This document shows, piece by piece, positions 1 through 44,580 of a DNA stretch of 44,580 bases; position 1 is the stretch's first letter, and each line of letters starts with the position of its first letter. The DNA is taken from assembly GCA_035063765.1 (NCBI GenBank), contig JAPSFT010000027.1, forward strand, positions 1 through 44,580, read 5' to 3'. Source of the DNA: Deltaproteobacteria bacterium (GTDB taxonomy: Bacteria > Myxococcota_A > UBA9160 > PR03). A model generated the notes under the pieces. That model did no database searches. It was not told the origin of the DNA and worked only from the letters and a program-made list of their open reading frames with translations. The position numbers and the translations under genes were made by a program.

Positions 1-383
1 ACCTGGCGAACGGCGAAGCGCTTGACGGTAGCAAGCACGGCTACACGCTGACCTTTGCCAAGGGCGATCTGCCGCCTGTGAACGCGTTCTGGTCGATCAC
101 CATGTATGAAGGCAAGACCCAGCTGCTGGTCGAGAACCCGATCAACCGCTACCTGGTCAACTCGCCGATGCTGCCGGGGATGAAGAAGAACGCGGACGGA
201 TCACTCACCCTCTACATCCAGAAGGATTCCCCGGGCAAGGACAAGGAGTCGAACTGGCTGCCCGCACCAGATGGTCCGATCTACATGGTGATGCGCCTGT
301 ATTGGCCAAGGACTGAGGCGCCGTCGATCCTGCCGGCCGGCAATGGCACGTGGCAGCCGCCGGCAATCGTGAAGGTCAAGTGA
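1..383 (+). CDS. C-terminal part of a DUF1254/DUF1214 protein (5' end outside window)
   Basis: The reading frame is open from base 3 to a TGA at 381-383, so only the last 126 or so residues are present. Seen: a Gly/Tyr-rich beta segment (YTLTFAKGDLPPVNAFWSIT) followed by MYEGKTQLLVENPINRY and a C-terminal DGPIYMVMRLYWP stretch. This pattern is typical of the DUF1214 domain that closes DUF1254/DUF1214 proteins, which are usually exported and of unknown function. The stop codon lies three bases before a complete attC site, the normal layout of an integron gene cassette, so this is probably a cassette gene. Base composition is lower in GC than the genes after 4526. The N-terminal DUF1254 half and any signal peptide cannot be judged. 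Confidence 0.8.
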   Translation, partial: LANGEALDGSKHGYTLTFAKGDLPPVNAFWSITMYEGKTQLLVENPINRYLVNSPMLPGMKKNADGSLTLYIQKDSPGKDKESNWLPAPDGPIYMVMRLYWPRTEAPSILPAGNGTWQPPAIVKVK

Positions 384-385
384 CC

Positions 386-445
386 AGCTAACAACCGGTT
401 GCAGCGGACGGCGCTCCGCGCCGCCGCTGAACCGGAGCGTTAGGG
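386..445 (+). other. Integron attC recombination site
   Basis: About 60 bp. The left core is AGCTAAC (386-392) and the right core GTTAGGG (439-445); CTAAC pairs with GTTAG. Inside, CCGGTT (395-400) pairs with AACCGG (430-435), and CAGCGG-A-CGGCG (402-413) pairs with CGCCGCCGCTG (419-429), leaving A408 unpaired as an extrahelical base around a short loop. Known of attC: such imperfect palindromes are recognised as folded single strands by integron integrases, with extrahelical bases setting strand choice. Size and layout resemble the short attC sites of aadA-type cassettes. It sits directly after one stop codon and 6 bp before the next gene. Confidence 0.88.
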
Positions 446-451
446 GGACAG

Positions 452-1153
452 ATGGACCCTCGTCACCTGCCCGTAGATAGTCGCCTGATTGGCCAGTGCG
501 TCTTCTGTGGAGCCGACCCCGGCACGAGCGAGCATGTCCCCTCCAGGATCCTGTTGGACGATCCTCTGCCTAGGGATGCCCCGACGGTGGAGGCCTGCGC
601 CGCCTGCAACGCTAGCTTCTCTTTGGACGAGGAGTACTTGGCATGCTTTCTGGAGTGTGTCTTCTGTGGCACCGCCGACGCGGCGGCCGTTTCGCGCGAT
701 AAGGTCTCCCGTGCGCTCTCGCACAACCCGCTGCTCGCTGCCCGGATCCGGCTCTCATTGCGAGAGGGTGACGATGGGTCGCTGGTCTGGTTGCCTGAAG
801 AAAGTCGGGTGCGCAGGATCGCTGTAAAGCTTGCTCGGGGTCATGCAGCGTACGAGTTGAGCCTACCGCAGATCGAGGAGCCGATCGAAGTATCAATCCT
901 TCCCTTTGTCGCAATGTCCGATTCAGTGCGTGCGAGCTTCGAGAACGCCGGTACCGGTGAATTTCGCGGGTGGCCGGAGATTGGAAGCCGCGCGTTCCAC
1001 CGGGCAGCCGGGGCTCATCCCTACGCGACACAACCCGGCCCGTGGATCACCGTGCAGCAAGGGCGGTATCGTTACTCAGTCGATCAGCCCGGTGGCGTAT
1101 GTGTTCGAATGGTCCTGAGCGAGTACCTTGCATGTACGGTCGAATGGGAGTGA
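452..1153 (+). CDS. HNH-like zinc-binding protein, putative integron cassette gene
   Basis: A 233-aa protein starting 6 bp after attC. Seen: C16-x2-C19, then E27-H28, then C49-x2-C52-N53, the spacing of an HNH/treble-clef fold of the type 'CxxCG...EHv...CxxCN'. This suggests a metal-dependent nuclease or DNA-binding protein, but the rest of the sequence is not recognised and no substrate can be named. The last few codons run into sequence that, in another frame, matches an IS3 transposase from about 1139. The natural C-terminus may therefore have been replaced by the insertion, and the gene's own attC is missing. A cassette origin is inferred from position. Confidence 0.6.
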   Translation: MDPRHLPVDSRLIGQCVFCGADPGTSEHVPSRILLDDPLPRDAPTVEACAACNASFSLDEEYLACFLECVFCGTADAAAVSRDKVSRALSHNPLLAARIRLSLREGDDGSLVWLPEESRVRRIAVKLARGHAAYELSLPQIEEPIEVSILPFVAMSDSVRASFENAGTGEFRGWPEIGSRAFHRAAGAHPYATQPGPWITVQQGRYRYSVDQPGGVCVRMVLSEYLACTVEWE

Positions 1154-1544
1154 GTACACCTCGATCGCGTTCGGCTTGCGCTGTCGCGAGGCGAACATCC
1201 GGCCGTCTATGGGGAGCGTCGGCGACGCCTACGACAACGCGATGGCGGAAAGCTTCTTCGCAACGCTCGAGTGTGAGCTGCTCGATCGCCGGCGCTTTGC
1301 CACCCAGACCGAGGCGCGCTTCGGTGTCCTCGACTGGATCGAGGCGTGGTACAATCCGCACCGACGACACTCGGCGCTCGGCTATCTCTCACCGATCGAG
1401 TTCGAACGAGCGCATCGTGACACAGGGAAGGGCGGGGGCTCCGCCCCCGCACCCCCGCAGAGGATTGAGGGCTGGATCTCAGAATCCGGAGGTCAGGAGA
1501 GTCCCGGTCTCGAAAGCGCGCAACTGTCCACCGAACCGGGGTAA
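1139..1544 (+). pseudogene. IS3-family transposase OrfB, 5'-truncated
   Basis: The frame covering 1139-1544 reads NGSEYTSIAFG, then RPSMGSVGDAYDNAMAESFF and WYNPHRRHSALGYLSP. These are the last third of the rve/DDE integrase domain of IS3-type OrfB, including the catalytic Glu in the DN-x2-AE motif. The two catalytic Asp residues and the whole N-terminus are absent, so it cannot be active. After the conserved end the frame carries about 35 low-complexity residues to a TAA at 1542-1544. The ATG at 1128 is inside the upstream gene and is not a real start. Confidence 0.85.
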
Positions 1545-1549
1545 CTCCA
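1139..1549 (+). mobile_element. 3' remnant of an IS3-family insertion sequence
   Basis: Only the right end of an IS survives: the C-terminal part of the transposase, then a probable right terminal repeat at about 1525-1549 (TGTCCACCGAACC through GGGGTAACTCCA). The left part and left repeat are gone. The break lies inside or at the end of the HNH-like cassette gene. The element is distinct from the IS at 2308-3615, because the transposase tails differ. Confidence 0.7.
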
Positions 1550-1646
1550 GGTGCACGGCGGGCGGCAGGTGAGCCGCAAGCCGTTGGGCGGCGAGAAGAC
1601 GGAGCTCACCTTCGCTATTCTGGACCCGGTCCCGAGGAGCGACGCC

Positions 1647-1862
1647 TTGCACAACGAGTTCACCGCAATCATCGAACGTGATGGCGATTGGTTCATCGCG
1701 TATTGCCCCGAGATTCCTGGAGCGAACGGTCAGGGTCGCACGCGCGAGGAGGCTCGAGAGAGTCTTGGAGGCGCGATCTCGCTGATCCTGACTGACCGAA
1801 GAGAAGACGCCCTTCGCGGAATTCCGTCGGACGCCGAAAAAGACACGGTGACGATCGAGTGA
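1647..1862 (+). CDS. hicB: HicB-family antitoxin
   Basis: About 71 residues. Seen: FTAIIERDGDWFIAYCPEIP and GANGQGRTREEARESL, followed by a helix ending DRREDALRGIP. This is the partial RNase H-like fold of HicB antitoxins, which bind and neutralise the mRNA interferase HicA and often repress their own operon. I chose the TTG at 1647 because GAGGAG (1634-1639) lies 7 bp upstream and the HicB homology begins here; the frame extends to a GTG at 1551 but that stretch is IS3 end sequence and junction DNA. The stop overlaps the hicA start by 4 nt (GTGA). The order hicB-hicA is the reverse of the commonest arrangement but well known. TA pairs are frequent integron cassettes. Confidence 0.85.
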   Translation: MHNEFTAIIERDGDWFIAYCPEIPGANGQGRTREEARESLGGAISLILTDRREDALRGIPSDAEKDTVTIE

Positions 1863-2050
1863 ACCGGGGTGCCCTCCTTCGGCACCTTCGACGGCACGGC
1901 TGCTTCTTGAAGCGCGAGGGAGCCGCGCACTCGCTTTGGTGCAATCCAGCGACCGGAGTCGTCGAGGCCGTTCCGCGCCACACCGAGATCGCGAATCGAT
2001 TGGCGCGAAAGATCTGCCGAAGCCTCTCCGTCCCGGAAATCGGTGGCTAG
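1859..2050 (+). CDS. hicA: HicA-family mRNA interferase toxin
   Basis: A 63-aa protein starting at a GTG that overlaps the hicB stop. Seen: [20 protein letters not shown] with the likely catalytic His24, then NPATG and [20 protein letters not shown]. These are the hallmarks of the small double-stranded-RNA-binding-like HicA fold. HicA toxins cleave mRNA and tmRNA when released from HicB. Length and motifs are complete, so the pair is probably intact. Translational coupling through the 4-nt overlap implies that it is expressed only together with the antitoxin. Confidence 0.88.
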
Positions 2051-2061
2051 GTTCGCTCGCC

Positions 2062-2219
2062 GCCCAACACCTATGAGGCCCCCTCCCGTCAAAAGCGCTC
2101 TCCTCCGGCCGCGGTCCTGGGCCGCGGCATCCGGCTGTGATCTCGTCCTTTGCGCTCCAACTTCGCTTCACTCGTCGGTGCAGCATCCGCTGGACCCTGC
2201 ACCCAACACCTATCGAGGC
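2062..2219 (+). repeat. Two copies of an 18-19 bp element in a gene-free stretch
   Basis: GCCCAACACCTATGAGGC (2062-2079) recurs as ACCCAACACCTATCGAGGC (2201-2219), differing by one substitution and one inserted base. The 258 bases between hicA and the IS hold no gene I can support. Each copy begins with a perfect RYYYAAC heptamer, the left core of attC sites. No clear matching right core (GTTRRRY) or hairpin arm was found, so an attC origin is only a possibility. Confidence 0.45.
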
Positions 2220-2307
2220 TCACGCCCGAGCGCAGTGCGATCGAGGCGGGGAGGCTCGTCGCGCCTCCACGTCCTAGAAGCTCATCCGTGCCCTCGTATC
2301 GGCCTCC

Positions 2308-2334
2308 TGAACCGCCCCGGGATTGCCGGAGGCT
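2308..2334 (+). repeat. Left terminal inverted repeat of the IS
   Basis: Starts TGAACCGCCCCGGG and continues through CCGGAGGCT. It pairs with 3589-3615 at 24 of 27 positions. Confidence 0.9.
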
Positions 2335-2357
2335 CCATTCGTTGGGAGGATGGAGTG

Positions 2358-3585
<1,228 letters not shown>

Positions 3586-3588
3586 CCA

Positions 3589-3615
3589 AGCCTCCGGAGA
3601 ACCCGGGGCGGTTCA
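3589..3615 (-). repeat. Right terminal inverted repeat of the IS
   Basis: Reverse complement starts TGAACCGCCCCGGG and continues CCGGAGGCT. The last base (3615) directly precedes the ATG of the methyltransferase. Confidence 0.9.
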
Positions 3616-4341
3616 ATGGAACTCTACGACTCGATCGGCCACCGGTATGGCGAACGGCGGAGGCAAGACCCTCGGATCGCCGAGCGAATCACCTGGGCCC
3701 TGGGGAGGTCCGAGAGCGTCGTGAACGTCGGCGCAGGCACGGGCTCCTACGAGCCGCGCGACCGCAAGCTCATCGCGGTAGAGCCATCCATGGTGATGAT
3801 TCGCCAGCGGTCCCCCGATGCGTCGCCAGCGATGCGTGCCTCAGCAACGAACCTCCCCTTCCGTGACGAGAGCTTCGACGCGTCGCTTGCGGTCCTCACA
3901 CTCCACCATTGGCCCGACCTCTCGCACGGCATCGACGAACTGCGCCGCGTTGCCCGGAGGACCGTCGTCATCCTCACTTTCGACACGTCCGTGGGTGGTT
4001 TCTGGCTCACGGACTACTTCCCCGAGATCTTGGAGGTGGATCGCCGTACGATGCCGTCGCTGTCGGCAGTCCAGCAGCATCTCGGCACGTCGAGGGTCTT
4101 CGATGTTCCCATTCCGCATGACTGCACGGACGGCTTTCTCGGAGCGTACTGGCGGCGTCCGCATGCATATCTCGACGCTGGCGTTCGATCGGCGATCTCG
4201 GTCTTCTCCCGGATCGAAAGCCTGGAACCCGGCCTCTCCAAGCTTCGAGCGGATCTCGAGTCGGGTGCTTGGCGCCGTCGATACGGCCACGCCCTCGATC
4301 GCTCTGAGCTCGATCTGGGGTATCGCCTGGTGGTTGCGTAG
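3616..4341 (+). CDS. Class I SAM-dependent methyltransferase
   Basis: A 241-aa protein. Seen: motif I VVNVGAGTGSYEP (35-47), an acidic VEPS (55-58), then SATNLPFRDESFDASLAVLTLHHW, the order of a Methyltransf_11 Rossmann domain. The C-terminal half (DCTDGFLGAYWRRP, GLSKLRADLESGAWRRR, LDLGYRLVVA) is conserved in a group of small stand-alone methyltransferases of unknown substrate. The ATG is the first base after the IS right end, so the native promoter and ribosome site are gone; any expression must come from the IS or be leaderless. The N-terminus MELYDSIGHRYGERRR still looks complete. Such genes are common integron cassettes, and the next feature ends in an attC half-site. Confidence 0.8.
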   Translation: MELYDSIGHRYGERRRQDPRIAERITWALGRSESVVNVGAGTGSYEPRDRKLIAVEPSMVMIRQRSPDASPAMRASATNLPFRDESFDASLAVLTLHHWPDLSHGIDELRRVARRTVVILTFDTSVGGFWLTDYFPEILEVDRRTMPSLSAVQQHLGTSRVFDVPIPHDCTDGFLGAYWRRPHAYLDAGVRSAISVFSRIESLEPGLSKLRADLESGAWRRRYGHALDRSELDLGYRLVVA

Positions 4342-4342
4342 T

Positions 4343-4495
4343 CGTACGCTTCCTGAGTTCCCCGAACTTGTCATTCGAGAAGTCATCGTCCGGCCGTATC
4401 GCTTCTTCTACCGCGTCAGCGGAGACTTCGTGTGGGTTGTGTCGGTCTGGCATGGGGCACAGGTACCAGGGAAGCCGAGGCCAGGAACACGCCGT
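4343..4495 (+). pseudogene. RelE/ParE-family toxin, C-terminal fragment
   Basis: Directly after the methyltransferase stop, the +2 frame reads EFPELVIREVIVRPYRFFYR, then VSGDFVWVVSVWHGAQ. This is the last half of a ParE/RelE toxin, whose hallmark is xVREVIxxPYRxxYRxxGDxVxxLxVxHGxR. There is no start codon and no N-terminal helical hairpin, and no antitoxin gene is next to it. The frame then runs into the attC half-site. It is a remnant of a toxin-antitoxin cassette. Confidence 0.75.
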
Positions 4496-4525
4496 CCAAC
4501 AAAGGCTGCACCTGACGCGGGCGGC
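4494..4525 (+). other. Left half of a truncated integron attC site
   Basis: GTCCAAC (4494-4500) is a perfect RYYYAAC left core. It is followed by AAAGGCTGCACCTGACGCGG and GCGGC, the usual left arm of environmental attC sites. The complementary right arm and GTTRRRY core are missing: at 4526 the sequence becomes the stop codon of the SDR gene. This marks the edge of the foreign cassette region. Confidence 0.65.
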
Positions 4526-5299
4526 TCAGTCGCCGCGCACCGCGGCCAGGAACGGCGGGCGCTCGCCGCCGCCGTCGAGGAGGAGGACGGCGCCGCTCAC
4601 GTAGCTGGCGAGCGGTGAGGCGAGGAACAGGCACGCGTCGGCGACGTCGCGCGGGGTTCCGAGGCGGCCGAGCGGCACGGTGGCGGCGACGCGCGTCTGG
4701 GCGGCGGCGTCGCCGTAGTGGAGCTCCACCTGCTCGGTGCGGATCATCCCGGCGGCGACGGCGTTGACGCGCACCTTCGGCGCCCACTCCATGGCGAGCG
4801 TGCGCGTGAGCGAGAGGAGCCCCGCCTTGGCGGCGCCGTAGGCCGCGGTGCCGGGCGAAGGCCGCAGCGCCGACACGCTCGCGACGTTGACGATCGCGCC
4901 CCCTTCGGGCTGCTCCTGCATCCGCGCGTTGGCCTGCTGCGCGAAGTGGAGGGGCGCCATCAGGTTGAGCGCCACGATCTTCTCCGAGAAGCGGGGCGAG
5001 GCGGTGGCGGCGGGCGCTGCGGGCGAGCCGCCGGCGTTGTTCACGAGCAGGTCGAGGCGCCCGAAGCGCTCGTGCGCGAAGGCGATCACGCGCGCGATCT
5101 GCTCCGTCTCGCGGACGTCGGCCGCGACGAAGGACGCACGCCGGCCACCCATCGCGGGCAGCGCCTCGGGCTGGCTGCGCCCGCAGACCACGACCTCGGC
5201 GCCGGCCTCGAGGAGGCGCTCGCTGATCCCGCGCCCGACGCCGCGCGCGCCGCCGGTCACGATGGCGACCCGGCCGGCGAGGTCGATCGCGATCGTCAC
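4526..5299 (-). CDS. Short-chain dehydrogenase/reductase, Rv3549c-like (steroid cluster)
   Basis: A 257-aa classical SDR. Seen: TGGARGVG cofactor loop near residues 15-22, NNAG, and the S-x12-YxxxK catalytic set (ASVSALRPSPGTAAYGAAKAG). The C-terminus VSGAVLLLDGGGERPPFLAA resembles my recollection of Rv3549c, an SDR next to the mycobacterial ring C/D genes. Expected role: NAD(P)-dependent oxidation or reduction of a hydroxyacyl/ketoacyl-CoA in the cytoplasm; the exact substrate is not known. It is last in a minus-strand run of six genes, 19 bp after the previous stop. The start is GTG (5299). Its stop lies on the junction with the attC remnant, so an original downstream neighbour may have been lost. 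Confidence 0.8.
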   Translation of the reverse strand: MTIAIDLAGRVAIVTGGARGVGRGISERLLEAGAEVVVCGRSQPEALPAMGGRRASFVAADVRETEQIARVIAFAHERFGRLDLLVNNAGGSPAAPAATASPRFSEKIVALNLMAPLHFAQQANARMQEQPEGGAIVNVASVSALRPSPGTAAYGAAKAGLLSLTRTLAMEWAPKVRVNAVAAGMIRTEQVELHYGDAAAQTRVAATVPLGRLGTPRDVADACLFLASPLASYVSGAVLLLDGGGERPPFLAAVRGD

Positions 5300-5318
5300 G
5301 CGCGGGGGTCCCGCGGGC

Positions 5319-6464
5319 TCACGCCGGCGCTCCGAGCCCGATCGCCCCGGCGATGCGCTCGCGGTGCCAGGCCGGGGTCCCGAGCCACGCCTCCATCGAG
5401 CGCGCGCGCTTGAGATGGAGGTGGACGTCGTACTCCCAGGTGAAGCCGACCCCGCCGTGGACCTGGAGCGCGTCGGCCGCGCAGCGGAAGTAGGCCTCGG
5501 AGCACCAGGCCTTGGCGAGCGAGGCGGTGCGGGCGAGGTCGTCGTGCCCCTCGGCGGCGGCGCAGCCGGCGTAGTAGGCGGCCGAGCGCGCGGTCTCGAC
5601 CTGCACCATCAGGTCGGCGCACTTGTGCTTGATCGCCTGGAAGGAGCCGATCGGGCGCCCGAACTGCACGCGCTCCTTCGCGTAGGCGACGGCCAGGTCG
5701 AGGCAGCGCTGCGCGCCGCCGGTCTGCTCGGCGGCGAGCGCCACGGCCGCGAGGTCGAGCGCGCGCGCGAGGAGCGCCGCCCCCTCGTCCTCGGCGCCCA
5801 CGAGCGCCGCCGCCGGGACGCGCACGTCGCGCAGCTCGAGGGCCGCGAAGCGGCGCGTCTGGTCCATGGTCGCGAGCGCGCGCCGCTCGACACCCGGTGT
5901 CGCGGCCGGCAGCGCGAAGAGCGCGCGCGGACCGCCGGCCGTCGCGCTCTCGGCCGCCACGATCACGAGCTCCGCCGCGGCGCCGTCGAGCACGAAGCCC
6001 GCGCGGCCCGCGAGCACGAAGCCCCCGCCCTCGCGCCGCCAGCGGACCGCATCCGCTCCCGGCCCGCTGCGATCGGCCGCGGCGCCCGGCGCGAGGGTCG
6101 CGATCGTCCGGCCCTCCGCGATCGCCGGCAGCCAGGTGCGCGCCGCGGCGCCGTCCGGCGCGCCGAGCAGCGCCGGCGCCGCCAGGCACAGCGAGGCGAA
6201 GAAGGGCGCGGCGAGCAGCGCCTCGCCCATCGGCTCGAGCAGGGCCACCAGCTCGACCATGCCGAGCCCGGCGCCCCCCAGCTCCTCCGGGATCGCGACG
6301 CCGGTCCAGCCGAGCTCGCCGCCGAGGCGCTTCCAGACCTCCGGCTCGTAGCCCGCCTCGCTCGCCATCGCGCGCCGCACCGCCTCCGAGGAGGCGTGCT
6401 CGGCCAGGAAGGCGCGCGCCTGCGCGCGCAGCTCCTCCTGCTCCTCGGTGAACGCGAAGTGCAT
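5319..6464 (-). CDS. Acyl-CoA dehydrogenase, FadE32/FadE33-type subunit
   Basis: A 381-aa protein with the three acyl-CoA dehydrogenase domains. Seen: N-terminal EEQEELRAQARAFLAEH, a middle beta domain, RVQFGRPIGSFQAIKHKCAD (265-284) and HGGVGFTWEYDVHLHLKRA (336-354). The last motif marks the subgroup whose members form alpha2beta2 heterotetramers on steroid-derived acyl-CoAs in actinobacteria. The partner is probably the FadE31-like protein encoded first in this operon. It would oxidise a CoA thioester with FAD in the cytoplasm. The middle domain is Ala-rich and degenerate around the usual FAD-contact residues, as in many non-canonical subunits. Which FadE number it equals cannot be settled from motifs alone. 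Confidence 0.82.
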   Translation of the reverse strand: MHFAFTEEQEELRAQARAFLAEHASSEAVRRAMASEAGYEPEVWKRLGGELGWTGVAIPEELGGAGLGMVELVALLEPMGEALLAAPFFASLCLAAPALLGAPDGAAARTWLPAIAEGRTIATLAPGAAADRSGPGADAVRWRREGGGFVLAGRAGFVLDGAAAELVIVAAESATAGGPRALFALPAATPGVERRALATMDQTRRFAALELRDVRVPAAALVGAEDEGAALLARALDLAAVALAAEQTGGAQRCLDLAVAYAKERVQFGRPIGSFQAIKHKCADLMVQVETARSAAYYAGCAAAEGHDDLARTASLAKAWCSEAYFRCAADALQVHGGVGFTWEYDVHLHLKRARSMEAWLGTPAWHRERIAGAIGLGAPA

Positions 6465-6477
6465 GCGTCCGTCCGTC

Positions 6478-7383
6478 CTAGGTGCCGTAGACCTTCTGCG
6501 CGGGCACGGCCTTGCGGCGCAGCTCGTGCACGGCGGCGCCGATCTCGTCGGGCTCCCAGCGCGCGCCCTTGTCGAGCTCGGGGCCCGTGCGCCAGCCGTC
6601 GGCCAGGCTGATCTTCCCGCCCGCCACCTCGAAGGTGCAGCCGCTCACGTCGCGCGACTCGGCGCTGCCGAGCCAGACGACCAGCGGCGACACGTTCGCG
6701 GGGTCCATCGCGTCGAAGCCCGTCTCGGGCTTCTTCATCATGTCGGCGAAGACGCCCTCGGTCATGCGCGTACGCGCCGAGGGCGCGATCGCGTTCGCCG
6801 TGATCCCGTAGCGCGCGAGCTCCACCGCCTGGATCAGGGTGAGCGCCGCGATCCCCGCCTTGGCGGCCGCGTACGCGCTCTGCCCGACGCTCCCCTGGAG
6901 CCCCGCGCCGCTGCTCGTGTTGACGATCCGCGCGTCCACGGCCCGCCCCGCCTTCGACTCGGCGCGCCAGTGGTCGCAGGCGTGGCGCGTGAGGCAGAAG
7001 TGGCCCTTCAGGTGCACGCGCAGGACCGCGTCCCACTCCTCCTCGCTGCACGAGACGAACATCCGGTCGCGCACGAAGCCGGCGTTGTTCACGACCACGT
7101 CGAGGCGCCCGAAGGCGTCGAGCGCGGCGCGCACGAGCCGCCCGGTCTGCTCCCAGTCGGCGACGTCGGCACCGTCGGCGATCGCCTGGCCGCCGGCGGC
7201 CCGGATCTCCTCGACCACCTCCGCGGCCGGACCCGTGCCCCCGCCGCGCCCGTCGTTCTCGACGCCGAGGTCGTTCACCACCACCTGCGCGCCGGCGCGC
7301 GCGAAGGCGAGCGCGTGGGCGCGCCCGAGGCCGCGCCCCGCACCGGTCACGATCACCACGCGCCCGTCGCAGATCCCCGCCAT
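6478..7383 (-). CDS. Short-chain dehydrogenase/reductase, Rv3548c-like (steroid cluster)
   Basis: A 301-aa SDR starting at the ATG at 7383; the longer open frame upstream is antisense noise. Seen: VIVTGAGRGLGRAHALAFA, VVNDLGVENDGRG (as in the HSD17B4/multifunctional-enzyme type), NNAGFVRD, and SSGAGLQGSVGQSAYAAAKAG with the Ser-Tyr-Lys set. Length and sequence type match Rv3548c (about 304 aa), which sits beside Rv3549c and EchA20 in mycobacteria. Likely role: oxidation of a 3-hydroxyacyl-CoA intermediate. The ATG overlaps the thiolase stop by one base (TGATG), so the two are translationally coupled. The C-terminal 70 residues (GWRTGPELDKGARW) extend past the usual SDR core. Confidence 0.83.
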   Translation of the reverse strand: MAGICDGRVVIVTGAGRGLGRAHALAFARAGAQVVVNDLGVENDGRGGGTGPAAEVVEEIRAAGGQAIADGADVADWEQTGRLVRAALDAFGRLDVVVNNAGFVRDRMFVSCSEEEWDAVLRVHLKGHFCLTRHACDHWRAESKAGRAVDARIVNTSSGAGLQGSVGQSAYAAAKAGIAALTLIQAVELARYGITANAIAPSARTRMTEGVFADMMKKPETGFDAMDPANVSPLVVWLGSAESRDVSGCTFEVAGGKISLADGWRTGPELDKGARWEPDEIGAAVHELRRKAVPAQKVYGT

Positions 7384-8537
7384 CAGCCGAGCCGCTCCAG
7401 GATCGTGACGTTCGCCTGGCCGCCGCCCTCGCACATGGTCTGGAGGCCGTAGCGGCCTCCGGTGCGCTCGAGCTCGTTCAGCAGGGTCGCCATGAGGCGC
7501 GTGCCGGTCGCGCCGATCGGGTGGCCGAGCGCGATCGCGCCGCCGTTCGGGTTCACGCGCGCCATGTCGGGATCGAGCTCCTTCTGCCAGGCGAGCACCA
7601 CCGACGCGAAGGCCTCGTTGATCTCGATGGCGTCCATGTCGCTGATCTTCATGCCGGTCTTCTCGAGGGCGTAGCGGGTCGCCGGGATCGGCGCGGTCAG
7701 CATGAGGATGGGGTCGTCGGCGCGCACGCTGATGTGATGCACGCGCGCCCGCGGGCGCAGGCCGTGGGTCTTCAGCGCGCGCTCGCTCGCCACCAGCATC
7801 GCCGAGGCGCCGTCCGAGATCTGGCTCGACACCGCGGCCGTGAGCCGCCCGCCGGGCGAGAGCGGCTGGAGCTTCGCCATCCGCTCGAGGCTCGTGTCGC
7901 GGCGCGGGCCTTCGTCGGCGCGCACGTCGCCGAGCGGGACGATCTCGTTCCCGAAACGGCCCTCGTCGGTCGCGCGGATCGCGCGCTGGTGGCTCTCGAG
8001 GGCGAAGGCCTCCATGTCCTCGCGCGTGATGCCCCACTTCTCGGCGATCTTCTCGGCGCCGCTGAACTGCGACACCTCACCCGGGCCGTAGCGGGCCACC
8101 CAGCCCTGCGAGGTCGAGAAGGGGTCCGGGAAGCCGAGCGGCTGGGCGAGGGTCATCGCCGAGGAGATCGGGATCGCGCTCATGTTCTGCACGCCGCCGG
8201 CCACGATCAGGTCGGCGGTGCCGCTCAGCACGCCCTGCGCGGCGAAGTGCAGCGCCTGCTGCGAGGAGCCGCACTGGCGGTCGATCGTGACGCCGGGCAC
8301 GTGCTCGGGCAGCCCGGCCGCGAGCCAGCAGGTGCGCGCGATGTCGCCCGACTGGGGCCCGATCGTGTCGCAGCAGCCGAAGACCACGTCCTCGACGGCG
8401 CCGGGGTCCACGCCCGTGCGGGCCATCAGGGCCCGGAGCACGTGCGCGCCGAGGTCGGCGGAGTGGACCTGCGAGAGCCCGCCGCCGCGCTTGCCGACCG
8501 GCGTCCGCACCGCGTCGATGATGTACGCCTCCGCCAT
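7383..8537 (-). CDS. fadA6: Thiolase, FadA6-like acetyl-CoA acyltransferase
   Basis: A 384-aa thiolase. Seen: DRQCGSSQQALHFAAQ with nucleophile Cys89, NEAFASV, GGAIALGHPIGATG with the catalytic His, and CEGGGQAN with the second Cys; all active-site residues are present. Known: FadA6 removes acetyl-CoA during breakdown of the former steroid rings C and D in mycobacteria. Here the gene sits among FadE31/32-like and SDR homologues, which supports that role, but a general beta-ketothiolase cannot be excluded by sequence alone. The start is ATG 8537, overlapping the preceding stop by one base, with AAGGAGGA placed upstream inside the preceding gene. Confidence 0.87.
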   Translation of the reverse strand: MAEAYIIDAVRTPVGKRGGGLSQVHSADLGAHVLRALMARTGVDPGAVEDVVFGCCDTIGPQSGDIARTCWLAAGLPEHVPGVTIDRQCGSSQQALHFAAQGVLSGTADLIVAGGVQNMSAIPISSAMTLAQPLGFPDPFSTSQGWVARYGPGEVSQFSGAEKIAEKWGITREDMEAFALESHQRAIRATDEGRFGNEIVPLGDVRADEGPRRDTSLERMAKLQPLSPGGRLTAAVSSQISDGASAMLVASERALKTHGLRPRARVHHISVRADDPILMLTAPIPATRYALEKTGMKISDMDAIEINEAFASVVLAWQKELDPDMARVNPNGGAIALGHPIGATGTRLMATLLNELERTGGRYGLQTMCEGGGQANVTILERLG

Positions 8538-9595
8538 CACGATCCTCCTTCGAAGGTCCGGCCGGGTCCGATCGGCGCGCCGTCCGCCAGGACGAAGTCC
8601 GACACGCGCGCCAGGTGGAGCGGGGGGTCTCCCCACTCGAGCGCGAGCGACCACGCGCGCCGCATCCACAGGTGCAGGTCCTGCTCCCACGTGTAGCCGA
8701 TCGCGCCGTGCGCCTGGAGCGAGCGGCGCGCCGCCAGCGCGGCGGCCTCGCCGGCCGCGAGCTTCGCGTGCGAGACGTCGACCGGGCGGCTCGCCGCGCC
8801 GGTCGCGACCGCCCAGGCCGCCTTGTAGACCACCGGCCGCGCGTACTCGACGCGCACCTTGGCGTCGGCGAGCTGGTGCTGGACGGCCTGGAACGAGCCG
8901 ATCGGGCGCCCGAACTGCTCGCGCTGGCTCGCGTAGGCGACCGCGAGCTCGAGCATGCGGTCCGCCGCGCCGAGCGCCTGCGCCGCGGCGGCCAGCGCGC
9001 CGCGGTCGAAGGCGGCGGCGAGCAGGCGCTCGGCCTCCGCGCCCGACGCCACGCGCGTTCCCGCGCCGGGCTCCCATTCGACGCCGTGGAGCCGCCGGCC
9101 CGGGTCGCTCGCCGGCTGGTGCACGAGGCGCACCGCCGCGCGCTCGACGGCGTGGAGCTCCGGGCCGCGCGCGAGGAGCAGCAGATCGGCCAGGTGCGCG
9201 TCGGTCACGAAGGGGTTCGCGGGGTGCCCGACGACCGCGATCGCGCGGCCCGCGCCGAGGGCCGCGAGCCAGCGCTCGGCCGTCGCGCCGCCGAGCTCGC
9301 GCACGAGCGGCGCCGCCACCGCCGCGCACGCCGCCACCGGGCCGGGGAGCGCCGCGCGCCCCACCTCCTCGAGGAGCAGGACCAGGTCGCGCTCGTCGAG
9401 CCCCATGCCGCCCTGCGCCTCGGGGACGAGAGCGCCCAGCACGCCGAGCTCCGCGAGCTGGGCCCAGAGGCCGGGCGCGTGGCCGCGCGCGTCGGCCCAC
9501 AGCGCGCGCACGACCTCGGGCGTGCACTCCTTGCGCAGGAACTCGCGGACGGCGCCCTGCAGGAGCTGCTGGTCGTCGCTGAAGGCGAAGCGCAC
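8537..9595 (-). CDS. Acyl-CoA dehydrogenase, FadE32/FadE33-type subunit (short)
   Basis: A 352-aa protein, shorter than catalytic acyl-CoA dehydrogenases (about 380-400) and near the size of mycobacterial FadE32/FadE33. Seen: AFSDDQQLLQGAVREFLRKE at the N-terminus, YASQREQFGRPIGSFQAVQH, and HGAIGYTWEQDLHLWMRRAW (296-315). The middle beta domain is reduced. Known: such short subunits pair with FadE31 in alpha2beta2 complexes. It lies one base after fadE31 and overlaps fadA6 by one base, strongly suggesting co-translation of the partners. The start is a GTG at 9595. Substrate specificity is inferred from context. Confidence 0.83.
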   Translation of the reverse strand: MRFAFSDDQQLLQGAVREFLRKECTPEVVRALWADARGHAPGLWAQLAELGVLGALVPEAQGGMGLDERDLVLLLEEVGRAALPGPVAACAAVAAPLVRELGGATAERWLAALGAGRAIAVVGHPANPFVTDAHLADLLLLARGPELHAVERAAVRLVHQPASDPGRRLHGVEWEPGAGTRVASGAEAERLLAAAFDRGALAAAAQALGAADRMLELAVAYASQREQFGRPIGSFQAVQHQLADAKVRVEYARPVVYKAAWAVATGAASRPVDVSHAKLAAGEAAALAARRSLQAHGAIGYTWEQDLHLWMRRAWSLALEWGDPPLHLARVSDFVLADGAPIGPGRTFEGGS

Positions 9596-9596
9596 C

Positions 9597-10760
9597 TCAG
9601 CCGCTCCGCGGCAGGCCGAGGATGCGCTCGGCGATCAGGTTGCGCTGGATCTCGTTGGTGCCGGCGTAGATCGGCCCCGAGAGCGAGAAGAGATAGCCGT
9701 CGAGCCAGTCCCCGACGCCCGCGGCGGCGGGCGCCTCCGGGAGCAGGTCCGCGCGATGGCCGAGCAGGCGCAGGGCGGTCTCGTGCATGCGCACGTCGAG
9801 CTCGGACCAGAAGATCTTGTTGAGGCTCGCCTCGAAGCCGATCTTCCCGCCCGCGAGCAGCCGCGACACCGTGCGGTAGGTCTCGAGCGTGTAGGCCTCG
9901 GCGTCCATCCAGCAGCGCACGACCTCCTCGCGCAGCGCCTCGCTGGCCGTCGCGGGGTTCGCGCGGCACAGCTCGACGAGCCGGCGCGCGGTGCTCTGGA
10001 AGCGCGCGGGGCTGCGCAGCATGAGCCCGCGCTCGAAGCCGGCGGTCGCCATCGCCACCTTCCAGCCCTCGCCCTCGCCGGCCAGCCGGTTCGCCACCGG
10101 CACGCGGGCGTCGTCGAAGAACACCTCGGCGAAGCCGGTCTCGCCGTCGAGCTGCGCGATCGGGCGCACCGTCACGCCGGGGGTGTCGAGGGGCACGAGC
10201 AGGAAGGAGAGGCCCTTGTGGCGCTCGCTCGCCGGGTCGGTGCGGAACATCCCGAAGAGCCAGTCGGCGAAGGCGCCGCGCGAGGCCCAGGTCTTCTGGC
10301 CGCGCAGGACGTAGTGGTCGCCGTCGCGGCGCGCGCTCGCCTGGATCGCGGCCATGTCGGAGCCCGCGTTGGGCTCCGACCAGCCCTGGGCCCAGACGTC
10401 CTCGCTGGAGGCGATCCGGGGCAGGAAGCGCGCCTTCTGCTCGGGCGTGCCGAACTCCATGATCGTCGGGCCGAGCAGGAAGATCCCGTTCTGGTTGATC
10501 CGCTTCGGGGCGCCCGCCCGGTAGTACTCCTCCTCGAAGATCAGCCACTCGAGGAGGTCCGCGCCGCGGCCGCCGTACTCGACCGGCCAGGGCACCATCG
10601 CCCAGCCCCCGGCGTGCAGGCGCTTCTCCCAGGCGCGGTGCTCGGCCGCGCCCTCGGCGGTGTCGAAGCTGCCGAGCGGCGCGGGCGGCACGTTGGCCTC
10701 GAGCCAGGCGCGCGCCTCGGCCCGGAAGGCCTGCTGGGCGGGGGTGTAGACCAGCTCCAT
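9597..10760 (-). CDS. fadE31: Acyl-CoA dehydrogenase, FadE31-like (first gene of the fadE31 arm)
   Basis: A 387-aa protein when started at ATG 10760; a TTG at 10769 is also in frame but falls inside the -10 box. Seen: SFDTAEGAAEHRAWEKRL, WPVEYGGRGADLLEWLIFEE, YRAGAPKRIN, AQGWSEPNAGSDMA, GQKTWASRGAFADW, VRPIAQLDGETGFAEVFFDD, ERGLMLRSPARFQ and YAGTNEIQRNLIAERILGLP. These blocks match mycobacterial FadE31 (Rv3562) in order and content. Known: FadE31 is the larger subunit of heteromeric dehydrogenases in HIP degradation. There is no Shine-Dalgarno sequence, and the promoter sits only 8 bp upstream, so a leaderless mRNA is likely. It heads a six-gene run with gaps of 19 bp or less. Confidence 0.87.
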   Translation of the reverse strand: MELVYTPAQQAFRAEARAWLEANVPPAPLGSFDTAEGAAEHRAWEKRLHAGGWAMVPWPVEYGGRGADLLEWLIFEEEYYRAGAPKRINQNGIFLLGPTIMEFGTPEQKARFLPRIASSEDVWAQGWSEPNAGSDMAAIQASARRDGDHYVLRGQKTWASRGAFADWLFGMFRTDPASERHKGLSFLLVPLDTPGVTVRPIAQLDGETGFAEVFFDDARVPVANRLAGEGEGWKVAMATAGFERGLMLRSPARFQSTARRLVELCRANPATASEALREEVVRCWMDAEAYTLETYRTVSRLLAGGKIGFEASLNKIFWSELDVRMHETALRLLGHRADLLPEAPAAAGVGDWLDGYLFSLSGPIYAGTNEIQRNLIAERILGLPRSG

Positions 10761-10768
10761 CGGGCCCA

Positions 10769-10797
10769 ACGATAAACGATACGGGTCGTATCGTAAA
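10769..10797 (-). promoter_or_regulatory. Promoter with palindromic operator upstream of fadE31
   Basis: On the minus strand a -35-like TTTACG (10797-10792), a 17-bp spacer and a -10-like TATCGT (10774-10769) lie 8 bp before the ATG. The spacer contains the inverted repeat ACGATACG-GGT-CGTATCGT (10776-10794, plus-strand reading), a typical TetR-family operator layout. The plus-strand 15-mer ACGATAAACGATACG (10769-10783) recurs upstream of ipdA. Confidence 0.7.
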
Positions 10798-10856
10798 CAG
10801 GCGTCTCCGGGCCCGGAGGCCGACGCCCACCGACGAGGCCGAAGGACCGGCCCCGT

Positions 10857-11915
10857 TCAGGCGCGGCGGCGGAGGGCCAGGGCGGCCAGGGCGGCGGCCA
10901 GCAGCGGTCCGGCCCCCGGCTCCGGCACGAAGCTCACCCGCAGCGGGTAGAGCGCCTGCGCCGTCGAGCCGTTGTCGTCGGCCGCGAGGAGCAGGCTCCA
11001 GCTCCCGTCGTCGAGGCGGGGGCCGAGCGCCAGGCCTTCGAAGTTCGCGGCCTGGGCGGTGGGGCCCGAGGCCCAGAGGAGCGTCTTCGCCACCGGCGCG
11101 AAGGAGGCGCCGGCGAGGGCGGCGAGCGCGCTCGTGTCGGACGCGCCGGCGAAGTCGACCTGGTAGATCCGCGCCTGGAAGAGGATCGAGCTCAGGCTGC
11201 GCTCCATCACCAGGAGCTCCCCGCTCGGGAGCACGAGGAGATCGACGACGCCGCTCGTCTCGTAGCCCCCGATCGCAGCGCCGGGGATGGGATCTGCGGA
11301 ATAGGCCCACTGCCCGTCCGGAAGGCCGGCGGCGTCGAAGCGCTGCAGGCGGACGACGCTGCCGGCGGCGAACGAGGTCACGGGCCCGTCGGAGAGCAGC
11401 GCGTCCTCGTTGGCGGTCCACAACGCCCCGGACGCGGGATCGCGCGCCAGCGACTCGAAGCTGCGGTTGGCGCGCACCCCCGCGAAGACCGGGGGGATCG
11501 CGAGCGACGAGAGCAGGGCTCCCGACACCGGATCGTGACGGCGGATCGCGGGCCCGACCTCGTCGCTCGCGTAGACGCTCCCGGTCGAGGGATCCCAGGC
11601 GACGCCCTCGAGGTCGACGCCGCCCGCGAGCGTGACGGACGGGCTCGCGGCGGCGCCGGTCACGGCGCCGGTCGCCGGGTCGACGCCGATCGCGAGCGGA
11701 ACCAGCGGGGCCCCGGTGTCGCCGACCGCCAGGTACTGGTCGCCGGCGACGCGGGCGAGCCCCGAGAGCTCCCAGGGGCCGCCGGTGAAGGCGAAGGGCC
11801 CGAAGCCGGGGTCCGTGATCGAGGCCGCCGCGCCCGGCCGGGCCGGCGCAAGGAGCGCTCCGAGAGCGGCGGCGAGGAGCAGGAGCCGGCGGGGGGAAGG
11901 GCAGCGGGGGTCCAT
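10857..11915 (-). CDS. Exported esterase-like/phytase-like protein with PEP-CTERM signal
   Basis: A 352-aa protein from the ATG at 11915. Seen: basic start MDPRCPSPRR, a hydrophobic signal segment ending GAAAS, then repeated beta-propeller strands: LSGLARVAGDQYLAVGD, DLEGVAWDPSTGSVYASDE, RSFESLARDPASGALWTANE and ANFEGLALGPRLDDGSWSLL. This fits the 'esterase-like activity of phytase' family (PF13449). The tail VPEPGAGPLLAAALAALALR plus RRA is a PEP-CTERM sorting signal, processed by exosortase in Gram-negative bacteria. No enzyme activity can be asserted. It separates the two arms of the steroid cluster and has no obvious link to them; 113 bp of empty sequence precede it. Confidence 0.78.
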   Translation of the reverse strand: MDPRCPSPRRLLLLAAALGALLAPARPGAAASITDPGFGPFAFTGGPWELSGLARVAGDQYLAVGDTGAPLVPLAIGVDPATGAVTGAAASPSVTLAGGVDLEGVAWDPSTGSVYASDEVGPAIRRHDPVSGALLSSLAIPPVFAGVRANRSFESLARDPASGALWTANEDALLSDGPVTSFAAGSVVRLQRFDAAGLPDGQWAYSADPIPGAAIGGYETSGVVDLLVLPSGELLVMERSLSSILFQARIYQVDFAGASDTSALAALAGASFAPVAKTLLWASGPTAQAANFEGLALGPRLDDGSWSLLLAADDNGSTAQALYPLRVSFVPEPGAGPLLAAALAALALRRRA

Positions 11916-12028
11916 GCAGGGGGCGATTCTGCCACAGGCGCCGACGCGCGGCGCGCCGGGGCGGGCGAGCCCCTCCCGCGACGGCCCGGGCGCGGCCGTG
12001 CCGGCGCGGCCGGCCCCGGCCCCGGGGC

Positions 12029-12787
12029 TCAGCGCGGGGGCTCGAACTTCGCCTCGCGCTTCTCGACGAAGGCGTCGCGCGCCTCCTGCGAGTCCGGCGA
12101 GGTGTAGAGCTCGAGCGTGAAGCCCTGCTCGAAGCGGTAGCTCTTCTTGATGTCGAGGGTCTCGATGCCGTTCAGCGACCACTTGGCGAGCCGCATCGCC
12201 TTCGGGCTCTTGCCGGCGATCTTCGCCGCGAGCGCGCGGGCGGCCGCGCGCAGCCCGGCGCGCGGCACCACGGCCTCGAGCCCGCCGCAGCGGTAGGCCT
12301 CGGCGGCCGGGATCGGCTCGCCGGTGTAGAGCATGCGCCGGGTCTTCTGCATGCCGAAGAGGCGCATCAGGTGGGTGGCCGCGCCGAGCGCGCCGCGGTC
12401 GATCTCGGGGAGCCCGAAGCTCGCGTCCTCCGAGGCGATCACCACGTCCGAGGCGCCCGCGATCCCGATCCCGCCGCCCAGGCAGAAGCCGTGCACCGCG
12501 CTGATCACCGGCACCGCGCAGTCGTAGATGGCGGCGAAGGCGTCGTAGCAGCCGCGGTTCACGGCGACGATCTTCGTGCCGTCGGCCGCCAGCTCCTTCA
12601 CGTCGACGCCCGCGCAGAAGCCGCGCCCCTCGGCGGCGATCACCACCACCCGGACCGCCTCGTCGCGGCCGAGCCCGGCCACCGTCTCGGCGAGCGTCGC
12701 CCAGCCGCGCGAGTCGAGGGCGTTGACCGGCGGGTGGTTCAGGAGCAGCAGGGCGATGCCGTCCTCGACCTGGACCTCGATCGACAC
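12029..12787 (-). CDS. echA20: Enoyl-CoA hydratase family ring hydrolase, EchA20-like
   Basis: A 252-aa crotonase-fold protein. Seen: NHPPVNALDSRGWATLAETV, EGRGFCAGVDVKEL (oxyanion hole), NRGCYDAFAAIYDCAVPVIS, HGFCLGGGIGIAGASDVVIA, ASFGLPEIDRGALGAATHLM and YRFEQGFTLEL. This set matches mycobacterial EchA20 (Rv3550) rather than a generic hydratase. Known: EchA20 is a ring-cleaving hydrolase acting just before IpdAB in the breakdown of the last steroid rings. It is last in the ipdA-ipdB-ipdC-echA20 run. The start is GTG 12787, supported by AGGAGG a few bases upstream. Confidence 0.87.
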   Translation of the reverse strand: MSIEVQVEDGIALLLLNHPPVNALDSRGWATLAETVAGLGRDEAVRVVVIAAEGRGFCAGVDVKELAADGTKIVAVNRGCYDAFAAIYDCAVPVISAVHGFCLGGGIGIAGASDVVIASEDASFGLPEIDRGALGAATHLMRLFGMQKTRRMLYTGEPIPAAEAYRCGGLEAVVPRAGLRAAARALAAKIAGKSPKAMRLAKWSLNGIETLDIKKSYRFEQGFTLELYTSPDSQEARDAFVEKREAKFEPPR

Positions 12788-12797
12788 GGAAGTCCTC

Positions 12798-13856
12798 CTA
12801 GCCGCCCGCGAGCGCGGCGAGCGTCCGTTCCGCCTCGCGCACGATGCGCTCCACCAGCTCCGCGCAGGTGGGCACGTCGTCGATCGCGCCGGCCACGGTG
12901 CCGGACGGCAGGTAGCCGTGCACGGGGTCGCCGTCGCTCATGGCGGTGCGGGCCAGGATCGGCGCGTTGGCGGCCATCAGCATCTGGCTGCGCGTGAGCC
13001 GCTCGTGCCGGCGCATGGCGAAGCCGGCGGCCAGGAGCTCGCGGAGCGAGGCGCCCGTCTCGCGGCGCAGGGCGAGCGCGCTGCGCAGGGCGAGCGCGAG
13101 CCCGCCCACGCGGCCGGTCGCCTCGAGGCGCCGGACCAGCTCGTTGCGCACCACGCGCTGGGGCAGGCCGTCGATCTCGCGGGTCACGATCACGTCGTCC
13201 ACCGCGGCGTCGAGGTAGCGCCGCTTCGTCGCCTCGGGCACGGGGCTCTCGGCGGTCAGCAGGAAGCGCGTGCCCATCGCGACGCCCGCCGCGCCGAAGG
13301 CGAGCGCCGCCACCAGCCCGCGCCCGTCGCGGAAGCCGCCCGCCGCGATCACGGGCACCCGCACGCGATCGACCGTCTGCGAGACCAGCAGCGAGGTCGG
13401 GACACTCCCGGTGTGCCCGCCGCCCTCCCCGCCCTGCACGACGATCGCGTCGGCACCGAGCTTCTCGGCCTTCTCGGCGTGCTTCGGGTGCCCGCAGGTG
13501 GGCACGCAGGCGACCCCGGCCTCCTTGAGCCGCGCGATCCGCTTCGCGTCGGGCGCGCGGTTGTAGCCCGCCGCACGCACGCCGTGGCGCACGATCGCCT
13601 CGGCGATCACGTCGGCGCCCGGTGCGTCCATCAGGAAGTTCACGCCGAAGGGCCGGTCGGTGAGCGCGCGCGTCCGCACGATCGCGTCGCCGACCTCGTC
13701 GGGCGGGATCGTCGCCGCCGCCAGGAAACCGAAGCCGCCCGCGTTGCAGACCGCGGCCACCAGCTCCGGCGTCGCCACCCAGCCCATGCCGGTCTGCACG
13801 ATCGGCACCGGCATCCCGAGCAGGTCGCAGAGCGGCGTGTGGAGGGCGGGGTGCAT
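12798..13856 (-). CDS. ipdC: Nitronate-monooxygenase-fold flavoprotein, IpdC-like
   Basis: A 352-aa TIM-barrel flavoprotein from ATG 13856. Seen: PIVQTGMGWVATPELVAAVC, GGFGFLAAAT, FGVNFLMDAPGADV, GADAIVVQGGEGGGHTGSVP (134-153, containing the conserved His) and PVIAAGGFRDGRGLVAALAF. This is the NMO/2-nitropropane-dioxygenase fold. In mycobacteria the neighbour of ipdAB with this fold is IpdC (Rv3553), an oxidoreductase acting on a hydroxy-HIC-CoA intermediate; conserved position and the N-terminus support that assignment here. It lies two bases after ipdB and 10 bp before echA20. A general nitronate monooxygenase is the main alternative. Confidence 0.83.
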   Translation of the reverse strand: MHPALHTPLCDLLGMPVPIVQTGMGWVATPELVAAVCNAGGFGFLAAATIPPDEVGDAIVRTRALTDRPFGVNFLMDAPGADVIAEAIVRHGVRAAGYNRAPDAKRIARLKEAGVACVPTCGHPKHAEKAEKLGADAIVVQGGEGGGHTGSVPTSLLVSQTVDRVRVPVIAAGGFRDGRGLVAALAFGAAGVAMGTRFLLTAESPVPEATKRRYLDAAVDDVIVTREIDGLPQRVVRNELVRRLEATGRVGGLALALRSALALRRETGASLRELLAAGFAMRRHERLTRSQMLMAANAPILARTAMSDGDPVHGYLPSGTVAGAIDDVPTCAELVERIVREAERTLAALAGG

Positions 13857-13858
13857 GG

Positions 13859-14644
13859 CTAGGACGGGACTTCGCGCTCGCGCAGGCCCTCGGGGTCGAT
13901 CCGCTCGCGGATCAGGCGCAGCTCGTCGGCGCTCGGCGCGCGCGTCTCGGCGAGCTCGTCGGCGACGGCCAGCTCGAAGCCGCTGGCGGCGCGCACCTCG
14001 TCGAGCGAGACGCCCGGGTGCAGGGAGACCAGCCGCATGCGGCGGTCGGGCGTCGCGAAGTCGAAGACGCCGAGGTTCGAGACGACGCGGCGGATCTCGT
14101 GGAAGCGCTGCGCCGAGGGGCCGGCGGCCGCCGCGCGGTCGTAGCCGACCCCGGACACCACGTCCACGGTCTCGACGAACACCTTGGGCGTCTGCGCGGG
14201 CACCCAGTAGCTGGTCGGGTGGCTCACCGTGTTGCCGGGCGCGCCGCGCATGCCGAGGAGCTGCGCCTTCGGCTTCGCGTGCGGCCCGATGCAGGCGAAG
14301 TTGTGGTTGCCGAAGCGGTCGATCTGGCTCGCGATCATGATCACGTGCCGGCGCCCGGACCAGAGCAGGTCGAAGACCGAGCGGAACGGGAGCCAGCCTT
14401 CGGCGACGGGCGCGCTGCTGGCGCCCGGACCCGACACGGGAACGACGTCGGCGGCCAGGCTCGCGATCCCGTCGGTCATCATCAGGTCCGGCTCGAAGGT
14501 GAGCCGCGCGAGCCGCGCGCCGATCGCCGGGATCGTGCCGAAGCAGGACGCCAGGATCTCGCCGTCGCCGCGGAAGCACTCGGCGACCGCGACGGCGCAG
14601 ACCTCGGCGCGCGTGGGCCCCGGGCTCGCGGCGGCGGCCGTCAC
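13859..14644 (-). CDS. ipdB: Steroid ring-cleaving CoA transferase-like hydrolase, subunit B
   Basis: A 261-aa protein with the CoA-transferase beta-subunit fold. Seen: TRAEVCAVAVAECFRGDGEI, ARLARLTFEPDLMMTDGIAS, EGWLPFRSVFDLLWSGRRHV, SQIDRFGNHNFACIG, MRGAPGNTVSHPTSYWV and VVSNLGVFDFATPDRRMRLV. These blocks match IpdB (Rv3552). Known: IpdAB looks like a CoA transferase but acts as a hydrolase that opens the last carbon ring (COCHEA-CoA) in cholesterol and bile-acid degradation. The start is GTG 14644, overlapping the ipdA stop by 4 nt (GTGA), so equal synthesis of the subunits is likely. Confidence 0.9.
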   Translation of the reverse strand: MTAAAASPGPTRAEVCAVAVAECFRGDGEILASCFGTIPAIGARLARLTFEPDLMMTDGIASLAADVVPVSGPGASSAPVAEGWLPFRSVFDLLWSGRRHVIMIASQIDRFGNHNFACIGPHAKPKAQLLGMRGAPGNTVSHPTSYWVPAQTPKVFVETVDVVSGVGYDRAAAAGPSAQRFHEIRRVVSNLGVFDFATPDRRMRLVSLHPGVSLDEVRAASGFELAVADELAETRAPSADELRLIRERIDPEGLREREVPS

Positions 14645-15498
14645 TTCCCCCTCCAGGCCCGCAGCGCCTCGCGGTACTCGTCCTCGCCGGCGAGGTCGAG
14701 GAAGCGCGCGCGGAACGCGGTCCAGGCCTCCTCGCCCTTCGCCGCGGCCGCGTACTCGCGCTGGAAGGCCTCGTCGCGCCCGTAGTCGGGGGGGCACTCG
14801 GTGAAGTGCGCGCCGCCGGGGGTCTCGACGACGCCGTCCACGAGCCCGCGATGGATGCGCAGCGTGTGGAGGGAGCCGGACTTCGCGAAATCGGCGGTCT
14901 CGACGAGCTGCTCGCAGGAGACGAAGCGCCGGCGGGCCGCGCCCAGGAAGAGGTCGTCGAAGTAGAGGTCGGGGCCCAGGTACTGGGCGTTGCCGCGGGC
15001 GTCGGCGCGGTTCTGGTGCACGATCGCGACGTCGAGCGGGAGCGCGGGCATCGCCACGAGCTCCTCGCCGTCCGCGTAGGGCGAGCGCACCGTCCGCAGC
15101 TCCGGGTGCAGGCGCAGCACGTCGGAGCCGAGCCCCGCGCGCGTCGGCAGGAAGGGCAGCCGGATCGAGGCCGCGTAGAGCCCGAGCTGGAACATGCCCT
15201 CGTCGAACTCGACGGCCTCGATGGCGCCGGTCTCGCGGGCGCGCCGGAAGTGCGGGTCGAGCGGGATCGAGTCGAGCGAGACGAAGCCGTAGACGAGCTT
15301 GCGGACCTTCCCGGCGGCGCAGAGGAGCCCCACGTCCGGGCCGCCGTAGGACACGACGGTCAGGTCCTTCACCGGCGAGCGCAGGATCTCGCGCACCAGC
15401 GCCATCGGCTTGCGCCGCGAGCCCCAGCCGCCGATCCCGAGCGTCATCCCGTCGCGCAGCTCGGCCACGACGGCGGCGGCGGTGGTGCGCTTGTCCAT
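14641..15498 (-). CDS. ipdA: Steroid ring-cleaving CoA transferase-like hydrolase, subunit A
   Basis: A 285-aa protein from ATG 15498, with GGGAGGG placed as ribosome site. Seen: MDKRTTAAAVVAELRDGMTL, GIGGWGSRRKPMALVREILR, VSYGGPDVGLLCAAGKV, VYGFVSLDSIPLD, IEAVEFDEGM, LPFLPTRAGLGSDV and DLYFDDLFLGAARRRFVS. These match IpdA (Rv3551) block by block, including the DEGM acidic pair where I recall the catalytic Glu of IpdA lying. It forms the A subunit of the heterodimer with the next gene. It is the first gene of the ipdA-ipdB-ipdC-echA20 unit, under a promoter that shares an operator element with fadE31. The frame extends 31 codons upstream but that stretch overlaps the promoter. Confidence 0.91.
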   Translation of the reverse strand: MDKRTTAAAVVAELRDGMTLGIGGWGSRRKPMALVREILRSPVKDLTVVSYGGPDVGLLCAAGKVRKLVYGFVSLDSIPLDPHFRRARETGAIEAVEFDEGMFQLGLYAASIRLPFLPTRAGLGSDVLRLHPELRTVRSPYADGEELVAMPALPLDVAIVHQNRADARGNAQYLGPDLYFDDLFLGAARRRFVSCEQLVETADFAKSGSLHTLRIHRGLVDGVVETPGGAHFTECPPDYGRDEAFQREYAAAAKGEEAWTAFRARFLDLAGEDEYREALRAWRGK

Positions 15499-15524
15499 CG
15501 ACCCTCCCGCGGAGCCAGGCCGGG

Positions 15525-15553
15525 ACGATAAACGATACGCAGCGTTCCGGAAA
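15525..15553 (-). promoter_or_regulatory. Promoter and operator element upstream of ipdA
   Basis: Minus strand: -35-like TTTCCG (15553-15548), 17-bp spacer, -10-like TATCGT (15530-15525). Plus-strand ACGATAAACGATACG (15525-15539) is identical to the element before fadE31 in sequence and in position relative to the -10. The second palindrome arm is degenerate here (GCAGCGTT). Confidence 0.65.
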
Positions 15554-15848
15554 GCGGGCCGCGGGGGGCCGCGAGCGCCGGGCGCGGCCACCCGCTAAGG
15601 TGCGGCCGCTCGCAAGCCGATGCCGGCGACGAAGGTTCGCCGACGGGCCATGCCACCCAGTGACCACGTCACCAGGATGGCGAGGCCAGATCGGCCCCAG
15701 CAAGGCTTTCTCCGATCCGATCTCCTCGAGCCCCGACCCGGCCCATCCTGCCGGTCCCCCTTCGGGCCCCTCTTCCGGTCGATCGTTCCGTGGAATGCCG
15801 ACGGACCCGGCGCCTCGAGCGCCGCCGGTCCGCGATCCGGGTGCCGCA

Positions 15849-15872
15849 CGCGCCGGCCGGGTGGCCGGCGCG
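15849..15872 (+). promoter_or_regulatory. GC-rich hairpin in the leader of the DEAD-box helicase gene
   Basis: CGCGCCGGCC (15849-15858) pairs perfectly with GGCCGGCGCG (15863-15872) around a GGGT loop, about 50 bases before the helicase start. No T-run follows, so it is not a standard terminator. The rest of 15554-15921 (about 370 bases between ipdA and the helicase) shows no gene. DEAD-box helicase mRNAs often have long structured leaders; a regulatory role here is inference. Confidence 0.4.
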
Positions 15873-15921
15873 CAAGCCACCCCTGCAGCCTCGAACGGCT
15901 GCTCTCGAAAGAAGGACATCC

Positions 15922-17151
15922 TTGATCCGTTTCGAATCCCTTTCCCTCGACGCCGCGCTGCTCTCGGCGGTGCGCGACGCGGGCTACACCACGCCGACCG
16001 CCATCCAGGCGCAGGCGATCCCGCTGGTGCTCGCCGGCCGCGACGTGCTCGGCTGCGCCCAGACCGGCACCGGCAAGACGGCGGCCTTCGCCCTGCCGAT
16101 CGTGCAGCGGCTGGCGGCCGCCCTCCCCGGTGCGGGCGCACGCCCGATCCGCGCCCTCGTGCTCTCGCCGACCCGCGAGCTGGCGACCCAGATCGGCGAC
16201 GCCTTCGCCGCCTTCGGCGACCGCCTCGGCATCCGCCATGCGGTCGTGTATGGAGGCGTCTCGGACGCCCCCCAGCGGCGCGCGCTGCGGCGCGGGGCCG
16301 ACGTGCTGGTGGCGACTCCCGGCCGCCTCGAGGATCTCGCCGGAGATCGCGAGGTCGACCTGCGCCGGGTCGAGGTGGTCGTGCTCGACGAGGCCGATCG
16401 CATGCTCGACCAGGGCTTCTGGCCCGCGGTGCGCCGCATCCTCGCCACGACCCCCCGCGCGCGCCAGACCCTGCTCTTCTCGGCGACCATGCCCGACGAG
16501 GTCCGCCGCCTCGCCGGCTCGCTGCAGCGCGATCCGGCCGAGATCCGGGTCGCTCCGGTGGCGACCCCGGCCGAGCGCGTCGAGCAGGCCGTCTTCTTCG
16601 TCGCGAAGCCCGACAAGCGCGAGCTGCTGGCCCACCTGCTCGCCGATCCCGCGGTGACCCGCGCGCTGGTCTTCACCCGCACCAAGCGGGGCGCGGACCG
16701 GATCGCGAAGCACCTGAGCGCCGGCGAGCCGGTGCACGCGATCCACGGCAACCGCTCCCAGGCCCAGCGCGAGCGCGCGCTCGAGAGCTTCCGGCGCGGG
16801 ACGACGCGGGTGCTGGTGGCCACGGACCTGGCCGCCCGCGGCATCGACGTGGACGGCATCTCCCACGTCATCAACTTCGAGCTGCCCGACGACTCGGAGA
16901 GCTACGTGCACCGGATCGGCCGCACCGGGCGGGCGTCCGCCTCTGGTGTCGCCTACACGCTCTGCGACGCCGACGAGCGGCCCCAGCTCGCGCGCATCGA
17001 GCGGCTGATGCGGCAGGCGATCCCGGTACGCCACGAGCACCCCTGTGCGGGCCGCGCCGCCGGGAGCGCGCCCGCCCCCGCGAGGGGCCGCGGGCGGCCG
17101 CCGCGGCACCGCGGGCGCCCCGCCTTCGCCGTCGCGGAGCGCGGGCGCTAG
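15922..17151 (+). CDS. DEAD-box ATP-dependent RNA helicase, RhlE-type
   Basis: A 409-aa protein. Seen: F-x-SLSLDAALLSAV with the Q motif (TPTAIQAQAIP), AQTGTGKT (46-53), PTRELATQ, GG, ATPGRLEDL, DEAD (156-159), SATMPDE, VFTRTKRGADR, ATDLAARGIDVDGISHVINF and HRIGRTGR. All helicase motifs are intact. The tail after about residue 370 is Arg/Gly/Pro-rich and probably binds RNA. Role: ATP-driven unwinding of short RNA duplexes in ribosome assembly or mRNA decay. I chose TTG 15922 because GAAGGA lies 6 bp upstream and the family N-terminus begins here. The stop shares the bases CTAG with the stop of the convergent membrane protein gene. Confidence 0.9.
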   Translation: MIRFESLSLDAALLSAVRDAGYTTPTAIQAQAIPLVLAGRDVLGCAQTGTGKTAAFALPIVQRLAAALPGAGARPIRALVLSPTRELATQIGDAFAAFGDRLGIRHAVVYGGVSDAPQRRALRRGADVLVATPGRLEDLAGDREVDLRRVEVVVLDEADRMLDQGFWPAVRRILATTPRARQTLLFSATMPDEVRRLAGSLQRDPAEIRVAPVATPAERVEQAVFFVAKPDKRELLAHLLADPAVTRALVFTRTKRGADRIAKHLSAGEPVHAIHGNRSQAQRERALESFRRGTTRVLVATDLAARGIDVDGISHVINFELPDDSESYVHRIGRTGRASASGVAYTLCDADERPQLARIERLMRQAIPVRHEHPCAGRAAGSAPAPARGRGRPPRHRGRPAFAVAERGR

Positions 17152-17588
17152 CCGAGCGGCCGTCCGGGTCGCGGCCACCGCCGGGCAAGGAGCTCGGCGC
17201 CGGCCGCCGCGGCGGCGAGCAGCGCCACCGTCGCCGCGGCGTCGGCCGTGCCGCGCACCTCGAGGCGCGGCCATCCCCCGAGCGGGACCGTGAGGATCGG
17301 CAGCGCGAAGCAGGCCGAGAGGACGGCGGCGAGGGCGAGCGTTCCCCAGGCGGTGGCCTCGGTCCCGCGCCGGCGTCGCCAGAGCCGGCAGGCCGCGCCG
17401 GTCGCGATCAGCGCCGGGAGGACGCCGCGCGCGAACACGACCGCGGCGTGCACGGCGAGGCCGACCGCCTGATCGAGCGCGACGGGGCGCGACCAGCCCC
17501 CCGCCACGCCGAGCACGGCGCCGAGCAGGAGGTAGGCGAGCGTCGTTCCGACGAGCGCGTAGAGAGCCGCCAGCAGGAGCCGGATCAG
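17148..17588 (-). CDS. Small integral membrane protein, unknown
   Basis: About 146 residues with four hydrophobic segments: LLLAALYALVGTTLAYLLLG, AVGLAVHAAVVFARGVLPAL, GTLALAAVLSACFALPILTV and AATVALLAAAAAGAELLA. Short Arg-rich loops (RLWRRRRGTEA) suggest orientation by the positive-inside rule. No family recognised. The start is uncertain: homology-free, and the only codon at the expected place is a CTG at 17588 overlapping the upstream stop (CTGA); an internal GTG is possible. It follows the large secreted-protein gene and is probably co-transcribed with it. Its TAG is convergent with, and overlaps, the helicase stop. Confidence 0.5.
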   Translation of the reverse strand: MIRLLLAALYALVGTTLAYLLLGAVLGVAGGWSRPVALDQAVGLAVHAAVVFARGVLPALIATGAACRLWRRRRGTEATAWGTLALAAVLSACFALPILTVPLGGWPRLEVRGTADAAATVALLAAAAAGAELLARRWPRPGRPLG

Positions 17589-20527
17589 CGCCGCCTCCGA
17601 AGCCTCGCGAGCAGCGGGAGGAGGAGGGCGAGCTCGGCGCCCAGGCCACAGCTCCCCTTCTCGCCGACGTCGTGCCAGGCCTTGGCGCAGTTCGGGTCGG
17701 GCACGGCGCCGCCGGCGCCGCCGTCCCAGTCGATCTTCCCGTCGCCGTCGTCGTCGAGATCGTTGTCGCAGGACGGATTCTCGCGGGTCGCGGCGGCGTT
17801 CTTGCAGCCCGGGTCGGCGAGATCCACGAGCCCGTCGCCGTCGCTGTCGATCCCGTCCGCGCAGGCGACCGGCAGCGTGCTCACCACGCGGAGCTGGAGC
17901 GTCCCGCCGAAGATCCCGCTGCGCACCACCGTGCGCGCGCCGGTGCCCGGGTCGACCTGGGCGACGAGGCCGCCGCTGCACGCACCCTCCGCGTCGCAGG
18001 TGCCGGAGTCGGCGACGTAGACCGCGCCCCCGGCGCCGACCGCGACGCTCTCGGGCCGGATCCAGGCCGCACCGGTGGAGAGCGCCGTCACCGCCCCGCT
18101 CGGCACGTCGATGCGGAAGACGCCTTCGCCGAGGGTGTAGTGGGTCCCGACCGCGAGCAGGCTGCTCGCCGACTCGCGGGCGAGGTCGCGCCAGAAGTGG
18201 GTGAGGTAGCCGGGGGTCACCTTCGCAACGCTCGGCGGCGGGGCCAGCTCGGCGCGGAAGACGCCGTCGCCGAGCAGCCCGACGCCGATCGTGTAGGCGG
18301 TGTCGTCGTCCTCGAGCACGAGCGAGTAGCCGAGGAAGATGTGGAGCTGGCCGGGGTTGCCGCCCACGGGCACTGTGAGCGGCGTCGTCGTGGTGCCCGT
18401 GCCGTTCGGGTTCCAGGTGACGCGATGGATGCCCGCCAGATCGAGCGCGAGCAGGTCGCCGGTCGAGGTGGCCACGAGCGGCAGTCCGCCGCCGGAGACG
18501 AAGCCGCCGCTGCTGCGGCGCGACTGCGCGCCGGTCGCGAGCGCCACCTCGAAGAGGCCCGCCGGGCTCGACAGCACGAGCCTGCCGTCCGGCCGCTGCG
18601 TGAGCCCTTCGGGCTGGACGAGCTGCGCGCCCTCGGAGAGCACCTGCTCGGCGCCGCTCACCGGGTCGATCGCGTAGAGCCGGGCCTGCGCGCGGTCCGC
18701 CACCAGGAGGTCGCCCACGGCGAGCTGCGCGGGCGCTTCGACGCTGTAGAGCGCGCCGGGGCACTGCGCGTCGGCCGGGAAGTCGGCCGCGAGGTCGCCG
18801 TCGTTGTCCACGCCGTCGCTGCACTCGGGGGCCTCGGCCACGTCGGCGCTGCTGCGGCAGCGCGGGTAGGCGGCGGGGTAGTCGGTGCGGCCGTCGCCGT
18901 CGTTGTCGACGAAGTCGAAGCAGGCGGGATCCTCGGACGCGTCGCTCGCGCTCGTGCAGTCGGGGTCGGCGGGGAAGTCGACGAGCCCGTCGCGGTCGTT
19001 GTCGGCGCCGTCGCCGCAGTCGAGGCCTTCGCTCGTGTCGCTCGCCGCGAGGCAGCCGGCGTCCGCGAGATCGATCGCGAGGTCCGAGTCGTTGTCGGTG
19101 CCGTCGTTGCAGGCAGGCACCTCGCTCTGGGACGCGGAGGTCTTGCAGCCCGGATCGGCCGGGTGGTCGAGGAGGCCGTCGCCGTCGTCGTCGATGCCGT
19201 TGCCACAGTCGGCGAGCTCGCTCAGGTCGGCGGCGCTCGTACAGTCGGGGTCGGAGGGGAAGTCGACCGGCCCGTCGCCGTCGTTGTCGAGACCGTCGGC
19301 GCAGTCGGCCTCCTCGGAGCGATCCCCGGGCGCGGTGCACTCCGGATCGGCGGGGTAGTCGACGAGCAGGTCTCCGTCGCCGTCGACGCCGTCGTTGCAG
19401 TCCGTGGGCGAGAGGATCGCAACGAAGCCTTCGGGGTCGCCCGCCGGGTTGGTCCCCGCGCCGACCACGGTGAACTCACCGAAGGCATTCACGCCGGAGA
19501 TGCCGGTCGCCTCGTGGAGCTGCCAGCCGCCGAGCTCGAGGCCGTACTCGTCCGCCAGCACCTGCGCGAGCGAGCGCATGCCGTTCGTGGCATCCCACAG
19601 GAAGGCGACGTCCTCGCCTGCGAGGTTCCTCGTGGTGCCGACGACCAGGCTGCCGTCGGGCGTGACGTCGAGCGCCTGGCCGCGCGCGCTCGTCTGGCCC
19701 GGCAACGCGCCGAGGAGCTGGATCACGCCGTAGCTGCCCCCCGTCCAGCGCACCGGCTCCGGAGCGCTCGTGCTCCCGGGAGCGGTGTTGGCCTCGCCCA
19801 CGATCGTCGTGGCGTCGTCGGAGATCGCGAGCGCGCTCGTGCGATAGGCCGCGCCGGGGACGCCCGGCAGGCCGTGCATCGAGCCGTTCCAGTAGAAGCC
19901 GGTCGGGCCCGCCGTGGCGTCGGTGTCGCCGACGATCACCGAGCCGCTCGTCGTGGCGTCCTGCGCCATCCCGGCCTGGCCACCACCCGGCAGATCCCCG
20001 AGATCGCTGATCCCGGTGCCCCCGCCGGCCCAGCGCGCGGCGTTGACGCGCGCCGAGCCGAAGAGCGGCACCTCGAGCCCCGACCCGACCACCACGAGGC
20101 CGTTGCCGGAGATCCCCTCGCCGGTGGCGGCGCCGCTGCAGAGCGAGCAGAAGAAGACGCCGAGCGTCTGGAAGCCGCCCGCCTCGGTCCAGCGGAACGC
20201 ACGGCCGCCGTTGTTCGTGGTGGCAGTGCCGGCGATCACGGCGCCGTTCGCCGACACGCCGTTCGCCCGGCTGAAGGGAACGTCGGCGGCCGGCTGTCCG
20301 AGGCCCTGGAGGCCGCCCGCCTCCGTCCAACGCACCGCCTGGGTGCCCGTGGCTCCTTCCGCGTACCCCACGACGGTCGTGGCGTCGGTCGAGACCGCGG
20401 TGGCCGTGCTCCCGGCGCTGCCGCCGGGCAGATCGCCCAGCCCGTAGAAGGCGGGAGCGTTCTGCCCGGCGGCGGCGTGCGGCAGGGCCAGCGCCGCGCA
20501 CAGCGCGACCCAGCGGGAGACCCTCAT
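17585..20527 (-). CDS. Large secreted HAF-repeat / Asp-rich repeat / propeller protein
   Basis: A 980-aa protein. Seen: signal peptide (1-20, ending HAAAG); residues 28-370 with HAF-type repeats (GLGDLPGGSAGSTATAVSTD, VVGYAEG, AVRWTEAGGLQGLG, and later copies); seven tandem units of about 31 aa at 376-590 of the form CxDGxDNDGDGxVDFPxDPx-C; a second propeller-like domain at about 600-880 (GDLLVADRAQARLYAIDPVS, GLFEVALATGAQ, RPESVAVGAGGAVYVADSGT); two more Asp-rich units (889-957); and a C-terminus GSCGLGAELALLLPLLARL ending in RRRR. The Asp repeats resemble thrombospondin type-3 calcium-binding units. The tail (Cys-Gly, hydrophobic helix, Arg cluster) resembles MYXO-CTERM/GlyGly-CTERM sorting signals, so surface display is likely. 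Function unknown. Confidence 0.85.
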   Translation of the reverse strand: MRVSRWVALCAALALPHAAAGQNAPAFYGLGDLPGGSAGSTATAVSTDATTVVGYAEGATGTQAVRWTEAGGLQGLGQPAADVPFSRANGVSANGAVIAGTATTNNGGRAFRWTEAGGFQTLGVFFCSLCSGAATGEGISGNGLVVVGSGLEVPLFGSARVNAARWAGGGTGISDLGDLPGGGQAGMAQDATTSGSVIVGDTDATAGPTGFYWNGSMHGLPGVPGAAYRTSALAISDDATTIVGEANTAPGSTSAPEPVRWTGGSYGVIQLLGALPGQTSARGQALDVTPDGSLVVGTTRNLAGEDVAFLWDATNGMRSLAQVLADEYGLELGGWQLHEATGISGVNAFGEFTVVGAGTNPAGDPEGFVAILSPTDCNDGVDGDGDLLVDYPADPECTAPGDRSEEADCADGLDNDGDGPVDFPSDPDCTSAADLSELADCGNGIDDDGDGLLDHPADPGCKTSASQSEVPACNDGTDNDSDLAIDLADAGCLAASDTSEGLDCGDGADNDRDGLVDFPADPDCTSASDASEDPACFDFVDNDGDGRTDYPAAYPRCRSSADVAEAPECSDGVDNDGDLAADFPADAQCPGALYSVEAPAQLAVGDLLVADRAQARLYAIDPVSGAEQVLSEGAQLVQPEGLTQRPDGRLVLSSPAGLFEVALATGAQSRRSSGGFVSGGGLPLVATSTGDLLALDLAGIHRVTWNPNGTGTTTTPLTVPVGGNPGQLHIFLGYSLVLEDDDTAYTIGVGLLGDGVFRAELAPPPSVAKVTPGYLTHFWRDLARESASSLLAVGTHYTLGEGVFRIDVPSGAVTALSTGAAWIRPESVAVGAGGAVYVADSGTCDAEGACSGGLVAQVDPGTGARTVVRSGIFGGTLQLRVVSTLPVACADGIDSDGDGLVDLADPGCKNAAATRENPSCDNDLDDDGDGKIDWDGGAGGAVPDPNCAKAWHDVGEKGSCGLGAELALLLPLLARLRRRR
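18757..19402 (-). repeat. Tandem coding repeats of about 31 codons (seven units)
   Basis: Within the secreted protein, plus-strand sequence such as CCGTCGCCGTCGTTGTC recurs at about 93-96 bp. Each unit encodes Cys-x-D-G-x-D-N-D-G-D-G followed by a second Cys about 11-13 residues later and an acidic A-D-x-S-E segment. Two more units lie apart near the gene's 3' end. Confidence 0.8.
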
Positions 20528-20545
20528 CGCCGGCGTCCGTGGCGC

Positions 20546-21247
20546 CTAGGGAAGACCCGCGATGTAGGCGACGCAGTCGTCCAGCAGCGGGTCGACCGGC
20601 GGCGTGTCGGTGCTGGCCAGGGTCAGCGTGCCCGTCACGTGGACCGTCCCGAGCACCGGTACGGGCCCGAAGGTCGCATCGACGTCCTGGCTGATGGCGA
20701 GGCCCCCACCGGTGCCGCCCATGATCGCGAGCATGTCGCTCAGGCTGATCGGGACGACGGCCGCGATCTCCTGGGTGAAGGCCTGCGGGCCGCCGAGCAT
20801 GGCGTTGAAGGTCGGGTCCGTGAGGCCGAGCCGGGTGTTCAGCGACATCTCGAAGGCCGCCGTCCCGAGCAGCAGGTTGAAGGCCGCGGAGCCCGAGCTG
20901 GGCACTGCCGGATCCTGGAAGACGCAGACGGTCCCGGTGTTGACCAGCCCCCCGAAGACCGGGATGGCCGTACCGGCGATCAGGACGTCGTCGATCTGGA
21001 TGTCGGCCGGGAGCGCCTGGCCCACCATCGCGCCGAGCAGCCGGAGCAACCCGAGATCGGCCACGATCGTGGTCTCGACGCCGCCGACGAGCGAGGTGCT
21101 CGCCGGACCTTCCGGCAACACGAGCGACAGCTCGCTCGGCTGCTCGAGCGCGAGATCGACGGGAATCGAGACGTCACCGCAGCCCGAGCCGAGCCCGATG
21201 AAGGCCAGCAGGGCGGCGAAACCGTACAAGGGGCGCACGCGTCGCAT
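20546..21247 (-). CDS. Predicted lipoprotein of unknown function
   Basis: A 233-aa protein. Seen: MRRVRPLYGFAALLAFIGLG followed by SGC, a signal peptide with a plausible lipobox (GSGC, Cys23), so outer or inner membrane anchoring is expected. The rest is Leu/Val/Thr-rich, with long stretches compatible with beta structure or amphipathic helices (TFNAMLGGPQAFTQEIAAVV, LAISQDVDATFGPVPVLGTV). The final Cys-containing segment DDCVAYIAGLP is notable. I do not recognise a family. It lies 18 bp upstream of the large secreted-protein gene in the same direction and is likely co-transcribed, so both may act at the cell surface. Confidence 0.7.
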   Translation of the reverse strand: MRRVRPLYGFAALLAFIGLGSGCGDVSIPVDLALEQPSELSLVLPEGPASTSLVGGVETTIVADLGLLRLLGAMVGQALPADIQIDDVLIAGTAIPVFGGLVNTGTVCVFQDPAVPSSGSAAFNLLLGTAAFEMSLNTRLGLTDPTFNAMLGGPQAFTQEIAAVVPISLSDMLAIMGGTGGGLAISQDVDATFGPVPVLGTVHVTGTLTLASTDTPPVDPLLDDCVAYIAGLP

Positions 21248-21319
21248 CTACGTTGTCCTCCGAAGGGTCGAAAGGCTTCCCCGCCGGCCCTTCTACTGCG
21301 AATCCGCCGGCAAATGGAA

Positions 21320-21338
21320 GATTTTCTTTTGCAAAATC
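21320..21338 (-). promoter_or_regulatory. AT-rich inverted repeat in the lipoprotein upstream region
   Basis: GATTTT-CTTTTGC-AAAATC (21320-21338) has perfect 6-bp arms in a short AT-rich island within otherwise GC-rich DNA, about 75 bp upstream of the lipoprotein start and between it and the tetR 3' end. It is a candidate promoter or operator; no -10/-35 pair is assigned with confidence. Confidence 0.35.
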
Positions 21339-21454
21339 CTTCGGAACGAGGATTCCTGCGGACGGCCAAGGGGTTGGAGAATTGGAACGGAAGCGTTCTG
21401 CCGGCTCCTGCGCGCGTGGTTTTCACGACAGGGGCGGCACAGAGCACGCGGCGA

Positions 21455-22081
21455 TCAGGCCCACACCCGGCGCAGGAAGGCGCTGAGCCGCGGCTGGAGC
21501 GAGGCCAGCTCGTCCGCACGCCCCTCGGCGACGTAGCGCGAGGCGAGGCCGAGCAGCCCGAGCAGCAGCACCTCGATCACGAGGGGATCGGGCTCGCGGG
21601 GGATCACGCCCTCGCGCCACTCGCGGTCGAGCTCGCGCTCGACGCGCACCGAGACCTCACGCACGTAGTGGCGGAGCAGCTTCTGCACGCGACCGCTCGC
21701 GCTCTCGCCGAGCTTCTCGAGGTCGAGTGGCGTCCCCGCAAAGGCCGCCAGATACGCGCCGAGCCCCCGCTCCACCCGCGCGACCGGGTCCTGCTCGCAG
21801 GCGAACACCCGCTCGAGCTCGACGAGGATGTCGCGGCCGGTCTCGTGGATCAGCGCGAGCAGCAGGTCCTCCTTGGACTGGAAGTGGTCGTAGAAGGATC
21901 GCGACGACATGCCGGCGGCACGCACCACGTCGGAGACGCGCACGCTGCCGAAGTCGCTGCGGCGCAGCTCCGCGCGCGCGGCCTCGAGCAGGCGCTGGCG
22001 CTGCTGCTCGGGCGGAATCGGGGGCCGCCCGCGGCGACGGGCCGGCTCGGCGGGCGGCTGCTTGCGGCGCGAGGGGTCCAC
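21455..22081 (-). CDS. TetR-family transcriptional regulator
   Basis: A 208-aa protein from GTG 22081; the frame is open further upstream but that part overlaps the divergent operon. Seen: a basic N-terminus (RRRGRPPIPPEQQRQRLLEA), then the HTH SVRVSDVVRAAGMSSRSFYD and HFQSKEDLLLALIHETG, typical of TetR DNA-binding domains. The C-terminal ligand domain is all-helical (YLAAFAGTPLDLEKLGESAS) and of the type seen near lipid-metabolism genes. It is divergent from the OB-fold/thiolase/SnoaL operon with about 125 bp between, so it probably represses that operon, with an acyl-CoA-like ligand. It could also act on the steroid-cluster operators, but nothing in the sequence shows that. Confidence 0.8.
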   Translation of the reverse strand: MDPSRRKQPPAEPARRRGRPPIPPEQQRQRLLEAARAELRRSDFGSVRVSDVVRAAGMSSRSFYDHFQSKEDLLLALIHETGRDILVELERVFACEQDPVARVERGLGAYLAAFAGTPLDLEKLGESASGRVQKLLRHYVREVSVRVERELDREWREGVIPREPDPLVIEVLLLGLLGLASRYVAEGRADELASLQPRLSAFLRRVWA

Positions 22082-22205
22082 GACGCGAAGTGTTCGGGAG
22101 GGCCGCCGGCCGCGCCAACCGCCGGACCCATCCGTCCCGGGCTGGCGACGCGCCCGAGCGAGCGGGACACTCCGGCCTCCCGTCCTCCTGCTCGCGGAGA
22201 TCCCC

Positions 22206-22658
22206 TTGCCCACACCCGAATCCGCCGGATCGAAGCCCCGCAAGCCCGCGCTTGCGGGCTGGCTCACCGAGGACCAGGACGCCCCGGCCCTGCTCGGCAG
22301 CCACTGCCGCGACTGCGGCGCCTGGTTCTTTCCGAAGGAGAGCTTCGCCTGTCGCAATCCCCGCTGCGGGTCCTCGCGGCTCGAGGAGGCCCCGCTCTCG
22401 CGGCGCGGGCGGCTCTGGTCGTTCACCGACAACCGCTATGCGCCGCCGCCGCCCTACCCGGCCGGCGATCCCTTCGAGCCCTACGCGATCGCCGCGGTCG
22501 AGCTCGAGCGCGAGAAGATGGTGGTGCTCGGCCAGGTGGTGCGCGGCGTCGGCGCCGACCAGCTCGAGGTCGGCCGGGAGATGGAGCTCGTGGTCGAGCC
22601 GCTCTTCGAGGATGCCGAGGCGCAGCACCTCGTCTGGAAGTGGAGGCCCGTGGCATGA
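22206..22658 (+). CDS. Zn-ribbon/OB-fold acyl-CoA-associated protein (DUF35)
   Basis: A 150-aa protein. Seen: rubredoxin-like Zn ribbon with C34-x2-C37 and C49-x4-C54 (CRDCGAWFFPKESFACR), then an OB-fold (RRGRLWSFTDNRYAPPPPYP, PYAIAAVELEREKMVVLGQV, VGREMELVVEPLF). This is the DUF35/OB_aCoA_assoc architecture. Known: such proteins are obligate partners of Ltp-type thiolase-like enzymes, as ChsH2 is for Ltp2 in steroid side-chain degradation. The following gene is a thiolase-like protein overlapping by 4 nt, as expected for a partner. The start TTG 22206 is chosen because the conserved region begins soon after; no strong ribosome site is seen. Confidence 0.82.
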   Translation: MPTPESAGSKPRKPALAGWLTEDQDAPALLGSHCRDCGAWFFPKESFACRNPRCGSSRLEEAPLSRRGRLWSFTDNRYAPPPPYPAGDPFEPYAIAAVELEREKMVVLGQVVRGVGADQLEVGREMELVVEPLFEDAEAQHLVWKWRPVA

Positions 22659-23845
22659 GTCGGCACGAAGTCGCGGTCCTGGGCGTCGGGATGCATCCGT
22701 GGGGCAAGTGGGGGCGGAACTTCGTCGAGTACGGCGTGCACGCCGCGCGCGCCGCGCTGGCGGACGCCGGCCTCGCCTGGACCGACGTGCAGTTCGTGGC
22801 CGGCGGCGACACGATGCGCAACGGCTACCCGGGCTACGTCGCAGGAGCCAGCATCGCGCAGGCGCTCGGCTGGTCCGGCGCGCAGGTCGCGAGCACCTAC
22901 GGCGCCTGCGCCACCGGCGCGCAGGCGATCGACGTGGCGCGCGCACGCATCCTGGCCGGCCTGTGCGACGTGGCGCTGGTCGTCGGCGCCGACACCACGC
23001 CGAAGGGCTTCTTCGCGCCGACCGGGGGCGAGCGCCAGCAGGACCCCGACTGGCTGCGCTTCCGCCTGCTCGGCGCCACGAACCCGGTCTACTTCGGCCT
23101 CTACGCGCGCCGGCGGATGGCACTCTACGGCGCGACGCGTGAGGACTTCGCGCGCGTCAAGGTGAAGAACGCCCGCCACGGGCTCGGCAACCCGAATGCG
23201 CGCTACCGCAAGGAGGTGACGATCGAGGAGGTGATGGCCTCGCCGGTCGTGTCGGACCCGCTGCGCCTGCTCGACATCTGCGCCACCAGCGACGGCGGCG
23301 CCGCGCTCGTGCTCACGAGCCTCGCCTTCGCGCGCCGCCACACGACCCGGCCGGTCACGATCGCCGGCGTCTCGACCGTCACGCCGCGCTATCCCAACAC
23401 GGTGATCGAGATGCCGAACTTCGCGACCGACTCGGCCGTGGGCGTGGCGGCTCCCGACGTGCCGTTCCGCGACTCGATCGCACGCGGCGCCTACGAGCAG
23501 GCGGGCCTCGGCCCCGAGGACCTCGACCTCGCCGAGGTCTACGACCTCTCGACCGCGCTCGAGCTCGACTGGTACGAGAACGTCGGCCTGTGCAAGCCGG
23601 GCGGCGCCGAGGCGCTCGTGCGCGACGGTTCGACGGCGCTCGGCGGCCGCATCCCCGTGAACCCGAGCGGCGGCCTCGCGAGCTTCGGCGAGGCGGTGCC
23701 GGCGCAGGCGATCGCGCAGGTGTGCGAGCTGGCCTGGCAGGTGCGTGGCCAGGCGCAAGGCCGGCAGGTCGAGGGCGCTCGGGTCGGGCTTGCCGTCAAC
23801 CAGGGCCTGTTCGGGCACGGCTCGTCGTTGCTGGTGAAGGCGTGA
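22655..23845 (+). CDS. SCP-x/Ltp-type thiolase-like protein
   Basis: A 396-aa protein. Seen: VLGVGMHPWGKWGRNFVEYG, ASTYGACATGAQAIDVARAR with Cys85 at the nucleophile position, DPLRLLDICATSDGGAALVL, LAEVYDLSTALELDWYENVG and NPSGGLASFGEAVPAQAIAQ (336-355). In thiolases the last block normally carries a GHP motif; here it is GEA, so the catalytic His is replaced by Glu. With its DUF35 partner this suggests a retro-aldol or other C-C lyase, or a non-thiolytic acyl-CoA enzyme, as for Ltp2; the presence of Cys85 keeps thiolysis possible. Cytoplasmic. The ATG overlaps the OB-fold gene stop (ATGA). Confidence 0.82.
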   Translation: MSRHEVAVLGVGMHPWGKWGRNFVEYGVHAARAALADAGLAWTDVQFVAGGDTMRNGYPGYVAGASIAQALGWSGAQVASTYGACATGAQAIDVARARILAGLCDVALVVGADTTPKGFFAPTGGERQQDPDWLRFRLLGATNPVYFGLYARRRMALYGATREDFARVKVKNARHGLGNPNARYRKEVTIEEVMASPVVSDPLRLLDICATSDGGAALVLTSLAFARRHTTRPVTIAGVSTVTPRYPNTVIEMPNFATDSAVGVAAPDVPFRDSIARGAYEQAGLGPEDLDLAEVYDLSTALELDWYENVGLCKPGGAEALVRDGSTALGGRIPVNPSGGLASFGEAVPAQAIAQVCELAWQVRGQAQGRQVEGARVGLAVNQGLFGHGSSLLVKA

Positions 23846-23860
23846 AGCCAGGAGCCTGCG

Positions 23861-24325
23861 ATGGCGCAGCGCGACCTCTCGATCCGCGAGCTCTCCGATC
23901 GCCTCGCGATCCAGGACCTGCTGGTCCGCTACACGCGGGCGATCGACACGCGGGACTGGACGCTCCTCGACACCTGCTTCCTGCCCGACGCGAAGGTCGA
24001 CTACACGGCGACCGGCGGGGTCGCGGGCTCCTACCCCGAGGTGCGCGCGTGGCTCGCGAAGGCGCTCGCGCCCTTTCCGATCACCGTCCACTACGTGACC
24101 AACTCGGAGGTCGAGCTCGACGGCGACCGCGCGCGTGCCCGCACGCGGGTCCTGAACCCGATGTTCTTCGCGAACGCGGACGGCTCGCTCCACGACTTCA
24201 CGGTCGGCGCCACCTACGTCGACGAGCTGGTCTGGACCGATGGCGGCTGGCGCATCGCGAAGCGCTCCGAGGAGGCCGGCTACCTGCAGGGCCAGCTCCC
24301 GAAGGCGCTCCGGATTCCGCGCTAG
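23861..24325 (+). CDS. SnoaL-like (NTF2-fold) protein
   Basis: A 154-aa protein. Seen: LSDRLAIQDLLVRYTRAIDT, RDWTLLDTCFLPDAKVDYTA, HYVTNSEVELDGDRARARTR and VGATYVDELVWTDGGWRIAK, the cone-shaped alpha+beta fold of SnoaL_4 proteins. Such proteins are hydratases, isomerases or dehydratases acting on polyketides or steroids, or have no known activity. Asp/Tyr/His residues lining the pocket are visible but no catalytic set can be assigned. AGGAG lies 7 bp before the ATG and the gene is 15 bp after the thiolase-like gene, so it is the third gene of this operon. A role on a cyclic CoA-ester intermediate is plausible. Confidence 0.78.
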   Translation: MAQRDLSIRELSDRLAIQDLLVRYTRAIDTRDWTLLDTCFLPDAKVDYTATGGVAGSYPEVRAWLAKALAPFPITVHYVTNSEVELDGDRARARTRVLNPMFFANADGSLHDFTVGATYVDELVWTDGGWRIAKRSEEAGYLQGQLPKALRIPR

Positions 24326-24367
24326 CCGCTCGGACCCCGTGCCCTGCGCGCGACGAGCCGGGATCGC

Positions 24368-25153
24368 CTACAGGTCCTCGACGGAAACCGGGCCTTCCAG
24401 CCAGCCGAGCTCGCTGTCGCGCATGAACTGGACGTTCCAGGGCGTGTCGGATCCCTCCCAGACGCGGAAGTTCGTGATGCACGCCCAGAGGCCGAGAAGG
24501 CTCGCCTGCGAGGGCTCGACGTGCACGGCGGCGATCCGCTCGAAGAGGTCGCCCGGCCGATCGGGTACGGATCCGAGCACCCGCATCACCCACTTGTGGT
24601 ACGGGTAGAGCCGTTCGTTGTGCGCGAGCAACATGCGCGCCGCGAAGAGCAGCGTGCGGGCGACGGCGGCGCCCAGGAGGTAGCGGTCGCCCTGCTTCAG
24701 AGCTTCGTGTGCGTACCAGTGCCACGCCTCGAACTGCGCGCGGAAGCGGCGAATGCGCGCAACCTTCTCCTCGACCGGATAGCGCGTGATGGCGGCGAGG
24801 CGCTCCCCGAGATCGCCCACCCGCGAGAAGAGCACCCGTGCGTCCTGGAAGGCGAAGCGCGCGGGCTCGCTCCCGCGCTGCGCCACCTGATCGAGGAAGG
24901 CCAGCGAGACGTACTTGCCCTCGGCGTAGCCGCCGGACCAGCCGCAGCCCTCGTCGGTCCAGTAGTGCACGCGGCCCTCGCGCTCGCGCGCCGCGTGCTC
25001 CGCGTCCGAGACCACGATCAGGAGATCGACGTCGGAGTCGGGCCGCTCGAAGCCGTGGGCGATCGAGCCGCCGAGGAGCAGCGCGTGCACCTCCGGCTCG
25101 GCGCGCAGGAGCTCCGTCACGTGTTCGACGGCGGCCTGGTGGTGCGGGTGCAT
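24368..25153 (-). CDS. Nucleotidyltransferase-domain protein
   Basis: A 261-aa protein from ATG 25153. Seen: LLGGSIAHGFERPDSDVDLL with GGS (28-30) and DVD (41-43), the metal-binding signature of NTP_transf_2 enzymes. The C-terminal part (AQFEAWHWYAHEALKQGDRY, ARTLLFAARMLLAHNERLYP, YHKWVMRVLG) is a helical domain like the substrate-binding half of small stand-alone transferases. Possible roles include nucleotidylation of a small molecule such as an antibiotic, or of a protein; no substrate can be named. It converges with the SnoaL gene (42 bp apart) and follows the GFA gene by 46 bp. Confidence 0.75.
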   Translation of the reverse strand: MHPHHQAAVEHVTELLRAEPEVHALLLGGSIAHGFERPDSDVDLLIVVSDAEHAAREREGRVHYWTDEGCGWSGGYAEGKYVSLAFLDQVAQRGSEPARFAFQDARVLFSRVGDLGERLAAITRYPVEEKVARIRRFRAQFEAWHWYAHEALKQGDRYLLGAAVARTLLFAARMLLAHNERLYPYHKWVMRVLGSVPDRPGDLFERIAAVHVEPSQASLLGLWACITNFRVWEGSDTPWNVQFMRDSELGWLEGPVSVEDL

Positions 25154-25199
25154 CGCAGGCCGGTACTCCTCGGGGCCCGGGCAGCAGAGGGCGCTCCCG

Positions 25200-25622
25200 C
25201 TATTCGGGCAGCATCTCGCCCGAGCCACCGAACTCCTTCGGGAAGTCCCGGAACTTCGGCAGCCCGTCGCGCATCGCGACGACCTTCTCGCCGTAGTGGA
25301 CGTGCATGGTCGGATGGAAGGCGACGCCCGGCAGCACGACCGAGGGCACGTCGGTCATGCCGATCGCCGGGTGCAGGACCAGGACGCGCCCGCCACAGCG
25401 GGTGCAGTGCTGGCGGTGGCTCGCCTCGGTCTTCTTGAAGGTGCCGAGCTCCCCGCGCAGCAGCTTCACGTTCGCGCTCGGCCACAGGGTGGCGCCGTGC
25501 ACCGGCGCGCTGAGCCAGGTGCGGCAGGACTCGCAGTGGCAGAACACCATCACGGCAGGGGCGCCACTCGCTTCGATCTCGACGGCCTTGCAGAAGCAGG
25601 TTCCGCGATGGGTACCCGGCAT
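25200..25622 (-). CDS. GFA (glutathione-dependent formaldehyde-activating/CENP-V) domain protein
   Basis: A 140-aa protein from ATG 25622, preceded by AGGAGGG. Seen: RGTCFCKAVEIEASGAP (C9, C11), VMVFCHCESCRTWLSAPVHG (C28, C30, C33) and HRQHCTRCGGRVLVLHP (two further Cys). This is the full zinc-binding pattern of the GFA/CENP-V fold. Family members bind two zinc ions; a glutathione-formaldehyde role is known for only a few. The C-terminus (YGEKVVAMRDGLPKFRDFP) is conserved in the subgroup. It stands alone on the strand with 258 bp of non-coding DNA upstream. Confidence 0.82.
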   Translation of the reverse strand: MPGTHRGTCFCKAVEIEASGAPAVMVFCHCESCRTWLSAPVHGATLWPSANVKLLRGELGTFKKTEASHRQHCTRCGGRVLVLHPAIGMTDVPSVVLPGVAFHPTMHVHYGEKVVAMRDGLPKFRDFPKEFGGSGEMLPE

Positions 25623-25880
25623 CGGTTGCCCTCCTGTCGCACCGACCATACCGCGCTGCGGCCAGGAGGGAAGGCGCGGCGCCCGGGTGGATCGCTGGTG
25701 CAGCGTTCGCCTGCATTCGATCGCGGCTACGGGGCCGCTCGCCGCGTTGCGCTTCCTCCCCATGGCGACGGCCGTGGCTCTGCCGTGCGCCCTGCGAGCG
25801 GCCCGCAGGCGCGATCTCGGTGCACACCCCGGCGGCAGCGACGGCTCGAGACCTCGCCGGCGGACGTCCGACGCGGGACC
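25623..25880. other. Gene-free stretch between GFA and cytochrome c genes
   Basis: 258 bases in which no supported gene, hairpin with T-run or repeat is seen. The open frames here are GC-driven shadows. It presumably holds the promoter of the GFA gene. Confidence 0.5.
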
Positions 25881-26300
25881 CTAGCGCTGCAGCGTCTCCA
25901 GGTAGGTCAGGATCGCGAGGATCTCGCCGCGCGTCATCTCGTCGGGCTCGACGCCGGGAGCGATCGGCTGGCCGAGCCAGCGGCCCCAGACCGGCATCTC
26001 GCGGGTGCCGTGCGCCTCCGGCACGAAGCGGCCGTCGACGTAGGCGGCGATCTCGTCGCGCGGGAAGGTGCCGCCGCGGCGAGCGGCGATGCGAGTGAGG
26101 TTCGTGGGAGGGACCGTGAGCACGCCACGGAAGGGGCCGTCGCCGGTGGCGGAGCGGCCATGACACACGGCGCAGTGTCGGACGTAGAGCGCCTTGCCGG
26201 AGGCGGCGAGCGGCGACGCCGGCGGCGGCTGGTCGGCGGCGGCGGTGACCGCGGCGGCGAGCAGCGATACGGCAAGGGCAGCCAGGACCCGGAGCGTCAC
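25881..26300 (-). CDS. Small periplasmic c-type cytochrome
   Basis: A 139-aa protein from GTG 26300. Seen: signal peptide (LRVLAALAVSLLAAAVTAAA), haem site C43-AVC-H47 (GKALYVRHCAVCHGRSATGD), and a likely axial Met103 in TREMPVWG; the C-terminus ends in an ILAILTYLETLQ helix. This is a class I mono-haem cytochrome of the cytochrome_CBB3/C-type, acting in the periplasm as an electron carrier. The start overlaps the stop of the DUF4105-like gene by 4 nt (GTGA), so the two are translationally coupled. The partner could be the GMC oxidoreductase further upstream in the same direction, which commonly passes electrons to such cytochromes. Confidence 0.85.
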   Translation of the reverse strand: MTLRVLAALAVSLLAAAVTAAADQPPPASPLAASGKALYVRHCAVCHGRSATGDGPFRGVLTVPPTNLTRIAARRGGTFPRDEIAAYVDGRFVPEAHGTREMPVWGRWLGQPIAPGVEPDEMTRGEILAILTYLETLQR

Positions 26301-28180
26301 GGTGGCGAGCTTGCCGCAGCGCGCGGCCCGGCGAAAGCGGCGGCCGTCTCCGCCTGCGAGAACGTCGGCGCGCCGACCACCCGGGGGAGCGGCCCGTAGC
26401 GCATCCTGCCCTTGCGGAGGCTCACGAACCCAAGCTCGGGAAGGCTGTAGACCGCGCTCTCGAGGCCCTGGCGGAGCATGGCGCCGCGATCGAAGGGCAG
26501 CCGCACGATGCCGAGTGCGGACCAGCCGAGCGCGCCGGCGAGGTTGGCCGCGCCGAGCAGCGGCCGCAGCCACGGGGCGTCGTCGCTGAAGAAGAGGAAG
26601 AACCCGTCGTCGCGATCGCGCCGGTACAGGGTGGAGGTGAGCGTGTTGGACTCGCGTAGCCGGACGCGCAGATCGTTCTCGGCGGCGTAGAGCGCCGCGA
26701 GCCGGGCGCGCCGGTAGGCCGGCGCCTCCCACTGCGCGGCGACGGGCCAGCTCCCGAGCACCGCGTCGAAGGAGACGAAGGGCACGAAGCGCAGCGCGCC
26801 CGGCGGCGCAGCGGGGCCGCCCGCGCGGGCGAGCGTCGCGAAGAGCTCCGTCACGCAGTTGCGCGTCACGAGGTGGTAGGCGAAGGCTTCGCGCAGCGCG
26901 GCCCCGTAGGCACGCTCGCGCGCGCGGGCGGTGGCCACGGCGCGACGCAGCGAGGCGCTTCCGACCCGTGGCTCCGCGAGCCCTTCGAGCACGGCCGCCG
27001 GGGCCGGGATCCGCTCGCCCTCGTGGAGTCGGAGCGGCCGGCCGCGGGTCAGCGCGGCGTCGAGCTCGAGCCAGGCGTTGCCGGCCTCCTCCAGGGTGTC
27101 GTAACCGACCTCGTCGAGCGGCTCGGGCGCCGCGAGCCGCGCGCGAGCCCGCTCGAGCCGCAGCGCCGCGTGCGCGCGCAGCTCCTCGAGGTAGGGATCG
27201 CCCGCGCGTGCCACGTGGGCCTCGGCGCCGGCCGGAAGATCGTCGAGCAGGACGAGGCGCCCGGCGGCCAGGCTGCGGCGCACGGCGTCGAGCCGCGCCA
27301 TCCCGACCAGGAGCGCGAGCCCACCGTCCACGCGCTTCGAAGCCACCAGCTCGACGAGCGAGGTTTCGAGCCGCCGGGCCCAGGCGACGAGGCCGGCCCT
27401 CTCGGCCGCATCGAGCACCGGCGCGCCGGCACCCTCGTCGCGCAGCACGCCATCACGCAGCGGCGCGGCGCGCGCGAGCGCGCGCAGCCCCGCGATCCAC
27501 TGGACCAGGTCGCGCCGGCGCTCCGCGAAGCCGTACTCCCGGGCCGGCAGGCGCTCGGGGTCGACGAGCGGAGGCGGTGCGGGCCCGGGAGCGGGTGCGA
27601 GCGCAGCGAGGCGCGTCTCGAGCGCGTGCAGGCGCACGGCCAGGTAGCCCGGGCCGTAGCGCCTCGCGATGCGCTCGCGCAGGGCGCGCGTCGATGCCGA
27701 CTCGCCCGCGCCTGCCTGCCCGGCGAACAGGCCCGTTCCCTCGATCGGCGGCAGCGCGGCCTCGGCCCTGCCCGCGCGGCGCGCCCGCAGCGCCTCCAGG
27801 AGCTCGCGGTCGGCCCGCAGCGCATCCCACACCTCGAAGTGACGATCCCAGGCGAAGAAGCGCGCATCGAAGCCGCGCCGGACGAGATCGAGGTCCGCGG
27901 GCTCGAGCTCGACGCGGGCGGCGTGGATCGTGCGGTTGCCGCGCACCGCCGTGCGGTAGCGGAACTCCGCCCAGTCGCTCCGGCGCAGCCGTAGGGTGTC
28001 GCCCTCGCCGTGCTGGAAGTCGAAGACCCGCTCGCCCAGACGCAGCGCCACGTGGCCGCCGCTCGACCCGCCGGTATTCGCCTCGACGTACAGGTAGTCG
28101 AGCGCGGCGGCACGCGATCGACCCGGGGCGGACAGCGCCAGGACCGCCGCGAGCGCGAGGGCGACCCGCCGCATCGGCAT
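26297..28180 (-). CDS. DUF4105-like exported protein (possible Cys/His hydrolase)
   Basis: A 627-aa protein from ATG 28180, overlapping the lipoprotein stop by one to three bases (TGATG type). Seen: signal peptide (MRRVALALAAVLALSAPG, then RSRAAA), then YLYVEANTGGSSGGHVALRL with His43, a long Ala/Arg-rich helical middle, and YHLVTRNCVTELFATLARA with Cys442. The separated GGHVALR and NC motifs are those of DUF4105 and the permuted NlpC/P60-like papain fold, where His and Cys would form the active site; amidase, peptidase or acyltransferase activity is possible but unproven. The C-terminus carries a hydrophobic stretch (LGAANLAGALGWSALGIVRL) that could be a membrane anchor. Confidence 0.65.
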   Translation of the reverse strand: MPMRRVALALAAVLALSAPGRSRAAALDYLYVEANTGGSSGGHVALRLGERVFDFQHGEGDTLRLRRSDWAEFRYRTAVRGNRTIHAARVELEPADLDLVRRGFDARFFAWDRHFEVWDALRADRELLEALRARRAGRAEAALPPIEGTGLFAGQAGAGESASTRALRERIARRYGPGYLAVRLHALETRLAALAPAPGPAPPPLVDPERLPAREYGFAERRRDLVQWIAGLRALARAAPLRDGVLRDEGAGAPVLDAAERAGLVAWARRLETSLVELVASKRVDGGLALLVGMARLDAVRRSLAAGRLVLLDDLPAGAEAHVARAGDPYLEELRAHAALRLERARARLAAPEPLDEVGYDTLEEAGNAWLELDAALTRGRPLRLHEGERIPAPAAVLEGLAEPRVGSASLRRAVATARARERAYGAALREAFAYHLVTRNCVTELFATLARAGGPAAPPGALRFVPFVSFDAVLGSWPVAAQWEAPAYRRARLAALYAAENDLRVRLRESNTLTSTLYRRDRDDGFFLFFSDDAPWLRPLLGAANLAGALGWSALGIVRLPFDRGAMLRQGLESAVYSLPELGFVSLRKGRMRYGPLPRVVGAPTFSQAETAAAFAGPRAAASSPP

Positions 28181-28626
28181 CAACGCGTGCTGTGGGATCC
28201 GAAGCCCTGCTCGAGGAGCGCGCGCCGGCGCGCATCCTGCGGCGCGAGCTGGCCGGACCACTCGCTGAAGCGCCGCTCGTCGAGGCCAGCCTGTGCGAAG
28301 CCCTTGCCCAGCTCGAGCCAGGTGCCGTCGTCGCGCTCCCAATCGAGCATTCCGTGGCTGCGCGCGAGCGCGCCGAGATCGCGCTCGAGCACTGCTACGT
28401 CGGTGCCGTCGCTGGCGAAGCTCGCGGCGTAGCTGCGCACGTCGCGGCGGAAGGCGGCCTGCCGCTCACCGCTCGAACGCGAGGAGCTCTCGGAGGAGTG
28501 TGCGATCGAGTCGGAGAGCGCGTTGCTCGAGCGCCCGATGCTGGTCGAGCTGTCGCTCAGGCTCGTGCAGCCCGCCGCGAGCACGAGCGAGCCGGCGACG
28601 GCGAGGATCGCGACGGTGGATTGCAT
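28180..28626 (-). CDS. Small predicted lipoprotein
   Basis: A 148-aa protein. Seen: MQSTVAILAVAGSLVLAAGC, a signal peptide with lipobox LAAGC and Cys20. A Ser-rich linker follows (SLSDSSTSIGRSSNALSDSI), then a conserved-looking domain (ERQAAFRRDVRSYAASFASD, VLERDLGALARSHGM, WLELGKGFAQAGLDERRF). No known family. Its stop overlaps the start of the DUF4105-like gene, so the two are likely one functional unit at the envelope. A purine-rich GGAGGG is present before the start. Confidence 0.72.
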   Translation of the reverse strand: MQSTVAILAVAGSLVLAAGCTSLSDSSTSIGRSSNALSDSIAHSSESSSRSSGERQAAFRRDVRSYAASFASDGTDVAVLERDLGALARSHGMLDWERDDGTWLELGKGFAQAGLDERRFSEWSGQLAPQDARRRALLEQGFGSHSTR

Positions 28627-28680
28627 GGTTCCCTCCGGGCCGCGGGATGGCGGCGGCGGCCGGAAGCTACCCGAAGCGGC

Positions 28681-29151
28681 TCAGCCGGCGCGATGGAAGG
28701 GCGGGCGCCCGCGCACCTTCGCGAGCAGCGCCGCGTCGAAGGGGGGCAGCTCGAAGCCCTGCGGGAAAGGCGGCCGGGCCTCGCGGCCGAGCGCTACGAG
28801 CACGCGTGGATCCTGGTAGTAGGCGGCGAAGCCGAGGAAGGCGAGCGTGGGCAGGCAGGCGGGCGCACGGGCGGCCAGCTCGTCGAGCACGGCACGCCGC
28901 TCGGCGGGCGGAAGCGCGCCGAGGGTCGCCGCAGCCCGCGCGCGCAGGCTCGCGGCGAGCGCCGCGAGGCCGGGCGCGATCGCGGGCCGCAGCTCGGGCT
29001 TCTCGCGCAGTGCACGCAGCAGCTCGTCCGCCAGCCCGAGCGCGCCCGCCCCGGGGAGCGTGCCGTCGGGGCGCGCCGGCAGGAGCTCGTCGAGCAGGCC
29101 CGGGAGGGCCGCCTCGGCCGCGGCGTCGAGCCCGCTTTCGTCCACGGTCAT
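28681..29151 (-). CDS. Gluconate 2-dehydrogenase subunit 3-like protein
   Basis: A 156-aa protein. Seen: a helical N-terminus (AAAEAALPGLLDELLPARPD), a middle LPPAERRAVLDELAARAPAC, and YYQDPRVLVALGREARPPFP then GFELPPFDAALLAKVRGRPP, the typical end of subunit-3-like partners of GMC oxidoreductases. It starts 13 bp after the GMC gene stop, so the pair is surely co-transcribed. Subunit 3 proteins usually carry a Tat signal; none is visible here, and the GMC protein also lacks one, suggesting a cytoplasmic complex or piggyback export. Low complexity (Ala/Leu) limits certainty. Confidence 0.6.
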   Translation of the reverse strand: MTVDESGLDAAAEAALPGLLDELLPARPDGTLPGAGALGLADELLRALREKPELRPAIAPGLAALAASLRARAAATLGALPPAERRAVLDELAARAPACLPTLAFLGFAAYYQDPRVLVALGREARPPFPQGFELPPFDAALLAKVRGRPPFHRAG

Positions 29152-29164
29152 CGCGCAGGTCTCC

Positions 29165-30772
29165 TCAGTCGAAGAGGTTGCCGAGGTTCTTCTGGATCCG
29201 GTCCGCGACGTGGAGCGCGAGGCCCTGGATCGTGCAGGTCGGGTTCACGGCGCCGGCGGTGACGAAGATGCTGCCGTCGATCACGAAGAGATTGCGCACG
29301 TCGTGCGCGCGGCCCCACTCGTTCACGACCGAGCGCTCCGGGTCGGTACCCATCCGCGCGGTGCCCATCAGGTGCCAGCCCGCCACCCCGAGCGGCGCCT
29401 CGACGAAGGTGCGCCGCGCGCCCGCCGCGCGGAGCACCTCGGAGGCGCGCGCCGCCCCGAAGTCGAGCATGCGGCGGCTGTTCTCGCTGAGCTGGTACTC
29501 GATCCGGGGTGCCGGGATCCCGTGCGCGTCGCGGAGCTCGGGATCGAGGGTCACGCGGTTGTGGGGCTCGGGCAGGTCCTCGCAGATCGCGAGGAGGCCG
29601 GCCGTGTGGTCGAGCAGCTCCGCCTGCGCGCGGTGGTGGCCTTCGCCCCAGGGCACCAGGCCCTTCCCGAACCCCCAGAGCGCCGTCGACAGCGGACCGA
29701 GGCCGCGCATCAGCTCGAAGCTGAAGCCGCGCACGAAGCCGCGCGCGCGGTCGGTCTCGTAGAACTCGTGGCTCCACAGGCCACAGCCGGTGGGGCCGCG
29801 CGAGCTGTCGAGGTTCTCGTCGAAGACGCCGAGCACCATCGCGTAGGGATGGAACATGAGATTGCGACCGACCAGCCCGCTGCGGTTCGCGAGCCCGTCC
29901 GGGAAGCGCTTCGAGGTCGAGTTCAGGAGGAGCCGCGGCGTGCCGACGCCGTTGCACGCGAGCACCACGATCTCGGCGCGCTGGCGGCGCTCGACGCCGT
30001 CGGCGTCGTAGTAGACGACGCCGTCCGCCATGCCGTCCTCGCGCAGGAGGATCTCGCGCACGCGGGCGCGCGTCTGGAGGCGGACGCCGCGGCGGATCGC
30101 GGCCGGCCAGTAGGTGAGATCCGTGCTGGCCTTGGCACCCTGCGCGCATCCGGTCAGGCAGGTGCCCAGGTTGAGGCAGGGCGCGCGGCCCTCGTAGGCG
30201 CGCGTGGCGATCGCGCTGTCGGAGGGCCACCAGTGCCAGCCGAGCGCGTCGAAGCCGCGGGCGATCGCCTCGCCGGTGCGGCCCAGGGGCACCGGCGGGA
30301 GCGGCACCTCCTTGGGCGGATAGGCCGGATCGCCGGCCAGGCCCGCGACGCCCATCATGCGGTCGTTCTCGGCCCAGTAGGGCGCGAGGGTGTCGTAGTC
30401 GATCGGCCAGTCGTCGCCGACGCCGTCGAGCGAGCGGGTGCGGAAATCGCTCGGCTTCATGCGCGGGAAGTGGCCGGCGTAGAGGATCGTGCCGCCGCCC
30501 ACGGCGTTGAAGTTCGAGATCGAGATCGGCGAGGCGGCGTCGTTGACGGGATAGTCCGCGGCGCGCCGGCGGACGTTCGGGGAGAGCGCGAAGTCCCCCT
30601 GTCCGCGGATCTCCCAGTCCATGCCCGTGGCCGGGTACGCGGCCGGGTTCATCCAGTCGCCCTGCTCGAGGCACAGGATGTCCATGCGCGTCCCGGCCAG
30701 GCTCCACGCGAAGGCCGCGCCGGCCGCGCCGGCGCCGACGATCAGCACGTCGACGGGATCCCCTTCCGCCAT
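29165..30772 (-). CDS. GMC-family FAD-dependent oxidoreductase
   Basis: A 535-aa protein from ATG 30772 with GGAGGAG upstream. Seen: VDVLIVGAGAAGAAFAWSLA (dinucleotide fold), GMDWEIRGQGDFALSPNVRR, NFNAVGGGTILYAGHFPRMK, CLNLGTCLTGCAQGAKASTD, VVLACNGVGTPRLLLNST, GWHLMGTARMG and NPTCTIQGLALHVADRI. The Cys-x6-Cys-x3-Cys arrangement (PCLNLGTCLTGC) is common in the gluconate/sorbosone/steroid-type GMC dehydrogenases that use a cytochrome c acceptor. It oxidises an alcohol with FAD; the substrate is unknown and a sterol or sugar is possible. Next gene is its probable small subunit; a c-type cytochrome gene lies further along. Confidence 0.88.
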   Translation of the reverse strand: MAEGDPVDVLIVGAGAAGAAFAWSLAGTRMDILCLEQGDWMNPAAYPATGMDWEIRGQGDFALSPNVRRRAADYPVNDAASPISISNFNAVGGGTILYAGHFPRMKPSDFRTRSLDGVGDDWPIDYDTLAPYWAENDRMMGVAGLAGDPAYPPKEVPLPPVPLGRTGEAIARGFDALGWHWWPSDSAIATRAYEGRAPCLNLGTCLTGCAQGAKASTDLTYWPAAIRRGVRLQTRARVREILLREDGMADGVVYYDADGVERRQRAEIVVLACNGVGTPRLLLNSTSKRFPDGLANRSGLVGRNLMFHPYAMVLGVFDENLDSSRGPTGCGLWSHEFYETDRARGFVRGFSFELMRGLGPLSTALWGFGKGLVPWGEGHHRAQAELLDHTAGLLAICEDLPEPHNRVTLDPELRDAHGIPAPRIEYQLSENSRRMLDFGAARASEVLRAAGARRTFVEAPLGVAGWHLMGTARMGTDPERSVVNEWGRAHDVRNLFVIDGSIFVTAGAVNPTCTIQGLALHVADRIQKNLGNLFD

Positions 30773-31118
30773 CGCTCCTCCTCGGGCGCGCGGATCCTAC
30801 CGCAGCCCACGCCGGCCGCCGGCGGCGGCCCCGCGCCGAAGTCGGGCGCCGCGCTCGCCGGACCCGCTGAATGGTCGGGAAGCGCGAGGGCAATGGTGAT
30901 GTCCCTGGTCGATCGTGCGTGGTCCTACGCATTGGAGTGGAGGACGAGGAGGGGACCCGGACACGAGCAGCGAGGGAGAGAGCTTCGCGGTCGTCTCCGG
31001 CAACGGGCTCGGCGGGGATCGTCCCGAGGGGCTCGGTTGGCCTCAAGGTGCCGCTCGAGCCACCCGATCGGAGCTTCACGATCGCGCCCTCCGCGCCCTG
31101 AGGAGGATCGTCCCGGGA
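30773..31118. other. Divergent intergenic region, GMC gene / kelch genes
   Basis: 346 bases between two divergent transcription units; it must contain both promoters, but no clear -35/-10 pair or palindrome stands out. AGGAGG at 31101-31106 lies before the kelch start. Open frames crossing it have no recognisable protein features. Confidence 0.5.
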
Positions 31119-32378
31119 ATGCGTCTCCGATTCGTATCGATGGTCATGCTGGCGCTCGGTACCGCAGCTCCATCGGTCTCAGCGGCGAGCTGGCGCGAGG
31201 TCGCACCCCTGCCCGAGCCGCGCTGGATGCACGTGGCCGCCTGCGACCTGGAGGGGCGTGTGTATGCCTATGGCGGTTACACGGCACCCGTACCCGGTGG
31301 CCGCAAGTACGGGATCGGAGACCGCGCGCTCGACATCTTTGATCCCGAGAAGAACGTGTGGAGCCGCGGGCCTGGGGTGAAGGCCTACCGTGCGCTCCAT
31401 CGCAATACGCGCCGCGTGCGCCGCGCTGGCGACATCAAGTCCCCCCCGATCCGGGAGTGGATCGATTGGCGGGAATACGACGGCCGGCTGGGCTACGAGA
31501 AGCCGTCGGGCGCCGCGGGGCGGGACGGGAAGATCTACTGGTTCGGAGAAGCAGCTCCAGTGTTCTTCGATCCCGAGAGAAAAGTGTGGGACCAAGCGTT
31601 CCTGCCCATCTCCGACAACGACACCAAGAGATGGCTTCCGCCAGTGCCGCGAATGATCCGAATGTCGGGTGTGACCGCCACGGCCCCGGACGGCAGGATC
31701 TATCTCGTCGGAGGGGTCGGTCATGCGCTCCACCGCGGGGAGCGTGAGCTGGGAGAGACGTGGGAGCTCCTGGCGAGCATGGAGGTCTACGATCCGGCGA
31801 AGAATGACTGGCAGGAACGCCGTCCGATGCCGCGGCCGCGGCAGGAGTCTGCGGGCGCTTTCGGTCCGGATGGCAAGCTGTACGTATTCGGTGGGTTCGA
31901 TCGAGAGTTGGTGGTCCGCAGCGAGGACTTCGAGACGGACGAGGAGTTCGAGGCCGCAGGCCGCGAGATGCTAGAGGCTGCAGACAAGCCTCTGCGGGCT
32001 GTCGCCGTCTACGACCCGGCGACGGATACCTGGAGCGAGCGCTCGCCCATGCCCGAAGGCCGCCACGCAATGGGCGCCGCGCTCGGTGCGGACGGAAAGA
32101 TCTACGTGGTGGGCGGCGCGGTGTCCTACGGCCGGCCGATCGGAAGCCGCACGGTCTACATCTATGACCCGAGGCTCGACCGCTGGAGCGAGGGGCCGCC
32201 GCTGCGCCATGGCCGCTTCCACCACGCCGTGGCGGTGGGCCCGGCGGGACGCATCTACGCGGTGGGCGGCATCGTGAACGAGAGCCTGTACCAGCGCCGC
32301 GGCACGGCATCGGTCGAGGTGCTCGACACGGCAACCTCGGCGCCGCCTGCGGTACCCGCACCGCCCGATCGCGGATGA
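31119..32378 (+). CDS. Exported kelch-repeat protein 1
   Basis: A 419-aa protein from ATG 31119. Seen: signal peptide (MRLRFVSMVMLALGTAAP, then SVSAAS) and at least five kelch blades with the diglycine motif: RVYAYGGYT, RIYLVGGVG, KLYVFGGFD, KIYVVGGAV and RIYAVGGIV, each followed by W-containing turns such as DTWSERSPMP. It should form a periplasmic or extracellular beta-propeller for binding or as a galactose-oxidase-like shell; no catalytic Cys/Tyr set is seen. The next gene is a close paralogue overlapping by 4 nt (ATGA). Codon use is slightly less GC-rich than in the steroid cluster. Confidence 0.85.
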   Translation: MRLRFVSMVMLALGTAAPSVSAASWREVAPLPEPRWMHVAACDLEGRVYAYGGYTAPVPGGRKYGIGDRALDIFDPEKNVWSRGPGVKAYRALHRNTRRVRRAGDIKSPPIREWIDWREYDGRLGYEKPSGAAGRDGKIYWFGEAAPVFFDPERKVWDQAFLPISDNDTKRWLPPVPRMIRMSGVTATAPDGRIYLVGGVGHALHRGERELGETWELLASMEVYDPAKNDWQERRPMPRPRQESAGAFGPDGKLYVFGGFDRELVVRSEDFETDEEFEAAGREMLEAADKPLRAVAVYDPATDTWSERSPMPEGRHAMGAALGADGKIYVVGGAVSYGRPIGSRTVYIYDPRLDRWSEGPPLRHGRFHHAVAVGPAGRIYAVGGIVNESLYQRRGTASVEVLDTATSAPPAVPAPPDRG

Positions 32379-33667
32379 CCCGCATGCCGAGCCTTCGAGA
32401 GGTGGCCGCGACCACCGCCGCAATCTTGATCGGCGTCTCGCTCTCCGGCGTGGCGGCCTCTCCCTCGGCTGGCACCTGGCAGGAGGTCGCGTCGCTCCCC
32501 GAACCGCGCTGGATGCACGTTGCGGCCTGCGACCTCGAAGGGCGCGTGTACGCCTTCGGCGGTTACACCGCACCCGTACCCGAGGGGCGCAAGTACGGGG
32601 TCGGGGAGCGCGCGCTCGACATCTTCGATCCCAAGGCGAATGCCTGGCGACGTGGGCCAGGTATCACGAGACAGCGCGCCCTCGAGCGGAATCCGATCCG
32701 ATGGCGGCGCGCTGGGGACAAGGATCTCCCGCCGATCAGCGAGATCCGGTGGCGGGAGTACAAGGTGGGCCTTCGCTACGAGAAGCCGCCGGGCGCCTCG
32801 GGGCGCGACGGACGGATCTACTGGTTCGGCGAGGCGGGTCCGGTGTACTTCGACCCAATGCGTGGCGTTTGGGATCAGGGGTTCCTGCCTCGCTCCGACA
32901 TCGAGACGCGGGCATGGCTACCGCCGGTGCCGCGGGTCGTGCACGCTGGCGGAGTCACCGCGACCGCGCCCGACGGCACGATCTACCTCGCCGGAGGAAC
33001 GGGCTATCCGCTGAACCGGCACGAACGCGATCCACGGTCGTGGCACCAGTGGGAACTGCTCGCTGTGGTCCAAGTCTACGAGCCGGCGACTGGAGAATGG
33101 AAGGAGCGGCGACCGATGCGCCGGGCGCGGCAGGAGTTCGCGGGCGCGTTCGGAACCGACGGCAAGCTGTACGTGTTCGGTGGCTACGGCCACAAGGGGT
33201 CGGTGCACCAGGAGGACTACGAGACCGAGGAGGCCTTCCAGGCCGCAGCCCGCGAGATGCGGGCATACGGGAAGGAGGCGTTGCGCTCGGTGGAGGTCTA
33301 CGACCCGGCGACCGACACCTGGAGCGAGCGCTCGCCGATGCCCGAGGGCCGTCACGCGATGGCCGCCGCGCTCGGTGCGGACGGGAAGATCTACGTGGTG
33401 GGCGGCGCGGTGTCGTACTCGGAGCCGGTGGGAAGCCGCTCCGTCTTCGTCTACGACCCGGAGACCGATCGCTGGAGCGAGGGGCCGCCGTTGCGCCACG
33501 GGCGTTTCCACCACGCGGTGGCGGTGGATGCTATGGGGCGCATCTACGCGGTGGGCGGGATCGTGAACGAGAGCCGCCACCAGCGCCGCGGTACGGCCTC
33601 GGTCGAGGTGCTCGACACCGCGAGCGGGGCGCCCCGGCCCGTTGTCGCACCCCCGGATCGCGGATGA
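32375..33667 (+). CDS. Exported kelch-repeat protein 2 (tandem paralogue)
   Basis: A 430-aa protein. Seen: signal peptide (TTAAILIGVSLSGVAASPSA) and the same blades as protein 1 in the same order: RVYAFGGYT, TIYLAGGTG, KLYVFGGYG, KIYVVGGAV and RIYAVGGIV. Long blocks are identical or nearly so, e.g. EPRWMHVAACDLEGRVYA and ATDTWSERSPMPEGRHAM, so this is a tandem duplication. The ATG overlaps the upstream stop, which is unusual for a simple duplication and implies coupled translation. The insert between blades 3 and 4 (YETEEAFQAAAREM) is a shared acidic helix. Ligand unknown. Confidence 0.85.
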   Translation: MTRMPSLREVAATTAAILIGVSLSGVAASPSAGTWQEVASLPEPRWMHVAACDLEGRVYAFGGYTAPVPEGRKYGVGERALDIFDPKANAWRRGPGITRQRALERNPIRWRRAGDKDLPPISEIRWREYKVGLRYEKPPGASGRDGRIYWFGEAGPVYFDPMRGVWDQGFLPRSDIETRAWLPPVPRVVHAGGVTATAPDGTIYLAGGTGYPLNRHERDPRSWHQWELLAVVQVYEPATGEWKERRPMRRARQEFAGAFGTDGKLYVFGGYGHKGSVHQEDYETEEAFQAAAREMRAYGKEALRSVEVYDPATDTWSERSPMPEGRHAMAAALGADGKIYVVGGAVSYSEPVGSRSVFVYDPETDRWSEGPPLRHGRFHHAVAVDAMGRIYAVGGIVNESRHQRRGTASVEVLDTASGAPRPVVAPPDRG

Positions 33668-33852
33668 GCGGGCGTCGGGTCCACTCCACAGGCGGGCGAC
33701 GGCGTGGTGCCGGTCTCGAGCGCGCAGGGGGAGAGCACCCTCGACCGGCGCGTGTGGTGCCCGCGTTGACCCGCCGGCGCACCAGCGCGCAGGTCTTCGA
33801 TCACTTCCGAGCCGGCACCGACGCGACCGCGCAGGGCGAGGACTGCCCGTGA
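33664..33852 (+). CDS. Possible small protein between kelch genes 2 and 3
   Basis: A 62-codon frame that starts at an ATG overlapping the kelch 2 stop (ATGA) and ends at a TGA overlapping the GTG of kelch 3 (GTGA). The product is Arg/Gly-rich with a C-terminus RRRTSAQVFDHFRAGTDATA that looks more protein-like than its N-terminal half. No family recognised. It is listed because the two 4-nt overlaps continue the spacing of the operon; it may instead be the eroded end of a lost gene. Confidence 0.3.
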   Translation: MSGRRVHSTGGRRRGAGLERAGGEHPRPARVVPALTRRRTSAQVFDHFRAGTDATAQGEDCP

Positions 33853-34637
33853 GCGGTTGGCTACCCGGATCACTGCTTGTGGCTTTCGTTGCGGCTCCTG
33901 CGCTTGCTTCGACGTGGACTTCCGTGGCGCCCATGCCTGAACCACGCTGGTTTCATACACCAGGCGTCGGCCTCGATGGGCGGCTCTACGTCTATGGGGG
34001 CGAGGTTCGCCCGGACCGTCGATCCAACCAACACGGAGTCGGCATCTTTGCATTGGTGATCTACGACCCTGGATCCGGAGCATGGAGCCGCGGTCCGGAG
34101 CTTTCGTCGATTCCTATGCGTGGTTACGAGAGACACGTAGTCGATCGGATCGACAAGAGCGGAGTGATGGAGAGGACGGTCGTCGGCAAGGAAGTCAGCA
34201 GCGCGGAGCGAGTACACCACGAAGTACAGGCGGGTCGTGCGGATCCGGCGGGCAAGCCGCGCTGGTACGGCGTGTCGTATTGGATTCCGTTCGATCCGCT
34301 CGCTCGGGCCTGGGGCGAGGTCGAAGCCGCAGTCACGGCGCCTGATCTCGAACCGCAAGGCGGGCCGCCCGTGGAGGCACGCTGGATCGCGACGGGGCCC
34401 TCGCTCTTCAGATTCACACCTACCACTGCTACGTCGAAGAACCTGGTCTACATCACTGGAGGCCTTGCGAGACCATATCGAGACCGATCTGCTCGACCGA
34501 TGCCAAGCGCGTCGATGGAGGTAGGGGACGCCGCTACAGACGCGTGGCGCGAGCTCTCGCCCATGCGCACGACTCGCTACCTCCACGCTGCCACGATCGA
34601 CCGCCGGGGGCGTCTGTTCGCCTCGGTGGACGTCTGA
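33849..34637 (+). CDS. Kelch-repeat protein 3, C-terminally shortened
   Basis: A 262-aa protein from GTG 33849. Seen: signal peptide (WLPGSLLVAFVAAPALAS), then PMPEPRWFHTPGVGLDGRLY with VYGGEV, a divergent middle (GVSYWIPFDPLARAWGEVEA) and NLVYITGGLARPY, ending soon after ATIDRRGRLFASVDV. It aligns with the first three or four blades of the two upstream paralogues (419 and 430 aa) and then stops, so the last blades are missing. Lower GC and more divergent sequence suggest relaxed selection. It may be a decaying copy or may pair with another propeller. Confidence 0.6.
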   Translation: MSGWLPGSLLVAFVAAPALASTWTSVAPMPEPRWFHTPGVGLDGRLYVYGGEVRPDRRSNQHGVGIFALVIYDPGSGAWSRGPELSSIPMRGYERHVVDRIDKSGVMERTVVGKEVSSAERVHHEVQAGRADPAGKPRWYGVSYWIPFDPLARAWGEVEAAVTAPDLEPQGGPPVEARWIATGPSLFRFTPTTATSKNLVYITGGLARPYRDRSARPMPSASMEVGDAATDAWRELSPMRTTRYLHAATIDRRGRLFASVDV

Positions 34638-34646
34638 AAAGCGGCC

Positions 34647-35030
34647 ATGGGCGGACGCCCAGGAGAGGTGTTGTTCGAGCGGTCCGTCGTCGCGGGCGGC
34701 GGCCTCGTGTACTACGGGCCGATCGCGCACCACCTGGGCCTGCTGGCGTCGACACGCGGACGTGTGGACGACGCCCTTCGCCGCTTCGAGCAGGCGCTGG
34801 CTGCGGAGGCTCGGGCCGGAGCCCGCCTCTGGGTGGTTCGGACGGGGGTCGCACAGGCCCATGCGCTGCTCGCCCGCGAGGCGCCGGGCGACCGCGCCCG
34901 GGCGGCGCAGGCCCTGGCCAAGGCGCGCGAGCACGCGCTGGGGCGCCCGCTCCCCGAGCTGGAGCGCGAGCTCGACTCGCTCGAAGCGACCCTCTGGGCC
35001 GGCTCCAGCAGCTCGACCTCGACGGCATGA
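34647..35030 (+). pseudogene. TPR-like C-terminal remnant of a larger (AAA/regulator-type) protein
   Basis: The 127-codon frame reads YYGPIAHHLGLLASTRGRVD, then DALRRFEQALAAEARAGARL and RAAQALAKAREHALGRPLPE. This resembles the last tetratricopeptide-type helices of large ATP-binding regulators, in which such helices follow an AAA-type domain. No upstream part is present: kelch 3 ends 10 bp before it. It is most likely a truncated leftover. A short free-standing TPR protein is possible but less likely. Confidence 0.5.
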
Positions 35031-35060
35031 CCGAGCGCGGCACGCGCGCCCGGGCTGGGA

Positions 35061-36215
35061 TCAGAGCTCGCCGCCCCAGAGCCTCCGCACGAAGGTCGCG
35101 ACGGGGAGGATCTCGATGCCGTCGTCGGTCGTGCGCGCCCGCGGCTCCCGGCACACGACGATGCGGCGTCCCACGCGCGGGTGGTCCTCGGCCAGGCTCC
35201 GCAGCCCCTGGAGGTGGTCACGGGTGATCCGCTCGCTCGACTTCGCCTCGATCGCCACCTGCATGTCGCCGACGATGAAGTCGACCTCGATGCCGCTCGC
35301 GAGCCGCCAGTAGGAGAGCTGCCTACCACCCTCGCCGCGGTAGCTCACGAACGCGGAGAGCTCGTGGAAGACCCAGTTCTCGAAGGCCTTGCCGTAGAGC
35401 TCGGAGCCGGCGCGCAGCTCGCCGCGCCGTGCCAGCCGGTTCACGACCCCCACATCGACGAAGTAGAACTTCGGCGCCCCGATCACCCGGCGCTTCGGTC
35501 GCTTGCGATACGCCGGGAGCCAGCGCCCGAGGAGCGTGTCCTCGAGGATCTCGAAGTGGCTCCTGGTCGTGTGGCTCGAGACCCCGCATTCCCGGGCGAT
35601 GTTGGAGAAGTTCACGAGCTCGCCGTCGGAGAGGGCGGCGACGTCCAGGAAGTCGGAGAAGGTGGGGAGATTGCGTACCAGCCCTTCGGCGGCCACCTCC
35701 TCCTTCAGGTAGTCGGCGATGTAGGCGTCGAGCATCCGCGCGGGCCGGCTCGCCTCGTAGATCCGCGGCAGATAGCCGTGGTTGAGCAGGCGATCGAGAT
35801 CGAAGTCGCGGCCGAGCTCGCTGGCGGTGAGCCCGTGGAGCTCGTAGCGGATCGCGCGGCCGCCGAGGAGGTTTGCGGCGCCGCGCCGCACCTTGCGCGC
35901 GCTCGACCCACAGAGGGCGAAGTGGAGTCCGCGGTTCTCGATCAGCCAGTGCACCTCGTCGAGGAGCGCCGGCAGCTTCTGGATCTCGTCGATCACGATC
36001 TGCTCGCGAGGCCCAGGGGGCTCGGCCTCCAGCTCCTGGCGCAGCCGCTCGGGGCGGGCCAGGTAGCGCCGGAACTCCTCGGCCTTCAAGAGCTCGACCC
36101 AGCGGCCCTGGCCGTAGCGCTCGCGCAGGAGCGTGCTCTTGCCCGTCTGCCGAGGCCCCCACAGGAAGAAGGTCTCGACCCCGGGCTCCGGGAGGGTGAG
36201 AGAGCGCTTGAACAT
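35061..36215 (-). CDS. ATPase with AAA_14 and DUF4143 domains
   Basis: A 384-aa protein. Seen: Walker A GPRQTGKST (20-28), Walker B IVIDEIQKLP (D76, E77), ENRGLHFALCGSSARKVRRG as sensor-like block, YLKEEVAAEGLVRNLPTFSD, a winged-helix-like middle, FYFVDVGVVNRLARRGELRA, and a C-terminal ASGIEVDFIVGDMQVAIEAK that resembles a PD-(D/E)xK nuclease core (D...ExK). This is the typical COG1373 architecture, present in many copies in some genomes and functionally obscure. The ATG (36215) directly abuts a 32-bp perfect palindrome, which suggests autoregulation or hairpin-controlled translation. It is monocistronic. Confidence 0.88.
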   Translation of the reverse strand: MFKRSLTLPEPGVETFFLWGPRQTGKSTLLRERYGQGRWVELLKAEEFRRYLARPERLRQELEAEPPGPREQIVIDEIQKLPALLDEVHWLIENRGLHFALCGSSARKVRRGAANLLGGRAIRYELHGLTASELGRDFDLDRLLNHGYLPRIYEASRPARMLDAYIADYLKEEVAAEGLVRNLPTFSDFLDVAALSDGELVNFSNIARECGVSSHTTRSHFEILEDTLLGRWLPAYRKRPKRRVIGAPKFYFVDVGVVNRLARRGELRAGSELYGKAFENWVFHELSAFVSYRGEGGRQLSYWRLASGIEVDFIVGDMQVAIEAKSSERITRDHLQGLRSLAEDHPRVGRRIVVCREPRARTTDDGIEILPVATFVRRLWGGEL

Positions 36216-36247
36216 CTACTTCAAATTATCATGATAATTTGAAGTAG
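36216..36247. promoter_or_regulatory. Perfect 32-bp AT-rich palindrome at the DUF4143 ATPase start
   Basis: CTACTTCAAATTATCA (36216-36231) is followed by its exact reverse complement (36232-36247). It ends at the base before the ATPase start codon. Its AT content contrasts with the surrounding DNA of about 70% GC. The placement excludes a normal ribosome site, so it is either an operator overlapping a leaderless promoter or an mRNA hairpin that hides the start. Confidence 0.8.
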
Positions 36248-36272
36248 TCATCCATGGGGCGCCGACCTCCCG

Positions 36273-38147
36273 TCAGCGCGCGTCCGCCGCCGCGACGTCG
36301 GGCCACGGGTACGCGTCGAGCGCGTAGTCCGCGCACGCGCCCCCGCCCGCGCTCGCGTACTGGTCGCGCGGCAGGTCGTCCGAGAGCGCCATCGCGCGCA
36401 GCACCGCGCAGCGGGTGCGGTCGTCGTGCACGCGCGGGTCGGCGAGCAGCTCGGCGACCACGCGCTCGAGCGTCCAGGTCTCGCTGGCCATGCGCACGCC
36501 GCCGCCGGCCGGCGTGTCGAGCACGGCGTACTTCGGTGCCTCCGGGCTGGAGGCGTCCCACGGCTGCCACTCGGGCAGTTCGCCGTTGCGGCCGCGGCCG
36601 GGCGCGCCGGTCGCCGCGAACTGCGCCCAGTACGACAGCATCGCCGCCGAGAGCGCCTCGCGGCCCTCGCGGTTCCAGCGCGTGAAGAGCCGGCTCGACT
36701 CGGGCCCCAGGTCCCAGTGCCCGAACACGAAGGGGATCTCGAAGCCGTGCGATGCGCCGAGCATGGCCGGGCCGTCGTAGAGCCAGGGCAGGCTCGGCTC
36801 CTCGTCCCAGTCGAAGCGATAGCCGTAGACCGTCGGGCCCTGGACCGCGCGCATGCGCCGCGCCGGCTCGTCGACCGCCCGCGCCTTCCAGGCGCGCGCC
36901 GAGGCGTCGGCCTGGGCGGCGTAGCGCCCCGGATCGCGCGGCTGCGGGAAGAGCCCGAAGCGCCAGCGCGCCAGCTCCGGGTCGAAGGCCATGAACAGCT
37001 TGTTCTCGTCGCGGTTGGTGCCGAGGAGGGTCGGCACGTGGTGGTAGCGGCCGGCGGCGAGCAGCGCGAGCGGCTCGGCGTCGGGGATCACGTGACCGTC
37101 GCGGAACACGCTCGGGAACCAGAGCATGCCCTCGCTGTGCTCGGTGTAGCCGGCCAGGAGCTGCGCGGGCGTGCGGCTGCGCAGCCAGGCGGCGAGCTCG
37201 GCAGCAGGCATTGCCGACAGCTTCGCGCGCGCCTCGGCGCCGTCCGGGGCCGATCCCTCCGAGACCATCATCTGGACGATCGCCTCGTTGGCGCTGTGCG
37301 GGTGGCCGGGCGGCGTGTCGTCGTGGAAGCGCTCGGCGTAGCCCGCCACCACGGTGTCCATGCCGGGGCTCTCCAGGATCGCGCGGTGGAAGAGGCCGGC
37401 GCCGGAGGGCGCGAGCAGCAGGGCCAGCACGTTGGTGCCGCCCGCCGACTCGCCGAAGATCGTGACGTTGCCCGGGTCGCCGCCGAAGGCCGCGGCGTTG
37501 TCGCGCACCCACTCGAGCGCGCGGATCGTGTCGAGCGTGCCGAAGTTGCCCGAGCGGTCCTCGGGGGTCGTCGCGGTGGCGCGCAGCGCCTCGTGGCGCA
37601 GCCAGCCGAGCGGCCCGAGCCGGTACTGGGCGGCGACCACCACGACCTGCCCGGTCCGTGCCAGGTTGCCGCCGTCGTAGAAGGCCGTGCCGCCGATCGA
37701 ATGGCCGCCCCCGTGGAACCACACCATCACCGGCAGGCGCGCGGCGGCGGCCGCGGCCGGCTCCATGGCCGGTGCCCACACGTCGAGCACCAGGCAGTCC
37801 TCGTCGCCGGTCACGCCCTCGGACCCGCGCGGCAGGCCCGCGTACACGCTCGCGTACTGGGGGCAGGGCGCGCCGTGCTCGAGCGCGGCCCGCTCGCCGT
37901 CCCAGCGCGGGGCCGCCGCGGGCGCCCGCCAGCGCCGCTCGCCGACCGGCGGCGCCGCGAACGGGAGGCCCAGCCAGACGTGGGAGCCGTAGCCGCCCGT
38001 GAAGCCGACGACGTCGCCGGCCGGCGGGCTGCGGCGGGTCGCGGGATCGGCGACCGGGAGCGGCTCGGCGGGGCGCCCGCAGGCGAGCCCTGCAGCCGCG
38101 AGCGCCAGCCAGGAGAGTCCGAGCACCACGACACGCGGAGACGACAT
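36273..38147 (-). CDS. Type B carboxylesterase, predicted lipoprotein
   Basis: A 624-aa protein from ATG 38147 (GGAG upstream). Seen: signal peptide with lipobox (LGLSWLALAAAGLAC, Cys23), oxyanion-hole VMVWFHGGGHSIGG, GNVTIFGESAGGTNVLALLL with nucleophile Ser234, GTNRDENKLFMAF for the acidic residue, and ASHGFEIPFVFGHWD for the His. The catalytic set of the alpha/beta-hydrolase type B esterase family is complete. It should hydrolyse ester or lipid-like substrates at the membrane surface. Its gene stands alone between the ATPase palindrome and the P450 gene (about 160 bp apart). Confidence 0.88.
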   Translation of the reverse strand: MSSPRVVVLGLSWLALAAAGLACGRPAEPLPVADPATRRSPPAGDVVGFTGGYGSHVWLGLPFAAPPVGERRWRAPAAAPRWDGERAALEHGAPCPQYASVYAGLPRGSEGVTGDEDCLVLDVWAPAMEPAAAAAARLPVMVWFHGGGHSIGGTAFYDGGNLARTGQVVVVAAQYRLGPLGWLRHEALRATATTPEDRSGNFGTLDTIRALEWVRDNAAAFGGDPGNVTIFGESAGGTNVLALLLAPSGAGLFHRAILESPGMDTVVAGYAERFHDDTPPGHPHSANEAIVQMMVSEGSAPDGAEARAKLSAMPAAELAAWLRSRTPAQLLAGYTEHSEGMLWFPSVFRDGHVIPDAEPLALLAAGRYHHVPTLLGTNRDENKLFMAFDPELARWRFGLFPQPRDPGRYAAQADASARAWKARAVDEPARRMRAVQGPTVYGYRFDWDEEPSLPWLYDGPAMLGASHGFEIPFVFGHWDLGPESSRLFTRWNREGREALSAAMLSYWAQFAATGAPGRGRNGELPEWQPWDASSPEAPKYAVLDTPAGGGVRMASETWTLERVVAELLADPRVHDDRTRCAVLRAMALSDDLPRDQYASAGGGACADYALDAYPWPDVAAADAR

Positions 38148-38308
38148 GGCGCGGCTCCTCCGGCCGCCATGGTCGCACGGTCCAGCGCCACGGCCACGCG
38201 GGCCAGCAGCCGCCCTGCCCCGCCGGCGATTCGTCGCGCGGCCGCCGGCCGGAGGGCTACGGGGGGTCCATGACCCCCGGCGCGAAGGGATCGCAGGCGG
38301 GCCTCGCC

Positions 38309-39538
38309 TCAGGCCTCCGGCGTGAAGCGCACGCGCATCCGGGTGCACGAGCGGACCAGCGCCGCGGGCACGATCACGGCGCCTTCGGCGTCGGCGAACT
38401 CCATGTCCGGAAGCCGGCGCAGGAGCTCCTCGAAGGCCACCCGCATCTCCATGCGTGCCAGGTTCGCACCCAGGCAGAAGTGGGGGCCGAGCCCGAAGCC
38501 GAGGTGCACCGGATTGCGCTCGACCCGGAAGGTGTCGGGGTCGTCGAAGGCGTCGGCGTCGCGGTTCGCGGAGGGGTAGAGCATGAGCACGCGCTCACCC
38601 TTGCGCAGGCGCTGGCCGCGCAGCCCGGTGTCCTCGGTGACGGTGCGCGAGAAGGTCTGGACCGGCGACACCATCCGCACCATCTCCTCGCAGGCGGAGG
38701 GGATCAGCCCGGGGTCCTCGATCAGCTTCTTCCGCTCGTCGGGATGTTCGATCAGGAGCTGCATGCCGCCCGAGATCGCGTTGCGGGTGGTCTCGTTGCC
38801 GGCCACGAGCAGGATCACGAGCAGCATGATCAGCTCGTCGTTGGCGAGCTGGACCTGGTCCTCGCCGAGCCCCGTGCGGTCCTGCTGCTGGTCGAAGGTC
38901 GTGAGCACGCCGGCGTCCTTGGCGCCGACCAGGATGCTGACCAGGTCGTCCTGCGGGTGCTTGCGGCGGTCCTCGATGATCCCCCGCACGTAGGCCGAGT
39001 AGGCCAGGAAGGCCTGGCCGGCGGCCGCCATGATCGCCGGGTCGCCCTGGTTGCCGTCGCCGCGGATCATCGCGTCGGACCACTCGTGGAACTTCTTCCG
39101 GTCCTGCTTCCGGATCCCGATCATCTCGGCGATCAGCGAGAGCGGCAGCGGCACCGCCACCTCCTCGACGAAGTCGGCCTCACCGCGGGCGGCGATCGCG
39201 TCGATCGCCTCGGTCGTGATCTCGCGGAAGGCCACCTCGAGCTTCTTCACCATGCGCGGCGAGAAGCCCTTGTTGATCAGGTTGCGCAGCCGGCCATGGC
39301 GCGGCTCGGCCTCGTCGATGAGCCCGATCTTCGGCCCGTCGATCCCGCGCACGCCCTGGCCCGAGGTGAAGAGCTCCTGGTGCTTCGAGACGTAGGCGAC
39401 GTCCTCGAACTTGGAGACCACCCAGCAGCCGTCCTTGCGGGACCAGTGCACGGGCGCGTGCTCGCGCAGCCAGCGCATGCGCGCGTGGATGTGGCGGTCC
39501 CAGGTGGCGGGCTCGAGGAAGGCGACGTCGGCGTCCAT
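38309..39538 (-). CDS. Cytochrome P450
   Basis: A 409-aa soluble bacterial P450. Seen: EPRHGRLRNLINKGFSPRMV (C-helix region), the I-helix LLVAGNETTRNAISGGMQLL with the acid-Thr pair, CEEMVR (ExxR), and the haem loop FGLGPHFCLGANLARME with axial Cys355. Electrons would come from a ferredoxin and reductase not in this window. The AGNETTRNAI I-helix resembles actinobacterial sterol/fatty-acid hydroxylases (CYP125/124/142 type), but that is only suggestive. It is 10 bp downstream of the TetR gene in the same direction, so the regulator probably controls it in response to substrate. Confidence 0.9.
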   Translation of the reverse strand: MDADVAFLEPATWDRHIHARMRWLREHAPVHWSRKDGCWVVSKFEDVAYVSKHQELFTSGQGVRGIDGPKIGLIDEAEPRHGRLRNLINKGFSPRMVKKLEVAFREITTEAIDAIAARGEADFVEEVAVPLPLSLIAEMIGIRKQDRKKFHEWSDAMIRGDGNQGDPAIMAAAGQAFLAYSAYVRGIIEDRRKHPQDDLVSILVGAKDAGVLTTFDQQQDRTGLGEDQVQLANDELIMLLVILLVAGNETTRNAISGGMQLLIEHPDERKKLIEDPGLIPSACEEMVRMVSPVQTFSRTVTEDTGLRGQRLRKGERVLMLYPSANRDADAFDDPDTFRVERNPVHLGFGLGPHFCLGANLARMEMRVAFEELLRRLPDMEFADAEGAVIVPAALVRSCTRMRVRFTPEA

Positions 39539-39548
39539 CGGAAACTCC

Positions 39549-40229
39549 TCAGCGGGGTTCGGTCGAGGTGTCGGTTGCGGAATCGAGGGCCGGGGTGAGC
39601 GCCTCGCTGAGCTGCCGGAGCAGCTCGGTCTGACGGGCCAGCATCGGCGCGGCGAGGAGGTCGATGCCGGTGAGCTCGCGGTAGAGCGGCGCGCTCGCGA
39701 AGAAGCCGACCACGACGTGGTACATGGCGAGCACCAGCAGCGCCGCCTGCTCGGGCTCCGGCCGCGAGCCCGCGCCCCGTTCCTCCACGAGCGCCTGCGC
39801 CCGGGTGAAGGTGGGCGCCATCCATTTGCGGAGCATCGGTGTCAGGCGCTCGCCGCCCGCGAGCGTCTCGTGCAGCACCAGGCGCGGCAGGTTCGGGCGC
39901 TCCGCCAGGAGCTGCATCACGGACGCGATCACCCGCCGCGGGTCGTTGCGCTCGGCCTCCGGCGCCCGGGCCAGCGCGGTCAGCAGCTCGACGACCGGGC
40001 CGATCCCACGCGCCAGGACGGCGGCGTAGAGCGCGTCCTTGCTCGGGAAGTGGTTGTAGAGGCTCGGGATGCGCAGCCCGACCCGGAGCGCCACGTCGCG
40101 CAGGCTCGTCCCGCGGTAGCCGCGCTCGGCGAAGAGCTCCTCGGCGGCGTCGAGGATCCGCGCGGCGGTCTCCTCCCCCCGGCGGGCCGGGCGGACGAGG
40201 GGGAAGGCGGTGTCGGGATGCGGACTCAA
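39549..40229 (-). CDS. TetR-family regulator of the P450 operon
   Basis: A 226-aa protein from TTG 40229; GGAGCG lies about 6 bp upstream. Seen: RILDAAEELFAERGYRGTSL, RDVALRVGLRIPSLYNHFPS and KDALYAAVLARGIGPVVELL, a complete TetR HTH. The C-terminal domain contains AALLVLAMYHVVVGFFASAP and a hydrophobic ligand pocket. A 20-bp perfect palindrome begins 15 bp upstream of the start and is the likely operator for autorepression of the tetR-P450 pair. The ligand may be the P450 substrate. Confidence 0.85.
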   Translation of the reverse strand: MSPHPDTAFPLVRPARRGEETAARILDAAEELFAERGYRGTSLRDVALRVGLRIPSLYNHFPSKDALYAAVLARGIGPVVELLTALARAPEAERNDPRRVIASVMQLLAERPNLPRLVLHETLAGGERLTPMLRKWMAPTFTRAQALVEERGAGSRPEPEQAALLVLAMYHVVVGFFASAPLYRELTGIDLLAAPMLARQTELLRQLSEALTPALDSATDTSTEPR

Positions 40230-40243
40230 AGGGCGCTCCAGGG

Positions 40244-40263
40244 AAACTAACGATCGTTAGTTT
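40244..40263. promoter_or_regulatory. 20-bp palindromic operator upstream of tetR-P450
   Basis: AAACTAACGATCGTTAGTTT is a perfect palindrome, located 14 bp before the TTG start of the TetR gene. Size, symmetry and position are those of a TetR-family operator overlapping the promoter. Confidence 0.75.
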
Positions 40264-40400
40264 TCCAGCGGGTCAGCTCCCGGTCAAGGGGAGGAGTCCG
40301 AAAGGCCTGCTTCGGGTGTGATCCAGATCTCAGGATCGGTGGCCATCCGGCCGAGACGGGATCGGACCGCGGGGCGACTCATCCGGTAGGAGAGTCCCCG

Positions 40401-40907
40401 ATGGCCCCCTGCTCCACCCGCCTCGCCCTGCCCGTCCTGGCGGCCGCCCTCGCGCTGCTTCCGGCCTTCGCCGCGGCGGACCCCGCGCTGCTCGCGATGC
40501 GCGTCCAGGTCCCGGCCGACGCCGCGATCGCCGAGATGAACGCGCGCGCCGGCGAGACCTCCGATCTGTGCGGACCCGGCGAGCGGCTGCGCCGCGACGG
40601 CGGCCGCTGGGTGTGCGAGACGGAAGCCGTCCGGCTCGCTGCCTCCGGCGGCGAGACCTACCAGACCTTCGAGATGGGCCGCGCGACCCCTGGCGCGGCG
40701 AGCCGCTTCGCGGCCACCTGCCTCGGCCGCGAGGACCGGGTGCTCGGAGGGAGCTGCGTGCGCCGCGCCGGCGGCGGCTACGTGTCGTTCGCAGGCCGGG
40801 TGACCAGTGCCAGCGGCAGCGACGCCGTCGAGTGTGCCCTCGACGGCGCGGACGCCAGCCCGGCGGTCGGCATCGCGATCTGCCTCGACGTTCCGCCGCG
40901 GCGCTGA
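40401..40907 (+). CDS. Small secreted Cys-containing protein, unknown
   Basis: A 168-aa protein with AGGAG about 7 bp before the ATG. Seen: signal peptide (LALPVLAAALALLPAFAAAD), then DLCGPGERLRRDGGRWVCET, CLGREDRVLGGSC and VECALDGADASPAVGIAICL. Six Cys in the mature part suggest disulphides and periplasmic or extracellular location. No family recognised. It is transcribed alone and converges with the zinc peptidase gene (14 bp between stops). Confidence 0.65.
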   Translation: MAPCSTRLALPVLAAALALLPAFAAADPALLAMRVQVPADAAIAEMNARAGETSDLCGPGERLRRDGGRWVCETEAVRLAASGGETYQTFEMGRATPGAASRFAATCLGREDRVLGGSCVRRAGGGYVSFAGRVTSASGSDAVECALDGADASPAVGIAICLDVPPRR

Positions 40908-40921
40908 GCTCCCGATCGCCC

Positions 40922-41818
40922 TCAGCTCGCTCCGGCCGAGAAGGTGTCGCAGGCCTCCATGTCCCCGGTCTCGAGTCCGCGCCGGAACCAGGTGACGCGC
41001 TGTGCCGAGCTGCCGTGGGTGAACGACTCGGGGACCACCGTGCCCTGGGTCTGGCGCTGGATGCGGTCGTCGCCGATCGCGGCCGCGGCGTTCAGGCCTT
41101 CCTCGACGTCGCCCTGCTCGAGGATCTGGCGCGTGCGATCGGCGTGATGGGCCCAGACGCCGGCCAGGCAGTCGGCCTGCAGCTCGAGCCGGACCGAGAG
41201 CTGGTTGCCCATCTCCGGCGACACCCGCTCGCGTTGCTTCTGCACCTGCTGGGAGATCCCGAGCAGGGTCTGGACGTGGTGCCCCACCTCGTGGGCGATC
41301 ACGTAGGCCTGGGCGAAGTCGCCGGGCGCGCGGAAGCGCTGCCGGAGGTCGCGGTAGAAGCCGAGGTCGATGTAGACCTTCTGGTCGAGCGGGCAGTAGA
41401 AGGGGCCCATCGCCGCCTGCGCCATCCCGCAGGCCGAGCGCACGACGTCGGTGAAGAGCACGAGACGCGGCGGCTGGTACGCCTGGCCCGACGCCGCGAA
41501 GATCTCGCCCCAGGTGTCCTCGGTGTCGGCCAGCACGACCGAGACGAACTCGGCCTGCTCGTCACCGGCTCCGCCCGCCTGGGGCGCCGGCGCCCCGCCC
41601 GCGTAGCCGCCCGGATCCACCTGCGTGAGGTCACCACCGCCGCCGCCGCCGGCCAGCATCCCGAGCAGCGCCATCGGATCCGCGCCGAGCAGCCACAGGA
41701 CGAGCAGCAGCAGGATCATCCCGCCGCCCCCGATCCGGAGCCCGCCGCCGCCCAACGGCATCCCCGCGCCGCGCCGGTCCTCGACGTTCTGGCTGCGCCG
41801 TCCCTCACGCCACCGCAT
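40922..41818 (-). CDS. YpfJ-like neutral zinc metallopeptidase
   Basis: A 298-aa protein. Seen: a Gly-rich N-terminus with one membrane helix (MILLLLVLWLLGADPMALLG), VRSACGMAQAAMGPFYCPLD, VYIDLGFYRDLRQRF, AYVIAHEVGHHVQTLLGISQ with zincin motif HEVGH (176-180), VRLELQADCLAGVWAHHADR with the third ligand, and THGSSAQRVTWFRRGLETGD. This is the full pattern of the YpfJ/Zn_peptidase_2 family: a membrane-anchored, probably periplasmic zinc protease of unknown substrate. The Gly-rich stretch before the membrane segment is low complexity. Confidence 0.9.
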   Translation of the reverse strand: MRWREGRRSQNVEDRRGAGMPLGGGGLRIGGGGMILLLLVLWLLGADPMALLGMLAGGGGGGDLTQVDPGGYAGGAPAPQAGGAGDEQAEFVSVVLADTEDTWGEIFAASGQAYQPPRLVLFTDVVRSACGMAQAAMGPFYCPLDQKVYIDLGFYRDLRQRFRAPGDFAQAYVIAHEVGHHVQTLLGISQQVQKQRERVSPEMGNQLSVRLELQADCLAGVWAHHADRTRQILEQGDVEEGLNAAAAIGDDRIQRQTQGTVVPESFTHGSSAQRVTWFRRGLETGDMEACDTFSAGAS

Positions 41819-41906
41819 CGCACGCCCTCCGCGGCCTGCCCCCCTGGCCGGCCCCCGGGCAGCTTAGCCAGCGCCGTGCGCGGAGGTACCGCGCCGTGGC
41901 GCGGGC

Positions 41907-43748
41907 TCAGGGCGCGAGCACGCCGGCGTGGACGAGGAGGATGCGCCGCAGCTCCTGGATGCCGGGCGCGCTCATCTGCACGGAGTGGCCCGAGTCCACG
42001 ATCCGCTCGGACTCGACCCCGCCGACGTGCGCGCTCTCGAAGCGCACGACGCCGTCCCCCCGGCCCTCGGGCGGCGGCCCGCCGCGCACCGCGATGATCG
42101 AGTTCGCGACCACGCCGGGTGCGATCGGCAGCTCCGCGAGCGCGCGCAGGAAGGGGTTGTTCGAGGCCATGTTGTCGAGGCTCGTCGGCATCCGGTCGAG
42201 GCTGCGCAGGAGGAACGCGTCGCTGCCCGAGGTGGCCAGGTCGAGCATCGTGCTCGCGATCGTGGTGGGGGCCTTCACGAGCCGCGAGATCCAGCTCACG
42301 ACCCGGAAGTCGGAGAGGTAGCTGCCCCGGTGCGGCGTGGACAGGAAGACCACGCGCGTGACGAAGGGCAGCGGCTCGAAGAAGAGCGAGCGGCGCAGCA
42401 GCGCGGCGGACGCGGGCGCGAGGTCGAGCTCGTCGAGCGGCCGGCGCGAGACGCCGCGCCAGAACGCGTCGCCGCTCGCGACGACCGTGAGCTTCGTGAG
42501 GAGCCCGCCCTGGCTGTGCCCGGCCACGACCATCCGCTGCAGCGCCGGGTCCCGGCCCTCCGGGTCGAGCTCGGCGACGACGCGCCGCAGCGTCTCGGCC
42601 AGGATCCCGCCCGAGTACCCGATCGGGTTGCCGGTGTTGTAGAGGAACAGCCAGAACTGGTAGCGGCGTCCGATCTCGGGGTCGTTGTCGAGCTCGTTGA
42701 TCATCTCGGCCCAGGTGGCCGGGCTCGAGAAGGTGCCGTGGACGAGCACCAGCGGGATCCGCCCCGGCTCGTAGGGGCGCAGCATCACGAGCCGCTCGCG
42801 CTGGCCGCCGGGCAGGTAGTCGCCGAGCCGGAAGCCGGCGAAGCCGAAGTCCCAGATCGGGGCCCCCTCGAGCATGTAGGCGAGCGACGAGCTGCGCTCG
42901 AGCTCGAGCGGGACGGCCTGGCCGCCGACGGCGAGCTCGGGCCGCTCCTCCTCGGAGAAGGTCTCGAGCCGCCCCACCACGTGCCCGCGCGCGATCTGCG
43001 CGCGCACGTCGTCGATGCGCAGGAACGCGGTCACCGGCACGCGCAGGCGCTCGGGGACGTAGCGGGCGCCGGGGGGGAGCGCAGCGCCCGCGGGCCGCGC
43101 GAGGCCCGCGGCCAGCGGCGCGCCGAGCCCGGCCCGGCGGTAGCGGTTGCGCAGCCCGCGCACCCGGAGGTCCGCCGCCGGCACCGCGCGCTCGAGCTGC
43201 CAGCCGAGCCAGTCCGTCGCGTCGGGCTCGGCGACGACGTCGAGCCCGCCGAAGGGCAGCGCGTGGCGGCTGCTCGCGATCGCGAAGTGCTCGCGCCGCT
43301 CGTCGGCGAGGCCGAGCGTGAGCCCGCGGTTGTAGAGCTGGCGCGCGACCTGGATGCGCGGATCGAAGGCCTGGAGCGGGGGCCTGCCGTCCTCGAACAG
43401 GAAGGCGTAGGCGTAGACGGCAGCCGCGAGCGCGTGGTCGCGGCGGCCCCTGCGTTCGGCCTGGAGGAACGACAGCTCGGCGAGCGCGTACAGGCGGTCG
43501 CGATCGCCCTCCGCCGCCAGGCCCGCGTGGAGCTGCGCGATCGTCGCGTCCGGCTCGCGGGCGAAGGCCTCGAGCAGGTCGAGGCGGGTCAGGAGCTCGC
43601 GGGTCGGCGCGCTCGGCTGGTCGCCGCCGAGCGCGCTGCGCACGAGCTCGCGGTGCACCTCGCGCGGGCTCGCGCGCTCGACACCGACGGGAGTCGCGCA
43701 GGCGGCCAGCCCGAGCGCGAGCGCGGCGATCGGGAGCAGCCGGCTCAT
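41907..43748 (-). CDS. Alpha/beta-hydrolase lipoprotein
   Basis: A 613-aa protein. Seen: MSRLLPIAALALGLAAC, a lipobox with Cys17; a helical N-terminal domain (LYALAELSFLQAERRGRRDH); then a C-terminal hydrolase with PLVLVHGTFSSPATWAEMIN, MVVAGHSQGGLLTKLTVVAS (Ser412), FLSTPHRGSYLSDFRVVSWI and DSGHSVQM with the catalytic His near residue 588. The order is that of lipase-like or PGAP1-like serine hydrolases. Likely acts on lipids or esters at the membrane. It overlaps the upstream TPR gene stop by 4 nt (ATGA), so both are one operon. Confidence 0.83.
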   Translation of the reverse strand: MSRLLPIAALALGLAACATPVGVERASPREVHRELVRSALGGDQPSAPTRELLTRLDLLEAFAREPDATIAQLHAGLAAEGDRDRLYALAELSFLQAERRGRRDHALAAAVYAYAFLFEDGRPPLQAFDPRIQVARQLYNRGLTLGLADERREHFAIASSRHALPFGGLDVVAEPDATDWLGWQLERAVPAADLRVRGLRNRYRRAGLGAPLAAGLARPAGAALPPGARYVPERLRVPVTAFLRIDDVRAQIARGHVVGRLETFSEEERPELAVGGQAVPLELERSSSLAYMLEGAPIWDFGFAGFRLGDYLPGGQRERLVMLRPYEPGRIPLVLVHGTFSSPATWAEMINELDNDPEIGRRYQFWLFLYNTGNPIGYSGGILAETLRRVVAELDPEGRDPALQRMVVAGHSQGGLLTKLTVVASGDAFWRGVSRRPLDELDLAPASAALLRRSLFFEPLPFVTRVVFLSTPHRGSYLSDFRVVSWISRLVKAPTTIASTMLDLATSGSDAFLLRSLDRMPTSLDNMASNNPFLRALAELPIAPGVVANSIIAVRGGPPPEGRGDGVVRFESAHVGGVESERIVDSGHSVQMSAPGIQELRRILLVHAGVLAP

Positions 43749-44580
43749 CGGGCGGAGCCTCCATCGGCTTCGAGCTGCGCGAGGAGCGCGCGGGCCTCGG
43801 GATCGTCGGGCGCGGCGCCGACCAGCGCGCGCGCGTAGCGGATCGCCTCCTCCCGCCGGCCGGCCTGGAGCGACAGGCTCGCCAGCGCCGCGAGCAGCTC
43901 GCGATCGCCGGGGCGGCGCTGGTGGGCAGCGGAGAGCACCTCGAGCGCCCGCTCGCCCTGCCCCGCGTCGTGGAGCGCGACCCCGAGCACGTAGGCGAAG
44001 TGCGCCTGCGCGGGCGCCAGCGCGACCGCCCGCTCGAGCTCGCCGAGCGCCTCCTCGCGCCGGCCCGTGCGCACGAGCGCCAGGCCGAGCGCGTGGTGGA
44101 GCTCGGCGGAATCGGGCGCGCTCGCGAGCGCGCGGCGCAGGAGCGCCTCGGCGGCCGCCTCGTTGCCCTCGGCGCGTTCGAGGTCGGCGAGGTTCGCGGC
44201 GGCCGGCACGAAGTCGGGCGCGAGCCGTAGGGCGGTCTCGTACTCGCGCCGCGCCGCCGCGGGCTCGCCGAGCGCGAGGTCGAGGAGCGCCAGGTTCAGG
44301 TGGGCCTCGGGCCGGTCGGCCTGGACCTCCTGCGCGGCGCGGTACTCGGCGAGCGCGCCCGCGAGCGCCGCGCGCTCGGCCGGACGCCAGAGCGGGGCCG
44401 GCACGTCCGCGAGGGCGCGCCCCGCCTCGCTCCGCACCGCGAGCCGCGGATCGCGCAGGAGCGGCTGCAGGGCGCCGAGCCGCTCGGCCGGCGCCGCGCG
44501 CGCCGCGGCCTCGAGCGCGCCGAGCCGCACGAGCGGGTCGGGGTCGGCAGCGGCGCGGCGGAGCGCCGCGGCGCCCGGGC
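43745..44580 (-). CDS. TPR/HEAT-repeat protein, 5' end outside window
   Basis: The frame is open to the window edge, reading upstream into RAAADPDPLVRLGALEAAAR, so the start is not in the window. Seen: HEAT-like pieces (PLLRDPRLAVRSEAGRALAD) then TPR units: AEYRAAQEVQADRPEAHLNL, ARREYETALRLAPDFVPAAA, ALLRRALASAPDSAELHHAL and GELERAVALAPAQAHFAYVL, with one more helix pair at the end. Large proteins combining HEAT and TPR repeats can also carry multihaem cytochrome domains, but nothing here shows haem sites. It precedes the hydrolase gene with a 4-nt overlap. Confidence 0.8.
   Translation of the reverse strand, partial: PGAAALRRAAADPDPLVRLGALEAAARAAPAERLGALQPLLRDPRLAVRSEAGRALADVPAPLWRPAERAALAGALAEYRAAQEVQADRPEAHLNLALLDLALGEPAAARREYETALRLAPDFVPAAANLADLERAEGNEAAAEALLRRALASAPDSAELHHALGLALVRTGRREEALGELERAVALAPAQAHFAYVLGVALHDAGQGERALEVLSAAHQRRPGDRELLAALASLSLQAGRREEAIRYARALVGAAPDDPEARALLAQLEADGGSAR

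Follow-up and report, generated by a model that had tools for sequence, protein, structure and literature searches.

What is a complete integron attC site doing between two genes near the left end of a contig, and which integrase, if any, would act on the array that it belongs to? The window analysed here, 44,580 nucleotides long, is the whole of one contig (C27) in the 57-contig, 4.4 Mb assembly of a Deltaproteobacteria bacterium (GCA_035063765.1; genome G000). The first-pass annotation had placed a complete attC site at 386-445, with a chromosomal integron or cassette array, extant or former, just to the left.

A genuine attC site between two genes

The left end of the window holds three features:

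3-383, forward strand: 3' end of a DUF1254/DUF1214 gene, the first cassette (126 aa; PF06742, E 1.3e-34)
386-445, forward strand: complete attC, with R'' at 386-392, a stem with extrahelical G401 and A408, and R' at 439-445
452-1153, forward strand: 233-aa open reading frame, the second cassette gene, starting 6 nt after R', its own attC missing

Reading the sequence gives the boxes R'' AGCTAAC (386-392) and R' GTTAGGG (439-445), with the crossover at G439^T440. Between them lie an outer pair of arms (CCGGTT 395-400 / AACCGG 430-435), a middle pair (CAGCGG 402-407 / CCGCTG 424-429) and an inner pair (CGGCGC 409-414 / GCGCCG 418-423), closed by a loop at 415-417. Every element of the site lies where it had been placed at first pass, when A408 was named and the second extrahelical base, G401, was passed over; the two are on the same arm, 6 bp apart. 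On the bottom strand this second base is C, where attC sites usually have G. Compared with the core consensus (R'' RYYYAAC and R' GTTRRRY, the cores able to pair), R'' deviates at position 2, the AAC/GTT ends are exact and five of the seven positions pair. The site is also a palindrome of the expected kind, with extrahelical bases, an unpaired spacer and a bottom strand that, folded as DNA, reaches -25.5 kcal/mol (z -5.4; no shuffle was equally stable). It begins 3 nt past the TGA at 381-383 and ends 6 nt ahead of the ATG at 452, as had been read at first pass.

Two detectors agree on the site. The first-pass annotation had proposed a covariance-model search as a check, and we ran it with a model, R1, built only from the eight attC sites of contig C5 of the same genome, in whose training set the 24 arm pairs are paired in 96% of cells, with both-side changes at 8 pairs; sliding the alignment by one to three columns cuts pairing to 22-41%. 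R1 matched 386-445 blind with 40.4 bits (E 9.3e-8, 72 kb searched), so that the site is recognised as attC by a covariance model, and in the whole 4.4 Mb genome it takes ninth-best place (E 5.7e-6), behind the eight training sites. The second, independent detector, a stem-rule script, returned exactly one match in the 44.6 kb window, this same site, and none that combined all 16 stem pairs with an R-box pairing of 5 or more in 100 dinucleotide-shuffled windows; weaker partial matches arose there at 0.43 per shuffle, and one of them equals the real site's sum of 21 for stem plus R. A strict DNA pattern, SCTAAC N30-60 AGCGTTAG, likewise picks out 386-445 alone, and misses the sites of C5 because these are longer. 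No attC model was matched in an Rfam scan of the window, the sole match being ALIL.

In addition, a solitary resident-type attC-like hairpin scoring 34.8 bits is present on another contig of the genome (C32, 17350-17401; L128 1501-1552), 3' of a gene and distant from any array. It is either a remnant or a look-alike, and was discarded as an attC since its R boxes are absent.

That hairpin illustrates how G+C-rich hairpins, which are common, can score well without R boxes, and the site at 386-445 could in principle be another chance hairpin or a terminator. Its complete R boxes, both extrahelical bases and intergenic position, together with an attI upstream and half attC sites downstream (see below), make this explanation negligible, and the context refutes an isolated chance structure. 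The stretch 386-445 is thus confirmed as a genuine attC.

The integron resident on another contig

The further attC sites and the intI that the first-pass annotation had advised looking for both exist in this genome. Among its 12 tyrosine recombinases there is one complete integron integrase, encoded on C5 (286841-287782), whose TIGR02249 score of 435 bits exceeds the cut-off of 265 and which aligns over residues 16-328 with the Vibrio cholerae integron integrase (2A3V), an alignment that includes the R, HxxR and Y motifs as well as the patch. The sister genome has its intI in a syntenic locus. Lying 3' of intI and co-directional with it are an attI, eight complete attC sites of 115-160 nt and, at the contig end, a left half attC. 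In the cassettes between attC sites, R'' is the exact reverse complement of the cassette's own opening core in 7 of 7 cases (by script), and reading extends the rule from attI to the first attC, where the attI core GTTAGCC is the reverse complement of R'', and from the eighth attC to the half site at L018 13278. This match is as left by cassettes inserted from circles. With an intI that has the patch domain, an attI beside it and cassettes joined at G^TT, C5 carries an integron, whose cassettes encode an Rce1-like protease, a 2'-5' RNA ligase-like protein, an Unstab_antitox/ParE pair, a PIN-domain protein and unknowns.

Throughout this locus (L018 4799-13300), intI is co-directional with the cassettes, a layout also seen in L070, L040, L039, L057 and others. 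An intI that reads toward attI, in the direction of the cassettes, recalls the Treponema-type integron (PMC3607928), whereas the host here is of a Myxococcota-like order and the layout is common to several relatives.

A short array disrupted by insertion sequences

Beyond the second cassette gene, the window continues as follows:

1155-1544, forward strand: IS3-type transposase remnant (Pfam domain matches rve_3 and rve_2)
1551-1589, forward strand: right half of a resident-type attC, R' GTTGGGC at 1583-1589 (pattern and R1)
1647-1862, forward strand: presumed HicB-like antitoxin reading frame (start codon uncertain, frame open from 1551)
1859-2050, forward strand: HicA-like toxin reading frame, 63 aa (PF07927, E 6e-5, under the gathering score)
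2062-2068, forward strand: GCCCAAC, a lone R'' (sequence reading)
2308-3615, forward strand: complete-looking IS3-family element inserted in the array (inverted ends by reading)
3616-4341, forward strand: methyltransferase gene (PF08241, E 3e-12)
4494-4525, forward strand: left half of a resident-type attC, R'' GTCCAAC at 4494-4500, the distal end of the array (pattern)
4526-5299, reverse strand: SDR gene, the right chromosomal flank (80% identity to the gene adjoining LLM in genome G001)

The protein encoded at 452-1153 has full-length homologues at 37-40%, on plasmids, and no family in Pfam or NCBIfam; the HNH-like label given to it at first pass had its sole basis in a C-x2-C..C-x2-C pattern, which is indeed present. 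The end of this cassette has been replaced by the IS3 remnant at 1155-1544, which cut off its attC. Within the half site that follows, GGCAGGTGAGCCGCAAGCCGTTGGGC at 1564-1589 is a single match where none is expected (100 shuffles, with a pattern written post hoc), and the half site scores 14 bits with R1. The next reading frame, which we take to be HicB-like and which has no Pfam or NCBIfam match, directly overlaps the HicA-like one. Just beyond the pair, GCCCAAC (2062-2068) is the exact reverse complement of the core GTTGGGC (1583-1589); read by the rule that relates core and R'' in the C5 array, it is probably the R'' of the lost attC of a HicBA cassette.

The complete-looking IS3 element contains the ALIL match, a programmed-frameshift pseudoknot (RF01497, 2636-2752, 105.6 bits), and on the right it borders directly on the methyltransferase start codon. 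The methyltransferase gene is likely a cassette gene. At the distal half site, which touches the SDR gene, CAACAAAGGCTGCACCTGACG (4494-4525) is the only match in the window, with none expected, for a pattern likewise written post hoc; across the 4.4 Mb genome its left-arm pattern has just two other occurrences, both in the C5 array. The array in the window comprises one complete and two half attC sites with no neighbouring intI: a complete IntI match is absent from C27 and from the adjoining 9 kb of C13, the contig that carries the other side of the locus. Most of the array lies inside the window, up to 4525, and its half sites had been missed at first pass.

A second attI copy at the head of the array

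In the sister genome G001, genes for MaoC, an LLM oxidoreductase, SDR and ACAD follow one another with nothing integron-like between LLM and SDR. In the genome studied here, MaoC and LLM stand at the left end of contig C13, and SDR and ACAD in the window from 4526, a synteny indicating that C13 and C27 flank one insertion between LLM and SDR. Outward from LLM on C13 come 89 bp without similarity to intI or its flanks, and then a copy of the attI region of C5, 92% identical over 209 bp. The homology begins 31 bp past the position of the intI stop and runs as far as the G^TT crossover in the core. The genome has exactly two such copies, remaining matches being 40 bp or less. After the C13 copy comes G^TTAGGTGACC, and then the first 54 codons of a DUF1254/1214 gene:

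C13:163 to 1, reverse strand: 5' end of the DUF1254/1214 gene, 54 aa, at the left end of C13

Against a 476-aa Rhizobium homologue, the fragment on C13 aligns at residues 4-57 and the one in the window at 353-473. As complementary ends of one homologue, they indicate that C13 and C27 are joined through a DUF1254/1214 cassette of which some 0.9 kb is missing; this join rests on synteny and the split gene, not on a read or contig.

These observations show that an intI-less second attI copy sits between LLM and SDR, that the DUF1254/1214 cassette follows it at the exact G^TT and ends in the attC at 386-445, and that behind it, as far as 4525, stand older cassettes broken up by IS elements and retaining half attC sites of the resident type. 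The DUF1214 gene is therefore a cassette, as first proposed. The notion of an integron or array just to the left fares less evenly: a chromosomal integron does exist in the genome, with its intI elsewhere, on C5, and to the left of the window the array extends for no more than about 1.4 kb, made up of the remaining DUF1254/1214 cassette and the attI copy, before a conserved chromosomal gene.

Since the C5 array runs off the end of its contig at a left half attC, in the same direction, and resident-type half sites occur in the window too, C27 might have been the distal end of the C5 integron, one long array split in assembly. We consider this very improbable: the 5' end of the first gene of the window is found on C13, beside the attI copy and LLM; LLM and SDR adjoin in G001; and a join of C5 to C27 would require a second DUF1254/1214 gene. 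A direct continuation of C5 into C27 was accordingly rejected once the C13 sequence had been read.

Conservation between the two attI copies is uneven. In the 16 columns beside the core, 13 are conserved, with three mismatches and a 1-nt insertion, and because this part is poorly conserved the C13 copy may be a poor substrate for IntI. A 50-bp stretch (L018 5866-5915), by comparison, is 100% conserved while both ends drift; candidate roles for it are those of a cassette promoter and of an accessory IntI site, though a promoter scan of the attI region returned no sigma-70-like site. The attI of G001 is far more diverged from that of C5 than is the C13 copy, so the duplication probably postdates the divergence of the two species.

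A foreign-type cassette in first position

At 60 nt, the attC at 386-445 is far shorter than the resident sites. Its best match among 218 attC matches listed by script, some from overlapping loci and leaving out two IMG/VR contigs retrieved by the site's own left arm, is an attC of Rhodanobacter lindaniclasticus (L094 811-870), also 60 nt long and identical at 55 of 61 positions without gaps (90%). Unlike the site studied here, it belongs to a gammaproteobacterium and lies on the same 3.3 kb contig as an intI. The C-terminus of the DUF1214 protein is 82% identical to Rhizobium plasmid proteins; comparison of the attC itself with plasmid DNA gave no convincing similarity. The short attC, its likeness to that of Rhodanobacter and the likeness of the protein to plasmid proteins of Rhizobium would fit a foreign cassette captured at some point at the head of the array. 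The two IMG/VR contigs, filed as viral, carry short-type attC sites like the one at 386-445 (L202 6136-6199 and L201 18-81).

Satellite arrays in relatives

We searched relatives from the same order. An IntI above the curated cut-off occurs in 31 of 61 genomes and attC sites found by R1 in 47 of 61, and where a locus has both, the attC sites are mostly downstream of intI and co-directional with it. Four of the ten intI-less arrays with enough upstream sequence are headed by a copy of their own genome's attI:

G000 C13/C27, G028 C31 and G049 C24: similarity ends at G^TT
G022 C23: 180-bp similarity stops shortly before the core

In G000, G028 and G049 the homology starts past the intI stop. When seven attI regions were compared with nine satellites, the four positives reached own-genome z values of 84, 67, 9 and 8, and all other pairs stayed at or below 3.4, except for the sister pair G001/G000. 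No attI copy was found at the other six satellites (G001 C60 and C75, G028 C32b, G029 C18, G034 C39 and G044 C68, the last of which offered only 193 bp for comparison). A tblastn search with the IntI of G000 at eleven satellite loci gave no match at E 1.

In the main array of G028 (C32; L152 232-3286), several near-copies of one cassette, 81-89% identical, stand in tandem, and the same cassette is first in line at the attI copy on C31 (L155). Tandem cassette repeats are reported to be rare in mobile integrons (PMC12901181).

Decayed relic or array used in trans

In integrons, IntI binds an attC as a folded bottom strand and catalyses its recombination with double-stranded attI at G^TT, and the new cassette takes first place. 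We propose that 386-445 is the attC of the first cassette in an attI-headed satellite array used in trans, and put the probability of this whole explanation at roughly 0.78. Any use of the C13 attI copy would have to be in trans because C5 holds the only known intact integron integrase. The C5 IntI would thus act on the satellite copy: the bottom strand of an incoming attC would fold, IntI would recombine it with the double-stranded attI, and newcomers would enter first, an order of entry that fits a foreign-type attC in front and resident-type remnants behind. The attI copy itself may have arisen in the lineage of this species through duplication of the attI region, either alone or with an intI later lost. 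The partly decayed array and the poorly conserved core side of attI count against present use.

The same anatomy would be expected of a degraded second integron, a whole platform that was duplicated or acquired and then lost its intI, leaving a relic without present function; the difference between the two lies in use in trans. CALINs, clusters of at least two attC sites that lack a neighbouring integron integrase, roughly equal complete integrons in number across surveyed genomes and are usually described as just such degraded integrons (PMC9024848), broken intI genes occur on separate contigs in the relatives G008, G041, G043 and G017, and the window array does hold IS elements and half attC sites. 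We give this alternative a little less than an even chance. What speaks against it is that the 89 bp between LLM and the attI copy contain no trace of intI, their score lying within that of shuffles, that none of the eleven satellite loci has a tblastn match to IntI, that homology begins only past the intI stop in three genomes, and that the leading attC, being of foreign type, points to a capture that followed the loss of intI or took place in spite of it.

The satellite array resembles CALINs of Xanthomonas and Shewanella, which lie away from the intI locus and can, according to the reports on them, be mobilised in trans (PMC12444791, PMC9229058), in that its attC cassettes stand apart from intI in a genome with an integron elsewhere. 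It differs in that a copy of the resident attI region stands at its head and ends at the crossover, and a literature search, mostly outside subscription papers and preprints, found no report of attI-headed CALINs. Fragments of attI that form parts of cassettes and are recombined by IntI1 are known from mobile integrons (PMC12901181). Such Delta-attI-type cassettes share with the present case attI-derived sites away from the integrase's own attI; however, theirs are fragments that follow a gene within an array of class 1 or 2, whereas here some 210 bp of attI sequence stand at the front of an array elsewhere on the chromosome.

Copies of this kind would be missed because present tools ignore attI outside class 1 integrons: IntegronFinder 2.0 performs no attI search by default and knows only the class 1 attI (PMC9024848). 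The foreign-type attC in first position suggests that a cassette from gammaproteobacteria may have been captured at such a site. The attI-headed CALINs in four genomes offer a testable alternative to decay, in which attI travels and one integrase may feed several places. It is a tentative and somewhat doubtful idea that in this Myxococcota-like order one integrase serves several arrays in trans, through attI regions duplicated into other chromosomal sites where they act as landing pads; if true, some CALINs would be working outposts of an integron and not decayed integrons.
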